Part shown: positions 1 to 64,000 of the stretch, piece by piece
Layout of the letters: each line of letters opens with the position of its first letter
Numbering within the stretch: the first letter of the stretch is position 1
DNA from: Dehalococcoidia bacterium
GTDB lineage: Bacteria > Chloroflexota > Dehalococcoidia > Bin125
Assembly: GCA_022828105.1 (NCBI GenBank)
Contig: JAJEJC010000005.1
Coordinates: forward strand, 434,001-498,000
Length of the DNA stretch: 64,000 bases
Direction: 5' to 3'
The notes under the pieces: generated by a model
Database searches by the model: none
Seen by the model: only the letters and a program-made list of their open reading frames with translations
Told to the model about the DNA's origin: nothing
Program-made: the position numbers and the translations under genes

Positions 1-377
1 GCGCCGTGCCGTCCGCCGGCGAGCAGCACCAATCCCCCGGCGTGCTCGGGCAGATGGGCCGGATCGAGCCGAGGCTCGCGCCGGTCGACCGTGTTGGCCA
101 GGGTGAACAATCGCGACAGGTTGGCATAGCCCTCGCGCGACTTGACCAGCAGCGTGACGCGGGAACCGTCCTGCAGGGTGATCTCGCCGCCGGTGATCGG
201 CTGGATCTCCAGGCTGTTGGCCAGCCGCGCAAACTCCAGCGCGCCGCACAGATTGGTGTCGGTCTGCGCCAGCGCCGGCATCCCCAGCGCCCGAGCCCGG
301 GCCAGCAGCTCGTGACCGTGCGAGGCTCCGAGTCCGAAGGAGTGAAAGCTCTTGGCGTGCAACTCGACGTAGGACAT
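1..377 (-). CDS. dnaE2: Error-prone DNA polymerase III alpha subunit DnaE2, N-terminal part (runs off the left edge)
   Basis: Only about 126 N-terminal residues are inside the window. They form the start of a PHP domain of the DnaE type: an opening ELHAKSFHSF block, then GASHGHELLARARALG, a QTDTNLCG block and a GGEITL strand. DnaE2 is the C-family translesion polymerase that works with ImuB after DNA damage. The preceding gene encodes an ImuB-like protein and ends 18 bases before this start, so the two should be co-transcribed from the SOS-type promoter upstream of imuB. Usual PHP metal ligands are altered: the second His of H-x-H is Lys, and the His of the TDH block is Thr. DnaE2 rather than DnaE1 is inferred from the imuB linkage and the short PHP spacing. 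Confidence 0.88.
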   Translation of the reverse strand, partial: MSYVELHAKSFHSFGLGASHGHELLARARALGMPALAQTDTNLCGALEFARLANSLEIQPITGGEITLQDGSRVTLLVKSREGYANLSRLFTLANTVDRREPRLDPAHLPEHAGGLVLLAGGRHG

Positions 378-395
378 GTCGGTCCAGTTACCGCT

Positions 396-1886
396 TCACG
401 CCGTCTGCCGATACCACTGCTGATCTCCCTCGTCCCGATAGATCGTCACCTGTTGCCCATCCTCCTGGCTGATCCGGTAGTAGCGGCGATGCATGGGTGT
501 GGGACGCCACCAGAGGTCGAAGCTCCATCGATCCTCGATCCGTGACACCTCGTGCCACTGCCGACCGACCTGGACCGCAAGCGGCTCCTGCGCAGGGCCT
601 TCGCGGACCTCGACCGAGCTCGGCGTCGACACCGGGCGCATACCGTCGGTCGCGGCGGGGTCGATGGAGATCTGGACGGTGCGCATTTCAGGCGCGGGAT
701 GCCAGGGGGCGACCTCGACCATGCGGTGCAGCGCGTGCGCGCCCCTGAGCCGCGCCTGGAGCCGGCGCTCGGTTTCCAGCAGGCGGCGCTCGCGGTCGGC
801 GCGCAGGTCGGGGAAAAGCGAGAGCTGGACGCCCGAGGCGCCGCTGAGATTGGCCAACGTGACGGTCATCGCCTCGACCGGCGCCTGCGGATGCTCGGTC
901 TCCAGCCGGTCCTTGATGATCTCCGCCGCCCGCTGCCAGTGACCAACGCCGCTCTTGAAGTGGAACTCTTTGCTCCACGTCGACGCATCGGTGGGCGCGT
1001 CTTCGAGCGTGCAGGCGAGGGTCGCCGAGCCGGCGTAGCGGCCTTGCATCGGCGGCTGGGCGAAGACGCGCGTGAGCAGCGTGTCGACCGCGACGCGGAG
1101 CAGCTCGAGCGAGGCCGAGGCGGCCGGCAGCGTGACGGTCTCGGTGATCGACTCGGCGGCCACGCGCGGACGCAGCGGCCGCGCGTCGATGCCCGAGGCC
1201 AGCTCCCAGGCGCGCCGGCCCTCGTGCCCGAAGCGGTCGAGCAGCGCGTGCATCTCCTGCCCGGCGAGATCGCCCATCGTGTGCAAGCCCAGCCGGTGCA
1301 GATCGTCGATCAACTCGGACGCAACGAACGCCGGGGGCAACAGATTGATCGAATGCGGCGCGAGGAAGGCGGCCGCGTCGCGGCCGACCCGGCTGATCCC
1401 CGGCGAGCCGCGCGTGCGAGCCGCGACGAAGGTGGGGAACTTGCCTGCGCCGATCCCGATCCGAGGCTCGAAGTGGGACGGCACGGCGTGCAGCAGCGCA
1501 TCGAGCATCGCCGTCTCGCCGCCGTACATCGCCTCGAGCCCATCCAGGCCGACGTAGGCGACGCCCAGCCCGCCGTCCGGTTCGGCTCCTTCCACGCGGT
1601 CGCTGACGTCGTCGAGCGCGCGCAACAGCCGCTCAAACTCGCGCGCGTAATGCGGCTCGTCCGCCTCCAGCACGACGGCGTCGGGCTGCAGCGACAATGC
1701 CCGCTCCAGCGTCATCCCCGGCTCAACCGCCTCAGCCGCCGGCAGGCAATCGATCACCACCGGCCGGGTTCCCGAGCGCTCGACGATCACACCCGCACGC
1801 CCCCACAGCTCCGGCCGCCGCGCCAACTCGACGCGAGCGCGGAAGTGGGAAATCAGCAGGCAGGCGATGGTCGCGGCGTCGCCCAT
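396..1886 (-). CDS. imuB: ImuB-like, catalytically degenerate Y-family DNA polymerase
   Basis: A 496-residue Y-family protein. The catalytic Asp of the first motif is missing (block ACLLISHFRARVE aligns with the usual HVDMDAFFASVE), and the SIDEA motif reads YVGLDGLEAMYG, so the Asp-Glu pair is gone as well. Loss of these acids with retention of the fold is the hallmark of ImuB, the structural adaptor of the DnaE2 mutasome. A beta-clamp-binding motif QLSLF lies at residues 354-358, where ImuB carries it. The C-terminal 55 or so residues (tryptophan- and tyrosine-rich, with RYYRISQEDGQQVTIYRD) resemble DUF6504, a domain found with such polymerases in Actinobacteria and Chloroflexota. A GGAGG ribosome-binding site lies 10 bases before the ATG. 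No imuA or imuA' is adjacent. Confidence 0.9.
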   Translation of the reverse strand: MGDAATIACLLISHFRARVELARRPELWGRAGVIVERSGTRPVVIDCLPAAEAVEPGMTLERALSLQPDAVVLEADEPHYAREFERLLRALDDVSDRVEGAEPDGGLGVAYVGLDGLEAMYGGETAMLDALLHAVPSHFEPRIGIGAGKFPTFVAARTRGSPGISRVGRDAAAFLAPHSINLLPPAFVASELIDDLHRLGLHTMGDLAGQEMHALLDRFGHEGRRAWELASGIDARPLRPRVAAESITETVTLPAASASLELLRVAVDTLLTRVFAQPPMQGRYAGSATLACTLEDAPTDASTWSKEFHFKSGVGHWQRAAEIIKDRLETEHPQAPVEAMTVTLANLSGASGVQLSLFPDLRADRERRLLETERRLQARLRGAHALHRMVEVAPWHPAPEMRTVQISIDPAATDGMRPVSTPSSVEVREGPAQEPLAVQVGRQWHEVSRIEDRWSFDLWWRPTPMHRRYYRISQEDGQQVTIYRDEGDQQWYRQTA

Positions 1887-1915
1887 ATCTGGTCAGCCTC
1901 CAAGGATGGAGAGTC

Positions 1916-1944
1916 AGCATACAGAACACCCGTTCGCTTCTCAA
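1916..1944 (-). promoter_or_regulatory. SOS promoter of imuB-dnaE2 with embedded LexA box
   Basis: Reading the minus strand, TTGAGA (1944-1939) and TATGCT (1921-1916) are separated by exactly 17 bases, a good sigma-70-type promoter. The spacer contains the perfect palindrome GAAC-GGGT-GTTC at 1924-1935, which matches the LexA operator GAAC-N4-GTTC known from Bacillus and relatives. An operator between -35 and -10 is the classical arrangement for LexA repression. The expected transcript starts near 1908, about 22 bases before the imuB ATG. I see no gene in the rest of the 1887-2180 interval. Confidence 0.85.
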
Positions 1945-2180
1945 CAGAAGCGGAGCCACTGGGAGCAGAACACATAACGCGCCCGCTCCCGACGACTCCC
2001 AGTCCCCGCTTCACGCGGGGACCCGCTCGGGGTTGGCTACGCTGGGAGCGTGACACAACCGAAACCCCTACTTCCGCGAGTGCGGTGGCGGAGTCGAGGA
2101 CGGCAATCTATGTCGCATAGAGGCAAGGGACACCTCTAGGAAAACCTCGACACGACACAGCTCACTCTTGGCGACGACCT

Positions 2181-2954
2181 CTAGCCAAGCGCATCCAACA
2201 ACCCCGACGCCGCGTCCCAAAGGACGACCCGACCCTCGATCTCCGACGCCAACGCTCTCGACGCCTCCGGGTTCCTCCCTGCGTTCGAGACCAGCACCAC
2301 GAACTCTGCCGACTCTAGGACTTCCTTTCGGCCTCCCTCGGGCGACATCAGTACCTTTGCGGCCAGCTCGGGGGTGATTTCGTCGCCGATTGCTGCGCCG
2401 GCGATCTGGGCGACGATTTCGGGGCGGTGGACTGCGCGCTCGTCGAGCGGGCGGCCGAGCACGCCGGCTCCGATCACGGCGACGACGACATCGACGCCGT
2501 CGGGGAGCACAGGTTCGTGGACTCCGGGGGCCTTGAAGGGGCGGCCTCGCGAGCCGTCGGCTTCGACGCCGACCAGGCTGGCGAGACCCGCGTCGACGGC
2601 GCTGCGCGGCCAGGCGGGATCGACGCCGAGCACGCGCTCGCGGTCGCCGCGGCCCGAGCCGACGACGGCCGAGGCGCGGCCCCGCAAGCGGATGTCGTCC
2701 AGCGCGCCGGCGCGAAAGGCGGCGTCGCGGCCGATGGCGAGCGGGAGCTGACGGCCCTCGGCGGGGATGGTCATTTTCGTGGTCGTCGTGAGCACGGTCA
2801 GACCGCCAACGCCGTCGTGGCCGCCGGCGGCTTCCCATTCGGCGGCGAGAGCGAAGAGGACCGTCGTCTTGCCGCCGCCGCCGACAGTGGCGAACACGGC
2901 GGGTCTTGCAATCCCCAACGCCGCGTGCAGCGGCAGGTCGGACGCGGTGCCCAT
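2181..2954 (-). CDS. yqeC: YqeC-family selenium-dependent hydroxylase accessory protein
   Basis: A 257-residue P-loop protein. The glycine-rich nucleotide-binding loop GGGGKTT lies near residues 25-31, followed by TTTTKM and VEADGSRGRPFKAP, both characteristic of the YqeC family. YqeC is linked by genome context to selenium-dependent molybdenum hydroxylases (xanthine dehydrogenase-like enzymes), where it is thought to help make or insert the selenium form of the molybdenum cofactor; its exact reaction is not established. It is divergent from mobA with only 22 bases between the two starts, so the promoters must overlap. No molybdenum hydroxylase gene is in this window. Confidence 0.85.
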   Translation of the reverse strand: MGTASDLPLHAALGIARPAVFATVGGGGKTTVLFALAAEWEAAGGHDGVGGLTVLTTTTKMTIPAEGRQLPLAIGRDAAFRAGALDDIRLRGRASAVVGSGRGDRERVLGVDPAWPRSAVDAGLASLVGVEADGSRGRPFKAPGVHEPVLPDGVDVVVAVIGAGVLGRPLDERAVHRPEIVAQIAGAAIGDEITPELAAKVLMSPEGGRKEVLESAEFVVLVSNAGRNPEASRALASEIEGRVVLWDAASGLLDALG

Positions 2955-2976
2955 GACCGCAGCGTAAACTCAAGCC

Positions 2977-3609
2977 ATGAGTGAAGCCTGTTCCGTGATC
3001 ATCCTGGCCGGCGGCTTCGGTCGCCGCCTGGGCCGCGACAAGGCCACCGCCGTGGCGGGCGAATTGCCGCTGCTGCACTGGAGCGCGCTCGCTGCCTCGC
3101 AGATCAGCGACGACATCGTCGTCGCCCGACGACCCGACCAGCAGTTGCCCCCACTGGACGGCGTTGACTGGCGCGAGGTCGTCGATCATCGTCACGATCG
3201 CGGCCCGCTGGCCGGCCTTGAGGCGGCGCTGCCGCTGATTGCGCACGAGCTTGCGGTCGCCGTCGCGTGCGACATGCCGTTGCTCCGATATGAGCTGCTG
3301 CGAGCGGTCGCCGACGCATGCGCCGGCGTGGAGATCGCAATGCCCTATCTCGACGGCGTCGCTCAGCCGCTGTTGGCCGCCTATCGCGCTTCCGTCGCGA
3401 CGCACGCGACGCGGCTGCTCGATGAAGGCGACGGTCGGCTGCGGTCGCTGCTGCCGCTGGTGGAACATCGGCTGTTGCACGACGCCGAGTTGCGGCGTGT
3501 CGATCCGGAGCTGGAGTCATTCATCAACATCAACCGACCCGAAGACCTGACCCGGGTCGAACGGATTCTGAGGTCGCGAACCCGGTTGGGATCGTTGACC
3601 AACAGTTGA
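2977..3609 (+). CDS. mobA: Molybdenum cofactor guanylyltransferase (MobA-like nucleotidyltransferase)
   Basis: A 210-residue nucleotidyltransferase with the MobA signature ILAGGFGRRLGRDKA near residues 9-23, a central ACDMPLL block that binds the metal and nucleotide, and the terminal NINRPEDL motif. MobA attaches GMP to molybdopterin to form the bis-MGD cofactor. MocA-type CTP or ATP transferases share this fold, so the nucleotide used is not certain. The divergent yqeC gene supports a role in molybdenum enzyme maturation. The length fits the family (about 190-210 residues). Confidence 0.85.
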   Translation: MSEACSVIILAGGFGRRLGRDKATAVAGELPLLHWSALAASQISDDIVVARRPDQQLPPLDGVDWREVVDHRHDRGPLAGLEAALPLIAHELAVAVACDMPLLRYELLRAVADACAGVEIAMPYLDGVAQPLLAAYRASVATHATRLLDEGDGRLRSLLPLVEHRLLHDAELRRVDPELESFININRPEDLTRVERILRSRTRLGSLTNS

Positions 3610-3621
3610 AGGGACGCTCCG

Positions 3622-3933
3622 ATGGCCATGTATCGCAGAGTTCTGACCGGCCGGGTCGCTCCCGGCAAGCATGGGGAGTTCCTGCGCGCCGTGGAGGCGG
3701 CGCTGGACTACCAGGCCGCGCGCGGGATCGAGGCGCAGTTCTCGGTCTGGGACGCCATCACCGGGGCTGCCTCGACCGTGGAGATCGTCGCCGAGTTCGA
3801 AGACTTGAAGGAGCTGGAGCAGTTCGAGGAGCTGGCCGCGCAGGACCAGCAGTTCGCCGGGCTGCGCCGAGCGGTGCGCGAGGCGATGGTGTTCGACTCG
3901 GCCGAGATCAACATCTACCGCAACCTGGTCTGA
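3622..3933 (+). CDS. Small protein, probable dimeric alpha/beta-barrel (NIPSNAP/ABM-like)
   Basis: A 103-residue protein starting 12 bases after mobA. It opens with MYRRVLTGRVAPGKHGEFLRAV, a beta strand plus helix pattern seen in ferredoxin-like alpha/beta-barrel proteins such as NIPSNAP or antibiotic-monooxygenase-like families. The middle is rich in acidic residues around EFEDLKELEQFEELAAQD, and the C-terminal strand is DSAEINIYRNLV. No catalytic motif is evident. Close spacing to mobA and the next gene suggests one transcription unit. The function is unknown and the fold is an inference from sequence pattern. Confidence 0.6.
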   Translation: MAMYRRVLTGRVAPGKHGEFLRAVEAALDYQAARGIEAQFSVWDAITGAASTVEIVAEFEDLKELEQFEELAAQDQQFAGLRRAVREAMVFDSAEINIYRNLV

Positions 3934-3952
3934 TTGCTGCAAGGACAAACCA

Positions 3953-4237
3953 ATGGTTCGCGTCGATCCGCAACGACAGGCCGAATACCGCGAAGCCTGG
4001 GAGGCGTGGCAGCGGCAGCTTGCACGCCTGCACGAGGTGTTTCTCGACGGCGAGCCGTTGGAACCGCCCAAGCTCAAGGGCCTGCTCAATCGCGAGGCGC
4101 GAGCCAAGCAGCGGTATGACGAGGCGCGTGAGGCCCTGCTCGGCATCGGCGCGCTGCCCGCTGCGGTTCGCAGCGTTGGACGCATTCCCGCGCCGTCCAT
4201 AGACTCAAGCTCAGCGGATGGATCGGCCGAGAAGTGA
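3953..4237 (+). CDS. Hypothetical small helical protein
   Basis: A 94-residue charged protein with an AAGGA ribosome-binding site at 3941-3945. Residues 1-65 are mostly helical and basic (Arg, Gln, Glu, Trp), for example the RQAEYREAWEAWQRQLARLH stretch; the tail is short, Ser-rich and probably disordered. I recognise no family. It lies in the same strand series as mobA and the threonine aldolase, which argues that the frame is real. Confidence 0.5.
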   Translation: MVRVDPQRQAEYREAWEAWQRQLARLHEVFLDGEPLEPPKLKGLLNREARAKQRYDEAREALLGIGALPAAVRSVGRIPAPSIDSSSADGSAEK

Positions 4238-4306
4238 CAGGTCCCGCGCAGCGCGGCGACCCGGTCGGGAACAGGTTCCCGCGTCGAGCGGGAACTGGAG
4301 CAAGAG

Positions 4307-4753
4307 ATGACCGACGACTACGGCGTCGACCTGGAGGAGATATTGCGCGTGATTGACCGCGCAGCGGTCCTGATCGTGCGCTTCGAGGTGCTTGAACCTC
4401 GCCTGCTCGTCGATTTCCGCGCCGACCCGCCCGACATGCCGATCATCCGCATGGTCGACCGGGTCAACTCCGCCGAAGAGCGGTTCCGTCACCTCAAGTC
4501 CCTGCGGCCGCGGATGCCGCTGCCCGATCGGATTCTGTCCTTTCCCTGGCCGCGCGCGATCAGCGCATTTGAGGAGTCGGGTATCTGGGAGAAGATCGAG
4601 GCGCGGCTGCTCAGTCTGGGATCCGAGGCCGACGACATCAGTGCGATTCAACAGCAGCTCCACGATGGAGAGCGGGCCGTCACCCTGGCCGCGATTACCG
4701 GCGGTGAGGGCTTTCGAACCATCTGGGAGCGAGCGAACGGACCTGCCGAGTGA
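4307..4753 (+). CDS. Hypothetical protein upstream of threonine aldolase
   Basis: A 148-residue soluble protein with a GGAG ribosome-binding site at 4297-4300. It begins MTDDYGVDLEEILRVIDRAA and contains a proline- and arginine-rich middle (LRPRMPLPDRILSFPWPRA). I do not recognise the family. Its stop overlaps the GTG start of the threonine aldolase gene by four bases (GTGA), so the two are probably translationally coupled. Confidence 0.55.
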   Translation: MTDDYGVDLEEILRVIDRAAVLIVRFEVLEPRLLVDFRADPPDMPIIRMVDRVNSAEERFRHLKSLRPRMPLPDRILSFPWPRAISAFEESGIWEKIEARLLSLGSEADDISAIQQQLHDGERAVTLAAITGGEGFRTIWERANGPAE

Positions 4754-5823
4754 CACAGAGCCAGAACGTGGAACAGTCCGTGGTCGACTTGCGCTCGGAC
4801 ACGGTAACCAGGCCGACGGAGGCGATGCGCCGGGCGATGTTCGAGGCCGAAGTCGGCGACGACGTCTTCGGTGAGGATCCCACCATTACCAGGCTGGAGC
4901 AGACCGCCGCCGAGCGGACCGGCAAGGAGGCGGCGCTGTTCGTTTCCAGCGGCACGATGGCGAATCTGGTCTCGCTGCTCACACACACGACCGCCGGCGA
5001 CGAGCTGTTGGTTGGCGATCGGGCGCACATCGTCCGCGCAGAGGCAGGCGGGGTCTCTCGGCTCGGCGGCGTACTCGCGACGACGCTGCCCAATCAGCCC
5101 GACGGTGGGGTTGACCCGGAGTTGATCCCCGGCGCGGTCAGGCCCGACGACATGCACCAGCCTCGGACGACGCTGCTTGCACTGGAGAACACGCACAACT
5201 TCTGCGGCGGCTCGGTCGTTTCCCTGGAACGCACGCGGGAGCTTGGCGGCGTCGCGCGGGAGCACGGCCTGCGCGTCCACCTCGACGGCGCGCGGATCTT
5301 CAATGCGGCGGTGGCCTCTGGTCATACCGTGGCTGAACTCGCCGGTCCGGCGGACAGTGTCGCGTTTTGCCTCTCCAAGGGGCTGGGGGCGCCGGTTGGC
5401 TCGCTGATCTGCGGGGACGAGGCCTTCATCCGCGACGCGCGGCGGACGCGCAAGCTGGTCGGGGGCGGGATGCGTCAGGCCGGGATTCTGGCTGCAGCGG
5501 GGCTGATCGCGCTGGAGCAGATGGTCGACCGGCTGGCCGACGATCACGCCAACGCGCGTCAACTCGCTCGCGGCCTGGCCGAGCTGGGCTTCGACATCAA
5601 TCCCGAGGGCGTGCAGACCAACATCGTCATCGTTCAGCTTGATGCCTCGGGAGACGCTGCGCCCTCGCCGAAGCTGCAGGCTCGGCTTCGAGAGATTGGC
5701 GTGCTCGTCACGACCCCTGACCGGACAAAGATCCGGCTCGTCACCCACGCCGACGTGTCCTCCGAGGATTGCGCTGAGGCTCTGCGCCGGATGGCTGAGG
5801 CTGAGATCGGCCCCGAGTCGTGA
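4750..5823 (+). CDS. ltaE: Low-specificity L-threonine aldolase (PLP-dependent)
   Basis: A 357-residue fold-type I PLP enzyme that cleaves L-threonine or L-allo-threonine to glycine and acetaldehyde. It opens with the family block VVDLRSDTVTRPTEAMRRAM, then GDDVFGEDPT and SSGTMANL. HLDGARIFNA carries the PLP-ring-binding Asp, and Lys210 in CLSKGLGAPVG is the expected Schiff-base lysine. Length is normal for the family. Translation starts at a GTG that overlaps the preceding stop, and the stop overlaps the next gene's start (TGATG), so this is the middle of a coupled run. Confidence 0.92.
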   Translation: MTQSQNVEQSVVDLRSDTVTRPTEAMRRAMFEAEVGDDVFGEDPTITRLEQTAAERTGKEAALFVSSGTMANLVSLLTHTTAGDELLVGDRAHIVRAEAGGVSRLGGVLATTLPNQPDGGVDPELIPGAVRPDDMHQPRTTLLALENTHNFCGGSVVSLERTRELGGVAREHGLRVHLDGARIFNAAVASGHTVAELAGPADSVAFCLSKGLGAPVGSLICGDEAFIRDARRTRKLVGGGMRQAGILAAAGLIALEQMVDRLADDHANARQLARGLAELGFDINPEGVQTNIVIVQLDASGDAAPSPKLQARLREIGVLVTTPDRTKIRLVTHADVSSEDCAEALRRMAEAEIGPES

Positions 5824-6581
5824 TGCCTGGCATCGGTTGGCTCTCGGCGACTCTGCTCGTCGTGGTTGCGTTGTCGCATGCGGCATGCAGCTCGGAGAGC
5901 GACTTTGGCGATCCTGAGAACCCCGTCGCACAGATTGCCTGGCCCGACTTTGAACGGTTGCATTACGACATCTTCGACCAGACCGACGCCAAGCGCGGCA
6001 CACTGGTGCTGCAGACGATTCGCCAGGAAAACGCTTATGAGCTCTCTCTGCGCTTCCGCCTCGATACCGAGTCCGGCGAGGTAGTCACGGACACTGTCAC
6101 CGTCTGGGTCGATGCGGGAACTCTGCGACCTCTCCGATACGAACGGCATGCGGTCTCGTCCGAGAGCGAGGTGACGGCCGAGGCCGAGTACCACGTCGAC
6201 GACGCCGGTGAGATTTCAGTAGATGTCATCATTGACGAGAATGGTGAAGTGACGGACGAGACCGTCGAGGCTGGCGTGTACGCCTTCGACAACGACTCGT
6301 CCGCCTGGCTCTGGCGTTCGCTCGCATTTGTGCAGGATCTGGAGTTGACCTACCGGTCGGTCAACGTCGTGCATCAGCGCAGTCAGCTCGTGCAGGTGGC
6401 GGTCCGCGGCCAGGACACGCTGCGGGGACCGAACGGCGATGTGGTCGTCTGGCAGGTCGTGGCGACACCCGGGGTCGAGGTGTCGCGGGCGTGGTACGAG
6501 ATCGAGCCGCCACATCGTCTGATCCGCTGGGACCAGCAGCCGCGGCGCTTCATCCTCACCAGGATCGAGACGGAGCCGTAG
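5823..6581 (+). CDS. Lipoprotein of unknown function
   Basis: About 252 residues. The start is taken as the ATG that overlaps the ltaE stop; a GTG one codon earlier is possible. The N-terminus is a signal peptide with a lipobox ending ALSHAAC-SS around residues 15-22, so the protein should be lipid-anchored outside the membrane. The rest is beta-rich with repeated strand patterns (YELSLRFRLDTESGEV, LRPLRYERHAV), reminiscent of DUF3108-type or LolA-like antiparallel folds, but no family is certain. No catalytic motif is visible. Confidence 0.65.
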   Translation: MPGIGWLSATLLVVVALSHAACSSESDFGDPENPVAQIAWPDFERLHYDIFDQTDAKRGTLVLQTIRQENAYELSLRFRLDTESGEVVTDTVTVWVDAGTLRPLRYERHAVSSESEVTAEAEYHVDDAGEISVDVIIDENGEVTDETVEAGVYAFDNDSSAWLWRSLAFVQDLELTYRSVNVVHQRSQLVQVAVRGQDTLRGPNGDVVVWQVVATPGVEVSRAWYEIEPPHRLIRWDQQPRRFILTRIETEP

Positions 6582-6585
6582 CAGA

Positions 6586-7680
6586 TCAGTCTTGCCGCGG
6601 ACGGGCCCAGACCGGGCGCTCCACGCCTTCGGGAGGAGCAAATGAGGAGTCCTCGTCGGTGGGCTCGTCGGCCTCAGGGATTTCGGGCGACCAGGACTCG
6701 TCTGCGTCGGAGCCGTCCGCGCTCTCGACGGCGGACGCAGGCTCCGCAGGCAGGTCGGCGCCGAAGACGTGGCGTGCCTGCGCCTCGCTGATCTCGGGAT
6801 GAGCGGCCCGCTCGGCCGCGATCCGTTCTTCGACCGTGGGCGCGAAGTCCGCTCCGTGCGAACTGACCGCGGAAACTTCCTCTTGCACGTCGCTGGGCAG
6901 TTCGGCGGCGAAGCGCGAGCGCTCCTCGCGGACCGTGTAGCGGAACAACTCCTGCTCATCGGGCTCGAGCAGATGTCCGTCGCGCATCTCTTCGACGCGC
7001 GGGACGAGTTCCATCACCGTGCGGTCGTGGGTCGTCGTGATGATCGTGACGCCTTGCTCAACCACAAGGTCGTGGAGCAGTCGAAAGATCGAGACGGCGG
7101 TCGTGGAGTCCAGCTCGCCTGTCGGTTCGTCGGCCAGGATCAACGCCGGCGAGTTGGCCAGGGCGCGGGCGATGGCTACGCGCTGCTGTTCTCCGCCGGA
7201 GAGTTCGTAGGGCCGATGCCGCGCGCGGCCACCGAGTCCCACTGCCTCCAGCAGTTCCTCGGCGCGGCGGCGGCGCTCGCGAATACCGGCCCCGGCGATG
7301 CGAAGCGACAGCTCGACATTCTCATACGCGGAGAGCAACGGCAGGAGTCCGAACGACTGAAAGACAAACCCGACCCGGTGCCGGCGCAGTTGCGTGAGCT
7401 GTCGCTCGGAGTACTCGGTGATGTTCTCGCCATCGATCGTCACATGGCCGGATGTCGGCGAGTCGAGTCCGGCAATCAAATTGAGCAACGTCGTCTTGCC
7501 GGAACCGGAGCGTCCGATCAGGGCGACGAACTCGCCCTGGGCGACCTGGAGCGATACGTCGCGCACCGCCCAGATATCCTCGCCGCCGACCACAAACTTG
7601 CGGCTGACACCCTGCACATCAACCACGAGGTCACGATCCTGGGCAGCGGCGTGGCCGCCGGCCGTCTGTGCGGTAGTCAT
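6586..7680 (-). CDS. MacB/LolD-type ABC transporter ATPase with acidic C-terminal extension
   Basis: A 364-residue ATPase. Walker A is GRSGSGKTT, the signature is LSGGEQQR, and Walker B is [13 protein letters not shown], the form typical of LolD/MacB ATPases that drive FtsX-type permeases. The nucleotide-binding domain fills roughly residues 18-240. A 120-residue tail follows that is acidic, poorly conserved-looking and ends in a Pro- and Trp-containing segment, about 50% longer than family norm. It overlaps the preceding ATPase gene by four bases (ATGA). No permease is adjacent; two giant FtsX-type permeases at 47-54 kb are candidate partners. Confidence 0.87.
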   Translation of the reverse strand: MTTAQTAGGHAAAQDRDLVVDVQGVSRKFVVGGEDIWAVRDVSLQVAQGEFVALIGRSGSGKTTLLNLIAGLDSPTSGHVTIDGENITEYSERQLTQLRRHRVGFVFQSFGLLPLLSAYENVELSLRIAGAGIRERRRRAEELLEAVGLGGRARHRPYELSGGEQQRVAIARALANSPALILADEPTGELDSTTAVSIFRLLHDLVVEQGVTIITTTHDRTVMELVPRVEEMRDGHLLEPDEQELFRYTVREERSRFAAELPSDVQEEVSAVSSHGADFAPTVEERIAAERAAHPEISEAQARHVFGADLPAEPASAVESADGSDADESWSPEIPEADEPTDEDSSFAPPEGVERPVWARPRQD

Positions 7681-8624
7681 CGCTGCTCCGCTTCCTCGTC
7701 GCCTGCGTCGGCTTCATGCGCCGGCGTGATGATGATCCGCCCGTCACGCGAATCCACGTAGGCGCGCCGGCCCAGGGCGACCTGGTCCAGCAGCGGCTTG
7801 GGGATCTGCAGCCGTCCGGCGCCGTCCACGACGGCAAACTCTTCATGCACAATCTCGGAGATCTCGGTGCCGGCACGCTCGACGCGCCGCACCGTCTCGG
7901 TTGCAATCGTGCCGTCGCGAATCGCCACGACCCGATCCACACGCGCCGCAATAGCGGGGTCGTGAGTTACGACGATGATGGTCAGACCAAACTGATTGGA
8001 CAGGCTGCGGAAGAGATGAAAGATCTCCTCGGAGGTGTGGGTGTCCAACTCGCCGGTCGGTTCGTCGGCCAGGAGCAGCGGCGGATCATTGGCCAGGGCC
8101 ACGCCGATCGAGACTCGTTGCTGCTCGCCGCCGGAGAGCTGATCGGGACGCTGCTTGCGCTTGTCCATCAGGCCGACTGCCTGGAGCAGTTGCATCGAGC
8201 GTTCGCGCGCGTGTTTTCTCGAGCGGCCGGCGAGAATCATCGGCACTTCGATGTTCTGTTGCGCGGAAAGGTAGGGAATCAGGTTGCGGCCGGTCTGCTG
8301 CCAGACGAAGCCGACCTCTTCGCGCCGGTAGTCGACCAGTTCCTGCTCGGTCAGCGCCAGCAGGTCTGCCTGGTTGACGTAGGCCTGACCGGCCGAGGGA
8401 ATATCCAGTCCCGCGAGCACGTTGAGCAGCGTGGACTTGCCCGAGCCCGATGCGCCGACGATGGCCAGCACTTCGCCGCGGCCGACGGTCAGGTCGAGGC
8501 CGCGCAGGGCGACGACTTCGAGGTCGGCGATCTTGTAGATCTTGAACAGGTCGCGGCAGACCACGTGTTGGTCGGCCTGCATTTCATCCGGGCGCATCGG
8601 CGGTCGAGCCGCGCTGGTCGTCAT
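7677..8624 (-). CDS. MacB/LolD-type ABC transporter ATPase with AbrB-like C-terminal tail
   Basis: A 315-residue ATPase with Walker [10 protein letters not shown], signature LSGGEQQR and Walker [14 protein letters not shown]. After the nucleotide-binding domain (to about residue 240) comes a segment [19 protein letters not shown] followed by [15 protein letters not shown] near residues 252-292. The hydrophobic-GRLQIP-…-V-…-DGRIII pattern is that of a SpoVT/AbrB swapped-hairpin unit, normally a DNA-binding or dimerisation module, which is unusual on an ABC ATPase. First gene of a two-gene operon with the next ATPase. Confidence 0.87.
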
Positions 8625-8748
8625 GGTTCACTCCGAACACGGCGAACTGCCGCACGCACAACAGACGCAGGATAACCCGAGATCGGATCCGAGGGACGTA
8701 GCGCCCGAGCGGGACTTCGCTAAAGCGAGGAAGGAGCATGGTGTGCGG

Positions 8749-9321
8749 CTAGACGGGACCGACGCAACGGCCGATGTTCTCCAGGAACTCGATCGGTGAG
8801 CATCTGTCGAACCATTGCCCGGTATGCAGCGTGTACTCGTGGAAGATCTTGAGCACCGCCAGGAAGAGCAGCCAGCGAATCGCTTCGTTGCGCCTGAGAG
8901 GCGCTGGCGTGCCGTCATCGTTAGACGCCCAACCGGGACGCAGCCGAGCAGGCCAGTGGGGGCGGGCGGCGACGAACAGGAACCAGAACTCAAAGACGTG
9001 CGGGAAGTAGATCAGGATTTCGCGCCCGGCTCCTGCACTAAACGCGATGAACCCGATCAGCCGCCAGCCGAACAGTCCCACGGCGATGCGCCGCTCCCAG
9101 CCTGACCAGCGCAGGCTGACGAGCAGGAACAACCAGATGTAGACCTGGTCGACCCACTTGTCCCACTCCTGGTAGTTGGGCAGTCCGCCGAGGTCGATGG
9201 CCTGGCGGATGAAGAGATCGGAGAGATCGGTAAAGACCGCGATCAGACCGCCGACAAAGGCCCAGCGGAGGACGGGCAAAGACCCGGCGATGCGGATCAG
9301 GGCGATGACCAGCGCTTCCAT
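8749..9321 (-). CDS. Multi-pass membrane protein of unknown function
   Basis: A 190-residue integral membrane protein with about four or five hydrophobic segments: residues 5-30, 62-80, 82-100, 105-120 and 148-165. It is rich in Trp and Phe and contains an EWDKWVDQVYIWLFLLVS segment. No catalytic motif or known family is recognised; overall it looks like small DUF-type bacterial membrane proteins. A dispersed double-hairpin repeat lies just upstream. Confidence 0.6.
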   Translation of the reverse strand: MEALVIALIRIAGSLPVLRWAFVGGLIAVFTDLSDLFIRQAIDLGGLPNYQEWDKWVDQVYIWLFLLVSLRWSGWERRIAVGLFGWRLIGFIAFSAGAGREILIYFPHVFEFWFLFVAARPHWPARLRPGWASNDDGTPAPLRRNEAIRWLLFLAVLKIFHEYTLHTGQWFDRCSPIEFLENIGRCVGPV

Positions 9322-9361
9322 GGGAGGCAGGCTAGAGGTCGGGGGGAGGGACGCGCCGGAG

Positions 9362-9414
9362 CCCCCCTCTGTCCCTACGGGACATCTCCCCCCGCCTTCG
9401 GCGGGGGGAGAGAG
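9362..9414 (+). repeat. Double-hairpin repeat, copy 1
   Basis: C-rich 5' end, then stem TGTCCC-TAC-GGGACA, then stem CTCCCCCCGC with a CTTC-type loop and its complement. It lies seven bases past the 3' end of phoU when read on the minus strand. Same orientation as all other full copies in the window. Confidence 0.85.
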
Positions 9415-9420
9415 GTGTTG

Positions 9421-10101
9421 TTAGTCGTCGAAGCCGTGCTGGCGTTCGAAGCGGCCGGTGACCAGGAAAATGGTCCGTTCGCAGATGTTCAGCGCGCGGT
9501 CGCCGATGCGCTCGAGGTTGTGAGAGCACCACAGCACATGGGTGATGGCGTCCGACTCGTCGGCGTCGCCCTCTGCATCGGCAATCCGCTCGATCAACCG
9601 TTCGTGAATGTCCGCGTAGAGATCGTCGACTTCATCGTCCCGCTCAATGGTCTGCCGTGCCAGCCGCTGATCGCGCTCGAGAAACGAGCGGGTCGCGGAT
9701 TGCAGCATCTCGCGCACCACGTCGGCCATCCGCCAGAGATCCGGCTCGGTGGCGGCCACCGGGTTGTCCTCGAGGAAGATGGCGTTGCGGGCGATGCCTT
9801 CGGCATGACCTGCGATGCGCTCGAGATTGAGCGTGATCGCGACGATTGACATCAACTCGCGCAGGTCGCCGGCGACCGGCTGCTGCAGGGCGATGATGCT
9901 GGTGACGGCCTCTTCGATGCCGTAGCGGACCTCCTTGGCATCGCTGTCGGCCTCGCAGACACGGCGGGCGAGGACGAGGTCGCGGCGCAGGAGGGCCTGC
10001 ATCGCGTCGACGATGGAGCGGTCGGCGCGGGCGTGCTGCAGTCGCAGGCGGTCGAGGATGTCGGCTCGATCGGCGGAATACGTCAGCCGTACGGTTGACA
10101 T
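9421..10101 (-). CDS. phoU: Phosphate signalling protein PhoU
   Basis: A 226-residue all-helical protein with two PhoU repeats. The family E/D-rich motifs appear twice: MSIVAITLNLERIAGHAEG and VLWCSHNLERIGDRALNIC. PhoU links the Pst transporter to the PhoR kinase and keeps the regulon off when phosphate is plentiful. The start is set at the ATG at 10101 because a strong GGGGGGAG ribosome-binding site sits just upstream; the frame stays open further. It is the last gene of the minus-strand pho/pst cluster, 59 bases after pstB. Confidence 0.92.
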   Translation of the reverse strand: MSTVRLTYSADRADILDRLRLQHARADRSIVDAMQALLRRDLVLARRVCEADSDAKEVRYGIEEAVTSIIALQQPVAGDLRELMSIVAITLNLERIAGHAEGIARNAIFLEDNPVAATEPDLWRMADVVREMLQSATRSFLERDQRLARQTIERDDEVDDLYADIHERLIERIADAEGDADESDAITHVLWCSHNLERIGDRALNICERTIFLVTGRFERQHGFDD

Positions 10102-10160
10102 ACTCCCCCCGTTTCCGGCGGACATCCTCGCAGGACGGATACGGGCCGCCTCCATGCAGA

Positions 10161-11129
10161 TTAGCCGTACCTGCCGGTAATGTAGTCCTCGGTGCGCTGA
10201 TCCAACGGGTTGGTGAAGATTTCCTGGGTCGGACCGAACTCGACCAGCCGCCCGACCCGCTCTTCGCCGGCCAGCAGGAACGCCGTGTAGTCGGACACGC
10301 GGCCGGCCTGCTGCATGTTGTGGGTGACCACGACGATCGTGTAATGCTCGGCCAGTTCGCGCATCAGGTCCTCGATCTTGAGCGTGGCGACCGGGTCGAG
10401 CGCGGAGGCGGGTTCGTCCATCAGAATGATCTCGGGCTGCACCGCGATCGCGCGGGCGATGCAGAGCCGCTGCTGCTGTCCGCCGGAGAGCGCCAGGCCC
10501 GACTTGTCCAACTCGTCCTTGACCTCGTCCCAGAGCGCGGCCCGGCGCAACGAATCCTCAACCAACCGGTCCATGTCGCCGGAGTAGCCGTTGATTCGAG
10601 CGCCGAAGGCGACGTTCTCGTAGATCGACTTGGGAAACGGGTTCGGCTTCTGGAAGACCATGCCGATCCGTCTGCGGACTTCCACCGCGTCGACATTGGG
10701 ATCGATCAGGTTCCTGCCCTCGAACATGATCTCGCCCTCGATCCGGGCGCCGGGAATCAGATCGTTCATTCGGTTGAAGCAGCGCAGCAGGGTCGACTTG
10801 CCGCAGCCTGAGGGTCCGATCAACGCCGTGACGCGATTCTGCGGGATCGGCATCGTCATCTTGTCGATCGCCTGGAAGGAACCGTAGAAGGCGGAGACCT
10901 CGCGCAGTTGCAGCGCCATCTCGATCTCTTCGGTGAAGTCGTGGCGGACGGCTTCAAGGTTGGGATCGAGGTGGACGCCGACGCCGGCGGCCGCCGCTTC
11001 CTTCATGTTGGCCGGCGGAGGCGACGGGGGCGACGGCGCGGCGCGTTCGGACCGCTGTTCGCTCGCTGCCGGGGCGGCCGTTGCGGCGGGTGCACTCGAC
11101 CTCATCATGGTGAAGAAGTTGCGCGCCAT
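10161..11129 (-). CDS. pstB: Phosphate ABC transporter ATPase PstB
   Basis: A 322-residue ATPase powering phosphate import. Walker [10 protein letters not shown], signature [14 protein letters not shown] and Walker [17 protein letters not shown] are all intact; the [15 protein letters not shown] stretch is diagnostic for PstB. The start at 11129 is supported by an AGGAG site (about 6-bp spacing). This gives a 60-70-residue Ala/Pro-rich N-terminal extension before the usual core, which begins at [13 protein letters not shown]; translation from that inner Met would give a standard 255-residue PstB. Confidence 0.93.
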
Positions 11130-11191
11130 CTCTGGCTCCTTGTGTGTCGGCGGACGCGGCATGCGTCCGCGCTCTGACCTGCTCAGTCTAT

Positions 11192-12559
11192 CTACCAGTC
11201 GGTGCGAGTTCGCTGGCGCATGATGATCGCGGCGGCGTTCATCACCAGCAGGACGAGCATCAGGATGATGATGCCCGAGGCCGCGATTTCGTGGAAACCG
11301 GATTGGGGTCGCGTGACCCAGTTGAAGACCTGGATCGGCATGACCGTGAAGTCGTCGGTCGGCGAATCTGCCAGGAAGGCGATGAAGGTCAGCGCGCCAA
11401 TCGCGATCAGCGGCGCGGTCTCGCCGATCGCGCGGGACATGGCGAGGATGTTGCCGGTCAGCATCCCGCCGAAGGCGTAGGGCAGGACGTGGAAGCGGAC
11501 CACTTGCCAGCGCGTCGCGCCGACCGCATAGGCCGCCTCGCGCATCGAGGGCGGCACGGTGCGCAGCGCCTCCTGCGCCGAGACGATGATGATCGGCATG
11601 ACCAGCAGGGCCATCGTGCACGCGCCGGCAAGCACCGAGCGCTCAAACTCCAAGACGCGGACGAAGACCTGCAGTCCGAGTAGTCCGTAGATGATCGACG
11701 GCACGCCGGCGAGGTTGGAGATGTTGACCTGGATCATCCGCGAGAACCAGTTGCGCCGCGCGTACTCCTCCAGGTAGATGGCCGCGCCGACGCCGAGCGG
11801 GAAGGCCACCGCGGCCGTGATCACCATCATGTAGAGGGTGCCCGTGATGGCGGAGAAGATGCCGGCCTGGACGGGAAGCCTGGAGGGGTACGAGGAGAGG
11901 AAGAACGGGTCGAGGAAGAGGTAGACAACCCAGGCGGCGATCGCGATCCCGGGCAACAGCAGAGACGGCCGGCGCAGGCGACTGGACCAAAACCATCCGG
12001 CGGCAATGATGCCGAGCGGAAGGATCAGCCCTGCCACGATCAGGCGAACGAACTGGAAGCCGGAGGCCTCCCCGAAGAGCTGGACGATGTTGCCGGAGGC
12101 TCCGTCAACGCCGATCGCCTTGGCGTACTCGATGTAGTAGGCGGACTCGAAGCGCACGTAGAGTATGTGAACGAACAGCGCGACGGGCAGCGTCGTCGCG
12201 AATCCGATCGCCCGCTCGGCGAGCGCGGGAATGTCGGCGATCAGGCTGCGGACGACGCGCAGGCCGAGGAAGGGCAGCAAGATCGCGACCGGCATCGCCC
12301 AGGCGAGCCAGTTCATGTTCTCGGGGGTGGGCAGATCGATCAGCGTCTCGCCGCGCACCTCCGCGACGGTGGACGATCCGTCGGTGAAGACCTGCGCCGC
12401 GCCGTCGACAAGGATCTCCACGATCAGCGCGCCCAGCATCAGCATCGACGCCGTGATCGCAAGCAGCGCGATCACCATGAATCCGACCGAGAGGCCGCGC
12501 CGGGCGCGAATGCGCGGCGCGAACGGCGTAATCCCGGCCGTGGGGATTGCGGCGCTCAT
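11192..12559 (-). CDS. pstA: Phosphate ABC transporter permease PstA
   Basis: A 455-residue permease, longer than the typical 280-300 because of extra N-terminal membrane segments before the transport domain. The BPD-type permease region covers about residues 240-440 and contains the EAA-like loop [18 protein letters not shown] that contacts PstB. The ATG at 12559 overlaps the pstC stop (ATGA), so the two permeases are translationally coupled, as expected for a heterodimer in the membrane. Confidence 0.9.
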
Positions 12560-13545
12560 TCGTACTCCTCCCGGAAGCGGTACGAGACCCACTGGGCAAT
12601 GAAGTTCATCCCCAGCGTGAGCACGAACAGCGTCATCGCGACCGCGAACAGGACCTTGAACTCAATCGAGGTCGTGGGCGTGTCGCCCAGCGAGAGCTGG
12701 ACGATCATCGCGGTCATGGTCTGTACAGCCTCCAGCGGATCCACGCCGAACTGCGGATTGTTGCCGCCGGCGATGGAAACGGCCATCGTTTCACCGACTG
12801 CCCGAGAGAAGGCGAGGATGATCGAGGCGACCACCCCGGAGAAGGCGGCCGGCAGCACGACCCGCAGCGAGACCTCCATGCGCGTCGAACCGAGCGCGTA
12901 CGCGCCCTCGCGCAGGGAGCGCGGGACCGCTCTCATGGCGTCCTCGGAGAGCGAGGCGATGATCGGCACGATCATCAGTCCGACCACGATGCCGGCCGAG
13001 AGCGCGTTGTAGATGCCGACATCCTGGCCGAAGATGTCGCGAATGACAGGTGAGATCGAAAGCAAGGCGAAGTAGCCGAAGACGACGGTGGGCACGCCGG
13101 CGAGCACCTCGAGGATCGGCTTGACGACCGCTCGGACTCGAGGCGGCGCATACTCGCTGAGGAAGACGGCCGCCATCAGGCCCAGCGGGATCGCGACGGC
13201 CAGGCCGATCAATGCAATCAGCCCCGTACCCCAGACCAGCGCCCAGACGCCGAACTGTTTCTCGGCGAACAGCGCCGACCACTTGGTCGAGCCGAAGAAG
13301 TCGATCAGCGGAATCTCGCGGAAGAACTCGACGGTCTCGAAGATCAGGACCAGCACGATGCCGATCGTGACGAATGCGGACAGGGTCGCCGTGACGAACA
13401 GCGCGCCGTGGATTAGCCGGCCCAAGGGCGTCTCGCGGCCGCTGCCCGGACGCGACGGCTGCAGCCGGTCGCGCCAGAGTTCCGCCAACAACGAGCGGAC
13501 CGTGTCTCGTTCCGGTCCATCCATCCGTGGCGTCTGTGCTGCCAT
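12556..13545 (-). CDS. pstC: Phosphate ABC transporter permease PstC
   Basis: A 329-residue integral membrane protein with about six helices after a 45-residue cytoplasmic N-terminus. The coupling-helix motif [18 protein letters not shown] and the [15 protein letters not shown] block are typical of PstC. Gene order (phoB-phoR-pstS-pstC-pstA-pstB-phoU) confirms the assignment. The 140-base gap to pstS contains GTTAAC and GTAAGC units 11 bases apart (13637-13653), weakly similar to the stronger Pho-box-like array upstream of pstS. Confidence 0.92.
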
Positions 13546-13685
13546 CAGAGATCAACCGGTCGCATTCAGTGGCCGACGCATTGGCAGCCCTCAAGCCGTT
13601 GTCCGTCGCAAGCTATGGCCGCAACTGATCAGGTCGGTTAACGATTAGTAAGCCGGCGACGCCCTCTGACAAGCAGCGCACGCCG

Positions 13686-14867
13686 CTACTCCGCGCCGTA
13701 GATCTCTGCCACGCTGTCGCCCTCCTCGGCGGCGGACATGGCTGAGCCAGTGACGCCGTTCCGGACACGGTCAAGCGCGGCGGCGTAGATCTCCTCGGGC
13801 AGTTGGACGTAGCCGACCTCCGGAGTGTCGACGAGCCAGGTCCCGTCGGTCAGGAAGTACTCGACGAATGCCGAGACTTCCTCGCGCTCCAGCGAGGCGA
13901 CCGAGACATAGATGAACAGCGGCCGCGAGAGCGGGTTGTAGGTGCCGTCGTTGATCGTCTCGTTGGATGGAGTGATCGCCTCGCCGGCGTCGTTGACTAC
14001 GGGAACGGCCTTGAGCGCGTCGGCGTTGTTGGCGTAGTAGCTGAAGCCGAAGTAGCCGACGCCTCCTAGGTCATTTGAGACGCCCTGGACGAGCACGTTG
14101 TCGTCCTCCGAGAACGTCGTGTTGTCCGAGCGGTGCACGCCGCCGTCGCCGTTGATCGCCTCCGTGAAGTAGTCGAACGTACCCGAATCGGCGCCCGGCG
14201 CGTAGAGCGCGATCTCCACGTCGGGGAAGCCGTCGCGAACATCCGCCCAGGAAGTGGCGAAGTCGTCGGGGCGGAAGATGTGATTCAGCTCTTCGACGGT
14301 GAGGAAGTCGACCCAGTCGTTGTCCGGGTTGATCACCACGGTCAGTCCGTCAAAGGCGACCGGGACCTCGATGAAGTCGATGCCCGCTTCGGCGCAGAGC
14401 TCGACCTCGGAGTCCTTGATCGGGCGCGAGGCGTTGGAGATGTCGGTCTCGCCGGCGCAGAAGCGCTTGAAGCCCCCGCCGGTGCCGGAGACGCCGACCG
14501 TGACGCGCACACCGCGCTCGGTCAGGATGCCAAACTCCTCGGCCATCGCCTCGGTGATCGGGAAGACGGTTGAGGAGCCGTCGACCTGGATCTCGCCTTC
14601 GACATCCTCAAGCCGTTCGCGCGTTTCTTGCTGCTGTTGTTGCGTCGGCGCCGCCGTGGCGACTGCCTGTTGTTGCTGGGACCGTTGCTGGTCGGCCGCA
14701 CTTGGCGCGGCGCCTGAGTCCTGTTGCTGTTGCTGCGCGACGGACTGCTGCTGATCATCGTCACCGCCGCAGGCGACGAGCAGCAATGCTCCCGCCAACA
14801 GGGCGACGATCACCAGCGGCAACCACCGCGTTGACAATCTGGTTTTCGCGAACTCCAAGACAATCAC
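13686..14867 (-). CDS. pstS: Phosphate-binding lipoprotein PstS
   Basis: About 393 residues. A signal peptide ends in lipobox ALLLVAC-GG, so it is lipid-anchored. A Gln-rich linker of about 60 residues follows, with several runs of five Gln, before the binding domain, which begins at [20 protein letters not shown]. The phosphate-contacting blocks GSSTVFP and [17 protein letters not shown] match PstS. The start is uncertain: GTG at 14867 lies one base from an AGGAG site, while TTG at 14858 has a better spacing of 10 bases; both leave the signal peptide intact. Confidence 0.92.
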
Positions 14868-14983
14868 GCTCCTCTCGCTCAGCGGCCGGCGTTGGCTGTT
14901 GCCGGTATGCGATTCGCGGCTCGCCCATCCTGAGCGCTCGCCGCGCGCGCGATGCAAAGCATCGAGCTCGCCGGCTGGAGCGC

Positions 14984-15023
14984 GTTAACGACGCGGATAA
15001 CACGGAGTTAAGAGCGGGTTATT
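14984..15023 (-). promoter_or_regulatory. Pho-box-like phased repeat array upstream of pstS
   Basis: Four hexamers, read on the plus strand, GTTAAC (14984), GATAAC (14996), GTTAAG (15007) and GTTATT (15018), start 12, 11 and 11 bases apart. Response regulators of the PhoB/PhoP class bind direct repeats of about 11 bp, and B. subtilis PhoP recognises TTAACA-like hexamers with 5-bp spacers. The array lies between phoR and pstS, about 120-155 bases before the pstS start. Binding by the neighbouring PhoB is an inference. Confidence 0.65.
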
Positions 15024-15039
15024 GCCCACAATCCGAGGG

Positions 15040-16308
15040 TCAGCTCTGTTGTGCGAGCGGCACGCTGAAGCCGAAGGTCGATCCTTCGCCCGGCGTGCTC
15101 TGCAGCGAGACGGCGCCGCCGTGCACCTCGGCGATGTGCCGGACGACGGCGAGTCCGAGCCCGGTGCCTCCGCCCGACTGTCGCGCGCGATCGATCCGGT
15201 AGAAGCGCTGGAAAATGCGCGACTGCTCGGCCGGTTCGATCCCGATGCCGGTGTCGTGTACCCGGATCCAAACCATCGGGGCCGGATCGCCGTCATCGCC
15301 GGCCTCCGCCAGCACCTCGATCGCCCCACCCACTTCGGTGAACTTGACCGCGTTGTGCAGGAGATTCAGCACGGCCCGCTCGACCAACTCGGGGTCCGCC
15401 ATAATCATCGTCTGCGGCCCGCCGTTCAGTCCTTCGTAGCTGAGCAGGAGGCCCTCGCGCTCGGCCTGCGGTCGGATGCTGTCGACCGCGTCCTGGAGCA
15501 GCGACTCCATGCCGACCACTTGCATCTCGGGCTCGGTCAGTCCCGACTCCAGCCGGGCGAGCGCGAGCATTTCCTCGACGAGCTGTCCCATGCGCTCGGC
15601 CTCGGACTGGATGATGGCTCGGAAGCGCTGCGAGTCCTCGGGCGAGCGGGCAATCTCGAGCGTCTCTGCCGCCGCCGAGATCGAGGCCAGCGGCGTGCGC
15701 AACTCGTGGGACGCGTTGATGAAGAAGTCCCGGCGCGCCACCTCGGCCTCGTACAAGTCGGAGAGGTCGTGCATCGCCAGCACGACCGACCAGGGGCCGG
15801 TCTGGGCCACTGCCGAGACCGGAGCCACCACGGTCCGGAAGCGTCGCTCGGACCGCAGCACAACCAGCACGGCCGGCGAGCCGTCGTCGATCGCCTGGCG
15901 CACCGCGCCGTAGAGATCCGGGTCTTCGACCGCGTCGAGCAACGGCGCGCCAAGCAGCTCTCGATCGGGCGATCCCAGGGTGATCTGGGCAGACGGGTTG
16001 AGGTAGCGCACGCGCGCATCCGAGTCGACCGCGATCACCATGTCGCCGGTCGAGGCGAGGGCCCGTTCGAGTTGATCGCGCTCGGCGAGCCGGTTGCTCA
16101 GATCGCCTTGCAGCGCCTCCAGCGCATCCAGCCGCTCCGCTGACTCGCTGCGCAGGTCGGCGAACGTGCGGACCGCGGCGCGCAGACCCCACGCGCTCAG
16201 GGCAGCGCCGAGCGCCAGCACGACTGCGCCGCCCGCAACACTGAGGTCGGACGCAAGCAGGCCGACACCAATCAACAACCCCAGGACACCAATGGCGAGC
16301 GTACGCAC
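15040..16308 (-). CDS. phoR: Phosphate-regulon sensor histidine kinase PhoR
   Basis: A 422-residue membrane kinase. Two N-terminal hydrophobic segments (about residues 3-20 and 24-42) are followed by a PAS domain (about 78-185), then the HisKA domain with phospho-acceptor His201 in INASHELRTPL, and the ATPase domain with NLLHNAVKF (N box), DTGIGIEP (G1) and GGTGLGL (G2). It has no sizeable external sensor, as usual for PhoR, which senses phosphate through Pst and PhoU. It ends next to the pstS control region and begins two bases after the phoB stop. Confidence 0.92.
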   Translation of the reverse strand: MRTLAIGVLGLLIGVGLLASDLSVAGGAVVLALGAALSAWGLRAAVRTFADLRSESAERLDALEALQGDLSNRLAERDQLERALASTGDMVIAVDSDARVRYLNPSAQITLGSPDRELLGAPLLDAVEDPDLYGAVRQAIDDGSPAVLVVLRSERRFRTVVAPVSAVAQTGPWSVVLAMHDLSDLYEAEVARRDFFINASHELRTPLASISAAAETLEIARSPEDSQRFRAIIQSEAERMGQLVEEMLALARLESGLTEPEMQVVGMESLLQDAVDSIRPQAEREGLLLSYEGLNGGPQTMIMADPELVERAVLNLLHNAVKFTEVGGAIEVLAEAGDDGDPAPMVWIRVHDTGIGIEPAEQSRIFQRFYRIDRARQSGGGTGLGLAVVRHIAEVHGGAVSLQSTPGEGSTFGFSVPLAQQS

Positions 16309-16310
16309 GG

Positions 16311-16991
16311 CTAGCGCTCGAATCGATACCCCGCTCCACGCACCGTGATCAGGTGCCGCGGCGGACCATCCGGCTGCTCGATCTTCTTGCGCAACCAGCG
16401 TACGTGGACGTCAACGGTTCGCGTCCCGCCGGCGAACGAGATCTCCCAGACGTCGTTGAGCAACTGGTCACGCGTGAACGCTCGACCGTCGCGCTGGGCC
16501 AGGTAGGCCAGGAGCTCGTACTCCTTCGGTCGCAGCGCGATCGGCTCGCCGTGCCTGGTCAGCAGGTGCCGGTTGAGGTCGAGCTTGAACTCGCCGAACT
16601 CGAGCTCCCGCGGCTCGACTGAGACTTCCTGCTTGCGGCGCAGATGCACGCGCACCCGAGCCTTGAGCTCGGCCAGCGAAAACGGTTTGGTGATGTAGTC
16701 GTCCGCGCCCAGGTCGAGGCCCTTGACCCGGTCGCTCTCGGACGTTCGCGCGGTGAGCAACAGGATCGGCGCTTGCGAGTGCTCGCGAATGCCGCGCAAC
16801 ACCTGTATTCCGTCCATGCGCGGCAACATCAAGTCGAGTAGGACCAGGTCGGGCTGGATCGCGCGCGCCATCGACAGGCCCTCGACGCCGTCCTCGGCGG
16901 TCCGCACCCGGTAGCCCTCCATTTCGAGATTGAACCGCAGCGTCTCGGCCAGCGGTCTCTCGTCCTCTACCACCAGCAGTGTTCGTGGCAC
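16311..16991 (-). CDS. phoB: Phosphate-regulon response regulator PhoB/PhoP
   Basis: A 226-residue OmpR/PhoB-class regulator. The receiver domain has the acidic pocket VVEDE, phospho-acceptor Asp53 in LLDLMLP, and the conserved Lys in YITKPFS. The winged-helix DNA-binding domain ends with VDVHVRWLRKKIEQPDG and VRGAGYRFE, as in PhoB. It is first in the minus-strand cluster, and a weak phased GTTNNC array (17041-17069) lies upstream, consistent with autoregulation. Confidence 0.92.
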   Translation of the reverse strand: MPRTLLVVEDERPLAETLRFNLEMEGYRVRTAEDGVEGLSMARAIQPDLVLLDLMLPRMDGIQVLRGIREHSQAPILLLTARTSESDRVKGLDLGADDYITKPFSLAELKARVRVHLRRKQEVSVEPRELEFGEFKLDLNRHLLTRHGEPIALRPKEYELLAYLAQRDGRAFTRDQLLNDVWEISFAGGTRTVDVHVRWLRKKIEQPDGPPRHLITVRGAGYRFER

Positions 16992-17040
16992 CGGGGCCTC
17001 CTCAACTGGAACACAGTCTATCGAGGACGCAGATCAATCG

Positions 17041-17069
17041 GTTGCGATCCCGTTAACCGCGACGTTCGC
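17041..17069. promoter_or_regulatory. Possible second Pho-box-like array between phoB and the LLM gene
   Basis: GTTGCG (17041), GTTAAC (17052) and GTTCGC (17064) are spaced 11 and 12 bases apart. They sit in the 133-base divergent region between phoB and the oxidoreductase gene. Only one of the three hexamers is a full match to the stronger array before pstS, so this is a weaker candidate. Confidence 0.35.
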
Positions 17070-17124
17070 TAGCCTGCCTGCCAGACTCTCCACACCCAGC
17101 CAACTGCACAGCAGGAGCGAGATC

Positions 17125-18036
17125 ATGCGATTCGGATTCTGGCCAGGCGCATCCAACCCATGGGCCGAGGTACTTACCGTCGCCCGGCACGCCGAGCGGA
17201 CCGGCTGGGACCGCATCTGGTTCGCCGACCACTTCATGCCCAACAAGCCCGTGGGCGAAGACGCCTCGGACGAGATCATGCACGAGTCGTGGACGACCCT
17301 GGCCGCCTTCGCCGCCCGCATTCCCCGCGTGCGGCTGGGACACATGGTCTCCGGCAATACCTATCGTCATCCGACCGTGACGGCCAAGATGGCGGCGCAG
17401 ATCGACATCATCTCGGGCGGGCGATTCATCCTCGGCCTGGGCGCGGCCTGGCAAGAGAACGAGCATCACGCCTATGGCATCCACTTCGGCACGCTCAAGG
17501 AGCGCATGGACCGCTTCGAGGAGGCCTGCCAGCTGATCACCGAGATGTTCCGCTACCAGAAGACCAACTTCAGCGGCGAACACTACCAGCTCAGCGATGC
17601 GCCGATGGAGCCCAAACCGATCCAGACGCCGCTGCCGTTGATGATCGGCGGCGGAGGCGAGAAGCGCACCCTGCGAATCACCGCCAGGTACGCCAACGAA
17701 TGGAACGTCTGGGGCACGCCCGAGGTATTGATTCACAAGCAGTCGGTGCTCGACGCCCATTGCGCCGATGTTGGCCGGGATCCGGCCGAGATCGAGCGCT
17801 CGGCCTGCATGCTGTTGATGATGACCGACAACGAGGATGTGCTCGGACCCGTCCGCGGCAGCGGCAGGCCGGTGCTGGGCGGCTCCAACGACGAGATCAA
17901 GCGGACGGTGCAGGCCTACATCGACGCCGGCGTCAACGAACTGATCATCCCCGACTTCACCCTCGGCTCGAACGCATTCCAGCGCACCGAGCAGATGGAT
18001 CGATTCATCGAGGAGATTGCGCCGGAGTTCCGCTAG
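17125..18036 (+). CDS. LLM-class F420-dependent oxidoreductase
   Basis: A 303-residue TIM-barrel protein of the bacterial luciferase-like superfamily. It starts at the ATG preceded by GGAG (17113-17116); the frame is open further upstream but without a better start. Family blocks include RTGWDRIWFADHFMP, VRLGHMVSGNTYRHP, ISGGRFILGLGAAWQENEH and PLMIGGGGEKRTLR. The F420-dependent subgroup is more likely than FMN-dependent from the GLGAAWQENE-type motif. The substrate cannot be told. The downstream DinB-like gene follows after 25 bases and may be co-transcribed. Confidence 0.87.
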   Translation: MRFGFWPGASNPWAEVLTVARHAERTGWDRIWFADHFMPNKPVGEDASDEIMHESWTTLAAFAARIPRVRLGHMVSGNTYRHPTVTAKMAAQIDIISGGRFILGLGAAWQENEHHAYGIHFGTLKERMDRFEEACQLITEMFRYQKTNFSGEHYQLSDAPMEPKPIQTPLPLMIGGGGEKRTLRITARYANEWNVWGTPEVLIHKQSVLDAHCADVGRDPAEIERSACMLLMMTDNEDVLGPVRGSGRPVLGGSNDEIKRTVQAYIDAGVNELIIPDFTLGSNAFQRTEQMDRFIEEIAPEFR

Positions 18037-18061
18037 CCGGCGCGGAGGAGAGAGCACGGCG

Positions 18062-18610
18062 ATGACCGATCGCAGCTTCGAGGACTTCGCCGCGGGCAAG
18101 CGCGCCGAGTTTCTCGAAGGCGCTCGGACGTTGGCCTGGGACGAGATCTGGCTGCGAATGGCGACTGCGCGGTTCGCGCTGATCGACGCGATCCAGGACG
18201 TCACCCAGGCACAGGCCGACTGGACGCCGCAGGGTGAGGTGGACACCGACGACGAGTCGACGTGGAGCATCTCGGAGATCATGCGGCACGTGATCACGGC
18301 GTCGCCGAACATCGCCGAGATCATCGCGGCCACCGCGAACGGCGAAACCGTGGTCAAGGGACCGCCCGGTCAGATCACGGCGCCGGTGTCGGACGTTGAC
18401 GACTTGCGGCTGCGGGTCACGTCGGTGAGTGAGCGGTTGTTGAGCGTCGGGAATGCGCTGCCTGAGGACATCGATCAATTGACGACGGTGCCGCACGCGT
18501 TCTTCGGCGACCTGCCGTCAATGGCCTGGCCCCTCTTCCAGGCGTTCCACGACGGTGACCACACGCGACAGATCATCGCCCTCAAGTCGCACCGGGACTA
18601 TCCATCCTGA
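18062..18610 (+). CDS. DinB-family protein
   Basis: A 182-residue four-helix protein resembling the DinB superfamily. The candidate metal ligands are His in EIMRHVITASPN near residue 78 and His residues in the C-terminal LFQAFHDGDHTRQI helix. DinB proteins use a three-His metal site in thiol-dependent transfer or hydrolase reactions; most are uncharacterised. It follows the LLM oxidoreductase on the same strand. Its last 13 bases overlap the convergent DUF429 gene. Confidence 0.7.
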   Translation: MTDRSFEDFAAGKRAEFLEGARTLAWDEIWLRMATARFALIDAIQDVTQAQADWTPQGEVDTDDESTWSISEIMRHVITASPNIAEIIAATANGETVVKGPPGQITAPVSDVDDLRLRVTSVSERLLSVGNALPEDIDQLTTVPHAFFGDLPSMAWPLFQAFHDGDHTRQIIALKSHRDYPS

Positions 18611-19344
18611 GGCCTCGGCGCGACGATGTAGCCGTTCGAGTCGCCGATCATCTCCCAGCGCTCAGGTTCCTTCCAGATCAGCCAGGCGGCGAGGGCGCAG
18701 GTCAGGCCGTCGAGGGTGTCGTCAAGGCGCTTGATGCTCTTGCCCTTCGCGTTCCGGACTGTCTCTGCGTCAAGCGCAGTCTCCACATCGGGGTGGTTGA
18801 GCACGCACGGCGCTTCGCGGTCAAAGAGCGCCCGCAGATGGCCCTGGTACTCCTCAAGTCCGGCGCGCTTCTGTGCGACGCGGCCCTTCTTGTAGAGAAT
18901 TCGCTCCTTGAGACGAAAGAGTCGGACGTGGATCGTGTGTGGGAAGACTTCCACTGCATAGCGCTGACTGCGATCGGCTTCCAGCAACGGACCGGGATTG
19001 AGCTCGAAGCCTCGCCTGGCTAGTGCCTTACCCAGGTCGATTCCCGCTGTGTATCCCCTCTTCACCGCATAGTGCGCTTGATGCGGACTCGCCTTGTACC
19101 TGCCGAAGATCTTCGCGACCTTACGTTCCGCATCGCGCTCCGGGCTGTAGAGCACGGGCGCATCGATAGTGACCACGAGCGGACCATCGACCGTTGCCAC
19201 TTCGTCGGCAAGAGACTCGGTTTCGCCGACGGCAGCCTCGAGCCGGGTACAGCGCAGATTCTCTCGTGAGTCGCCTTCGAGCCAGCAGATGCCGCTCTCG
19301 TTACTGGTCTTCCAGGCGAGGTCGAGGCCGATGAAGGTGGGCAT
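18598..19344 (-). CDS. DUF429 family protein (RNase H-like fold)
   Basis: A 248-residue protein that opens with MPTFIGLDLAWKTSNESGIC, the RNase H-like strand with an early Asp, followed by VTIDAPV and a C-terminal DDTLDGLTCALAAWLIW block. These are the conserved elements of DUF429, a family with predicted nuclease fold but no established role. Acidic positions Asp8, Asp60-62 region and the late Asp pair could form the metal site. Convergent with the DinB gene; 14 bases downstream of the RCC1-repeat gene. Confidence 0.8.
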   Translation of the reverse strand: MPTFIGLDLAWKTSNESGICWLEGDSRENLRCTRLEAAVGETESLADEVATVDGPLVVTIDAPVLYSPERDAERKVAKIFGRYKASPHQAHYAVKRGYTAGIDLGKALARRGFELNPGPLLEADRSQRYAVEVFPHTIHVRLFRLKERILYKKGRVAQKRAGLEEYQGHLRALFDREAPCVLNHPDVETALDAETVRNAKGKSIKRLDDTLDGLTCALAAWLIWKEPERWEMIGDSNGYIVAPRPQDG

Positions 19345-19358
19345 GACTTCGACTCACA

Positions 19359-21398
19359 CTATTCTTCGGCGCCCAGCCTGATCGATGGTCGAAAGACGTC
19401 TACATACGATCCCCAGCAAACTGTCTCACCCGTCTCTTTGACTGCGCACGTGTGCCCGTCGCCTGCGGCCACTTGACGGAACGTTCCTGTTGGCGCACTC
19501 AACTTTCCGGCGCTGTCGTCGCCCCAACAATGAAGGCTTCCATCGCTGCGCACGCCACAGTTGTGATCGCGGCCTGCGCTGACCTGTCGGAACAGTCCTT
19601 CCTGCGGCGCCGATTGGCCATCCGTGTTGTTGCCCCAGCAGATCGCGCTACCTTGTTGATTCACTCCACAACTGTGATCTCCGCCTGCGCTGACTTGTGT
19701 CCAGCGCTCGTCCGGCGCATCTGATTGCCCCGAACTGTTCACGCCCCAACAGATCGCATCCAGGTCCTCGTCGATTGCACAACTGTGCCTCCCGCCTGCG
19801 CTGACCTGAAGGAACCTCCCATCCGGCGCCGCCGACCGCCCGGCTCCGGATGAGCCCCAGCAGACCACCGACGAACTCTCCGTCAGAGCGCAACTGTGTC
19901 TACCTCCTGCGCTGACTTCCAGGTAGCGACCCGTTGGCACGTCCGATTCCCCGTCACGATTGCCCCCCCAGCAGACCACGGACCCTTCCCCATCCAACGC
20001 ACAAGTGTGATTCCTGCCCGCGCTCACCTGCACGTAGTCTCCCGCCGGGGGCGTTGGGCGGCCTTTCTCCGTGGGGCCCCAACACACGACAGTTCCTTCT
20101 TCAACCATCGCGCAGCTATAGCCGCCTCCGGAGCTCACTTGAACGGAGTTTCCGGTCGGTAATGCGGACTGAGTGAACTCATCAGCTCCCCAGCAGACCA
20201 CTGTTCCATCTTCAGCTAACGCGCAGCTATGGGAACCCCCGGCGCTGACCAGGGCATAGCTCCCGGATGGCGCTTCGGTCTGGCCAGACCAGTTTCCGCC
20301 CCAACAGACGAGCGTGCTTCCTTCGTTCAGTCCACAGGTGTGCCCGCCGCCTGTATTGATTTGCCTATAGCGATCAGGCGGTGCTTCAAGCTCGCCGAAT
20401 CGCTCGTCGCCCCAACACGTCACACTGCCGTTTTCTCTCAGCGCACAGACACGAGCAGCGGCAACACTCACATGAGCAAACTGTCCCGATGGCGCTTCAG
20501 TTTCGCCGCTTTCATTGTTCCCCCAACATGTCACTATTCCTTGTTGTCCAAGTGCGCAGCTAGTGGTACCGCCCACATCCACCTGTGTATAGATCCCCGT
20601 CGGCGCGTCCGATTCACCGAACTCGTTGCTGCCCCAGCAAACCACCTCGCCACGTTCAGTCAGTGCGCAGCTGTGATCGTCGCCGACACTGATTTGTCGA
20701 TAGCTTCCGGGAGGCGCCGTCGCCTGACCGAACCAGTCTCCGCCCCAGCAGACAACTTCCCCTTCCATGTCCAGCGCACAACTGTGAGACCATCCTGCAC
20801 TCACTTGAACGAATCGCCCTGCAGGAGCCTCAGCCTGACCACTCCAGTTCGCGCCCCAGCAGACAACCCTGTCCCCCTCGCCGAGCACGCAGGTATGGTT
20901 TCCGCCAGCGGACAACTGAACCACGCGGATTGTCTCGGCAGGCGTCAATGGCGTGGATTCAACGCCAGTGGCTTCTTCAATACCTTGACTCTGCTGAGAC
21001 TCTTGTTGGGATCCCGATGAGGCGGCAGATGTCTGCTGTCCACTGCTTTGCTCCTCGTCGACCTGGCTCGACGACTCCGAGGCTATGGCGTTCGAAGGTT
21101 CCTCTTGCCTCTGCTCGGCCCTTGCGACCGAGTCTTCCGGCCTGGCCTCCTCCGAAGCAGATGCGGAGCCAGACTGTTGCCTTGAACGCTTCGCTTGATT
21201 CTCTCGATCCTGTTCCAAGGCTGTCTGCGCCGACACGCCGGGGTCGTCAGGCTGCCCCTGCTCGGCCTGATCGACTTCGTCTCGCGTTGCGTCGTCTGCG
21301 GTGCAACTGGTTATGGCTACGACGCAGACCAGTACCGCTGCAAGTGCGAACGCTGGCCGCAACCAGTCATATGACCAAGCAAGCAACCAGGGAAGCAT
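19359..21398 (-). CDS. Secreted RCC1-repeat lipoprotein (beta-propeller)
   Basis: A 679-residue protein. The signal peptide ends in lipobox VVAITSC-TADD. A Gln/Ser/Glu-rich, probably disordered linker of about 130 residues follows, then about 13 repeats of 37-38 residues plus a partial one, each with the RCC1 core HSCAL…VCWG…G…AP.G. Each repeat keeps two Cys, so disulfides within or between blades are likely in this exported protein. Two seven-bladed propellers would need about 14 repeats, which is close. Such proteins usually bind partners at the surface; the ligand is unknown. Base composition is lower in G+C than the neighbouring core genes. Confidence 0.85.
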   Translation of the reverse strand: MLPWLLAWSYDWLRPAFALAAVLVCVVAITSCTADDATRDEVDQAEQGQPDDPGVSAQTALEQDRENQAKRSRQQSGSASASEEARPEDSVARAEQRQEEPSNAIASESSSQVDEEQSSGQQTSAASSGSQQESQQSQGIEEATGVESTPLTPAETIRVVQLSAGGNHTCVLGEGDRVVCWGANWSGQAEAPAGRFVQVSAGWSHSCALDMEGEVVCWGGDWFGQATAPPGSYRQISVGDDHSCALTERGEVVCWGSNEFGESDAPTGIYTQVDVGGTTSCALGQQGIVTCWGNNESGETEAPSGQFAHVSVAAARVCALRENGSVTCWGDERFGELEAPPDRYRQINTGGGHTCGLNEGSTLVCWGGNWSGQTEAPSGSYALVSAGGSHSCALAEDGTVVCWGADEFTQSALPTGNSVQVSSGGGYSCAMVEEGTVVCWGPTEKGRPTPPAGDYVQVSAGRNHTCALDGEGSVVCWGGNRDGESDVPTGRYLEVSAGGRHSCALTESSSVVCWGSSGAGRSAAPDGRFLQVSAGGRHSCAIDEDLDAICWGVNSSGQSDAPDERWTQVSAGGDHSCGVNQQGSAICWGNNTDGQSAPQEGLFRQVSAGRDHNCGVRSDGSLHCWGDDSAGKLSAPTGTFRQVAAGDGHTCAVKETGETVCWGSYVDVFRPSIRLGAEE

Positions 21399-21412
21399 CA
21401 ACGACTTCCCTG

Positions 21413-22303
21413 CTAACGATCGCGCGGGGCCTGGGAGTAGTCGCCGAAGGGGCCGTCTCGCCAGGCGAGGGCTCCCTTGAGGCCTTCGTCGCGCATCCGG
21501 CGCGACCACTCGTAGTGCTGGCTGGTGAACGTGCCGACCGCGTCGAGGTCGGTGCTGCTGCGCAGCGACGAGTAGATGCCCATGTTCTCGTAGAAACGGT
21601 TCATGTGAACCTTGAGCTGGGCCAGGTGGTCGGCGGGCAGGTTCGAGATACGCTCGGCCAGGGCCAGCGTCTTCTCTTCCAGCTCGTCGCGCGGGACGGC
21701 GTAGTTGATCAGGTCGAGCTCGGCCGCCTGCGTCGCGCGAATCGGGTCGCCGGTGTAGAACAGCTCCTTGGCCTTGCGCATGTTGGTCAGCAAGGGCAGG
21801 ATCGCCGAGGTGCGCGAGCCGGCGAAGCGCAGACCGGGGTGACCGATCTGGGTGTCCTCAGCGGCCACGACGAGGTCGGCCATCATCGACAGCTCGAAGC
21901 CGCCCGCAATCGCGTAGCCGTGCAGTTGCGCGATGGTCACCTTCTGCATGTTCCAGAAGTAGAGCCAGATATCGGTCACGCGGGCCATGCCGCCGCGGAT
22001 ACCCATGATCAGGCGGTTGCCGTCGTCGTCGACGGTGCGGAAGCGGCGGTGGATCGCGTCGGCGCCGTAGCCGCCGGCCGGGGTCAGGTCGTAGCCCGCC
22101 GAGAAGGTCCGGCCGGCGCCCTTGACGATGATCACGCGGACATCGTCGTCGGCTTCGAAGTACTCGCAGGCGTCGCGGAAGTCGTAGATCAGCTCCTGCG
22201 AGAGCGCGTTCATCTTCTCCGGCCGGTTGAGCGTGAGGATGCCGATCCGGTCGTCGGTGCCGGTGCGCTCGAGCAGGACATTTTCGAAGGTCGGGAGGGA
22301 CAT
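21413..22303 (-). CDS. Enoyl-CoA hydratase/isomerase family protein (crotonase fold)
   Basis: A 296-residue crotonase. It shows GILTLNRPEKMNALSQEL, the oxyanion-hole block FSAGYDLT and IAGGFELSMMADLVVAA. The Glu in GGFEL aligns with one catalytic Glu of hydratases, but the second, usually in a PE(I/V)xLG block, is replaced (IGHPGLRFAG). The chemistry may therefore be isomerase, hydrolase or carbon-carbon bond cleavage rather than simple hydration. Divergent from the solute-binding lipoprotein gene, with 100 bases between. Confidence 0.85.
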   Translation of the reverse strand: MSLPTFENVLLERTGTDDRIGILTLNRPEKMNALSQELIYDFRDACEYFEADDDVRVIIVKGAGRTFSAGYDLTPAGGYGADAIHRRFRTVDDDGNRLIMGIRGGMARVTDIWLYFWNMQKVTIAQLHGYAIAGGFELSMMADLVVAAEDTQIGHPGLRFAGSRTSAILPLLTNMRKAKELFYTGDPIRATQAAELDLINYAVPRDELEEKTLALAERISNLPADHLAQLKVHMNRFYENMGIYSSLRSSTDLDAVGTFTSQHYEWSRRMRDEGLKGALAWRDGPFGDYSQAPRDR

Positions 22304-22403
22304 GAGGTGTACTCCAGGTACAGATGTGAGTTGGCGGTGAGTCCGCATCAGGCTAGCCGACGGCTGTTGATAGGCTTCCTGTGACATCGACATTGAGCCA
22401 GGG

Positions 22404-24215
22404 ATGACTATGAGATTGATACTCGCGATGCTCGTTGCCGGGAGCGTGATGCTGCTGGCCTGCAGTGACGAAATCCCCACGGTCTCCGACGATTCGCATA
22501 GCGCGGAATCGGACACGGTGTCCGGCCTCGTCGCCAACGCCGATGCGTTTGAGTACGAGATCGGGGAGCACGGCGGGACGCTGACGTTCGCCACCATCTC
22601 AGAGCCGCTCACGTTCAATCTGGCCCTGGCGAATGACGCCGGCTCGTCGGGCGTGCTGGGCAACCTGTTTGAAGGGCTGACCGACATCTCCTGGCTGACC
22701 GGAGAGCCGCAGCCGAACCTGGCCCACACATGGGACGTATCGGCTGACGGGTTGACCTGGACCTTCTATCTGCGCCGCGATGTCCGATGGCACGACGGCG
22801 AGGCGTTCAGCGCGGCCGATGTCGAGTTCACCTTCAACGAGATCATCTACAACGAAGCCATCCCGACATCGACCCGGGCCGCCTTCACCTTCCGCCTGCT
22901 CGACGAGGACGGGCAATGGCAGACAGCCCCGATGACGGTCGAGGCGATTGACGAGTTCACGGTTCAGTTCGTGTTACCGGTCTCGTTCGCGCCATTCTTG
23001 CGATCGATGGGCACGGCGATCTACCCGCAGCACATCCTGCAGCCAAGCGTCGACGATGGCACGTTCAATGAGGTGTGGGGGATCGAGACGGAGCCGTCGG
23101 AAATCATCGGCACCGGACCGTTCCTGATCGATCAATACGTCGCCGGGGAGCGCGTGAGCTTCACTCGCAATCCGAATTACTGGATGACCGATGCCGAGGG
23201 CAACCAGCTTCCCTACCTCGACCGCGTGGTTCAGGTGATCGTTCCTGAGTTGGAGGACGAGTTGGAAGCGTTCCGCTCGGGGTTGGCCGACACCCACGGT
23301 GTGCTTGGCTCGGAGTATGAGGAACTGGCGCTGTTGCAGGACGATGAGAACTTCACCATTCACCGCCGCGGCCCGACCTTCGGGACCGTCTTCCTTAGCT
23401 TCAACCAGAATCGCGACCGCGACCCCGAGTCGGGCGAGGCGTACGTGCCGGCGGATCGCCTGCACTGGTTCACGAACCTCGAGTTCCGACGCGCCATCGC
23501 CCACGCGGTCGACAAGAACGCGATCATCGACCAGGTACAGCACGGTCTGGGCTACCCGCAGTGGTCTGCGGTCAGTCCGGCCAGCGGCGACTTCCACAAC
23601 CCCGACGTGGCGACGTACGAATTCGATCTCGATCGGGCTGCGCGCATCCTGGATGATCTCGGTTGGACCGATCGCGACGGCAACGGATTCCGTGAGGACG
23701 ATCTGGGCAACGAGATCGCGTTCAGCCTGGCGACCAACGAGGGCAACACGGTTCGCGAGCAGGTCGCTGGCATCATCCATGAGCGCATGATTGAACTCGG
23801 CTTGAATGTCGAACTGCAAATCATCGACTTTGGCGACCTGGTCGGCCAGTTGACGACGACGTTCGACTGGGACGCCATCGTGATCGGGCTCACGGGAGGT
23901 CCGGATCCGTGGTCCGGCATCGTGGTCTGGCACAGCAGCGAAACACTGCACCTCTGGCATCCGAATCAGTCCGAGCCGGCGACCGCGTGGGAGGCCGAGG
24001 TTGATGAGCTCTACGTCCTCGGCAGCCAGGAGCTGGATCGCGAACGGCGCATTGCGCTCTACCACCGGGCGCAGGAGATCATCGCCGAGAACCTGCCGCT
24101 GATCTACACCACGCTGCCCGAACGGCTCTCGGCCGTGCGCAACGTCTTTGGCAACACGACGCCGACACTCTACGGCCTGTGGGACATTCGTTACCTGTAC
24201 CGGACGGATGAGTAG
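22404..24215 (+). CDS. Family 5 ABC transporter solute-binding lipoprotein (peptide/nickel type)
   Basis: A 603-residue extracytoplasmic binding protein. The lipobox lies in VMLLAC-SDE near residue 20. The family 5 signature (NLFEGLTD…PNLAHTWDVSADGLTWTFYL) is followed by WHDGEAFSAADVEFTFNEI, and later REQVAGIIHERMIELGLNVE. These proteins capture oligopeptides, nickel chelates or other small ligands for DppBCDF/OppBCDF-type importers. No cognate permease or ATPase lies nearby, so it is an orphan binding protein here. Confidence 0.88.
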   Translation: MTMRLILAMLVAGSVMLLACSDEIPTVSDDSHSAESDTVSGLVANADAFEYEIGEHGGTLTFATISEPLTFNLALANDAGSSGVLGNLFEGLTDISWLTGEPQPNLAHTWDVSADGLTWTFYLRRDVRWHDGEAFSAADVEFTFNEIIYNEAIPTSTRAAFTFRLLDEDGQWQTAPMTVEAIDEFTVQFVLPVSFAPFLRSMGTAIYPQHILQPSVDDGTFNEVWGIETEPSEIIGTGPFLIDQYVAGERVSFTRNPNYWMTDAEGNQLPYLDRVVQVIVPELEDELEAFRSGLADTHGVLGSEYEELALLQDDENFTIHRRGPTFGTVFLSFNQNRDRDPESGEAYVPADRLHWFTNLEFRRAIAHAVDKNAIIDQVQHGLGYPQWSAVSPASGDFHNPDVATYEFDLDRAARILDDLGWTDRDGNGFREDDLGNEIAFSLATNEGNTVREQVAGIIHERMIELGLNVELQIIDFGDLVGQLTTTFDWDAIVIGLTGGPDPWSGIVVWHSSETLHLWHPNQSEPATAWEAEVDELYVLGSQELDRERRIALYHRAQEIIAENLPLIYTTLPERLSAVRNVFGNTTPTLYGLWDIRYLYRTDE

Positions 24216-24339
24216 CCGAACAGCCGAGACGGGTGAGCCGACGATCTCGCTCGACAAGCCGTCGTTCAAGTCTCTAGCCTGTAGCCGAGTGGACTGACGC
24301 CCGTGCGGGTTCGCCCGCGACTGCCTGAGGAGCCTGACG

Positions 24340-25407
24340 ATGGTGACTGCTGACAAGCTCAACGAACTGCAACTCGAACCGGAGGCGCCGGAGCTTGATC
24401 TCTCCTGGTTGAATCTGGACACGGTGTGGGGCGTCTCGGCCGAACCGGGCCGCAAGGGGCTCACGCTGCAGCAGATCAACAAGACGATCTACGGCGAGAT
24501 TCCGACCACTTCGGAGGACAGCTCGGCCCGGCCGCGCGGCGCCGCTCCGCCCGAGGGCGCGACCCCGCGCATGACCCCGTGGGTGCTGGGCGACGCGACC
24601 GAGACCTTCTCCGACTCAGCCGCGCTGCTCTACGACGAAGCGGTCTCGCGCCAGTGGTCGTCGGCGACCGACATCCCCTGGGACACGCTGGACGAGCTGC
24701 CCGAGGACATCGAGCGGGCGATGGTGCAACTCTGCACCTCGCTGACGGAGGTCGAGTTCATCGCCGGCGACGTGCCGGGCAAGTGGCTGCCGCGGATCGC
24801 GGCCGACCACTTCGAATCGGGACTCTTCCTGATGTCGCAGGTGATGGACGAGGCGCGCCACACGGATGTCTTCCGCAAGCGCGCGCTGGCCAACGGCGGC
24901 GGTTTATTGCTGCAGGGCGGCGGCGGCGGCCTGCGCCAGATTCTCGAGGCCGAGGACTTCACCCAGATGTCCTCGATGCTGCACATCCTGGGCGAGGGGT
25001 TCGTCCAGTCGCTCTTCCGCCTGGGCGAGCTGATTGCCCACAACGAGGCCGAGAAGCGCATCTTCCGCCTCGCCGCGCAGGATGAATCACGGCACGTCGC
25101 CTACGGCGTGACGCACCTGAAGTACACGCTGGAACACGAGCCCGAGAAGGCCGAGGAGGTCCACTGGACGCTCGACATGTTCGAGGACACGCTGGTCGAC
25201 CCCGACCAGGCCAACCCCGGACTCGCCGGCGCGCTGGTCTACCTGCTCGGCGACGGCGATGTCGACGAGGGTTGGCGGCTGTTCTGGCACGTGCGCCGCA
25301 AGCAGGTGCTCGAGTACCTGCACCGGCTCGACGTGGCCGGACTCGGCGGACGGCTGGAGACCGGTCGTCTGCACCCGTCCCTCGCCGGTGCGCTCGACGA
25401 GAACTAG
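24340..25407 (+). CDS. Ferritin-like carboxylate-bridged diiron protein
   Basis: A 355-residue helical protein with two EXXH motifs: DEARH near residue 173 and DESRH near 250, plus Glu residues in TEVEFIAGD and ILGEGFVQS that could complete a four-Glu/two-His diiron site. It resembles R2-like or AurF-like oxidases and N-oxygenases, but no specific family is clear. A Gly-rich loop (GGGLLLQGGGGG) separates the two halves. It lies just upstream of a homologous gene that has lost much of the metal site, suggesting the two products form a complex. Confidence 0.75.
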   Translation: MVTADKLNELQLEPEAPELDLSWLNLDTVWGVSAEPGRKGLTLQQINKTIYGEIPTTSEDSSARPRGAAPPEGATPRMTPWVLGDATETFSDSAALLYDEAVSRQWSSATDIPWDTLDELPEDIERAMVQLCTSLTEVEFIAGDVPGKWLPRIAADHFESGLFLMSQVMDEARHTDVFRKRALANGGGLLLQGGGGGLRQILEAEDFTQMSSMLHILGEGFVQSLFRLGELIAHNEAEKRIFRLAAQDESRHVAYGVTHLKYTLEHEPEKAEEVHWTLDMFEDTLVDPDQANPGLAGALVYLLGDGDVDEGWRLFWHVRRKQVLEYLHRLDVAGLGGRLETGRLHPSLAGALDEN

Positions 25408-25500
25408 GCAAGACCGCGCGTCAATGCGACGGAACGCAGGGGCGACCCATGAGGTCGCCCCTGCGCGTCTTGACGAACCGTGGAGATTGGGAGGCAACAC

Positions 25501-26595
25501 ATGCCCGACAACGATGTGATCGCCGCCGCGAAGGAGCGACTGGAGCAGTCGGGGCTGCCCTCGACCTGGCTCGACATTCCCGTGCACTGGGGCGTCAAGG
25601 CGAAGGAGCAGGCCACGCCGGAGAACGGCGGGCTGCGCTTCCAGATGCTCAACGTCGATGTCTACGGCGAGGTGCCCGAGTACTGGGACAACAACACCGA
25701 GATTCCGCGCGGCGCCGTGCCCGACACGCGCACCGAGCAGATGGGCTACTCGATCTTCAACAAGGCGGAAGTCTGGTCGGACCTCTGCGCGGATCTGTAT
25801 GAGGACGCGATCGCCGATCGCTGGAACTCCTCTGCCGACATTCCCTGGGACTCGCTTGAGCCGATCGGTGCTGACCTGGAACGAGCGGTCTGCCAGATAG
25901 CCACGTTGATGTCGGAGTACGGCTGGACCAAGGCGCAGACTACGGGCCGCTGGCTGCAGGAGATCTCCTACGGCTACATCGAAGTCAAGCTGTTTCTGGG
26001 CACCGTGGTCTTCGACGCGGCGCGGATGTTCGAGGTCTGGCGCAAGCGCGCCCTGGCCAACGGCGGCGGCATGGGCCGCGGCGGACGCAACTGGAAGTTC
26101 TTGCCGCTGACCCAGAGCTACACGTTCTCGGAGTTTGTGGTCGCGTCGATCATGCACGACTCGATGCTGCTCACGCTGCTGCGCCGCGGCGAGCAGCTCG
26201 CCCGGACCGACGCCGAGCGCCGCATCTACCAACTCTGCGAGCAGGACCTTGAGCGGCACCTGGCCTACTTCGTCGATCACATGCGCTACCTGATGCTCAA
26301 GGAGCCGGTGCGGCGCGAGGAGATCCATCGCTACATGAACAAGGCCGAGTGGTACCTGGCCAAGGACGGCGACGACACGCTCTACAGCGCGCTCGCCGTG
26401 ATCATGGGCGACGGTCGTGAAGGCGCGGAAGAAGCAATGGCCGATGTGGCCGAACTGCGCCGCGAGCAGATCGAGACGTACCTGGGTTACCTGCGGCAGT
26501 GCCACCTCGCCGATCGGCAGGATCGGCTCAACGAAGAGCTGCGCAAGTGGGCCGGGATGGTCGAGCTGGAGGAAGAGGAGAAAATTCCGGTCTAG
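25501..26595 (+). CDS. Ferritin-like paralogue with degenerate diiron site
   Basis: A 364-residue homologue of the preceding protein, sharing GEVP/DIPWDSL blocks, RKRALANGGG, and the same helix order. The first EXXH motif (DEARH in the neighbour) is replaced by DAARM, and the Glu of the GEG helix by Asp (MHDSMLL). The second motif survives as LERH. It probably cannot bind two irons and may act as a partner subunit. A GGGAGG ribosome-binding site at 25490-25495 supports the start. Tandem duplication with divergence is the simplest origin. Confidence 0.72.
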   Translation: MPDNDVIAAAKERLEQSGLPSTWLDIPVHWGVKAKEQATPENGGLRFQMLNVDVYGEVPEYWDNNTEIPRGAVPDTRTEQMGYSIFNKAEVWSDLCADLYEDAIADRWNSSADIPWDSLEPIGADLERAVCQIATLMSEYGWTKAQTTGRWLQEISYGYIEVKLFLGTVVFDAARMFEVWRKRALANGGGMGRGGRNWKFLPLTQSYTFSEFVVASIMHDSMLLTLLRRGEQLARTDAERRIYQLCEQDLERHLAYFVDHMRYLMLKEPVRREEIHRYMNKAEWYLAKDGDDTLYSALAVIMGDGREGAEEAMADVAELRREQIETYLGYLRQCHLADRQDRLNEELRKWAGMVELEEEEKIPV

Positions 26596-26604
26596 CGCGT
26601 GAGC

Positions 26605-26650
26605 GCCCCCCTCTGCCTTCGGCATCTCCCCCCGCTTCGCGGGGGGAGAG
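26605..26650 (+). repeat. Double-hairpin repeat, copy 2
   Basis: Short first stem TGCC-TTC-GGCA and second stem CTCCCCCCGC-TTC-type loop with its complement. Lies between convergent genes, 48 bases beyond the 3' end of the metallo-hydrolase gene. A decayed second half-copy (Gly-Cys-rich GAGGCGGGGGAGAG) follows at about 26669-26697. Confidence 0.85.
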
Positions 26651-26698
26651 TCGGGTGAGGCACCTGATCGGCATTGCCGCCTGCGAGGCGGGGGAGAG

Positions 26699-27649
26699 TC
26701 AGGCGAGACACCTGAGGGGCTGGCCGCCGTTGTATTCGAGCATCTGGCCCATTGCGGCGAGCATGTCGATTTCGGCGCCCCACGCTTCGCCACGCAGTTC
26801 GCTGTAGGCGCGGTGCAGGTTGCCGACGATCCGCTCGGTGTCGGTCCATTCGCCGAAGCGGCCCAGGTCGAGGTCGCGGGCGGCTGCGAGCGGATCGACT
26901 CCGCCGTCGTAGGCGGCCCTGGCTGTTTCCTGGACGAATGCCAGGTAGGCGTCGACGTCGTCCAGCACCGAGGCGTCGGCGACCGGTCCGTGGCCGGGGA
27001 TCACGGTTTCGATCGGCAACTCCTTGAGCCGGACCAGCGCCGAACGCCAGCCCGCGACCGAGCCCATCAGCGCGAAGGGCGTGCCACGATTGAAGACGAT
27101 GTCGCCGGCGATCAGCACCCTGCGCTCGGGAATCCAGACGACGGCGTCGGTGTTGGTGTGTGCGGGCGAGACGTAGATCAGTTGCAGCTCGAGGTCGCCG
27201 GCGAAGAGCGTCATCGCGTCATCGAACACAACGCTGGGCGCGGCCGGGCGGAATTCGCCCCACTCAACGCCGGGGAACATCTGCGGCGCGCGTGCCGGCA
27301 GATCCGGCGCGTCGCGCAGCACGTCCTCGCGGCAGCGTCGGTGCCCGACGATCACAGCGTCGTCGGCGAAGAGGAAGTTGCCGTAGGTGTGATCGAAGTG
27401 GCTGTGCGTGTTTACCAGCGTGCGCACCGGGTTGGGGGAGAGACTGGCAATCGCGTCGCGGAAAGCGCGTGTGCGTCGTTCAGTGGCGCAGGCGTCGACG
27501 GCGATCACCTGTCCGCCGGCGTCGACGAAGGCCGGGTTGTTCAGGCACCAGGAACCGTCGTGCTGGATGTAGGCAAAGATGCCCTCCGAGACTTCGACCA
27601 CTTCGGGCTTCGGCAGGATGTCGTTGTGGGAAGTGTGTTCGCTGCTCAT
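26699..27649 (-). CDS. MBL-fold metallo-hydrolase
   Basis: A 316-residue metallo-beta-lactamase-fold protein. The metal motif THSHFDHTYG gives His82, His84, Asp86 and His87; further ligands are His in SPAHTNTD and Asp in IAGDIVFN, with a final His in PGHGP. This set fits quinoprotein relay or SoxH-like and general class B hydrolases; the substrate is unknown. The start at 27649 has AAGGACGAG upstream. Flanked by double-hairpin repeats on both sides. Confidence 0.88.
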   Translation of the reverse strand: MSSEHTSHNDILPKPEVVEVSEGIFAYIQHDGSWCLNNPAFVDAGGQVIAVDACATERRTRAFRDAIASLSPNPVRTLVNTHSHFDHTYGNFLFADDAVIVGHRRCREDVLRDAPDLPARAPQMFPGVEWGEFRPAAPSVVFDDAMTLFAGDLELQLIYVSPAHTNTDAVVWIPERRVLIAGDIVFNRGTPFALMGSVAGWRSALVRLKELPIETVIPGHGPVADASVLDDVDAYLAFVQETARAAYDGGVDPLAAARDLDLGRFGEWTDTERIVGNLHRAYSELRGEAWGAEIDMLAAMGQMLEYNGGQPLRCLA

Positions 27650-27684
27650 TGACTCGTCCTTGCTTGTCAGACGCGGGGTTTTCA

Positions 27685-27723
27685 CCCCCTCTGCCTTCGG
27701 CATCTCCCCCTCAAGGGGGAGAG
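27685..27723 (+). repeat. Double-hairpin repeat, copy 3
   Basis: First stem TGCC-TTC-GGCA; the second stem is shortened to CTCCCCCTCAAGGGGGAG, still fully paired. Positioned 14 bases past the 3' end of the SDR gene on the minus strand. Confidence 0.85.
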
Positions 27724-27736
27724 CGGGATTAGCGGG

Positions 27737-28558
27737 TTATGTGTTGGCGAAGAAGTCGAAGTCGTCCATGATCCGCTGGTAGCGGCGTTCGACCTGGTCG
27801 CGCAGCTCGGGATGCGAAAAGATCAGGCGGCGGTTGGCCTTGACCCCGCGGATCACGACGCGGCCGACGTCTTCCGGGTTCATCTGTTGCGACATCGTGC
27901 CGGGGCTGAAGCCTCGCGCGGGCTCGTCGCTGGGACCGCCGAACTGCTCGGGGCGGTTGCGCTCGGCCATGCCGATCAAGGTGTCGACGCCGCCGGGACA
28001 GAGCGCCGAGACGCCGATGCCCTCGGCGGCGAGTTCATCATGCAGCGACTCGGAGTAGGCCAGCGCCGCGTGCTTGCTGCTTGAGTAGACGCCCAGCGGC
28101 ACCACCTCGTTGAGTCGCAGTCCAGCCATCGAAACGGTGTTGACGATATGCGCGTCGCCCGCCTGCGCGCGCATGCGCGGCAAGAAGGTGTTGACCCCGT
28201 TGATCACGCCGAACAGGTTGACGCGGAAGGTCCAGTCCCAGTCGGCCCGGCTGCCCTCGCTGACCGGACCGGCGGTCATCACGCCGGCGTTGTTGACCAG
28301 CAGGTTGAGTTCGCCGAACTCGTCGTAGACGCGCTCGGCCAGCCATTCGTATGCGACCGTGTCGGAGACGTCGAGGTCGACGGCGAGCGCCTGCACCTCT
28401 TTCGCTTCGACCTCGGCCGCGACGACCGCCGCGGTGCCTTCCTGGACGTCGGCGAGGACCACGTGCATACCTTCGTCGGCGCAGGCCAGTGCGATGCCGC
28501 GTCCGATGCCCGATCCGGCGCCGGTGATCAGTGCCACTTTGCCGCTCAGATTGTCCAT
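27737..28558 (-). CDS. Short-chain dehydrogenase/reductase (SDR)
   Basis: A 273-residue classical SDR. The cofactor loop is TGAGSGIGRG at residues 12-21, followed by LVNNAGV, the catalytic Ser in VSMAGL, and the active-site YSSSK. An Asp after the second strand (VLADVQE) favours NAD over NADP. The start at 28558 is set by a strong AGGAGGTGGGC site. Substrate is unknown. It is divergent from the CoA-transferase gene with 58 bases between starts. Confidence 0.9.
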   Translation of the reverse strand: MDNLSGKVALITGAGSGIGRGIALACADEGMHVVLADVQEGTAAVVAAEVEAKEVQALAVDLDVSDTVAYEWLAERVYDEFGELNLLVNNAGVMTAGPVSEGSRADWDWTFRVNLFGVINGVNTFLPRMRAQAGDAHIVNTVSMAGLRLNEVVPLGVYSSSKHAALAYSESLHDELAAEGIGVSALCPGGVDTLIGMAERNRPEQFGGPSDEPARGFSPGTMSQQMNPEDVGRVVIRGVKANRRLIFSHPELRDQVERRYQRIMDDFDFFANT

Positions 28559-28616
28559 GCCCACCTCCTGATCCGTCTGGCCGGAATGCACTGAGGCTAG
28601 CGTTACCCTCTCAGCC

Positions 28617-29858
28617 ATGACCACCCAACCGGCTTTCGAGCCCGACGCGGCCGCTCAAACGGCGGCGCTGTCCGGCATGACCGTGCTGGAGGACGGCGGC
28701 GGGATCGCGGCGGCGTATGCAGGCAAGCTGCTGGCCGATCTGGGCGCCGAAGTGATCAAAGTCGAGCGGCTCGGCGGCGACGAAGTGCGGCGCAAGCCGC
28801 CCTTCCCGTCCGACGCGCCGGGCCCCGAGCGGAGCGGGCTGCACCTGTTCCTCGACACGAACAAGCGCAGCCTGACGCTGGACCTGGAGTCGGCGGCCGG
28901 GCGGCGCATCTTCGCCGATCTGGCGCGTCAGTGCGGGACGCTGATCACCTCGCGGCAGATCGCCGAGCAGCGGGAACTCGGCCTCGACTGGGAGACCCTC
29001 TCGGCGGACGCGCCGGAGTTGAACCAGGTCACGATCACCGTCTTCGGGATCGGCACGCAGCGCGAGGGCTGGCGGTCGGAGTCGCTGATCGCGTCGCTGG
29101 CCAGCGGCATCTCATACCGGATCGGCGATCCGGACCGCGAACCGCTGGGTCTGCCCTACGACGCGCCGCAGTACCAGGGCGGCATCCACGCCGCGATTGC
29201 CGCGCTGCTGGCGCGTCGAGCGACGCGAGTGAGCGGCGTGGGCCAGCACGCCTGGCTGTCAATCGTCGACATCATCAGCAACGTGATGGCCGGCGCCGGC
29301 GTCGCGCCGTTCGTCTTCACCGGCCAGTCGCGCGGCCGCGCCGGCACGCACATGAACGCGTTCTATCCCTGGCAGGTGACGCCGGTCAAGGACGGCTACT
29401 ACGAAGTGATCACGATGGTCGACCGGCAGTGGAACCGGTTCATGGAGCTGATGGGCGATCCCGACTGGCAGCACGACGAGCGGCTGCAGAATCGCTGGCT
29501 CGCGTTCCAGCACGCCGACGAGATCGACGCCTTCTGGCATCCCTGGATGGCGGAGCGGAGGAAGGCCGAGTTGATGGAGCTGTTCGGCGAGAACCATATC
29601 TCCTTCCAGCCCGTCCACACGATCGGCGAGGTCGCGGAATCGGAGCACCTCAAGGCAAGACAGTTCTGGGCCGAGGTCGAGCATCCCGAGTTCGAAGAAC
29701 CGATCCGGCTGCCCGGCGCGCCCTACAAGCTGAGCGAGAGTCCCTGGGCGATCCGCCGTCGCGCGCCCCTGCTCGGCGAGCACACGGCAGAGGTGCTGTC
29801 GGAGGTCGGAGTCGGCGGCTCGGAGTTGGCTCGATTGCGTCGGTCGGGAGTGGTCTGA
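28617..29858 (+). CDS. CaiB/BaiF family (class III) CoA-transferase
   Basis: A 413-residue enzyme that moves CoA between carboxylic acids through an enzyme-bound anhydride. Family features: LLADLGAEVIKVERLGGDE, NKRSLTLDLES, and the Asp182 candidate nucleophile in LPYDAPQYQGG, near the position of the catalytic Asp169 of classical members. The C-terminal PVHTIGEVAESEHLKARQFW block is also typical. The stop overlaps the start of the methyltransferase gene (TGATG). Confidence 0.9.
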   Translation: MTTQPAFEPDAAAQTAALSGMTVLEDGGGIAAAYAGKLLADLGAEVIKVERLGGDEVRRKPPFPSDAPGPERSGLHLFLDTNKRSLTLDLESAAGRRIFADLARQCGTLITSRQIAEQRELGLDWETLSADAPELNQVTITVFGIGTQREGWRSESLIASLASGISYRIGDPDREPLGLPYDAPQYQGGIHAAIAALLARRATRVSGVGQHAWLSIVDIISNVMAGAGVAPFVFTGQSRGRAGTHMNAFYPWQVTPVKDGYYEVITMVDRQWNRFMELMGDPDWQHDERLQNRWLAFQHADEIDAFWHPWMAERRKAELMELFGENHISFQPVHTIGEVAESEHLKARQFWAEVEHPEFEEPIRLPGAPYKLSESPWAIRRRAPLLGEHTAEVLSEVGVGGSELARLRRSGVV

Positions 29859-30607
29859 TGGCCAGGCGCGACAGGGAGGTCTACGACGGCATCGCCAGCG
29901 AGTACCGCGAATCGAAGCAGTTGCCGTTTCGCAGCGCGCCTGAGGGGCACACGCTGTTCAAGCTGCTCGGCGACGTGTCGGGCGCGCGCGTCTACGATCT
30001 CGCCTGCGGCGACGGGTTCTACACCAGGCAGATCAAGCAGGCCGGCGCCGCTTCGGTGACCGGCGTTGACATCTCGGCTGAGATGGTCGAGCTGGCCCGC
30101 GAGGCCGAGCGCCTGCAACCGCTGGGCTGCGAATACATCCACCAGGACGCGGCCGAGTTCGCGCCTGAGGAGCCTGCCGACATCGTCACGGCGGTGTACC
30201 TGTTCAACTACGCCGGCACGCCGGCGCAACTGCTGCGCATGTGCCGGGCCGCGCGGTCCGCGCTCCGCGCAGGCGGGCGGCTGGTGGCGCTCAACGACAA
30301 CTGCCACAACCCGCCTCCGTCGCAGGCAGGCGCGTGGGCCAAGTACGGGTTTGATCGCACGCTCGTCGGTGCGTTGCGCGAGGGCGCGCCGGTTCGCTAT
30401 CGGTTCACGACCCTCGACGGCGAGGACTTCGAGTTCGACAACTACTACCTCGAGCCGGAGACCTACCGCACCGCGCTCACCGAGGCGGGATTCGTCAACA
30501 TTGAATGGGTCGCGTTGGAACTCGAACCGCAAAGCCGTCACGAGCCCTTCTGGGACGACTTCCTCGCCGCGCCACCGCTGATCGCCTTGACCGCCGACGC
30601 CCCCTGA
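29858..30607 (+). CDS. SAM-dependent class I methyltransferase
   Basis: A 249-residue Rossmann methyltransferase. Motif I is VYDLACGDGFYTRQI, motif II the VTGVDISAEMVELA block with the acidic residue for the ribose, then HQDAAEF and DIVTAVYLFNYA. It fits the UbiE/Tam-like group, with unknown acceptor. Translationally coupled to the CoA-transferase through a one-base overlap. The last codons lie at the start of a compound hairpin element. Confidence 0.87.
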   Translation: MARRDREVYDGIASEYRESKQLPFRSAPEGHTLFKLLGDVSGARVYDLACGDGFYTRQIKQAGAASVTGVDISAEMVELAREAERLQPLGCEYIHQDAAEFAPEEPADIVTAVYLFNYAGTPAQLLRMCRAARSALRAGGRLVALNDNCHNPPPSQAGAWAKYGFDRTLVGALREGAPVRYRFTTLDGEDFEFDNYYLEPETYRTALTEAGFVNIEWVALELEPQSRHEPFWDDFLAAPPLIALTADAP

Positions 30608-30610
30608 GCG

Positions 30611-30672
30611 AAGCGGGGACAGCTCCCCCTCCGTCATTCCTGCGAAGGCAGGAATGACGGAAGAGGGGGGCT
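30611..30672. repeat. Nested palindrome between convergent genes, likely bidirectional terminator
   Basis: A perfect 30-base palindrome at 30631-30660 (stem CCGTCATTCCTGC, loop GAAG) is flanked by AGCTCCCCCT and AGGGGGGCT, which pair as an outer stem. The flanks resemble the double-hairpin repeat, as if the palindrome replaced its core. It sits between the convergent methyltransferase and M28-like genes and could terminate both transcripts. Confidence 0.75.
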
Positions 30673-31802
30673 CAGGCGATTAAGGCGCGTACGATCGTTT
30701 CGACGGCGTCGGTGTGCTTTGACAGCGACTCCGGATCGACGCAGCGGTCGTAGGTGTCCTGGGGCGAGTGGAAGTAGGGGTGGCCGCCGAGCAAGGAGAC
30801 GAAGCGGCCTCCGATCTCGCCGATGTTGCGGGCCTCGCCGAAGCCCGAGTTGCCGACGGGGAAGGCCTGGCGCTCGATGCCATGGGCGTTGAGGGCGTCC
30901 GAGGCGAGGTTGAACAGCTCGTCGTCGGAGGCGGCGTAGCGGGCCTGGCCGTTGCGCGAGCCGATTGAGGCTCCGAGGTGCATCCAAGCGTGGACTTCGT
31001 GGGCGGCGTCGCCGAGTTCGCGGATGTAGTGGTCGAGGCCGAGGTGGTGCAGCTCGTGTCCGCTGGAGGCGACGAGGTTGAGCGTGCGGCGGCCGGGCTC
31101 GGCGGCGATGCGTCCGGCGACGTCCAGCCAGACGGCGATGCCGCCGCCGCGCTCGGCGGCGCAGGTGAACCAGCCCGATTTGGGCGTCATCAACACGACC
31201 GGCGCGGCGTCGGGATCCGCGCCGGGGATGGACGCGACGACGTTGTCCGCGGGCGCGTCGACGCGGCCCCCGTCGACGATCATCGTGATCTCGGAGCCGG
31301 CGGCGTCAAGCAGTGGTCCGGCGTGATTCGGGGCGACCTGGAGCACGGGCAGATCGATCGGGTCGAGCGGACGCTCGGCGTTGCGCAGCACGATCTCGCC
31401 GTCGGGATCGCCCATGACGAGGATGACGCCCTCCGCCCCGTCCTGGCGGGCGAGCTCGAACGAGCTGTAGATTCCGGCCGCCATGCGGTCCTGGTCGTCG
31501 TGCGCGAACTCCCAGACGACGATGCCGGGTCCGCTATCGCGGCGCAGGACGCCGGTCAGGCCGCGGTGATCGGTGAAGGCGCAGTCATAGGTCGGGACGG
31601 CAGGAATGTCCCAGCCGCCGAAGCGGATCGAGGCGTCGTGAATCTCGACGCGGGGGAAGCGCCAGGTCTGCGATTCGGCGTCGACGCCGACCTGGCGCAG
31701 TTCCTCGATCATCCAGTGCGTGGTGCTCTGGTCGGCCTCGCGGCCGCTGCGGTGGACGCCCATCTCCTCGTAGTCGCGGATGCGGCGTTCGGCGTCGTTC
31801 AC
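30672..31802 (-). CDS. M28-like peptidase-fold protein with altered metal site
   Basis: A 376-residue protein with the layout of M28 aminopeptidases: an N-terminal segment, a PA-like insertion (about 90-190), then the core. The usual HxD metal motif is replaced (MTPKSGWFTCAAERGGG), and the Glu-Glu pair appears as SGHELHHLG. The C-terminal HSPQDTYDR His-containing block is intact. The altered ligands mean that peptidase activity cannot be assumed. It ends at the compound hairpin and starts two bases after the LLM monooxygenase gene ends. Confidence 0.72.
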   Translation of the reverse strand: MNDAERRIRDYEEMGVHRSGREADQSTTHWMIEELRQVGVDAESQTWRFPRVEIHDASIRFGGWDIPAVPTYDCAFTDHRGLTGVLRRDSGPGIVVWEFAHDDQDRMAAGIYSSFELARQDGAEGVILVMGDPDGEIVLRNAERPLDPIDLPVLQVAPNHAGPLLDAAGSEITMIVDGGRVDAPADNVVASIPGADPDAAPVVLMTPKSGWFTCAAERGGGIAVWLDVAGRIAAEPGRRTLNLVASSGHELHHLGLDHYIRELGDAAHEVHAWMHLGASIGSRNGQARYAASDDELFNLASDALNAHGIERQAFPVGNSGFGEARNIGEIGGRFVSLLGGHPYFHSPQDTYDRCVDPESLSKHTDAVETIVRALIA

Positions 31803-31804
31803 GG

Positions 31805-32956
31805 TCAGTCTGCCACTGCTGCAGGCTCGGAGACCCCCTCAGCCTTCGGCAGCTCCCCCTGAGAGGGGGAGCGGGACGCGGCGTCGCGGCGGGCGACTTC
31901 CTGCTTGACCATCGGGATCAGTTCCTGGCCGTAGTCGATTGCGTCGGGCAACGGCTCGAAGCCGCGAATCAGGATGGTGGTGACGCCGAGGTCGACGTAC
32001 TTGAGCAAGACCTCGGCGACCTGTTCGGGCGTCCCGACCAGCGCCGTGCTGTTGCCGGCCGCGCCGGTCGCTTCGGCGATCGGCATCCAGAGGCGCTCGT
32101 CGTGGATTTCGCCCTTGGCGGCGAACTCGAGCAGGCGCTGCGAGCCGCGCGATTGGGGTCGGAAGTCGAGCGGCTGCTTGGCCAGCTTCTGCACCGCGGC
32201 GAGGTAGTTGTGCGCCTTTTCCCAGGCCTGCTCCTCGGTCGGCGCGATGATCGGACGGAAGGAGACCGAGAGTCGCGGCTCGCGACCGTGCCTGGCCGCA
32301 CCCTCGCGGACGCGCTCGATGGTCGATGCAATCGAGGCGCGCGGCTCGCCCCACATCATGTACACGTCGGCGTGCTTGACGCCGATTTCGAAGGCGATGT
32401 CGGACGCGCCGCCGAAGTAGAGCGGGATGCCGCCCGGCTGAGTCGGCGCGATCTCGGGGTTCTGGCCAACGACCTGGTAGAACTCGCCGTCGAAGTCGAA
32501 CGGCTCGCGGCCGTTGGCGTCGTGCTCAAGCGTGCGGCGCAGGATGGTCAGGTATTCGTCGGTGCGGCGGTAGCGCTCGTCGTGAGTCTTCCAGTCGCCG
32601 TCGCGGCGCTGTTCGGCGTCGTGTCCGCCGGTGATGATGTGGACGGAGACGCGGCCGCCGGTGAAGTAGTCGAGCGTCGCGAATTTGCGCGCGGCGAGCG
32701 TCGGCGCGACGAATCCGGGCCGGTGCGCGATGAGGAACTTGATCCGCTCGGAGCAGGCAGCCGCCGCCTGGGCGACGTGCAGGCCGTCGGCCGAGGCCGA
32801 GGTGTAGCCGACCAGCACGCCGTCGAAGTCGGAGTCCTCGTGGGCCCTGGTGAATCGACAGAGGTAGTCGTGGTCAATCCCGCCGCCAATGATGTGCATC
32901 GCAGCATTCGACTCAGACGGCTTGACGCCAATCATCCCCAGAAATTCGACGGGCAT
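31805..32956 (-). CDS. LLM-class flavin-dependent monooxygenase (SsuD-like)
   Basis: A 383-residue luciferase-like enzyme close to alkanesulfonate monooxygenase SsuD: RFTRAHEDSDFDGVLVGYTS, ERIKFLIAHRPGFVAPTLAA, GGRVSVHIITGGH and the GSQRLLEFA block. Members use reduced FMN and oxygen to cleave C-S or related bonds. No flavin reductase or sulfonate transporter is nearby. The last 20 or so residues (RSPSQGELPKAEG and on) are encoded by a copy of the double-hairpin repeat, so the reading frame has been extended by the element. Confidence 0.9.
   Translation of the reverse strand: MPVEFLGMIGVKPSESNAAMHIIGGGIDHDYLCRFTRAHEDSDFDGVLVGYTSASADGLHVAQAAAACSERIKFLIAHRPGFVAPTLAARKFATLDYFTGGRVSVHIITGGHDAEQRRDGDWKTHDERYRRTDEYLTILRRTLEHDANGREPFDFDGEFYQVVGQNPEIAPTQPGGIPLYFGGASDIAFEIGVKHADVYMMWGEPRASIASTIERVREGAARHGREPRLSVSFRPIIAPTEEQAWEKAHNYLAAVQKLAKQPLDFRPQSRGSQRLLEFAAKGEIHDERLWMPIAEATGAAGNSTALVGTPEQVAEVLLKYVDLGVTTILIRGFEPLPDAIDYGQELIPMVKQEVARRDAASRSPSQGELPKAEGVSEPAAVAD
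31834..31875 (+). repeat. Double-hairpin repeat, copy 4, inside a coding sequence
   Basis: First stem weakened to GCC-TTC-GGC; second stem CTCCCCCTGAGAGGGGGAG. Unlike the other copies it lies within an open frame, encoding the C-terminal RSPSQGELPKAEG of the SsuD-like protein, 29 bases before the stop. Same orientation as the others. Confidence 0.85.
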
Positions 32957-33073
32957 AGCTCACCTCACTTCGGTCAGAGGATCAGGATAGGGGAGTCGAG
33001 ATTGACGGACGGTACGTCGGATCGGGCGTTGCTGCGGGTCCAGGAGTTAGAATGACCTTGCCGGGAGGCTGAT

Positions 33074-33490
33074 ATGGGTGAGATCGTCGTCGACATCGAG
33101 CTGGAGAACGTCCATGATCGCGGGCAGGCGCTGGGTGGATCGCGCGCAGAGTCGGACGTGCGGAGGGCGAGCATACGGGCGGTGGCGGACACCGGCGCGG
33201 TGATGCTGGCGCTGCCCGAAGATGTCGTTGCGCGACTGGGCCTACCGACGGTGAGAGAGATCTCAACAACGTTCGCCGATGGACGACGAGGTCAGTTGCC
33301 GATCGCCGGACCGCTGTCGATTCAGATTGGCGACCGGCGAATGCCGACGGAGTGCATCGTCGTGCCGGAAGGCGCCGAAGCGCTGATTGGCCAAGTCGTG
33401 ATGGAAGTGCTGGATCTGATTCCTGATCCGCTCAATCAGACGCTGGGTCCAAGGCCGGAGTCGCCGGAACGACCGCTGCTGCGGGTGTAG
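33074..33490 (+). CDS. Retropepsin-like (clan AA) aspartic protease
   Basis: A 138-residue protein, the size of one retropepsin monomer. The catalytic motif VADTGAVMLALP has Asp39-Thr-Gly-Ala, and the hydrophobic-hydrophobic-Gly motif (EALIGQVVMEVLDLI) lies near residue 97. Such proteins work as homodimers and are common in bacteria as stand-alone clan AA domains of unknown substrate. A GGGAGG site at 33063-33068 supports the start. Confidence 0.8.
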   Translation: MGEIVVDIELENVHDRGQALGGSRAESDVRRASIRAVADTGAVMLALPEDVVARLGLPTVREISTTFADGRRGQLPIAGPLSIQIGDRRMPTECIVVPEGAEALIGQVVMEVLDLIPDPLNQTLGPRPESPERPLLRV

Positions 33491-33852
33491 CGGGCGGTTG
33501 GCCGACACGCTTCACGCTCGTTCGAGCTGCGGAAAGCTCGATTCAGAGCAGCAGCGACGGATCGTTGGGTTGCTGGGGATTTAGTCGGCGTCTCGGAGCG
33601 GGCGTGAAGGCGCGGGCCAGACACGGAGACTCGAACAGCTATGGCCCGTTGACAGCCCGCGGCCTTGGGTCAGGAATGCGACCCGTGTTCATCGGCCCGG
33701 CGCCTTGTTCTCTAAGGTCCATGCTCTCCGAAGATTGAGCCCTGGAGGCGATTGACAAGGCCAGTTCCCCTGCATAGCGTGGCTATGAGGCCAGCGTGCC
33801 TCCGCGGCCACTTGGCCCAAAGGCAGCGGACTTACGCGAAAAGGATGAGGAT
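33491..33852. other. Intergenic region, left flank of the ubiquitin-like island
   Basis: No convincing gene. Contains an imperfect inverted pair (TGGCCC/GGGCCA around 33613-33649) enclosing a T-loop-like heptamer on the minus strand, and a candidate promoter near its right end. It marks the change from high to lower G+C. Confidence 0.5.
33752..33780 (+). promoter_or_regulatory. Candidate promoter of the Ubl-E2-E1 operon
   Basis: A perfect TTGACA (33752-33757) is followed after 17 bases by TAGCGT (33775-33780), a poor -10. It is the best sigma-70-like candidate before the ubiquitin-like gene, 72 bases from its start. Confidence 0.4.
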
Positions 33853-34101
33853 ATGGCGCACGCAGATGGCAAAGGACCGTTTAGCTTCAAAGTCAACGGC
33901 GTTGACCTTGATTCATCTTCCCGTTTTCTGTCAGCTCTGGAGATTTTGGAGATCGGGAAGAAACATGGCGCCATGCCAGGCGATCCCAAGAACTATCTCC
34001 TGCAGGGCGACAAGGGACGATACGGTCTCGACGACAAGATCGACCTCGAAGAAGACAATGTCTTCATTACCGTCCCGAACACTCCCACACCTGTGGCCTG
34101 A
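33853..34101 (+). CDS. Ubiquitin-like protein (multiubiquitin-domain family), single domain
   Basis: An 82-residue protein with the pattern of the prokaryotic multiubiquitin family: first strand FSFKVNGVDLD, helix SALEILEIGKKHGA, NYLLQGDKGRYGLDD and final strand EEDNVFITVP. The start is placed at 33853 from an AAGG site eight bases upstream. The C-terminus is NTPTPVA, without the Gly-Gly of eukaryotic ubiquitin; in this bacterial family the tail is variable, and how it is activated is not evident. Three bases separate it from the E2-like gene, and a JAB-E1 gene follows, so it is the probable conjugated modifier of a ubiquitin-like system. Confidence 0.75.
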   Translation: MAHADGKGPFSFKVNGVDLDSSSRFLSALEILEIGKKHGAMPGDPKNYLLQGDKGRYGLDDKIDLEEDNVFITVPNTPTPVA

Positions 34102-34104
34102 GCC

Positions 34105-34488
34105 GTGACTACGCTCACGAGCAGTACCGCCCAAATCCAGGCCGAGCTCGAATCGATTGGATTCACGACCTCGACGTTCAGTTCCTCACAGGGACTGGTT
34201 GTCTGCTTCCCATACGAGATCGAGACTGGAACTCACAAGGGGGAAGAGGTGCTGGTTGGCGTCAGTTTCCAGGAGGAGGGATACCCGGAGTATCCACCAC
34301 ATTGGATCCATGTCAGCCCGCCACTCAACGACGGGCTAGGTGGCGCGGTCCACACCTACTCCACGCCTGACGGGCGCGAATGGCTTGCCATGAGTCGACC
34401 TCCAGGTCCCTTATGGGACGAACTCCCAACGAAACACATGAACGCCTTCGTCAACGAACACCTCCGTCGGATATGGAGGGATGTGTGA
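34105..34488 (+). CDS. E2-like (UBC-fold, Prok-E2 family E type) protein
   Basis: A 127-residue protein starting with GTG. The central part VGVSFQEEGYPEYPPHWIHV, then WLAMSRPPGPLW and the C-terminal HLRRIW follow the prokaryotic E2 family E pattern: the YP-x-x-PP element of UBC domains is recognisable. The only Cys is Cys34, in the strand GLVVCFPYEI, not after the beta-hairpin where E2 enzymes carry the thioester Cys. It may use Cys34, or serve as a non-catalytic adaptor. Its stop overlaps the E1 start by four bases (GTGA). Confidence 0.75.
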   Translation: MTTLTSSTAQIQAELESIGFTTSTFSSSQGLVVCFPYEIETGTHKGEEVLVGVSFQEEGYPEYPPHWIHVSPPLNDGLGGAVHTYSTPDGREWLAMSRPPGPLWDELPTKHMNAFVNEHLRRIWRDV

Positions 34489-35960
34489 AGTTCGATGCAG
34501 CCCTGACACAAGAAGCAGATACAACAGCTAGAAATCACCTTCTCCAACACTTCGCCCGCGGCGACCAGCAAGAAGATCTGTGCTTTGCACTTTGGCGACC
34601 CTCTACCGGCCAAGAGCGGCAGACCGCGTTAGTCGATGAGATCATTCTGCCGCTCGAAGGAGAACGTCTCCTTCATGGCAACGCGAGTTTCCAACCGGAC
34701 TTCATCGCCCGGTCCATAGCCCACGCACGCAGCAAGGGCGCAGGCCTAGCATTCATGCACAGCCACCCGGGACACGGCTGGCAAGGGATGAGTAAGCCTG
34801 ATGTCGAAGCTGAACGGGACATTCTGGCTTATCCAGCGCAAGCAACTGGTCATCCGCTCCTCGGGCTTACGACAGGAAGCGACGGCACCTGGAGTGCTCG
34901 CCTTTGGAACAGAGCCAATAGCGGGATGAGCAGAACCTGGTGTGAAAAGACTCGCATCATCGGGGCCGATCGCTTTAACATTCACTTCAACGACGAACTC
35001 CTTCCACCACCTCGGCGCCGCGACACTCTTCGCCGCACATATGACACCTGGGGCCTCGAAACCCAAAACATGCTAAGCCGTCTGAAGATAGGAATCGTCG
35101 GGCTCGGTAGCGTTGGAAGCGTCGTCGCGGAAATTACTGCACGCGTTGGCGTAAGACAAATCACGCTGATAGATCCCGACCAAATCGAAGAACACAATCT
35201 AGATCGCCTCCTTAACGCAGCACCTTCCGACCTCGGCAGGCCAAAGGTTGAACTGGCCGCTGAAGCCATTCAGCGCCACTCCACGGCAGACCACGTCACT
35301 ATCACTGCTCTGAACAACTCGATAGGAGAAACCCTCGCCTACGAAAGCGCCCTGGACTGCGATGTCATCTTCTCGTGTGTAGATCGTCCTTTGGCACGTG
35401 ACGTGCTCAACTACATCGCCACAGCCCATCTGATACCTGTCATCGACGGAGGCATTTCTATTGAACTCGACCAGAGGCGACAGAGATTCTTCTCATCTCA
35501 CTGGCGAGCACACATGGTAACTCCCTACAACCAATGCTTGCGGTGCAGCGGCCAGTACAGCTCCAGTACGGTGGTCACTGAACTAGATGGTTCGCTGGAT
35601 GACCCTTCCTACGTCCGAGATCTACCCCCCGAAGCGGTGACTGGCAATCAAAACGTCTTCCCCTTCGCAGTGAGCATTGCGTCTATGCAGTTCAACTTGC
35701 TGCTGCGCTACCTCCTCTCTTATGAGTGGTGGCCACCCATCAGTCGCTTCGAGCATCAATTCATTACCGGCGAGACTTCGACCGCAGACACCCGATGTCA
35801 GCCGCACTGCTCTTTTCAAGGAAGGCGAGCCCTTGGCAACTCGGAACGTCCATTCTATTTGCAGCCGCCCACGCCTGAACCGCCTACACCGCCTCACACG
35901 TCGCGAGTGACCAGCTTGCTCACATTTGTCGATAAGATATGGAAGAAGGTGTCACGCTAA
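34485..35960 (+). CDS. JAB deubiquitinase-E1 activating enzyme fusion
   Basis: About 491 residues, starting at a GTG with GGAGGG four bases upstream; an ATG at 34473 is an alternative. The N-terminal JAB/JAMM domain (about 1-145) has Glu30, His92 and His94 in MHSHP, Ser103 and Asp106: a complete zinc-peptidase set. The E1/ThiF domain (about 185-445) has nucleotide loop GLGSVG (206-211), Asp230, Asn238, Arg241, Lys254 and Asp300. Cys351/Cys354 and Cys438/Cys442 form a probable zinc site. One chain would thus both activate the Ubl and cut its precursor or conjugates. Base composition is lower than flanking genes (33 of 60 at 35281-35340). Confidence 0.88.
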   Translation: MKFDAALTQEADTTARNHLLQHFARGDQQEDLCFALWRPSTGQERQTALVDEIILPLEGERLLHGNASFQPDFIARSIAHARSKGAGLAFMHSHPGHGWQGMSKPDVEAERDILAYPAQATGHPLLGLTTGSDGTWSARLWNRANSGMSRTWCEKTRIIGADRFNIHFNDELLPPPRRRDTLRRTYDTWGLETQNMLSRLKIGIVGLGSVGSVVAEITARVGVRQITLIDPDQIEEHNLDRLLNAAPSDLGRPKVELAAEAIQRHSTADHVTITALNNSIGETLAYESALDCDVIFSCVDRPLARDVLNYIATAHLIPVIDGGISIELDQRRQRFFSSHWRAHMVTPYNQCLRCSGQYSSSTVVTELDGSLDDPSYVRDLPPEAVTGNQNVFPFAVSIASMQFNLLLRYLLSYEWWPPISRFEHQFITGETSTADTRCQPHCSFQGRRALGNSERPFYLQPPTPEPPTPPHTSRVTSLLTFVDKIWKKVSR

Positions 35961-36906
35961 CACCTTCTAGCCCATGCTTCTTTAGCAACAGCCGAAGAGA
36001 CCGAATCAGTTCATCGACGTCCGGTGCTACATGGTTCATTGATGGGCCTAGTGTGATAGACGCATCTGAAGTGCTCAAGTGGGTGTGTAGATCAAGTTCC
36101 TTCGTTGTGCAATAGTGACGGACCCTGGATGGAAACACTGCACTTCCTCTCGCATCGAACCTGACTTCCTCGTCGTCAACGTCCTTATCGGCGATGATGT
36201 AGCGACACTCCTGCTCGTAGCCGTACGGCTTATCCTTGTATAGATATCTTACGGCGTCTAGGGCCTCCCAAAAGGCCTCGGATACGGAGCGACCCGCCTC
36301 CGTGTGGACCTTGGCCAATGGATCAAGCACCTCGACTATAGGCAGAAGTGCATCTCGTGTGGCCGCCACTGCGTCCTCGCCGTACAAGACGCTTCTCAGG
36401 TTAGGTGGTGGCTTGACAAGTTCTAGCGAACACCCTGCCCCCTCTTTGCCATAGGTCCGCCAGTAAGTGAGGTTATCTTGAGGCGAATCGTCATTGAGTG
36501 TTGCGATGAAGGACGCTGTGTAGGCATAGGACTTCGCTGAGAACGAGGACGGGTGCGCATCGTCTATCCAGTTGTAGTTGTCGGGAAACTGAAGTGCGTT
36601 GGTCAGGTACTTACCCTCTAACGGATCATTTGATTGATTGGCATCATAAAGCCGAATCCTGCCCTGGTCTTGTTCAAACATGGAGACGATGTTGGAGAGG
36701 CTAGTGTAATGTATGAATCGCTCTGGATACGGATCCGGACGATGAAGGGACAGGACGATGTCGCTCAGAATGTCTCTCAGTGGAGGAAGTACCATTCCAT
36801 AAATGAATGACGAGAGTGCAACTGAGTCACCATGTCCTCGGTAAGATTCCTGCGCTGCATCCACCAGTCTTCGGAGATCGGCAATCGCTTGGTCAGTGTT
36901 GGGCAT
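35920..36906 (-). CDS. DUF2971 domain protein
   Basis: A 328-residue protein. The DUF2971 pattern is clear: FIHYTSLSNIVSMFEQDQGRIRLYD (split here over residues 64-88), NDPLEG, ASFIATLNDD, LTYWRTYGKEGAGCSLEL, and later YGYEQECRYI. DUF2971 proteins are widespread, often in accessory or defence-rich loci, with no firm biochemical role. It is convergent with the E1 gene and their 3' ends overlap by 41 bases, so they share an island. G+C is low (26 of 60 at 36601-36660), among the lowest in the window. It might be an effector or target of the Ubl system, but that is only inferred from position. Confidence 0.75.
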   Translation of the reverse strand: MPNTDQAIADLRRLVDAAQESYRGHGDSVALSSFIYGMVLPPLRDILSDIVLSLHRPDPYPERFIHYTSLSNIVSMFEQDQGRIRLYDANQSNDPLEGKYLTNALQFPDNYNWIDDAHPSSFSAKSYAYTASFIATLNDDSPQDNLTYWRTYGKEGAGCSLELVKPPPNLRSVLYGEDAVAATRDALLPIVEVLDPLAKVHTEAGRSVSEAFWEALDAVRYLYKDKPYGYEQECRYIIADKDVDDEEVRFDARGSAVFPSRVRHYCTTKELDLHTHLSTSDASITLGPSMNHVAPDVDELIRSLRLLLKKHGLEGVSVTPSSISYRQM

Positions 36907-36935
36907 TGAGGATCGGCTCCCTACTGTCTGTTAAC

Positions 36936-37742
36936 TCACGCATCGCGGAACACGGGGCGGCGTTTTTCCATGAAGGCGGTGCGGCCTTCTTTGTAGTCCT
37001 GACTGGCGAAGCAGGCCTGGACGAGGCGGTTGACTTCGTCCATGTCCCGCTGGTCGGGGTCTTTGGGGATTTCCTGGATGGCGTGGCGGATGGCGCGGAT
37101 GGTCATGGGAGCGTTCTGGGCGATGGTCGCGGCGAGTTCGTGGACGGTGGGTTCGAGCTCGTCGCGGGTGGTGACGCGGTTGATCAGGTTCCAGCGCGCG
37201 GCGTCGGCGGCGGGGAAGCGCTTGCCGGTGAGCAGGATTTCCTGGGCGGCGGCGAAGCCGACGAGGTCGACGAGGGTCTTGACGCCGGCGTAGCCGTAGC
37301 CGAGGCCGAGGCGCGCGGCGGGGACGCCGAACTGGGAGTCGTCGGAGGCGATGCGCAGGTCGGCGCGCAGCGCGGTGAGCAGTCCGCCGCCCATGCAGAA
37401 GCCCTGGATCATGGCGATGATCGGCTTGTCGAGCTCGCCGTAGGCGCGGCCGGCAGCGGCGCCGATGCGGTCGTACTTGGCGATCGTCTCGGGGTTGGAG
37501 CGCTGGGCCTCGAACTCGGAGATGTCGGCGCCGGAGACAAAGGCGCGGTCGCCGGCGCCCTTCATCACGACGACACGCACGTCGGGGTCGTCGCGGAAGG
37601 TGTGCATGATGGTGGGGATGGCGGCGTTCATGGCGACGCCCATGGCGTTGAGCTTCTCAGGGTTGTTGAAGACCATCCAGCCGATGCCGTCCTCGGACCA
37701 GGCGAGCATCTTGTCGGTGTCGAGGGGGATGTGGTGCTTCAT
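36936..37742 (-). CDS. Enoyl-CoA hydratase/isomerase family protein lacking both catalytic Glu
   Basis: A 268-residue crotonase: IGWMVFNNPEKLNAMGVAM, the oxyanion block FVSGADISEF and GFCMGGGLLTALRADLRIA. Both catalytic Glu of hydratases are replaced (GGGLL for GGGxE, and VPAARLG for xPExxLG). The CoA-binding and oxyanion-hole parts are intact, so another CoA-thioester reaction is likely. Located next to a CoA-transferase gene, 151 bases downstream of it, with a repeat between. Confidence 0.85.
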   Translation of the reverse strand: MKHHIPLDTDKMLAWSEDGIGWMVFNNPEKLNAMGVAMNAAIPTIMHTFRDDPDVRVVVMKGAGDRAFVSGADISEFEAQRSNPETIAKYDRIGAAAGRAYGELDKPIIAMIQGFCMGGGLLTALRADLRIASDDSQFGVPAARLGLGYGYAGVKTLVDLVGFAAAQEILLTGKRFPAADAARWNLINRVTTRDELEPTVHELAATIAQNAPMTIRAIRHAIQEIPKDPDQRDMDEVNRLVQACFASQDYKEGRTAFMEKRRPVFRDA

Positions 37743-37797
37743 TGCAGACTCCAGCGGTTAGGCGGTTTGGGTAGAGAGTAGACGGTGCTTGGGAGTG

Positions 37798-37850
37798 CCC
37801 CCCTCTGTCCCTACGGGACATCTCCCCCCGCTTGCGCGGGGGGAGAGGGG
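37798..37850 (+). repeat. Double-hairpin repeat, copy 5
   Basis: Stem TGTCCC-TAC-GGGACA and stem CTCCCCCCGC-TT-GCGCGGGGGGAG. Followed by a second partial copy at about 37865-37889. Located just past the 3' end of the CoA-transferase gene on the minus strand. Confidence 0.85.
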
Positions 37851-37893
37851 AAAGAGGCGACGGCGTCTCCCCGGCAAGCGGGGGGAGATGGGA

Positions 37894-39081
37894 TCAGACG
37901 ACGCCGCGGGTGTGGAGGTCGGCGATGGCGGTGGGGCTGTAACCGAGGTTTGTGAGGACTTCGTCGGTGTGTTGGCCGAGGGCTGGGGTGCCGAGGCGCA
38001 TCTTCTCGGGTTGGGGCGTGCGCGCCATGTTGATCGGTTGTCCGACGACGGTGATCTCGCCGCGCTCGGGGTGCGGCGCCTGTCGGGCGATACCGAGGTG
38101 CCGGACCTGCTCGTCCTCGAAGGTGCCGGGGATGTCGTAGATCGGTCCGCAGGGCACGCCGGCCTCGTTGAGCCGCTGGATCCATTGCTCGGAGGTCTTG
38201 GCGCGGGTGCGCCGGTTGATCTGCTCGTTGAGCTCGACGCGGTTCTTCGAGCGTCGGGATGAAGTGACGAAGTCGGGATGGTCGATCAACTCTTCGGCCT
38301 CGATGGCGCGGCAGAGCCGGGCGTACATGTCGCCACCCGAGGCGGCGATGTTGATATGTCCGTCTGAGGTCTCGTAGACGCCGGTCGGCATCAGCGTCGG
38401 ATGGTCGTTGCCGGCCTGGGGCGGGACCTCGCCGTCGATCGTCCAGCGGGTGACCTGGAGGTCGAGCATGGCGATCTGCGCTTCGAGCAGCGAGGTGTGG
38501 ACCCACTGTCCCTCGCCGGAGCGCTCGCGCTCGAGCAGGGCGATGAGGATCGCCTGGGCGAGGAAGCCTCCCGCGGTGAGATCGGCGATCGGGATGCCGA
38601 CGCGGACGGGTCCGGAGCCGGGCAGTCCGTTGACGGACATGATGCCGCCGAGTCCCTGGGCGATCTGGTCGACGCCGGGGCGCCAGGCGTAGGGTCCGTC
38701 CTGGCCGAAGCCGGAGATGCTGCCGTAGACGATGCGCGGGTTGCGCGCACGGCAGGCGTCGTAGTCGATGCCCAGCCGGCGCTTGACGTCGGCGCGGTAG
38801 TTCTCAACAACGACATCGGCGCGCTCGACGAGGGTGAGGAAGATCTCGACCGCCTCGGGCTCCTTGAGGTTGAGCGTGAGCGAGCGCTTGTTGCGGTGCA
38901 GGTTGAGGAAGTCGGAGGACTCACGTCCGCCGGTGACGCCCTCGGCCTGCCCGGGAACCTCGGGCTGCTCGACCTTGAGCACATCCGCCCCCCAGTCGCC
39001 AAGCTGCCGCGTCGCAGTAGGCCCAGCCCGCGCCCGGGTCAGGTCGAGGACGAAGAGGTGGTCAAGCGGGAGGTAGGTCAT
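37894..39081 (-). CDS. CaiB/BaiF family (class III) CoA-transferase
   Basis: A 395-residue CoA-transferase. Typical parts: LFVLDLTRARAGPTATRQLG, GADVLKVEQPEVPG, NKRSLTLNLKEPEA, ISGFGQDGPYAWRPGVD and IADLTAGGFLAQAI with Asp167 as the expected nucleophile. Its sequence is closer to canonical formyl-CoA or succinyl-CoA transferases than the paralogue at 28.6 kb. It is followed on the same strand by a crotonase and preceded by a small gene whose stop is six bases away, a likely catabolic operon. Confidence 0.92.
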   Translation of the reverse strand: MTYLPLDHLFVLDLTRARAGPTATRQLGDWGADVLKVEQPEVPGQAEGVTGGRESSDFLNLHRNKRSLTLNLKEPEAVEIFLTLVERADVVVENYRADVKRRLGIDYDACRARNPRIVYGSISGFGQDGPYAWRPGVDQIAQGLGGIMSVNGLPGSGPVRVGIPIADLTAGGFLAQAILIALLERERSGEGQWVHTSLLEAQIAMLDLQVTRWTIDGEVPPQAGNDHPTLMPTGVYETSDGHINIAASGGDMYARLCRAIEAEELIDHPDFVTSSRRSKNRVELNEQINRRTRAKTSEQWIQRLNEAGVPCGPIYDIPGTFEDEQVRHLGIARQAPHPERGEITVVGQPINMARTPQPEKMRLGTPALGQHTDEVLTNLGYSPTAIADLHTRGVV

Positions 39082-39087
39082 GGTTGG

Positions 39088-39678
39088 TCAGGCGGGAACT
39101 GCGATGGGGGCGGTGAGTTCGGCTGCGTAGCGCTCGTCGACGTCGTTGCTGAGCAGGCCCTGGGCGGTCCAGTGCTGGAGACGCTCGGCGATGCGGGCGT
39201 TGGCTTCGAGCCGGATGCTGGCGGCGGCGTTGCGGATGTCGAGGGCCTCGGGCAGCGGTTGGTCGATGCCCTGCTTCGTGCGCTCATGCATGGCTCGGTG
39301 CTCGTCAATCACGTCGAGTGGGTGGAACTCGGCGTCGGGCTCGGCGCTGGTCGCCCAGAGCGTGTAGAGGGCGTTGTGGTTCCAGCTGCAGGCCTCGCAG
39401 CGCCATTGCTCGAAGACGCTAAAGGCGCGGTGCGCACCGTGTTGAGCGGAGCGCTCGATGCGCAGTGCGAGCTCGACGATTTCTCCGGCGAAGGGGTCGT
39501 GTTCGCCGGAACCCGAGCACCCGTGGGACTTCCAGACGAGGCCGTGCGAGGTGTAGAGCAGGGCCATCAGTCGGTGCAGGCGGTCGAGGTCGGGCCTCGG
39601 CGCGCGCCACTGGTCTTCGACGTCTTCGTGGATACGTCGGAGATAGCGGAGTTCGTTGAGCGATTCCTGGCTTCTCAT
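39088..39678 (-). CDS. Hypothetical protein in the CoA-transferase operon
   Basis: A 196-residue helical protein rich in His, Trp and Arg, with a central CSGSGEHDPF and WRCEACSWNHNALY containing a CxxC pair, possibly a small metal or redox site. No family is recognised. It lies between a crotonase gene (19 bases upstream) and a CoA-transferase gene (6 bases downstream), so a role in the same acyl-CoA pathway is plausible but unproven. Confidence 0.6.
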   Translation of the reverse strand: MRSQESLNELRYLRRIHEDVEDQWRAPRPDLDRLHRLMALLYTSHGLVWKSHGCSGSGEHDPFAGEIVELALRIERSAQHGAHRAFSVFEQWRCEACSWNHNALYTLWATSAEPDAEFHPLDVIDEHRAMHERTKQGIDQPLPEALDIRNAAASIRLEANARIAERLQHWTAQGLLSNDVDERYAAELTAPIAVPA

Positions 39679-39697
39679 GGATCGGTTCCTGTCTCGA

Positions 39698-40486
39698 TCA
39701 CTCGCCCTTGAATTCGGGTTGGCGGCCTTCGGCGAAGGCGCGGGGGCCTTCCTTGGAGTCGGCGGTCTGGCCGACGATCCAGCGCAGGGAGCCTCCGAAG
39801 CGGTTGGCCTGGGCGAGGGTCATGTCCCCCTGGGCGTTGATCAGTTCTTTCATCGCGCGGACGGCGATCGGGGCGTAGCCGGCGACCTGGGCGGCCATCT
39901 CCTGGGCCGTGGGAAGCAGTTCCTCTTGGGGGACGAGTCGGGAGATGAGGCCCCACTGCAGCGCTTCCTCCATGCTCAGGCGGCGGCCGAGGTAGAGCAT
40001 CTCGTTGGCGTAGGCCTGGGGGATGGCGCGGGGCAGGCGCATGGGTCCACCGGCGAGGGGGAAGAAGCCGAGCGTGATCTCGGGCAGGCCGAGGCGGGCG
40101 CGGGCGTTCTCTGCGCCGATGCGCATGTCGCAGACGAGCGCGATCTCGAAGCCGCCGCCCAGCGCGTGGCCGTTGATCGCGGCGATCAGCGGCTTCTTGG
40201 CGTCGAACTCGTCGAAACGGTCGCCGGGGTTGGCGGGGAAGTGCCCGGCAGGACCGGCCGAGGCGGCGGGTCCGTCGCCCTGGGTCAGGTCGGCGCCGGC
40301 GCAGAACGCGCGGTCGCCCGCGCCGGTGATCACGGCCGAGCGGATCTCGTCGTTATTGCGGACCTCGATCAACGACTCGATCAGTTGCGAGCCGAGCGCG
40401 CTGTTGATCGTGTTCATCTTGTCGGGGCGGTTGAGCGTGATCGTGGCGACTCGTTCGGACACATCGAACAGGACTTCATCGGCCAT
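39698..40486 (-). CDS. Enoyl-CoA hydratase with both catalytic Glu
   Basis: A 262-residue crotonase with all standard elements: VATITLNRPDKMNTINSAL, the oxyanion block FCAGADLTQG, GHALGGGFEIALVCDMRI with the first catalytic Glu and LPEITLGFFPLAGG with the second. It is the only one of three crotonases in the window with the full hydratase pair, so true hydration of enoyl-CoA in fatty or aromatic acid degradation is likely. The start at 40486 follows the conserved N-terminus. Confidence 0.9.
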   Translation of the reverse strand: MADEVLFDVSERVATITLNRPDKMNTINSALGSQLIESLIEVRNNDEIRSAVITGAGDRAFCAGADLTQGDGPAASAGPAGHFPANPGDRFDEFDAKKPLIAAINGHALGGGFEIALVCDMRIGAENARARLGLPEITLGFFPLAGGPMRLPRAIPQAYANEMLYLGRRLSMEEALQWGLISRLVPQEELLPTAQEMAAQVAGYAPIAVRAMKELINAQGDMTLAQANRFGGSLRWIVGQTADSKEGPRAFAEGRQPEFKGE

Positions 40487-40602
40487 CTTGGGTGACTCCT
40501 CGCAGCATTGCGGCCTGGGTTGATCCATGCGGAGCAGACGAGGGCAGGATAGGGCCAGCGCACGTATCATCTAGCCGAACGCCGAGCGGGAGAGGATTGG
40601 GC

Positions 40603-40815
40603 ATGGCTGACAGACCACTGGACGCGCTGGCGGCGCTGGCCGAGTCGCTCGGCGCGGAGGCTGCAGAGGAGGACCTGGAGCGCGCGCTGCCGATCGTGAC
40701 GCGGACGCTCAAGAATGCGCTGAGCGAGGAGCCGTTGCCCGACCTGGGTGAGACGGAGCCGGCCTTCGGACTGCGGTGCGACGTCGGGGATCTGCGCGGT
40801 GGAGCGGAGGACTGA
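40603..40815 (+). CDS. Small AtzG-like (GatC-type) subunit of an amidase
   Basis: A 70-residue acidic protein directly before an amidase-signature gene. Its helical start and ETEPAFGLR tail resemble AtzG (DUF4089), the small partner that stabilises the AtzE amidase in cyanuric acid degradation, and the related GatC. The one-base gap to the amidase start supports a two-subunit complex. Short length makes the family call tentative. Confidence 0.6.
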   Translation: MADRPLDALAALAESLGAEAAEEDLERALPIVTRTLKNALSEEPLPDLGETEPAFGLRCDVGDLRGGAED

Positions 40816-40816
40816 G

Positions 40817-42199
40817 ATGGATCATCGCGAGCCACATGAACTCTCCATTGTCGAAGCCGGCGCGGCGTTGCGCGACGGCTCGCTGACCGCGACCGCCTTG
40901 ACGGAATCGGTGCTGTCGCAGGTGGAAGCGACCGAGCCGCTGCTCAACGCGTACATCACGGTGACCGCCGAGCTGGCGCGCGAGCAGGCGTCGGCTGCGG
41001 ACGATGCGCTGCGCGACGGGCGCGATCTGGGTCCGCTGCACGGGATTCCCGTGGCGCTCAAGGATTTGGTCGATACGGCGGGCATTCCAACGACCGGCGG
41101 CGGCGGATTCCTGCGCGACCGGATTCCCGACGCGGACGCGGTCGTCTACACCAAGCTCAAGCAAGCCGGCGCGGTGATGCCCGGCAAGCTCAACCTGCAC
41201 GAGTTCGCCTTTGGCACGACCAGCCGGAATCCGCACTATGGCGTGGTCTGCAATCCGTGGGATGTGACCCGGACCCCGGGCGGGAGCAGCGGCGGTTCGG
41301 GCGCGTCGGTGGCCGTGGGATCGTCGCTTGGGGCGCTCGGCTCCGACACGGGCGGCAGCATCCGGATTCCGGCCAGCCTGTGCGGCGTGACCGGTCTGAT
41401 GGGGACCTACGGCCGGGTCTCGCGACGGGGCGTGTTGCCGCTCTCCTGGACGCTGGATCACGTCGGTCCGCTGACCAAGACGGTCGAGGACGCGGGACTG
41501 GTGCTCAACGCGATCGCCGGATACGACGCCGAAGATCCGGGCAGCGCCGACGTGCCGGCCGGCGATTGCACCGAGACGTTGGTCGAGGGCGTGGACGGGA
41601 TTCGGATCGGGATTCCGCGCAAGATGCTCTGGCAGGGCTGCGAGGAGGACGTGGTCGAGCACTGCGAGATCGCGGTCGACCACCTGCGCAGCATGGGCGC
41701 GACCGTGACCGAAGTCGAGATGCCGCTGCAGGAAGGGCGGCCTCGCGGTTTGACGATCATCGCCGAGGCGGCCGCCTATCACGCCAGGTGGCTGAAGGAG
41801 CGGCGCGACGAGTACGGCGACATCCTGGAACGGGTCGAGGCGGGGCTTGCCGTCTCGGCGGTCGAGTACATCAACGACCAGCGCCTGCGGCGCAAGTTCA
41901 TCGACGAGACGGTTGAGGTGTTGCAGGACGTGGACGTGCTGATCTCGCCAACCTGCTCGCGGACGGCGCCGCTGATCGAGGACGGCGATCCGACGGCCGA
42001 GTTGGCGCGGTTGACCGCTCCGTACGACGTGACCGGCATTCCGGCCATCTCGATTCCCTGCGGCTACGACCGCAACGGCATGCCGATCGGCCTGATGATC
42101 GGCGGCCGGCACTTCGACGAGGCAACGGTCTGCCGCGTGGCGCATGCGTATGAACAGTCGACGGACTGGATCATGCAGCGTCCCGAGCTGGAGTTGTAG
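40817..42199 (+). CDS. Amidase-signature hydrolase (AtzE/GatA-like)
   Basis: A 460-residue amidase with the Ser-cisSer-Lys triad visible: Lys82 in VALKDLVD, cis-Ser157 in GGSSGG and nucleophile Ser181 in DTGGSIRIPA. The spacing of 24 between the two Ser is standard. Substrate could be a biuret-like or aliphatic amide; GatA of the tRNA amidotransferase is less likely since gatB is absent and the small subunit is AtzG-like. Ends before a double-hairpin repeat. Confidence 0.88.
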   Translation: MDHREPHELSIVEAGAALRDGSLTATALTESVLSQVEATEPLLNAYITVTAELAREQASAADDALRDGRDLGPLHGIPVALKDLVDTAGIPTTGGGGFLRDRIPDADAVVYTKLKQAGAVMPGKLNLHEFAFGTTSRNPHYGVVCNPWDVTRTPGGSSGGSGASVAVGSSLGALGSDTGGSIRIPASLCGVTGLMGTYGRVSRRGVLPLSWTLDHVGPLTKTVEDAGLVLNAIAGYDAEDPGSADVPAGDCTETLVEGVDGIRIGIPRKMLWQGCEEDVVEHCEIAVDHLRSMGATVTEVEMPLQEGRPRGLTIIAEAAAYHARWLKERRDEYGDILERVEAGLAVSAVEYINDQRLRRKFIDETVEVLQDVDVLISPTCSRTAPLIEDGDPTAELARLTAPYDVTGIPAISIPCGYDRNGMPIGLMIGGRHFDEATVCRVAHAYEQSTDWIMQRPELEL

Positions 42200-42263
42200 G
42201 GGATTCTCCGATCCCCACCCGAAGGGCTGGCGAGGGATTGCCAGCTACCGACTGATCGGAGTG

Positions 42264-42309
42264 CCCCCCTCTGCCTACGGCATCTCCCCCCGCTTGCGCG
42301 GGGGGAGAG
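42264..42309 (+). repeat. Double-hairpin repeat, copy 6
   Basis: First stem TGCC-TAC-GGCA, second stem CTCCCCCCGC-TT-GCGCGGGGGGAG. Lies between the convergent amidase and alpha/beta-hydrolase genes, about 30 bases past the latter's 3' end. Confidence 0.85.
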
Positions 42310-42339
42310 GGGACAAGGGGGCTGCCCGTGTGGGTGCAA

Positions 42340-43137
42340 TCAGGATTGGAGCGTCTCGAGATATGCCGCCAGGGCCTCGGTAACCGCCTGCGACTGCTCC
42401 ACCACGAGGGCGTGTCCGGCGTCCGCGACCAGTCTGACTTCAGCGCCGGCGGCGTCGGCGAGCAGTTGCGCGTGCTCGGGCAGAACGAGCAGGTCCTCTT
42501 CGCCGTGCAGGACGAGCATGGGGATGCCGAGCGTCTTGAGCCGCTCGATTGGATCGAAGACCAACGCCGACTGCAGCGGTCCCAGCGTGGCGATCATCGG
42601 CGCGCCCTTGCTGCGCTTCTCGACCGCCTCGTCAAGCATGTCGGGGTGCTCGTCGATGAAGTCGGTCGCGAAGAGGATGTCCATCATCGCGGCGGCGGCC
42701 TGTGGTACGGGCAGTTGCGCGCCGCGCATCATGTGCTGCATCGACTCCGGCGGCGTCGGCGGGCCCGACGGTCCGGCCGAGGTCGCGCAGGTCACGATCC
42801 CGCGCACCAGCTCAGGCGCGGCGAACGCGACCGCCATGGCAACGGTGCCGCCCAGCGAGTTACCGGCCAGGACGGCCGGCCCGGCGTCGAGCGTGCGGAT
42901 CAGGTTGACCGCGTCCTCGGCGAACTGGTCGACGGTGTAGCCCTCGGTCGGCTGGTCCGACTCGCCGATCCCGCGCTGGTCGTAGCGGACGACGCGGTAG
43001 GTCTCGGAGAGCGGCTCCGCTACCAGCGCCCATTGGTCCATGTCCATCATGCCGCCCGCGATCAGGATGACCAGCGGACCGTCGCCCTGCTCGGCGACGT
43101 CGAGGGAGAGGTCCGGGGCGATCTGTAGTCGGGTCAT
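42340..43137 (-). CDS. Alpha/beta-hydrolase
   Basis: A 265-residue alpha/beta-hydrolase. The nucleophile elbow is AGNSLGG (Ser near residue 95), the oxyanion-strand HG-equivalent is ILIAGGMM, the acid lies in VLHGEEDLLVLP, and the catalytic His in ADAGHALVVEQ. RYDQRGIGESDQP is common in 3-oxoadipate enol-lactonase-like and haloperoxidase-like members. The substrate is unknown. Divergent from the nuclease gene, 33 bases apart. Confidence 0.87.
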   Translation of the reverse strand: MTRLQIAPDLSLDVAEQGDGPLVILIAGGMMDMDQWALVAEPLSETYRVVRYDQRGIGESDQPTEGYTVDQFAEDAVNLIRTLDAGPAVLAGNSLGGTVAMAVAFAAPELVRGIVTCATSAGPSGPPTPPESMQHMMRGAQLPVPQAAAAMMDILFATDFIDEHPDMLDEAVEKRSKGAPMIATLGPLQSALVFDPIERLKTLGIPMLVLHGEEDLLVLPEHAQLLADAAGAEVRLVADAGHALVVEQSQAVTEALAAYLETLQS

Positions 43138-43170
43138 GGCAGCGAGGGTAACGCAGGTATCCTGTCGCGC

Positions 43171-43764
43171 ATGGCCGAGGACTATGCGGTGCACGTGGTG
43201 CGAGTGATTGACGGCGATTCCGTCAAGGTGCGGCTGCCGAGTGGGGACGAGTATTCGGTGCGGATGTACGGCATCGACGCGCCGGAGAAAGACCAGCGAT
43301 CGGGCAGGGACTCGCACGATTACCTGCGGCGCGTCGTGCGCAGCCGGCGCGAGTGGCGGCTGCGGGTCGTGGACGTGGACCGCTATCAGCGTCTGGTCGG
43401 CGTGCTCTATCCCGAGGGCGGCTCCGTCCGCGACTCGGCCAATCACGCGATGGTCGAATCGGGTCTGGCTTACTGGTATCGGGAGTACGGCGGCGCGGAG
43501 CTGGGCTTCGACGACTCGGAACGTTATGCCAAGCGGGAACGCGTCGGCGTGTGGGGACAGCAGGGCTCGGTCAAACCGTGGGACCACCGGCGGGCGAAGC
43601 GTGCCGAGTCCAAGGCGCGGCGCGAAGCAGCGGAGTCGCCGTGGATCATCCTGATCGGCGGGATGTTCAAGCTGGTGGGGGCAATCCTGGTGGCCATGTT
43701 GAAAGCCTCGACGGCGAGTTCAGGCGGTCGAAGACGTCGGCGCCGTCGACGTCGGGGGTGGTGA
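43171..43764 (+). CDS. Thermonuclease-like (SNase) protein with C-terminal membrane segment and Arg tail
   Basis: A 197-residue protein. The SNase domain (about 5-130) has VIDGDSVKVRL, RMYGIDAPEKDQ and DVDRYQRLVGVLY, matching the nuclease's calcium, Arg and Glu regions. A hydrophobic helix follows (SPWIILIGGMFKLVGAILVAML, about 156-177), then a tail with nine consecutive Arg. The protein may be membrane-tethered with the basic tail contacting nucleic acid or the lipid surface. No signal peptide is seen at the N-terminus. Confidence 0.82.
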   Translation: MAEDYAVHVVRVIDGDSVKVRLPSGDEYSVRMYGIDAPEKDQRSGRDSHDYLRRVVRSRREWRLRVVDVDRYQRLVGVLYPEGGSVRDSANHAMVESGLAYWYREYGGAELGFDDSERYAKRERVGVWGQQGSVKPWDHRRAKRAESKARREAAESPWIILIGGMFKLVGAILVAMLKASTASSGGRRRRRRRRRGW

Positions 43765-43784
43765 ATCCGTATAGGGAAGGAGCG

Positions 43785-43830
43785 CCCCCCTTCTGCCTTC
43801 GGCATCTCCCCCCGCTTCGCGGGGGGAGAG
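43785..43830 (+). repeat. Double-hairpin repeat, copy 7
   Basis: Stem TGCC-TTC-GGCA and stem CTCCCCCCGC-TTC-type loop with complement. Positioned between convergent genes, nine bases past the 3' end of ilvD. Confidence 0.85.
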
Positions 43831-43839
43831 AGATGACGG

Positions 43840-45522
43840 CTAGCTGGTGACGGCGCCGCGTTCGGCTCCGCTGACGAGGGTGGCGTACTTGGCGAAGACT
43901 CCGTTGGCGTAGTTGGGGGCGGGCGGCTGCCAGTTGGCTCGGCGGCGATCCAACTCGGCCTCGTTGACGTTGAGGTTGAGTTCGCGGTTGGCGATGTCGA
44001 GGGTGATCTCGTCGCCCTCCTCGACCAGCGCGATGGGGCCTCCGACGAAAGCCTCGGGGGCGACGTGACCGGCCATCAGGCCTCGGGTCGCGCCGGAGAA
44101 TCGGCCGTCGGTCAGCAGCGCCACGGATTCTCCGAGACCGGCGCCGACGATGGCGGCAGTGACGCCGAGCATCTCGCGCATGCCCGGGCCGCCCTTGGGG
44201 CCTTCGTAGCGGATCACGACGATGTCGCCGGCCTGGATCCGGTTGTGCGTGACGGCGTCCATGGCGTCTTCTTCGCGCTCGAAGACGCGGGCGGGGCCGG
44301 TCTGGAGCTGGCGCTCGTAGCCGGCGACCTTGACGACGCAGCCGTCGGGCGCGAGCGAACCCTTGAGGATGACCAGTCCGCCGGTCTCCTTGAGCGCCTG
44401 GTCGACGGGCAGGATGACGTCCTGACCGGGGGTCTCCCGGGCGGTGTCGGCGGCTTCGGCGATGGTCTGGCCGGTGACGGTCATCGCGTCGCCGTGCAGC
44501 TTGCCGGCTTCGAGCAGGCGCTTGGCCAGCAGCGGCGTGCCTCCGGCTCGGTCCATGTCGAGCGCGACGTAGCGGCCTCCGGGGCGCAGATCGCCGATCA
44601 GCGGAGTGCGCTCGGAGATTTCGTCGAAGTCATCGATGCTGAGTTCGACGCCGGCCTCGCGGGCGAGCGCCAACAAGTGCAGCACGACGTTGGTCGAGCC
44701 GCCGGTCGAGGCGGCGCAGGCGATGCCGTTTTCGAACGCCTCGCGGGTGAGGATGTCTCGCGGCTTGACGCCGCGGCGGAGGACGTCCATCACGAGCTGG
44801 CCGGCGGCCTCGCCGACATTGGCCTTGCGCGGGTCCGTCGCGCCGACGGTGGCCGAGCCCATCGGCGAGAGGCCGAGGAACTCGAGCGCGGTCGCCATGG
44901 TGTTGGCGGTGTACTGCGCCCCGCAGGCGCCGGCGCCGGGGCAGGCGTTGAGCGCGACCTGGTGCAGCTCGTCGTCGTCGATCGTGCCGGCCGAGTGCTG
45001 GCCGACGGCCTCGAAGACGTCCTGGATGGTCAGGTCGCGGCCGTCGTGGTGGCGTCCGGGGGCGATCGAGCCGGAGTAGAGCGCGACCGAGGGGATGTTG
45101 ATCCGCGCCATCGCCATGGCGGCCGCCGGGATCGTCTTGTCGCAGCCGCAGATCACGACGGCCGCGTCGAAGGCGTAGCCAACGGCGCAGAGTTCGATCG
45201 AGTCGGTAATGATCTCGCGCGAGATCAGCGAGGCCTTCATCCCTTCGGTGCCCATCGTGATGCCGTCGGAGATCGAGACGGTGTTGACCTCCATCGGCGT
45301 GCCGCCGGCCTCGCGGATGCCGCGCATCACGTCCTGCGCCAGCTCGCGGTGGGAGAAATTGCAGGGCATGGTGCCGATCCAGTTGTGGGCGACCATGACC
45401 AGCGGCTTAGAGAGCGCTTCGTCGTCGTAGCCGACGGAGTAGAGCTGGGATCGCGCGGCGGCGCGGTTGGGACCGTCGACGAGGACGCTGGATCGTTCGC
45501 GGAGGTGATTTTGGGAGGTCAT
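43840..45522 (-). CDS. ilvD: Dihydroxy-acid dehydratase IlvD
   Basis: A 560-residue dehydratase of branched-chain amino acid biosynthesis, converting 2,3-dihydroxyisovalerate and its methyl homologue to 2-keto acids. Iron-sulfur Cys are visible in MPCNFSH (Cys54), ICGCDKTIP and [33 protein letters not shown] and the KANVG-type block are hallmark IlvD/Edd features; IlvD rather than Edd is supported by length and start. Start at 45522 follows sequence conservation. No other ilv gene is nearby. Confidence 0.93.
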
Positions 45523-45639
45523 GGGGGTGCCTGCTCTGAAGTGGGGCGCGGGATCATTCGCGGATAGCGTACCCTCAGGACACGTCACAAACGTTCGCCA
45601 GGTCGTAACATGCGGTGGATTGCGCGATAAGGGCAGCGG

Positions 45640-47091
45640 ATGAGCCAGCAAGTCGGAACGCCGACCGGACAGCAGGGATTGCTGCTCCGCATCTTCCCGG
45701 CGATGGAGTACCTGGAATACCGCCGCATGTTCTATGCGGCGGGACTGTCGGCGATCTCGCTGTGGGCGATGATCACGGCTCGTGGCTGGCTGGGCTATGA
45801 GCTGACCGGCAATCCATCGGGAACCGGGATCGTCACATTCGCAGCAATCGGCCCCTGGGTGCTGGCCCCGATCGGCGGCGCGTTGGCGGACCGCTTCGAC
45901 CGCGCCAAGATTGTGATTATCTGTAGATTCGGCGCCGCGTTGTCAGCGATCGCGCTAGCGATCCTGGCGTTCAGCGGCCAAATCGAGATGTGGAACCTGG
46001 TCCTGATCACGCTGATTTCCGGAGTCATCCGCTCCGGCGAGATGCCGGCGCAGCAGGCGTTGTTGCCAAACCTGGTCAAGATTCACGCGCTGCTGAGCGC
46101 GATCACCATGGCCTCGATGATGCAGTTCGGGTCGAAGGTGATCGGTCCGGTCGCCGGGCCGGTGATTCAGGCGTTCGGTCCCGAGTGGGTCTTCCTTGCG
46201 GCGGCGGTCTTCCTGGCGCTGTCAATCATGCAGATGACGCGGATCACGACGCGATCGAGCGGCGGCATCCAGGGACACGCCGGCGGTGTGCTCAGGGACA
46301 CGGCGCGGCATGTGCGGGACGGCTTGAGCTATCTCGGTCAAGCGCCGTCGGTTCGGCTGATGATCGTCATGGTCTCGCTGCACTGCATGTTCACGATGGC
46401 CTTTGACTTCTCGCTGCTGCCGGCCTACGCGGACCTGATCCTCGGAGGCGGGCAGTCCGAATACGGCTACATGCTGATGGCGATCGGCGGGGGGGCACTG
46501 GCCTCGACCGTGCTGCTGTCCATGCTGCCGATGGGGGCGGTTCGCGGCCGAGTATTCCTGGTCGCCGGCATGTTCTCGGGGCTGTCGTTGGTGTGGGTGG
46601 GCGTGGCGGACAGCCTGTTGATGGCCATGATTGGCGGGGTGATCGCCGGCGCGAGCCAGGCGATGTTTATGGCGCTGACCAGCGCGATGATCCAGGCGGT
46701 GATTCCCGACTCGGTACGAGGACGGGTGATGTCGCTCTACGCGATGTTCGCCGGCGGGATCATGGCGGTGATGATCCTTGCGAACGGTCTGGCGGCCGAC
46801 TACATCAGCATCAGAATTTTGCTGATCGGACCTGGCTTCATCTTCGCGGCGATCATGATTGCCGCACTGGTGCTACCGCGCATCCGCTCGGTGATTCGCA
46901 ACGGCGCGATCGTCGAGGAGGGTCGGCGGATCGCGCAGGAAGCGGTGCGCCAGACGGCGGCGGTCGTGGCGGCGGCCATTCGTCCACTGGACCTGGCGGC
47001 GCGTCCGGCCCCGCAGCGCAGCGTTGTTGAAGAACGTCTCGGCGCGGGAGGCGGTGGCGGTGGGGCCGGCGGAGGGGGCGGCGGCGGTTAA
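45640..47091 (+). CDS. MFS transporter with Gly-rich C-terminus
   Basis: A 483-residue permease with 10-12 hydrophobic helices and MFS motif A as [14 protein letters not shown] between helices 2 and 3, and its second half copy near [11 protein letters not shown]. It resembles the EntS/MFS_3 group of exporters. The final 70 residues are cytoplasmic, ending in an almost pure Gly tail, which is unusual. Substrate unknown. Divergent from ilvD. Confidence 0.88.
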
Positions 47092-47100
47092 GCGCAGATC

Positions 47101-50100
47101 CTAGTCCGCGCCGATGCGCAGGATCTGGCCGATGGTCATGCGCATGTAGAGGGCGACGATGATGCCGATCGCGCCGAGGAAGACGAGTCCCAGCACGCTG
47201 TAGGCGCCGCCGATGGTGGCCCAGTCGGTGACGGTGACGAAGGGCGGCAGGACGGTCTCGCCGGTTTCCACGAATCCGACGAACTCAAGCATCATCGTGC
47301 CCAGCTGCAGGCCGACGGCGGTGCCGAGCGCCATTGAGACCACGATAATCAGGATCTTCTCTATGCCCACAACCAGGAGCACCTGGGGTAAGGAGAATCC
47401 CACCGTTCTGAGCACGGCGAACTCGCCCTGTTGTTGCTGGGCGACGAGCACGGAGGCGACGAGGAAGCCCAGCGCGGCGAGCAGCACGATGGCGATGAAG
47501 GTGAGGAAGAGCAAGCCCTCCCAGCCGGCGGCCACGAGCGGATCCTCGTCCTGCAGATTGCGGATAGCGTCGACATCGAATGCGTCGTGGCGCCATGGCG
47601 GGGTGACTTCCAGCCAGGTGCGGAGCTGGCGCAAGCCGTCCTCGTTGACGGGGTCGATCCAGACTTCGTTGGGCGACAGTGCGCCGACCGTAGCCGGATT
47701 GCGGTTGACTCGGTAGAAGAGGTAGTCGCGATTTGCGATGATCAGCGAGCGGGCGTCTTCGGGGTCCCACGTGGGGAACAGATCGAAACTGCCGACGATC
47801 TCGACCGGAACGTAGACGCTGGAGAGGTTGAGCCGGACGATGGCACCGACGTCGAGCGATGCTTCGGACAGGAACTCGCGGCTGACGATGACCGGAACCG
47901 GCGCGTCGGGACCGGCGAGCCGGACGCCTCGCGGTAGACCAGTGCGGACCTGGCGATTCCAGACGTAGCGCATGCCGAAGTCGCCGTCGTAGGCCTGGTC
48001 TGTGGTCAGGCGCGCGTCGTCGGGCAGCGGTCCTTCGCGGGTCGTGTCGGTGAGCACCGTCCAGCGACCCTGGCGCTCGAAGCTCTCAACGATGACGCCG
48101 TTGTCGAAGCCGACCTCGATGATGTTCTCCGGGACCTCGGTCTGGGTGCTGTATTGGACGGCGTCGTAGCCGACCGTGCCGGAGAAGTTGGTCGAGCCGG
48201 CGGTGCGAATCGAGATGCCATGCAGGAACCACGGTCCGAGGTGGGGCGCGCCGGGTCCCTGGCGGAGATCGCCGTAGAGGAAGCGCCATCCTTCGGGTTG
48301 CTCTGCGCCGATGCCGAAGCCGCGGCCTCGGGGCAGGCCCACGAGCTGGATGTCCCGGTAGCGCCCGTCGTCGTCGATCAGTCGCAGACTCGGTGTGATG
48401 ACGCCGTTCGTTTGCGGCAACCAGAACCACATACCAACGAAGTTGGCCTCGGCGGGGATTCGGATTTCTTCAACTTCGAACTCTGGTCCGGTGGCGCGGC
48501 TGACGAGCGAGCGGATGTCCTCGACCGCGAAGTCCTCGCGGTACCAGACGACGTCGGAGAACGTCTCGGGATCGACGCCGAGCACCGTGGCGTCGGTGAC
48601 ATCGAGCGCGCCTCGGGAGAACGAGGCGTTGGTGCGCAGGACGATGGATGCTTCGGCGACCCCGGGCGCCTGGGCCAGATCGTTCTCGATCATCTGCACG
48701 GACGCGCCTGCGGTGCGCAGGTCGGCGAGGCGGAGTTGAGCGCCGGACTGATAGGCGGCGCGATCGTCGAAGGACTTGTCCAGGGTGGCGCCGAAGGTGC
48801 CGCCGAACATGCCCAGCGAGGTCGCCATAATCAGCAGCAGGGCGAGGCGTCCGGGTTGGACCGGCGCGCGGGTCAGGTGCCAGAGGACCATCTGCATCGA
48901 GGCGCCGCCGAGGACGCGAGCGATGCCGCCAAACACCTTGAGCATGAGCGGGAACAGGCGCAGGAACAGCACCGCGACCGTCACGACGAAGACGGCCGGC
49001 GCGATCAGCAGGAGTGGATCCTGTTGCAGGCCGCCGAACAGGTCCTCAGTGACCAGCGAGCCGGACTCCTGGAGCTGAAAGAACAGCAGCGCGCCAACGC
49101 CGACAACCACGAGGTCGAGGTAGTAGCGCTGGAACACGGGCTTGTCTTCGGGGCGGGACGTGGAGCGGGCGTAGTGGACCACGGTGGCGCGGTTGGATCG
49201 CCAGGCCGGCCAGATCAGGGCGATGAAGCTCAACGCCGCGCCGATCGCGGCCCAGATGTAGACCTCGCCGTTGAGGTCGACGCTGAGACGCGCGCCGCCG
49301 GTCAGTCCTTCGAAGGCGGGCGAGAAACCGAGCAGGGCAATCGCCTCGCGGGCGACGAGCGGGCCCAGTCCCAGGGCAAGCGCGACGAGTAAGAGACCTT
49401 CGATCGTGGAGATGGACATGATGTGTCCGAGTCCGGCGCCTCGGGACTTGAGCAGGGCAACCTCGGCCGACTGCCGCTCAACGACCATCGTGGAGACCAG
49501 CACGAGGTAGAAGAGGACGATGCCGACGATCTGCAGGGTGAGCACGAGCAAGGGGATCGACGAGAAAAACTCCTTGGTCTCGTAGTCGTTCAGCACGTTG
49601 ACGATTTCGGTCTCGACGCGGGCCCGCTCGATCTCCTTGGTGATCGCCTCGAATGCGGCGCGGAAGCGCACGGCCGCGAGGCCCGCTTCGTCGGCAACAA
49701 AGGCGGCGCGGTCGATCTGCGCGTAGACCTCGAGTCGTGCCCGCAGCTCGGGCATGTATCCGGCCATCGCGTCGAGCAGCGTCTCGCGAGGGGCGAAGAA
49801 CGCGAAGGCGTCGGTCTTCTCGACGGGGATATGGAAGTGGTCGCGACGCACACCCCAGTAGCGGTCGGTGTAGTCGACGGGGCTGACCAGACCAACGAGC
49901 CGGATCGTGATTGGCTGCGCATCGTCACGCCAGGACGCATGGATGTCGCGGGTCTCGCCGAGCGAGAAGTTGCCTGAGGCTGCGACCTCAACGCCCATGG
50001 CGACATCGATGATCGGCGGCGCTTCGGGCGTCGCGGCGGGTGTGGGATCGGGCCATTGACCCTCGACCAGTTCAATGCGTTCGCGGACGCCTTCGAACCA

Positions 50101-50502
50101 GAGCACGCGAGCGCGGTCTCGCGGGTCCTCGTCCGGCGGGATGCCGCCGACCTCGGTCATGAAGAACGTGGCGGTGGTCAGAGACTTCTTGACGTCGGAG
50201 ATGTAGTCGCTGGGAATGTTGAGCCGCCGGTCGATAACATCGAAGGAGTTCTCGGCCAGCCCGCCGGAGAGACCATGGGCGGCGTTGAGAATGCGGGCAT
50301 CGAGCTCGGCATCGGAGACACGGCGGAGATCAGTCTGCAGGCCGAGGTCCTGGAGCGCGTTGCGGTAGATCGAGGTTGAGGACATCAGCGCAACGGCGAG
50401 GATCACGCCGATCGCGACGGCGGCCATGAGGCGCCGGTTGCCGTTGAGTCTTCTCACGGCGATACGCAATGCGGTGGGAAGGGAACTGAACGTGCCGCCC
50501 AT
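47101..50502 (-). CDS. Large FtsX/MacB-type ABC transporter permease
   Basis: A 1133-residue protein. After an N-terminal helix (LMAAVAIGVILAVALMSS, about 18-38) comes an external domain, then FtsX-type helices around 300-420, a second helix group around 445-560, another large external domain (about 570-960) with jelly-roll-like patterns, and the C-terminal FtsX module with QQQQGEFAVLRTVGFSLPQV, the intracellular loop that contacts the ATPase. Two FtsX modules in one chain make it self-sufficient as a dimer half. No ATPase is adjacent; the pair at 6.6-8.6 kb is a candidate. Divergent from a second such permease. Confidence 0.87.
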   Translation of the reverse strand: MGGTFSSLPTALRIAVRRLNGNRRLMAAVAIGVILAVALMSSTSIYRNALQDLGLQTDLRRVSDAELDARILNAAHGLSGGLAENSFDVIDRRLNIPSDYISDVKKSLTTATFFMTEVGGIPPDEDPRDRARVLWFEGVRERIELVEGQWPDPTPAATPEAPPIIDVAMGVEVAASGNFSLGETRDIHASWRDDAQPITIRLVGLVSPVDYTDRYWGVRRDHFHIPVEKTDAFAFFAPRETLLDAMAGYMPELRARLEVYAQIDRAAFVADEAGLAAVRFRAAFEAITKEIERARVETEIVNVLNDYETKEFFSSIPLLVLTLQIVGIVLFYLVLVSTMVVERQSAEVALLKSRGAGLGHIMSISTIEGLLLVALALGLGPLVAREAIALLGFSPAFEGLTGGARLSVDLNGEVYIWAAIGAALSFIALIWPAWRSNRATVVHYARSTSRPEDKPVFQRYYLDLVVVGVGALLFFQLQESGSLVTEDLFGGLQQDPLLLIAPAVFVVTVAVLFLRLFPLMLKVFGGIARVLGGASMQMVLWHLTRAPVQPGRLALLLIMATSLGMFGGTFGATLDKSFDDRAAYQSGAQLRLADLRTAGASVQMIENDLAQAPGVAEASIVLRTNASFSRGALDVTDATVLGVDPETFSDVVWYREDFAVEDIRSLVSRATGPEFEVEEIRIPAEANFVGMWFWLPQTNGVITPSLRLIDDDGRYRDIQLVGLPRGRGFGIGAEQPEGWRFLYGDLRQGPGAPHLGPWFLHGISIRTAGSTNFSGTVGYDAVQYSTQTEVPENIIEVGFDNGVIVESFERQGRWTVLTDTTREGPLPDDARLTTDQAYDGDFGMRYVWNRQVRTGLPRGVRLAGPDAPVPVIVSREFLSEASLDVGAIVRLNLSSVYVPVEIVGSFDLFPTWDPEDARSLIIANRDYLFYRVNRNPATVGALSPNEVWIDPVNEDGLRQLRTWLEVTPPWRHDAFDVDAIRNLQDEDPLVAAGWEGLLFLTFIAIVLLAALGFLVASVLVAQQQQGEFAVLRTVGFSLPQVLLVVGIEKILIIVVSMALGTAVGLQLGTMMLEFVGFVETGETVLPPFVTVTDWATIGGAYSVLGLVFLGAIGIIVALYMRMTIGQILRIGAD

Positions 50503-50731
50503 ACTGCCTACTGCCGCCTCGTCCTGCTCAGTTCCTGCTCGTCGATCTCGATGTGACCATCGCAACAGCGGGGTCAAGTGCAGGCGGGGTATGTTCGACC
50601 GCGCTGCCTTCGTAGACTACTAGGGGTTGTCGAAATCAACGCGGGACCGCGCCGCGCTGCCCGAACGAGATGAGCCGCACGAGCGGTACAGACTGCGTGC
50701 GCGCGAACGATGAAAGCGGCTGGGGGACTGG

Positions 50732-53700
50732 GTGGAGTCGCTTGGGTCTGTCTTCGCATTTGTCTTGCGTCGCATGCGCGATAGCTGGCGACTGCAGTTG
50801 GTGATCGCCGCCGGAATCATCGTCGCCGCAGTCTTGATGTCGTCAACCACCATCTACACGCGCGCCGTGTCCGACCTCTCGCTCACCGTCAGCCTGCGCG
50901 AGGACCTCACCGAGCGCCGCCAGATGTTCACCAGCCTGTCGAATCTGCCGATGGCGGGCGGCCCAAATGAGTCGGCCCGCGGCTACGCCGAGGAGTCCAT
51001 CAGCGAGCGCTTCGGCGAGATCGAGTCGCAGCGGCTGCGATACCAGTCGTCGATCCAGATGAGGATCGACCTCCCGCTGCGCCAGGGTCAGGTGATTCCG
51101 CCCTCTGCCTACTTTGCGGCGCTGGATCAGGCGGAGTCTCACATCACCGTGGTCGAGGGCCGGTTCCCGGAGCCTCCCGAAATGACGGCGGACGCGAGTC
51201 TGGCCGGCCGGATCGAGGTGGCAATGCCGGTCGGCGCTGCGCGGGCCTATGGGCTGGAGGTCGGCTCGCAGTGGCACATCGTCGACGGTTGGGACGAGTG
51301 TGACCGAGAGCCCGATCCACCGCCGGGCGGGCCGCCGCCTCCCCCGCGGCCTCCCTGCGAAGCGACGATGCTCGTCCAGCGACTGATTCCTGTCGAAATC
51401 ACCGGGCTGATCGAGCCGGACGACGTCGAGAGTTCATTCTGGCAGCGCGTGCCGCGCGAGATCACCTTCGGCGTGTACCGGAGTGTTCCGCGTCCGCAGA
51501 CGGTGTCGCTGATCGTCCCGCCGGAGACTTTTGATTCGGTGCTGCCGACGGTGATGAGCGGCTACCTGGTCAACACCACCTGGATCTCGGAGCTTGATAC
51601 CGACCAGCTGAACGTTGCCGTGCTGGACGACACGCGGGCCGCCTTCGACCTGATGCGCGAAGACCTGCGTTCGGTCGGCGGCTCGGTGCGTTCGCCGATT
51701 GAGGCTCGGCTGGAATCGTTCGTCAAGGACCTCAACTTCACCCAGGTGCCGATCCTGATGCTGCTGGCGCAGGTCGTGGGGATTGCGCTGTTCTACGTCG
51801 TGATCGTGTCGGGCGTGCAGGTGGCGGAACGCCGCGAGGAGCTGTTCTCGATGCGTTCGCGCGGCGCATCGATCATGCAGGTGATCTCGCACACCGCGAT
51901 CGAGGGCATCCTGCTCGCCATTGTGGCGGCGGCAATTGCTCCGTTCATTGCGATGGGCGTGATTGGCCTGCTGGGCTACACGCCGGTGTTTGAGCCGTTG
52001 ACGGGCGGCAACGCAATTCCGACCACGCTGACCGACCTGGCGTTCCTGCTCTCGGCGGCGGGCGCGATCGTGGCCGTGCTATTCACGCTGGCGCCGCTCG
52101 TGATCGCGAGCCGGACGCGGGTGCTCTCCGAGCGCCTGCGCGGCGTTTCGCGGCCGGCCGGACCAAACGCGCTGCAGCGGTACTTCCTTGATGTTGCCCT
52201 GGTGCTCGTGGCGGTCGGCCTGATCTTCGAAGCGGACCTCAAGGGCACGGTGTTCGAGCGCAACAGCGTCGGCGGACTGTCGGCGGATCCGTTGCTGTTG
52301 AGCACGCCGATCTTGTTCGCGCTGGCGGCGACGCTGGTGATCCTGCGCTTCCTGCCCTACATCTATCGCTTCTTCGCCTGGCTGACGTACGACCGCTTCC
52401 CGCTCTCGGTGGCCTCGACCTTGCGCTATGTGAGCCGCACGGTCGGCCCCGCGGCGCGGCTGACAATCCTGCTCATGCTGGGCGCCGCGCTGGGCACCTT
52501 CGCCGCGTCGTATGCGGACACGGTGGAGCTCTCGTTGGAAGAGCGGATCGAATACGACAACGGCGTGGAGTTCCGCGTGTCGCTGGGCGAGAGCGGCTAC
52601 TCGACGGCGACCGGAGTACGCAACCGTCTGGGTCCAATCGAGGGGATCGAAGAAGTCGCTTCGGTGCATCGCAGCAAGGTGTCAGCGGGTCGCAGCGTGG
52701 GTACCACCACGAGCGTGACGCTGCTGGGACTGGAGCCCAAGGCGGCGCTGGAGATGATGTGGTTCCGCGAAGATCTGTCGCTGCTCAGCTTTGAGGAACT
52801 GATCGGATCGATCGACGTCCCGCCGGTCGGACGCGGGGTGCCAATCCCGTCCGAGACCGAGACGCTGCGCGTCTGGGTGCGCATCGGACCCGGCGAGACC
52901 GATCAATCGCTCTGGTTCCGGGTACGCGACGGCGATGGGAAGTACTTCACCGGCGGCGGGTTGGAGATGCCGCCGGACGATACGCCCTGGACGGCGATGG
53001 ACATCGACTTCCAGTCCGAGATCATCGGCCTTGGCGCGGCGGCTCCCTTCACGCTGCACGCCATCGTGATGAGTGAGCCGCAGGGCCTGTTCGCCTCGGA
53101 ACCCGCGACGATCTACTTCGACGCGGTCACGGCGATTCAGCCCGACGGTCGGGAGCTGATTATCGAGGACTTCGAGAACCGCGGTTGGATCGACTTCATG
53201 CAGCGACGCGGGTCGGGCGACGAGATCGAGTTCGAGGAGGACCCGGACCCGATCTCAGGCGAACATGTGATGGCGTTCTATCCCGGCGTCGGACAGTCGC
53301 CGGGCCTGCGCGCGGCGCACGTTGCCGATCCTGCGTTCTGCAGCAATACGCGCTGCACCATCCCGACGATTGTCAGCCAGGACTTCGCCGAACGCCAGCG
53401 CCTCGAGGTCGGCGATCGCTACGCGCTGCGCACCGACACGATGATCCTGAGCGCCCGGGTGGCGAGCATCGTCGAACTGTTCCCCACGCTTCGTCCCGAC
53501 GAGCTGTCGTTCATCGTGGCCGACTTCGACGCGCTGTTCCACATGGGTTCAGTGACCGGCCTGCGTCCGTCGATCTCGCCGTCCGAAGCCTGGCTTGAGA
53601 TCAGCGACGATCCCGACGTGCGTTCAGCGGCGTTGGAGGAGTTGAACCGTCCGCGCTACTCGCTCGGTCAGATCAGCGACCGCGGGCAGCGTCTGGACGA

Positions 53701-54151
53701 CAGCGGCCGCGACCCGCTGACGACGGCGGGCGGTTCGGGCATCCTGCTGGTCGCGTTCATCGCAATCTCGCTGCTGCTGGCGCTGGCGTTCCTGGTCTCG
53801 ATGGCGGTCTCGGCGCGTCAACGCCGGCTGGAGATGGCGCTGCTGCGCACGGTCGGCGTGGGCAACGCCAGCATCCTGATCCAGCTCTTCCTCGAGTACG
53901 CGATCATCGTCGGCACCGGTCTGGTGCTCGGCGTGCTGCTGGGCAACCGCATTTCGCTGCTGTTGCTGGCCTACCTCGAAATCGACGAACGCGGCCGCAC
54001 GGTGCTTCCGCCGTTCCAGGTCGAGACCGACTGGCAGATCCTGGGCATCGCCTTCGCGGTGTTGATCGGAGTCCTCGTGATCGGCGTCATGGCCACCTGG
54101 CGCTGGTTCCTCAAGCTCGAACTCAACCGCGAGCTGCGCCTGACGAACTGA
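50732..54151 (+). CDS. Large FtsX/MacB-type ABC transporter permease, second copy
   Basis: A 1139-residue protein, GTG start, with the same organisation as the divergent neighbour: N-terminal helix (LQLVIAAGIIVAAVLMSSTTIY), external domain, FtsX helices near 335-450 (…RSRGASIMQVISHTAIEG), a second group near 475-590, a large second external domain and a C-terminal FtsX module with RRLEMALLRTVGVGNASIL. A Pro-rich loop (about 190-205) is a lineage-specific insert. The two probably form a heterodimeric permease of a lipoprotein- or substrate-extruding MacB/LolCDE-like machine. Confidence 0.87.
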   Translation: MESLGSVFAFVLRRMRDSWRLQLVIAAGIIVAAVLMSSTTIYTRAVSDLSLTVSLREDLTERRQMFTSLSNLPMAGGPNESARGYAEESISERFGEIESQRLRYQSSIQMRIDLPLRQGQVIPPSAYFAALDQAESHITVVEGRFPEPPEMTADASLAGRIEVAMPVGAARAYGLEVGSQWHIVDGWDECDREPDPPPGGPPPPPRPPCEATMLVQRLIPVEITGLIEPDDVESSFWQRVPREITFGVYRSVPRPQTVSLIVPPETFDSVLPTVMSGYLVNTTWISELDTDQLNVAVLDDTRAAFDLMREDLRSVGGSVRSPIEARLESFVKDLNFTQVPILMLLAQVVGIALFYVVIVSGVQVAERREELFSMRSRGASIMQVISHTAIEGILLAIVAAAIAPFIAMGVIGLLGYTPVFEPLTGGNAIPTTLTDLAFLLSAAGAIVAVLFTLAPLVIASRTRVLSERLRGVSRPAGPNALQRYFLDVALVLVAVGLIFEADLKGTVFERNSVGGLSADPLLLSTPILFALAATLVILRFLPYIYRFFAWLTYDRFPLSVASTLRYVSRTVGPAARLTILLMLGAALGTFAASYADTVELSLEERIEYDNGVEFRVSLGESGYSTATGVRNRLGPIEGIEEVASVHRSKVSAGRSVGTTTSVTLLGLEPKAALEMMWFREDLSLLSFEELIGSIDVPPVGRGVPIPSETETLRVWVRIGPGETDQSLWFRVRDGDGKYFTGGGLEMPPDDTPWTAMDIDFQSEIIGLGAAAPFTLHAIVMSEPQGLFASEPATIYFDAVTAIQPDGRELIIEDFENRGWIDFMQRRGSGDEIEFEEDPDPISGEHVMAFYPGVGQSPGLRAAHVADPAFCSNTRCTIPTIVSQDFAERQRLEVGDRYALRTDTMILSARVASIVELFPTLRPDELSFIVADFDALFHMGSVTGLRPSISPSEAWLEISDDPDVRSAALEELNRPRYSLGQISDRGQRLDDSGRDPLTTAGGSGILLVAFIAISLLLALAFLVSMAVSARQRRLEMALLRTVGVGNASILIQLFLEYAIIVGTGLVLGVLLGNRISLLLLAYLEIDERGRTVLPPFQVETDWQILGIAFAVLIGVLVIGVMATWRWFLKLELNRELRLTN

Positions 54152-54246
54152 AACACTTCCAGCATCACACCTGCATCCCAACTTCTCACGGAGGAGTAAA
54201 CCAATATGGGTTGCTACATCGTCAGAACTGTCCCAATGTTAAGCAG

Positions 54247-54277
54247 TTGACTGCAGGATTCGGCGCAATCCTATAAT
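54247..54277 (+). promoter_or_regulatory. Sigma-70-type promoter in low-G+C patch
   Basis: TTGACT (54247-54252) and a perfect TATAAT (54272-54277) with a 19-base spacer. It precedes the small gene at 54466 by nearly 190 bases, giving a long leader. The 14-codon frame with GGAGGAG before it (54206-54250) overlaps the -35 and is unlikely to be read from this promoter. Confidence 0.55.
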
Positions 54278-54465
54278 ATTGAAGAGGCTCGCATCACGCC
54301 CAATGAGAGCACTCTCGCATTCCCCCTAGGGCATCTACATCAACAGTATCGACTTGTCCGCAGAGATCAAGTCGACACGGAAAGGCAATGCCACTCGCTT
54401 AACACAATCCAAGTCAAGGACTTGCAATCAAGAAAAGTTCCGTGAACTAAGAAATGGAGATTGAC

Positions 54466-54735
54466 ATGAAGCAACACAGCAACCACTCAAACATCATTCG
54501 CGTCGAGGTGTCGACGACGCGTACGACAAGGAAGGAGAACATATCCGTGATCTATAACGGCCCAACAGGTCGAAGACCAGACGATAGGCGTCGCAGATGG
54601 GGTTGGCCCGCAACGAAGTCACTGCGCGATCCGATCGGCGTTGCCGTGAAAGCGTGCGTCGTGGCTGCTATCGGAGCAATCCACGCTGCCTCGTCACTGT
54701 TTGACGCATTCGATCTGTTGGCGTTTCTTCTCTAA
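54466..54735 (+). CDS. Small hypothetical membrane-anchored protein
   Basis: An 89-residue protein with a GGAGA site at 54456-54460 supporting the ATG at 54466. The first half is polar and basic (RTTRKENIS, RRPDDRRRR); the second holds a hydrophobic helix (GVAVKACVVAAIGAIHAASSLF). No family is recognised. It lies in a lower-G+C patch and may be a horizontally acquired or rapidly evolving gene. Confidence 0.4.
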   Translation: MKQHSNHSNIIRVEVSTTRTTRKENISVIYNGPTGRRPDDRRRRWGWPATKSLRDPIGVAVKACVVAAIGAIHAASSLFDAFDLLAFLL

Positions 54736-54951
54736 TCAGTGCAACTTTCGGCCCACTGTCGCATCTGTGCTCGCTGCGGACGCGACAGTGGTGCTGCACT
54801 TCTTCGTGAATCCCATCATTCCTCTCACAGCTTGGTCTGGCCAACCAGGTCGCCCTCTTCTGGCGGCTAGCGGCGGACGTCTGTGCGTCGAGGACTCCAC
54901 AGAGGCGCCATGGCATTAGGTTGATCAGTTCATACCGACCGATCTGCCTGT
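54736..54951. other. Intergenic region in low-G+C patch
   Basis: No convincing gene, RNA or repeat recognised. Confidence 0.4.
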
Positions 54952-55872
54952 CTATCTGCACAATTGCAGTTGCCCCAATGCCGGATTGTCAAATGCGCCT
55001 GTCACATCAATAGTAAACGCATCGTCGTCGCTGTACTTGTGGCGCACAGTGATGCTCACACTTTCGCGCTGGCGCACTCGATTCATGAATGAGTGCGCTG
55101 CGCTGCCCTCGAGCACAAAGTCGCTGCCGTAGCGCTCCCCAGGAAATCTACCCTGCCCGCCCGGTACATAGATCTGCCATCCGTTTGAGAAACTAGAGTC
55201 ATCAGCAGAGGTTACTATCCGGTTTTGCCATACTGGTTCTCTGTGTTCCCAACCTACCTGCTGTAATCCCTCATGCAGATTGCGGTCCAAGTCCCGGGAC
55301 CAGGTCGCCACACGGTTGTTCAGGAACCAGAACTTGCGCAGGAACACGATAAGTCCTGTGCTAGACGGGTCGGCATCGCACCAGAACATCAACTCGTAGC
55401 GGCAGGGCGAATCCTCGTCACACTCATTCGTGTTTCTGTACGGCATGGTGATGAGAATATACTTTCTGCCTTGTGGAGTAGCAGAATCCCATTCCACCTT
55501 GTACCGCGATAGTCCATTGTTCTCGTAGCCATAGCGCCATTCATACAGCGGCCCAACGTGTCCACTGGTAGCTTCAGGCTCATCATCGGCAAGCAAGGTC
55601 TCCTCTTCAGAAGTTGGCACGGCGAGGGTCACGGCCGTTGATGGAATCCAGCGGCCTGTCCTGGCGGTCGGTCTAAGAAACCTGCCCGTCGGCAGGATGC
55701 GTTCGCCCCACTCTGTTCCGTCCCGCACCTGCAGTGCAAACTCGATTCTTCCATCGTCGTGTTTGAATGCGGCGACTCGAGCCTCAGTAGCCTGACGCTC
55801 CTGTGTTGCGAGCAAGATGGGCGGCACAGCGATGGCGGCGAGCGCGACGGTGTAGAACAAGATTTTCGGCAT
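54952..55872 (-). CDS. Exported hypothetical protein
   Basis: A 306-residue protein with an N-terminal hydrophobic segment (ILFYTVALAAIAVPPILLA, about 4-22) that is either a signal peptide or membrane anchor. The rest is beta-rich with several Cys (NECDEDSPCRYELMFWCDAD), RKFWFLNNRVATWSRDL, and a late HKYSDDDAFTIDVTG. No known family is recognised. Its G+C is lower than the core genes, as for the small gene nearby. Confidence 0.6.
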   Translation of the reverse strand: MPKILFYTVALAAIAVPPILLATQERQATEARVAAFKHDDGRIEFALQVRDGTEWGERILPTGRFLRPTARTGRWIPSTAVTLAVPTSEEETLLADDEPEATSGHVGPLYEWRYGYENNGLSRYKVEWDSATPQGRKYILITMPYRNTNECDEDSPCRYELMFWCDADPSSTGLIVFLRKFWFLNNRVATWSRDLDRNLHEGLQQVGWEHREPVWQNRIVTSADDSSFSNGWQIYVPGGQGRFPGERYGSDFVLEGSAAHSFMNRVRQRESVSITVRHKYSDDDAFTIDVTGAFDNPALGQLQLCR

Positions 55873-56099
55873 GCAGAGCCCTCTCCCCGACACGGGATGA
55901 CCTGTCGGCAAACAAGAGACTTCCACGCTGTACGCCGGGAAGAGGACACGAATGCCCATCCCGCGTCATTGCGCACGTCGCGCGTCTCTTGTTTGCCGTG
56001 GCGCAGCCTAACAGAGGGACCGAGCTCTTATCCGACAGATCGACACAGGCAGCCACGAGGGCCGCCTATAGGTAGATCCCAATGCGTCCATCGGAAGGG

Positions 56100-56447
56100 C
56101 TACGGGCTTCTGAGCGGTCGTCTCTTGCCGAGCCAGCCTCGGATGTCGGGGGCGGCGAGGGTTGCGGCGGCGGCGGGGGTTCCCCAGGCGATGCAAGCGA
56201 CTCCGCAGGTGGCGCCAGAGGCGGCGATGCCGAGCAGCGCGACGACGATCGCCATCGGCGCGAGCGCGTACCAGGGAGCGGCGGGGCTACGGCGGGTCCG
56301 GGCGACGTGCAAGAGCATGAGGAGCAGGCCGGCGGCGGCGACGGTCGCGCAGACGATGTAGAGGCCCGTCGAGTCCTGGTTGCTCAGGGTGGCGACGAAG
56401 GCGGCGGCGATGCCTGCGGCGGTCAATGTTCCGGCGACGAGTGACAT
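56100..56447 (-). CDS. Small membrane protein of unknown function
   Basis: A 115-residue protein with three hydrophobic helices (about 3-21, 28-47, 60-100 region) and a basic C-terminus (RGWLGKRRPLRSP). A Cys pair (GATCGVACIAWG) lies in the last membrane segment. No known family. A double-hairpin repeat lies 28 bases upstream of its start. Confidence 0.55.
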   Translation of the reverse strand: MSLVAGTLTAAGIAAAFVATLSNQDSTGLYIVCATVAAAGLLLMLLHVARTRRSPAAPWYALAPMAIVVALLGIAASGATCGVACIAWGTPAAAATLAAPDIRGWLGKRRPLRSP

Positions 56448-56474
56448 GCGGTCATGGTAGCTGAGGGCGGGGAA

Positions 56475-56524
56475 CCCCCCCTCTGTCCCTACGGGACATC
56501 TCCCCCCGCGGAGCGGGGGGAGAG
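56475..56524 (+). repeat. Double-hairpin repeat, copy 8
   Basis: Stem TGTCCC-TAC-GGGACA and stem CTCCCCCCGC with GGA-type loop and its complement. Thirteen bases past the 3' end of the VWA-domain gene on the minus strand. Confidence 0.85.
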
Positions 56525-56536
56525 TTGGGAAGGGAG

Positions 56537-59500
56537 TTAGCCGGTGAGGCGGCGGTAGAGGGCGGGGAGGCGGCGGGGCAGGGACTCGATGTCGGCGACG
56601 ACTTCGTAGGCCATGTCCTGGCACATCTGCTTGAGATAGTCGTGGCCGGCCCGGTCGACCGTCAGGGCGAACGGGACCATGCCCTCGCGGCGCGCCTCGG
56701 TCAGCGCCATCTTCGTGTCGTGGATCGCGTATTCCTTCTCGGTCCGGTCGCGGCCGTAGCCGTGGTCCTGCGGACGCCCGTCGGAGAGCAGCATCAGGAT
56801 CTTGACCTTGGCGTCGGTGTTCTGAAGCTTCCAGATGCAGTGCCGGATCGCGGGGCCCATGCGCGTCGAGCGGACCGGGGCGATCTTGTCGATTCGCTCC
56901 TTGATCCGGTCGCCGAAGGGTTCGTCCATGTCCTTGTAGACGAAGAACTCGACGTTGTCGCGGCCGTAGCCGGAGAAGCCGTAGACGCCGTACTTGTCGC
57001 CAATCGTCTCGAGCGCCTCGATCAGGAGGACCGTTGCCTCTTTTTCGAGGTCGATGATGCGCTTACCCGGGTGCCGGGCGGCCTCGGCGCGGCGCTGGGC
57101 CCACCAACTCAGGTACTTGCGCGGGTCGTCGTCGAACTGGTCGTCCTGGCGCTGGTCGTGGTGCTTCTGGATCTCCTCGTCGGTTGAAGCGGAGACATCG
57201 AGCAGGAAGGCGACCGCGACGTCGCGCTCGACCTTGTTGCGGCGGTAGAAGAGCTTGGTCTCCGACGCGCCGCCGGCGATCTTCTCGGTGTACCACTCGA
57301 TCACGGCGTCGAGGTCGTAGTCCTCGCCGTCGGTCAGCCGCTTCATCTTGCGGAACAGCTCGGGCCGCAGCATCTCGAACTGCTTGCGCGTCTCCTGGAC
57401 GAGCTGCGTGTGCTCGTGCAGGGTCTCGGTGTAGTAGCTGGTCGAGCCCGACTCGCCGCGTTGCTCCTGGACGCGGCACCAGCGCGGCTTGTAGTCGGCG
57501 GCGCGGAAGTCCCATTCGTCGTAGTAGAACGAGGCGGCCTCGACCGGCAGCTCCTCGCCGTCCTCGGCGCCGGTCGAGTCGTCGCCCATGGCCTGCTGGC
57601 CTTCCTGACGCTCGCCCTGGATCTGGTTGACTTCCTTGAGCAGATTGTCGAGGAACATGCCCGAGGACTCGGCCAGGTCCATGTCCATCAGCTCGTTGAT
57701 CGAGATCTCGACGGACTTCTCCAGCAGTTCCTGGAGCTGTTCCTTGGTCAGCGGGATCGGCGGCGCGTCGCCGGAGCCGGTTTCGCCCTTGAGCTTCATC
57801 AGCAACTGGACCAGTTCGGGCTTGAAGTCGCCGCGGAAGTCGACCGGGTCGGGGCTGTCGTAGGGACGCTCCTCGGAGCCGGGCATGAAGGGCATGAACG
57901 ACTCTTCGAGTCCGGACGAGCCGGAGCCGGGCATCATGTCGGAGTCTTCGCCTGAGTCGGGGTCTCCCGACATCTCCTGCTCGAAATCGGACCAGTCCTC
58001 GGAGTCCAGCTCGACGTTGGGAATCTGCGAGAGCCACTCGTAGAGCAGCGCGGTGGCGGCGGCGCTGTCCTGGACGGTCGCGCCCTCGTGGCGGATGCGG
58101 TTGAGGATGCGCAGCGGCGTGCGCATCTCCTCGGCTAGCTCGTTGGGCCAGCGGATGCGTCCGATCTCGTCCAACGACGCGCGCAGCAGGTTCTCAACCA
58201 TTGCCTGGCGGGCGGGCATGTCCTCGACCGGCCGTCGGCGATCGATAGCGGCCTGCTGCAGCCGCGAGAAGGCGCGCCGCACGCCGGCGTACTCGCGCTT
58301 GACGATCGTGTCGATCCGCGTGTCCTCGACGATCGTGAACAGGTCGTGGGCGAGGCGGCGATCGTCGAACTGGTCGAAGAACCGCTCCATGTCGGTGTGG
58401 ATCTCGGCCGCTTCGCCGTCGACGACGGCCGGTGCGACTCCGTTGCTGTGACCATTCTGGGCACTGCTGCCGGCGCCGTTCTGCGCGGCGGGGAAGTGGA
58501 CCGGATCGAGGTCGGACTGGTACTCGAAGGAGCCGAACTCGAGGCGTCCGGCCTGATGGGTGGCGAAGACCTTGTAGACGGCGAAGTTCTCGTCCTTGGT
58601 CGGGTATCGCTCGACGTTCTCAGGCAAATAGATCGTGGTGCCTTCGGTCGTCGGGCTGCTTTCGTCAACCCAGCCGACGCCCTTGGCGGTCAGCTCCTCG
58701 GAAGCCTTGACGCCGACGTCCACGCCGGTCAGGGCCTTGCAGTACATGCGGATCAACTCGGAAACGCGGTCGAGGTCGACACGCGAGCTGAGCGCCTCCA
58801 TGACCTCTTCGCCGCGGGCCGATTCGAGCCGGAAGAAGGCCTCGCCGCCGTCGCGCGACTGCTGCAGGATCTGCAGGCCGAACTCTTGCCAGCGGGCGAT
58901 GTCGTCGATCCCGAGCCGATTGGCGACACGGGGCGAGGACTTGAGAAACTCCATGGCCGCGTCGCCGGAGTGCCCGGCGAGCTGCTCGGAGAGTTCGAGC
59001 AGACCCTGGTGGATGTCCTTGTCGACCTCCGAGAGCGCCTGCGCGGCCTCGATGAAGTATGGATGGCCGAGTCGTCCGACCTGCATGGCGACCTGTCCGG
59101 CCAGGGAGAGGTAGCGGGGACGTTGGTCCTCGGAGACCTGGCGCAGGGCGCCGGGCCCGCGCTCGAAGTAGACGCGGGCATCGACCCAGGCGGTGTGGGC
59201 GACAATCCCGCCGAACTCGAGGAATGGCGCGCGGTCGGAGCGGTCGAGCTGCGAGAGCACGCCCGGGGCCATGCCCAGGCAGGCGGAGGCAAGCTCGTAG
59301 GAGTGCGAGGCGAGCGAGTCGATCAGGTCGACCAGCAGCCGCATCTGGGAGAGCGGCAGGTGAGGCAGAATCTGCGGCGAGACATCGAAGTACTGGGCCG
59401 AAAGCGAGCCCGACTTCCAGGTGCCCTTGTAGAGCGACTTGCCCTGCGCGGCCCAGTCGTTGGCCTGCGGCACGGAGAGGTGCGGCAGCACGGCCGGCGA

Positions 59501-59812
59501 GGCGCGGAACAGCGCGCCCGACAGCGCCGGCGAGGTCTCCATCAGGTCGATGCCGACCAGGCACCACTCGCGCATTCGGTCGTACGTAACCTGTTCAAGG
59601 ACCGGCCCGGAGGCGCGGAAGTACTCGGAGGCGGCTTCCCAACTGCGCAGCGAGTGGCGTGCGATATCGAGACCGTCGCCCAGCCAGTGGCCGAGCTCAT
59701 CAGGTTCGAGGATCGGTTGCACCGCCTCGACGGCGGCCTCGAATTCCTGGGCCAATGCCGGTGGGAACTGGCGTAGACCCTCGCGGGCTTCTTCAATCAG
59801 TTGCGCGGTCAT
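56537..59812 (-). CDS. CbbO/NorD-like VWA-domain protein
   Basis: A 1091-residue cytoplasmic protein. The N-terminal two-thirds is helical with a series of degenerate repeats around SP.(V/I)LPHL, as in CbbO and NorD adaptors. The C-terminal VWA domain has the MIDAS DVSAST around residue 870, a LSDGRPQDHGYGRDR block and the conserved CIWKLQN. With its CbbQ-type AAA+ partner (1.6 kb upstream) it should form a MoxR-type remodelling machine; CbbO targets Rubisco, NorD nitric oxide reductase. Neither substrate is encoded here, so the client is unknown. Confidence 0.85.
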   Translation of the reverse strand: MTAQLIEEAREGLRQFPPALAQEFEAAVEAVQPILEPDELGHWLGDGLDIARHSLRSWEAASEYFRASGPVLEQVTYDRMREWCLVGIDLMETSPALSGALFRASPAVLPHLSVPQANDWAAQGKSLYKGTWKSGSLSAQYFDVSPQILPHLPLSQMRLLVDLIDSLASHSYELASACLGMAPGVLSQLDRSDRAPFLEFGGIVAHTAWVDARVYFERGPGALRQVSEDQRPRYLSLAGQVAMQVGRLGHPYFIEAAQALSEVDKDIHQGLLELSEQLAGHSGDAAMEFLKSSPRVANRLGIDDIARWQEFGLQILQQSRDGGEAFFRLESARGEEVMEALSSRVDLDRVSELIRMYCKALTGVDVGVKASEELTAKGVGWVDESSPTTEGTTIYLPENVERYPTKDENFAVYKVFATHQAGRLEFGSFEYQSDLDPVHFPAAQNGAGSSAQNGHSNGVAPAVVDGEAAEIHTDMERFFDQFDDRRLAHDLFTIVEDTRIDTIVKREYAGVRRAFSRLQQAAIDRRRPVEDMPARQAMVENLLRASLDEIGRIRWPNELAEEMRTPLRILNRIRHEGATVQDSAAATALLYEWLSQIPNVELDSEDWSDFEQEMSGDPDSGEDSDMMPGSGSSGLEESFMPFMPGSEERPYDSPDPVDFRGDFKPELVQLLMKLKGETGSGDAPPIPLTKEQLQELLEKSVEISINELMDMDLAESSGMFLDNLLKEVNQIQGERQEGQQAMGDDSTGAEDGEELPVEAASFYYDEWDFRAADYKPRWCRVQEQRGESGSTSYYTETLHEHTQLVQETRKQFEMLRPELFRKMKRLTDGEDYDLDAVIEWYTEKIAGGASETKLFYRRNKVERDVAVAFLLDVSASTDEEIQKHHDQRQDDQFDDDPRKYLSWWAQRRAEAARHPGKRIIDLEKEATVLLIEALETIGDKYGVYGFSGYGRDNVEFFVYKDMDEPFGDRIKERIDKIAPVRSTRMGPAIRHCIWKLQNTDAKVKILMLLSDGRPQDHGYGRDRTEKEYAIHDTKMALTEARREGMVPFALTVDRAGHDYLKQMCQDMAYEVVADIESLPRRLPALYRRLTG

Positions 59813-59852
59813 GGGCGTCTCGTTTCGTGGGAGGCGGTCGGGCTGGGGAGCG

Positions 59853-59899
59853 CCCCCTCTGTCACTCCGTGACATCTCCCCCCGCTGCGCGGGGGAGAG
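59853..59899 (+). repeat. Double-hairpin repeat, copy 9
   Basis: First stem TGTCAC-TCC-GTGACA, a compensated variant of TGTCCC/GGGACA, and second stem CTCCCCCCGC-T-GCGCGGGGGAG. Nine bases past the 3' end of the phosphoesterase gene. Confidence 0.85.
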
Positions 59900-59907
59900 A
59901 GCAATGC

Positions 59908-60483
59908 TCACTGCGACAAGCGGATCTCGTGGATCTCGGCGTGATCATCTGATGTATCAAGCACAGCATAGGTCAGCACCTGCTCGGTGCCGCGCATTTC
60001 GCCGGCGGAGCCGGGGTTGACGATCAGCGCGTGGCCGATCCGCTTGACCAGGGGGGCGTGGGTGTGCCCATAGATGATGAAGTCGGCCTCATCATCGGCC
60101 AGGCGCTCGAGCTGAGGATCGTGTGGGAACAGGTAGTCGCGGTACGGGGCCCAGGGCGTCGCGTGGAACATTAGCAACTTCTTGGAGCCGATGTCGGTGC
60201 GGATCAGATATGGCTGTTCTCGCGTCCATTCGAGCAGCGATTGGTCGACGCTGGGCGACGCCTGGGCTCGGGCGCCGGCCTCGGAGAGCAGGATCTCCTC
60301 GTGGTTGCCGATCACGTAGCGACCGCCGTAGCGCTTGAGCCGCTCGGCGACGTCGTTGGAGAAGCGGTACTGGTAGCAGGCGTCGCCGGCGCAGAGCAGT
60401 TCGTCAATGTCGCCCATCTGCTCGACGGCGCGATCCAGCGCTGCCGCGTTGCAGTGGATGTCCGAGACGATGCCGATCCGCAC
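59908..60483 (-). CDS. Calcineurin-like metallophosphoesterase (YfcE/MJ0936 type)
   Basis: A 191-residue phosphoesterase with the full dimetal set: IVSDIHCNAAAL (Asp8, His10), CAGDACY, VIGNHEEIL, LLMFHATP and IIYGHTHAP. YfcE-like enzymes hydrolyse phosphodiesters in vitro; the natural substrate is unknown. It sits between the CbbQ-like and CbbO-like genes on the same strand, which makes a functional link plausible. Confidence 0.88.
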   Translation of the reverse strand: MRIGIVSDIHCNAAALDRAVEQMGDIDELLCAGDACYQYRFSNDVAERLKRYGGRYVIGNHEEILLSEAGARAQASPSVDQSLLEWTREQPYLIRTDIGSKKLLMFHATPWAPYRDYLFPHDPQLERLADDEADFIIYGHTHAPLVKRIGHALIVNPGSAGEMRGTEQVLTYAVLDTSDDHAEIHEIRLSQ

Positions 60484-60501
60484 TGAGAGCTCTGCTCGGT
60501 C

Positions 60502-61398
60502 CTAGTCCTCGAAGATCGAGGAGACCACTTCCTCGATCGAGCGCTGGACTTCGCCGTCGTCGGTCAGCGGCCAGACGATGGAGACCTGGCAGGCGCGCCG
60601 CGGTGAGACGCCTTCGGCGATCATTCGGCCGGCGTAGATCAACAGTCGTGTCGATGCGCCTTCGGCCAGGCCGTGCTCGCGCAGGTTACGAATCTTCTCG
60701 GCCATCTTGGCCAGGTTGAGGGCCACGTCGTAGTCGCAACCCGACTCGTGCTGGACGATCTCGGCCTCGGTCTCGCGCGGCGGATAGTCGAACTCGACCG
60801 CGACGAAGCGCTGGCGGGTGGACTGCTTGAGGTCCTTGAGCGCCGACTGGTAGCCCGGATTGAAGGAAATCACGAGCAGGAAGCCATCGCGCGCCTGGAG
60901 CAATTGTGACTTCTTCTCGACCGGCAGGATGCGGCGGTGGTCGGTGAGGGGGTGGATCAGGACCGTGGTGTCCTTGCGCGCCTCGACGACCTCATCCAGG
61001 TAACAGATGGCGCCCGCCTTGACCGCTCGGGTGAGGGGACCATCGATCCAGACGGTTTCGTTGCCTTCGAGCAGGTAGCGACCGACCAGGTCGGAGGCGG
61101 TCAGGTCCTCGTGGCAGGCGACCGTGACGAGCGGCAGGTTGGACTCGTCCTCAATCTCGGTCTTGCCGTCGCGCACGACGGCGAGGGGGCGGTTGAGGTG
61201 ATAGGCCATGTACTCGACGAACCGGGTCTTACCGCAGCCGGTCGGTCCCTTGAGCAGGACAGGGATTTTGCTGTTCCAGGCGGCCTGGAATACTTCAACC
61301 TCGTCGGCGACGGGAACGTAATAGGGTTCCTCTTCGAGACGGAACTCCTCGACGGCCCAGCTTCGGTACTCGGTAATCGGTTCGGTGGCAGTGGTCAT
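60502..61398 (-). CDS. CbbQ/NorQ-type AAA+ ATPase (MoxR family)
   Basis: A 298-residue AAA+ protein. Walker A is GPTGCGKT (51-58), Walker B ICYLDEV (131-137) with sensor region VISFNPGYQ, arginine finger in [11 protein letters not shown], and the [10 protein letters not shown]-terminal stretch common in CbbQ. This family forms hexamers that remodel client enzymes with a VWA adaptor. Phosphoesterase and VWA genes follow on the same strand. NorQ, CbbQ and GvpN share this sequence class; the client cannot be told here. Confidence 0.9.
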
Positions 61399-61477
61399 CA
61401 GACGCTCTCCCGCTCTGCCGCTGAGTTGCGACGAGTGTGTCTACCAGTGTTGCTGGTGCTTCCTGGTTCTTGCTTGA

Positions 61478-62074
61478 TTACTCGGACTGCATACCGGCCC
61501 AGGCACGGCTCACGCGACCGGATGCTACTTCCATACTGCAGTCGTTGGAGATCAGCACGTCGGCGTGCTTGAGTCGCTCGTCGTTGGAAATCTGCGAGTC
61601 GATGCGCTTGTCGGCTTCCTCGGCGGAGAAGTTGTTGCGGGCCATCAGGCGCTCGCGAGCGGTGTCACGGCTCACTGCGACGACCCAGACCTCGTCGACG
61701 AGGTCTTGCCAGCCGGCCTCGATCATGACGGCGGCCTCAAGCACCGCAACCTCCGTACCTGCGGCTTCGAGCCGGGACAGCTCGGCCTCGGCGAGGGCGC
61801 GAATGCCGGGCCAGACGATATCGGTCAGGCGCTTCATTCCATCGGGGTGCCCAAAGACCTTCGGACCGAGCTTGGAGCGATCAATCGTTCCGTCTTCGGC
61901 GACCAGATCTTCGCCGAACGCGGCGACGACCTGGCTGAAGGTCTCGGTGCCTGGCTCGTAGGTCTGATGCCCCAGAATGTCGGCGTCTATGGTGGCCGCG
62001 CCGAGCTCGCGGAGTTGATTGACGACGGTCGACTTGCCCGAGGCGATGCCGCCGGTGAGTCCGATCGAGCGCAT
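61478..62074 (-). CDS. coaE: Dephospho-CoA kinase
   Basis: A 198-residue kinase for the last step of CoA biosynthesis (ATP plus dephospho-CoA to CoA). The P-loop is GGIASGKST (8-16), followed by DADILGHQTYEPG and the LLD-like ARNNFSAEEADKRIDSQ lid with the acceptor-site residues. Start at 62074 fits the conserved N-terminus. In the family's normal size range (about 200). Confidence 0.93.
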   Translation of the reverse strand: MRSIGLTGGIASGKSTVVNQLRELGAATIDADILGHQTYEPGTETFSQVVAAFGEDLVAEDGTIDRSKLGPKVFGHPDGMKRLTDIVWPGIRALAEAELSRLEAAGTEVAVLEAAVMIEAGWQDLVDEVWVVAVSRDTARERLMARNNFSAEEADKRIDSQISNDERLKHADVLISNDCSMEVASGRVSRAWAGMQSE

Positions 62075-62461
62075 GGTCGGGTCGCGTCTCCGCATGAGCG
62101 GCGTCGCCCACTTGCCTCTAACCAACTGACCGCTCATCAAGTGAAGGGCAACTGGCCACGCGGACGCACGCTAAGTGCTCAGGCTATTGGGGGGCGCTGG
62201 AGTGGTCAACCGACTCCCTCGACCGGCGAGCGCGCTGCCGCCGTGAAGCTCCCCTCAGGTGTGTATTGCAGTCAGCATGACGCCTCTGACCAGATTGCTA
62301 GGGTTAACAATCAGTTGATGGTTCGGCAGGCGAATACCCCATCCACGGGCGTTCGCATGTCCCGGCAAATCGCGGAGTAGTCGACGCGCTCGCGACGACT
62401 GTTCCCGCAACCACCGCGCACTCCGAACGACACAGTTCACTGCGCCTTCGAGGAGCCTCCG
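62075..62461. other. Intergenic region between coaE and a DinB-like gene
   Basis: Divergent control region of about 390 bases. I see no gene, tRNA or recognisable operator in it. Confidence 0.5.
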
Positions 62462-62950
62462 ATGGTTGCTGATACCAAGTCTGAAACCAAGTCCGATACC
62501 AGTGACTGCACCGATGGCCGCACCTGCCTGCTCGAAGCGGTCGACGGACTTTCGGCCGAGGCGTTCGATATCCCCAATGTGATCGGCGACTGGAGCGTCC
62601 GCGATTGCCTGGCGCATCTCGTTGGTTGGGACGCCTGGGCGGTGAACGCACTGGAACGCTCCGCGGCCAATATGCCGCTTGGCCCGTTCCCGACTGAACG
62701 CGAAATCAACGACGCGGCGCCCGGAGACTGGGCGGGGCGGTCGATCGACGAGCTGCTTGAGATGCTGCGCACGATCCGCGACACGATGGCCGACCGCGTG
62801 AGCCGCCTGACGGACGAAGAGCGTGACCAGAGGTCGCTCGCGGTCGACGAGACGCAAATCTCGGTCAACGAACTGGTCGACGGCCTCATTGAGCACGACA
62901 TGGAACACGCCGGCCAGATTCGAACCTGGCGCAAGACGCAAGGCGTCTAG
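62462..62950 (+). CDS. DinB/maleylpyruvate isomerase-like metal-binding protein
   Basis: A 162-residue four-helix protein. The three-His metal pattern is visible: CLAHLVGWDAWAV (His) and IEHDMEHAGQIRTWR (two His). WSVRDCLAHL is the typical DinB_2 motif. Functions in the family include thiol-dependent isomerases; the role here is unknown. The 390 bases before it contain no gene. Confidence 0.78.
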   Translation: MVADTKSETKSDTSDCTDGRTCLLEAVDGLSAEAFDIPNVIGDWSVRDCLAHLVGWDAWAVNALERSAANMPLGPFPTEREINDAAPGDWAGRSIDELLEMLRTIRDTMADRVSRLTDEERDQRSLAVDETQISVNELVDGLIEHDMEHAGQIRTWRKTQGV

Positions 62951-62989
62951 GTTCCGACAACAGCCTCAGTTGCGTCTGCGGGCCCGGCT

Positions 62990-63964
62990 CTAATCGAGCG
63001 CTGCGGCAAATGCCGCTTCGAGGGCGGGCAAGACCTTCTTGTAGTCGTCGACGATTCCGAAGCGAGAGAAGCTGAAGATCGGAGCGTCGGGGTCCTTGTT
63101 GATCGCGACGATGTTCTTCGAGCCGCCGCAGCCGGCCATGTGCTGGCTTGCGCCGGAGATGGCGATGGCCACGTAGAGCGTCGGCGAGACGACCGTGCCG
63201 GTCAGGCCGACCTGTTGCGAAGGCGGATACCAACCCAGGTCGCACGCCGCGCGCGAAGAACCGACAGCGGCGGTCAGTACACCGGCGAGGCTCTCGAGGT
63301 CGGCGAAGGCTTCGGGTCCACCGAGGCCGCGGCCGCCGGAGACGACGATCTCGGCGTCTTCCAGCCGGATGCCGTCGGATTCGGCCTGCTCCTTGCCCGT
63401 CGTGCGGGCGCGCAGGGTTGGCTCGGCAACGTCGACGGCAATGACCTCTGCGGCTCGCGAGGCGTCGGCTTCGAGCGGGTCTTGCGACTTGGGACGAACC
63501 GTGATCACCTGCGGGTCCGTCTGCACGGTGACGACCTGGCGCGCGTTGCCGCCGTAGCAGCTCCGCGTGGCCTTGACGCGACCGCCGTCGACTTCGAGGC
63601 CGAGCGAGTCCATGATTGCGGCGGTGCCGAGCCGCGTGGCGAGTCGGGGCGCAAGGTCACGCCCGATACTGGACTGCGACATCAGGATGACGGACGGCGA
63701 GTCCTGCTCGACGATGCCCTGTGCGACGGGGAGGAAGCTCTCCGTCTGGTAGTCGGCGAGCGACGCCGAGTCGGCGCTGTAGACGCTATCGGCGCCGGCC
63801 GGTCCGGCGGAAGCGGCGGCGTCAGCGAGACCGGAGCCGATCAGGGCGAGCGCGACGCCGCCGCCGAGATCGCCGCTAAGACGCGAAGCCGCGCCGAGCA
63901 GTTCCAGCGTGGGAGCGGTCAAGCCGTTGTCGTCGGTTTCGCCAATGACGAGGATGGAAGCCAT
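62990..63964 (-). CDS. etfA: Electron transfer flavoprotein alpha subunit
   Basis: A 324-residue EtfA. The N-terminal domain starts [21 protein letters not shown]; the C-terminal FAD-binding domain shows [32 protein letters not shown] and [22 protein letters not shown], all diagnostic. EtfAB passes electrons from acyl-CoA dehydrogenases to the quinone pool, which fits the CoA-based catabolic genes nearby. The 36 bases upstream include an in-frame TAA that could be the end of etfB, but that is beyond what I can support. Confidence 0.93.
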
Positions 63965-64000
63965 GGTCAGGTTCCTTAGTTCCTTAGGTGGTGAATCGCG

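Follow-up and report, generated by a model that had tools for sequence, protein, structure and literature searches.

Two adjacent ferritin-like genes in the window, the 64,000-nucleotide stretch of a Dehalococcoidia bacterium contig that was analyzed here, encode a protein with an intact six-ligand dimetal site (alpha) and a homologue in which that site is degenerate (beta). The pair recurs in a group of Chloroflexota together with a lipid-carrier-like protein (gamma), a pattern suggestive of a multi-part oxygenase not described before. On balance, we favor the reading that a heteromeric dimetal oxygenase, able to activate O2, is built from alpha and beta, with gamma as a third component carrying a hydrophobic substrate. 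To our knowledge, dimetal oxygenases that combine a functional subunit with an inactive paralogue are confined to a few lineages, some of which oxidize methane and aromatics. If the lineage described here is one more, this architecture would be a recurrent solution. The lineage has multiple copies in single genomes and occurs in Tepidiforma, a cultured, strictly aerobic genus of Dehalococcoidia; it would be a tractable system for asking what the inactive subunit does. It would also contribute an oxidation step to the aerobic metabolism of Chloroflexota from sea and soil, which is poorly understood, and an SCP2 carrier, if a constant component of the enzyme, would tie that step to lipid or hydrocarbon chemistry.

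The dimetal site of alpha and its degenerate counterpart in beta

The first gene (24340–25407, forward strand) encodes the 355-residue alpha, which its open reading frame, AlphaFold2 model, metal ligands, and fold matches mark as the predicted catalytic subunit of ferritin/R2-like type. The six-ligand set of an R2-type dimetal site is complete: E139, E171, H174, E219, E249, and H252. The two motifs that the initial annotation had noticed in the first protein are both read in this frame, DEARH at residues 170–174 (nucleotides 24847–24861) and DESRH at residues 248–252 (nucleotides 25081–25095); E139 and E219 were absent from that annotation. The AlphaFold2 model (mean pLDDT 82, pTM 0.80) is an R2/ferritin-like bundle whose long helices span residues 122–152 (E139), 155–183 (E171 and H174), 207–227 (E219), and 236–266 (E249 and H252). 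Structure prediction had been named as a check on the first protein, and, as read from these helix positions, the predicted ligands fall on four long helices in the E, ExxH, E, ExxH arrangement of ferritin-like dimetal carboxylate proteins, one motif per helix. The model places alpha in the R2-like dimetal superfamily; the predicted fold points to no particular chemistry.

The six ligands are invariant in all 108 family alphas among the relatives read here. Because the alphas of this set were labelled through the metal site itself, two independent checks matter, a tree built without labels (see below) and a search started from gamma in which the relatives were labelled by HMM score and not by site. 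In the gamma-started set, 12 of 12 complete alphas are intact, and the betas are only degenerate.

The second gene encodes the 364-residue beta (25501–26595, forward strand). Its start is most likely the ATG at 25501, which lies behind a GGGAGG ribosome site, rather than the GTG at 25480. The residues of beta that correspond to the six ligands are G, A, M, D, L, and H, with Gly in place of E139 and Asp in place of E219. The DAARM and LERH sequences picked out earlier in the second protein (DAARM at residues 172–176, nucleotides 26014–26028; DLERH at residues 249–253, nucleotides 26245–26259) occupy the same alignment columns as DEARH and DESRH in alpha. The description of a tandem pair with one intact and one metal-site-degenerate member was therefore correct, and the split holds across all relatives examined, with 66 beta homologues keeping between none and two of the six ligand residues, nearly always histidines. 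The two proteins align as paralogues from end to end (hhalign profile E 8e-104, about 34–35% identity; single-sequence comparison E 1e-55), a likeness that, judged from the alignments, is far beyond chance, and the predicted fold of beta follows from its homology to alpha. Many betas elsewhere (L049, L052, L064, L145, and L148) carry one or two additional N-terminal units of ~45 residues each, with the pattern A..KGWPLDLV..AL..G...L..YM..GVTAEQA..FL, that look UBA-like by eye; these units are missing from alpha and from the beta of the window.

The gap between the two genes holds a hairpin with a 13-bp stem and a 5-nt loop (25435–25465, forward strand). Other strong hairpins, several with a T-tract behind them, occur at the same gap in six related loci (L080, L082, L083, and L086–L088). 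A hairpin followed by a T-tract resembles a leaky terminator and could set the ratio of alpha to beta expression. The possibility that the hairpin is a dispersed repeat was ruled out, as its core sequence is single-copy in the genome, and an Rfam search of the window returned nothing.

Genes that recur beside the pairs encode SDR proteins, LLM-type flavin enzymes, TetR proteins, and thiolase-like proteins. In a Pfam tally of 72 neighbors, no family appeared more than three times, and genes of these kinds are probably abundant in such genomes anyway, so the neighbors give no clue to the substrate. The neighbor survey found no conserved reductase or ferredoxin gene beside the pairs. In the window itself, a 716-residue secreted-looking protein with many RCC1-like CWG repeats is encoded upstream of the pair (19359–21509), and a convergent gene downstream of beta (26699–27703) encodes a metallo-beta-lactamase-fold protein that weakly resembles quinoprotein-relay SoxH-related hydrolases (130 bits, compared with a cut-off of 280).

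Duplication history and co-inheritance of the pair

Relatives were drawn from a 400-genome Chloroflexota sample and from a named scan of 84,980 species genomes that gave 409 matching stretches, the best 80 of which were kept. Nearly all of these best 80 are titled Chloroflexota, Chloroflexi, or Dehalococcoidia, and the cultured Tepidiforma flava is included; the systematic sampling was of Chloroflexota. Among viral contigs, none of 50 pattern matches was a relative, and a plasmid search gave one remote ferritin-like match only, from Xenorhabdus (28% over 55%).

In the label-free tree, 25 betas group as a single clade (SH-aLRT 100), sister to 40 alphas (97), the exception being one divergent four-row group that contains an early alpha/beta pair. 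On these sequences, a single ancient duplication is shown to have given alpha and beta. Solo ferritin-like proteins with intact six-ligand sites (L067, L069, L071, and L078) fall outside the alpha/beta clade as an outgroup; they have an extra N-terminal region of ~100 residues that appears TusA/SirA-like by eye, and the one that was tested had no Pfam match.

After the duplication, the two genes were inherited together. The genome of the window has three alpha/beta pairs, and the alpha of each is positioned in the alpha half of the tree as its beta is in the beta half, which shows that pairs were duplicated as units. Over 21 adjacent pairs, alpha and beta distances are correlated (r = 0.895, Mantel p = 0.0001), with beta evolving ~1.6 times faster than alpha. 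Beta lies directly downstream in 23 of 42 independent alpha groups, 17 have no adjacent beta, and two are cut by contig ends. In a further 14 genomes, mostly picked for a lone alpha, beta was present in 13. Rarity of co-occurrence had been proposed as grounds for discarding the idea of a functional pair, and by these counts the genes are not rarely together. Four of the 14 genomes (G421, G422, G423, and G426) each yielded one alpha and one beta that are unlinked, so loss of operon linkage has not entailed loss of beta.

Not every alpha has its own beta. Alphas outnumber betas in several genomes, and this excess, together with the 17 groups lacking an adjacent beta, suggests that some alphas may be homodimers or may share a beta. 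One extended operon (L101, 6953–11470) has the order alpha-alpha-beta-gamma; its two alphas are both intact and differ from each other, and beta is present once. In T. flava (L218, G431:C1:299500–304500), a second alpha that is split over several reading frames, and is thus either broken or mis-sequenced, adjoins an intact beta (ALHDRM).

These observations bear on whether beta is part of the active enzyme at all. Alpha could be a lone homodimeric oxidase of the R2lox or VlmB kind, and beta, instead of forming a structural part of the active enzyme, could be a separate paralogue with a regulatory or chaperone role, much as yeast Rnr4 is believed to assist Rnr2. The solo alpha genes in 17 of the 42 groups and the excess of alphas in several genomes are what such a reading would lead one to expect, and the structures nearest to the alpha model, VlmB and R2lox, are both homodimers. 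It accounts less well for the conserved operon order, for the mirroring of the alpha tree by the beta tree, and for the four genomes that keep both genes though unlinked, and we consider it unlikely.

A probable third component with a predicted SCP2 fold

Gamma is a small protein of about 145–158 residues that emerged from clustering of neighboring genes, directly after beta in several alpha groups. It is encoded outside the window and is absent from the initial annotation, and its tie to the pair in the window is by family and not by position: the single gamma of this genome (G000:C6:162300–162725) is unlinked to all three pairs. This gamma (L161, 9301–9774) adjoins a thyX-like gene and an SDR gene, with no alpha/beta pair beside it. 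When gamma alone was searched in the 400 Chloroflexota genomes, strong matches were found in 16, exactly the genomes that have the alpha/beta family; since the sampled metagenome-assembled genomes are related by descent, this 16-of-16 co-occurrence amounts to fewer independent events than 16. One of these genomes (G305) showed alpha and gamma and no beta. The weaker alpha matches in the same sample are R2/AurF-like or outgroup proteins, and their genomes have no strong gamma. Class genomes gave 36 further gamma loci, arranged as alpha-beta-gamma (11), beta-gamma (9), alpha-gamma (2), or gamma alone (14). At all linked loci, the order alpha-beta-gamma and the single strand are constant.

The model of gamma (pLDDT 84) has, by prediction, the SCP2 lipid-carrier fold. 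Its best structural match is the SCP2 protein 2cx7 (Z 13.1, rmsd 2.3 over 119 residues), followed by 1wfr (Z 11.6); both also surfaced weakly for gamma by sequence, and the top Foldseek matches are UbiJ-SCP2 proteins. Pfam gave no match for gamma: the SCP2 model PF02036 matched none of 13 gammas at E <= 5 and was silent in the window's own genome and its congeners, with controls positive, and hhalign of gamma against three SCP2 proteins from relatives was negative. The SCP2 assignment thus rests on the predicted fold.

A different account of gamma is that it serves general quinone or lipid metabolism and co-occurs with the pair through shared ancestry only, leaving alpha and beta as a two-component system. 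The unlinked gamma of this genome and the 14 of 36 loci at which gamma stands alone fit that account, whereas the direct adjacency of beta and gamma across divergent families, including split operons with alpha elsewhere, does not. We regard the account as distinctly improbable.

In the three-component oxygenase that we favor, alpha would bind two metals through E139, E171, H174, E219, E249, and H252 within its four-helix bundle. The metal pair is probably diiron, with Mn/Fe as the alternative. Beta would stem from an old duplication of alpha, after which it lost the site yet was retained as a partner, in the manner of MmoY with MmoX or PaaC with PaaA, and would act as a structural or regulatory, non-catalytic subunit. 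Gamma, as an SCP2-fold third component, would most likely bind and present the hydrophobic substrate, and the one unlinked gamma of this genome could serve all three alpha/beta pairs. We infer a reaction sequence in which transfer starts with delivery of a lipid-like substrate by gamma, O2 is then activated at the reduced alpha site within an alpha/beta complex, and the product would be hydroxylated or otherwise oxidized. The electrons would come from a reductase.

Comparison with known dimetal and lipid-carrier systems

Neither alpha nor beta reaches the cut-off of any Pfam or NCBIfam model, which bears out the earlier impression that the family looks distinct, and a literature search, with most subscription journals outside its reach, returned no paper describing the alpha/beta pair. 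Among solved structures, the alpha model matches VlmB (Z 23.3), 6d9f (Z 23.1), R2lox (22.6), aldehyde-deformylating oxygenase (22.6), and the sMMO alpha subunit (20.7–21.0), where differences in Z under 1 count as ties. R2lox and VlmB are nearest to alpha.

R2lox has the same fold and the same six ligands as alpha, and the R2lox NCBIfam model finds a weak match in all 31 alphas searched (best E 5e-10). We know of no degenerate partner or gamma for R2lox. The alpha of the window scores 27.2 bits against the NCBIfam equivalog, for which the cut-off is 194, and a search of this genome for the R2lox family found none. R2lox proteins form a Val-Tyr ether cross-link between V72 (E69+3) and Y162 (E167-5) (PMC6060897), and one of them, GkR2loxI, is reported to oxidize alkanes (PMC10867098). 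At the corresponding offsets, the alphas have A142 (107 of 108) and L/M214 (105 of 108). With both cross-link residues replaced and the family cut-off missed by a wide margin, identification of alpha as an R2lox was rejected.

The azoxy synthase VlmB and its homologue 6d9f are the top structural matches of the alpha model, over 252–253 residues. They differ from alpha in their natural-product setting and are only 19% identical to it. No paired degenerate paralogue of VlmB is known to us.

The Pfam model of the class I RNR small subunit (R2), Ribonuc_red_sm, weakly matches 24 of 31 alphas (best E 3.6e-4, below cut-off), and the alpha of the window has no match to it at E <= 1. The position of the R2 radical tyrosine, four residues after the histidine of the first ExxH, is F178, a Phe in 31 of 31 alphas; class Ic R2 proteins likewise have Phe there, so Phe178 alone does not exclude an R2. 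It is very unlikely that alpha oxygenates no substrate and instead forms a radical or modifies itself, as an RNR R2 or a self-sacrificing oxidase would, with beta as a scaffold, because the Ribonuc_red_sm matches that might suggest this stay under the cut-off, the radical position is an invariant Phe, no R1 gene is adjacent, and several paralogous pairs per genome with a partner of lipid-carrier fold would suit catabolism or lipid modification better.

The initial annotation had likened the pair to hydroxylase alpha and beta subunits, and the likeness is present, with an intact subunit beside a homologous subunit that lacks the metal site. MmoX and MmoY of sMMO are the precedent for catalytic and non-catalytic subunits of this kind, and sMMO shares with our pair the occurrence of DExRH twice and an alpha that aligns to the predicted one over 274–281 residues. 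However, the alpha described here has 355 residues compared with about 510, and an SCP2-fold partner would take the place of an MmoB-type effector. Phenol_Hydrox (PF02332) had no match at E <= 1 among 31 alphas and 22 betas. The MmoB/DmpM effector model PF02406 gave no match in this genome or in 20 relatives, but since every control genome was equally silent, this result carries no information. In the phenylacetyl-CoA epoxidase, PaaA and PaaC are likewise catalytic and structural ferritin-like paralogues that act with extra subunits; PaaA depends on PaaC for solubility and assembles with it into a heterotetramer (PMC4498308). PaaA and PaaC are 17% identical to each other, whereas alpha and beta share about twice that. 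The PaaA_PaaC Pfam model was absent at E <= 1 from 31 alphas and 22 betas, and no PaaB- or PaaE-like genes are conserved near the pairs.

For gamma, the nearest fold in the predicted model is that of the Thermus SCP2 protein 2cx7, and the nearest functional parallels come from quinone biosynthesis. Two SCP2 proteins, UbiJ and UbiT, belong to quinone hydroxylation (PMC6747719), and the diiron enzyme COQ7 works more efficiently with the lipid-binding COQ9 (PMC7615680). In both cases, a small lipid-binding protein aids a hydroxylase that acts on a hydrophobic substrate, although the fold of COQ9 differs from that of gamma. We tentatively suggest that the pair and gamma could represent a separate, undescribed oxygenase class, so far seen only in Chloroflexota. 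In such a class, the pairing of a catalytic with a degenerate subunit, as in methane monooxygenase and phenylacetyl-CoA epoxidase, would have arisen again within the R2lox/VlmB branch, and an SCP2-fold carrier would replace the MmoB-type effector and feed lipid-like substrates to the enzyme.
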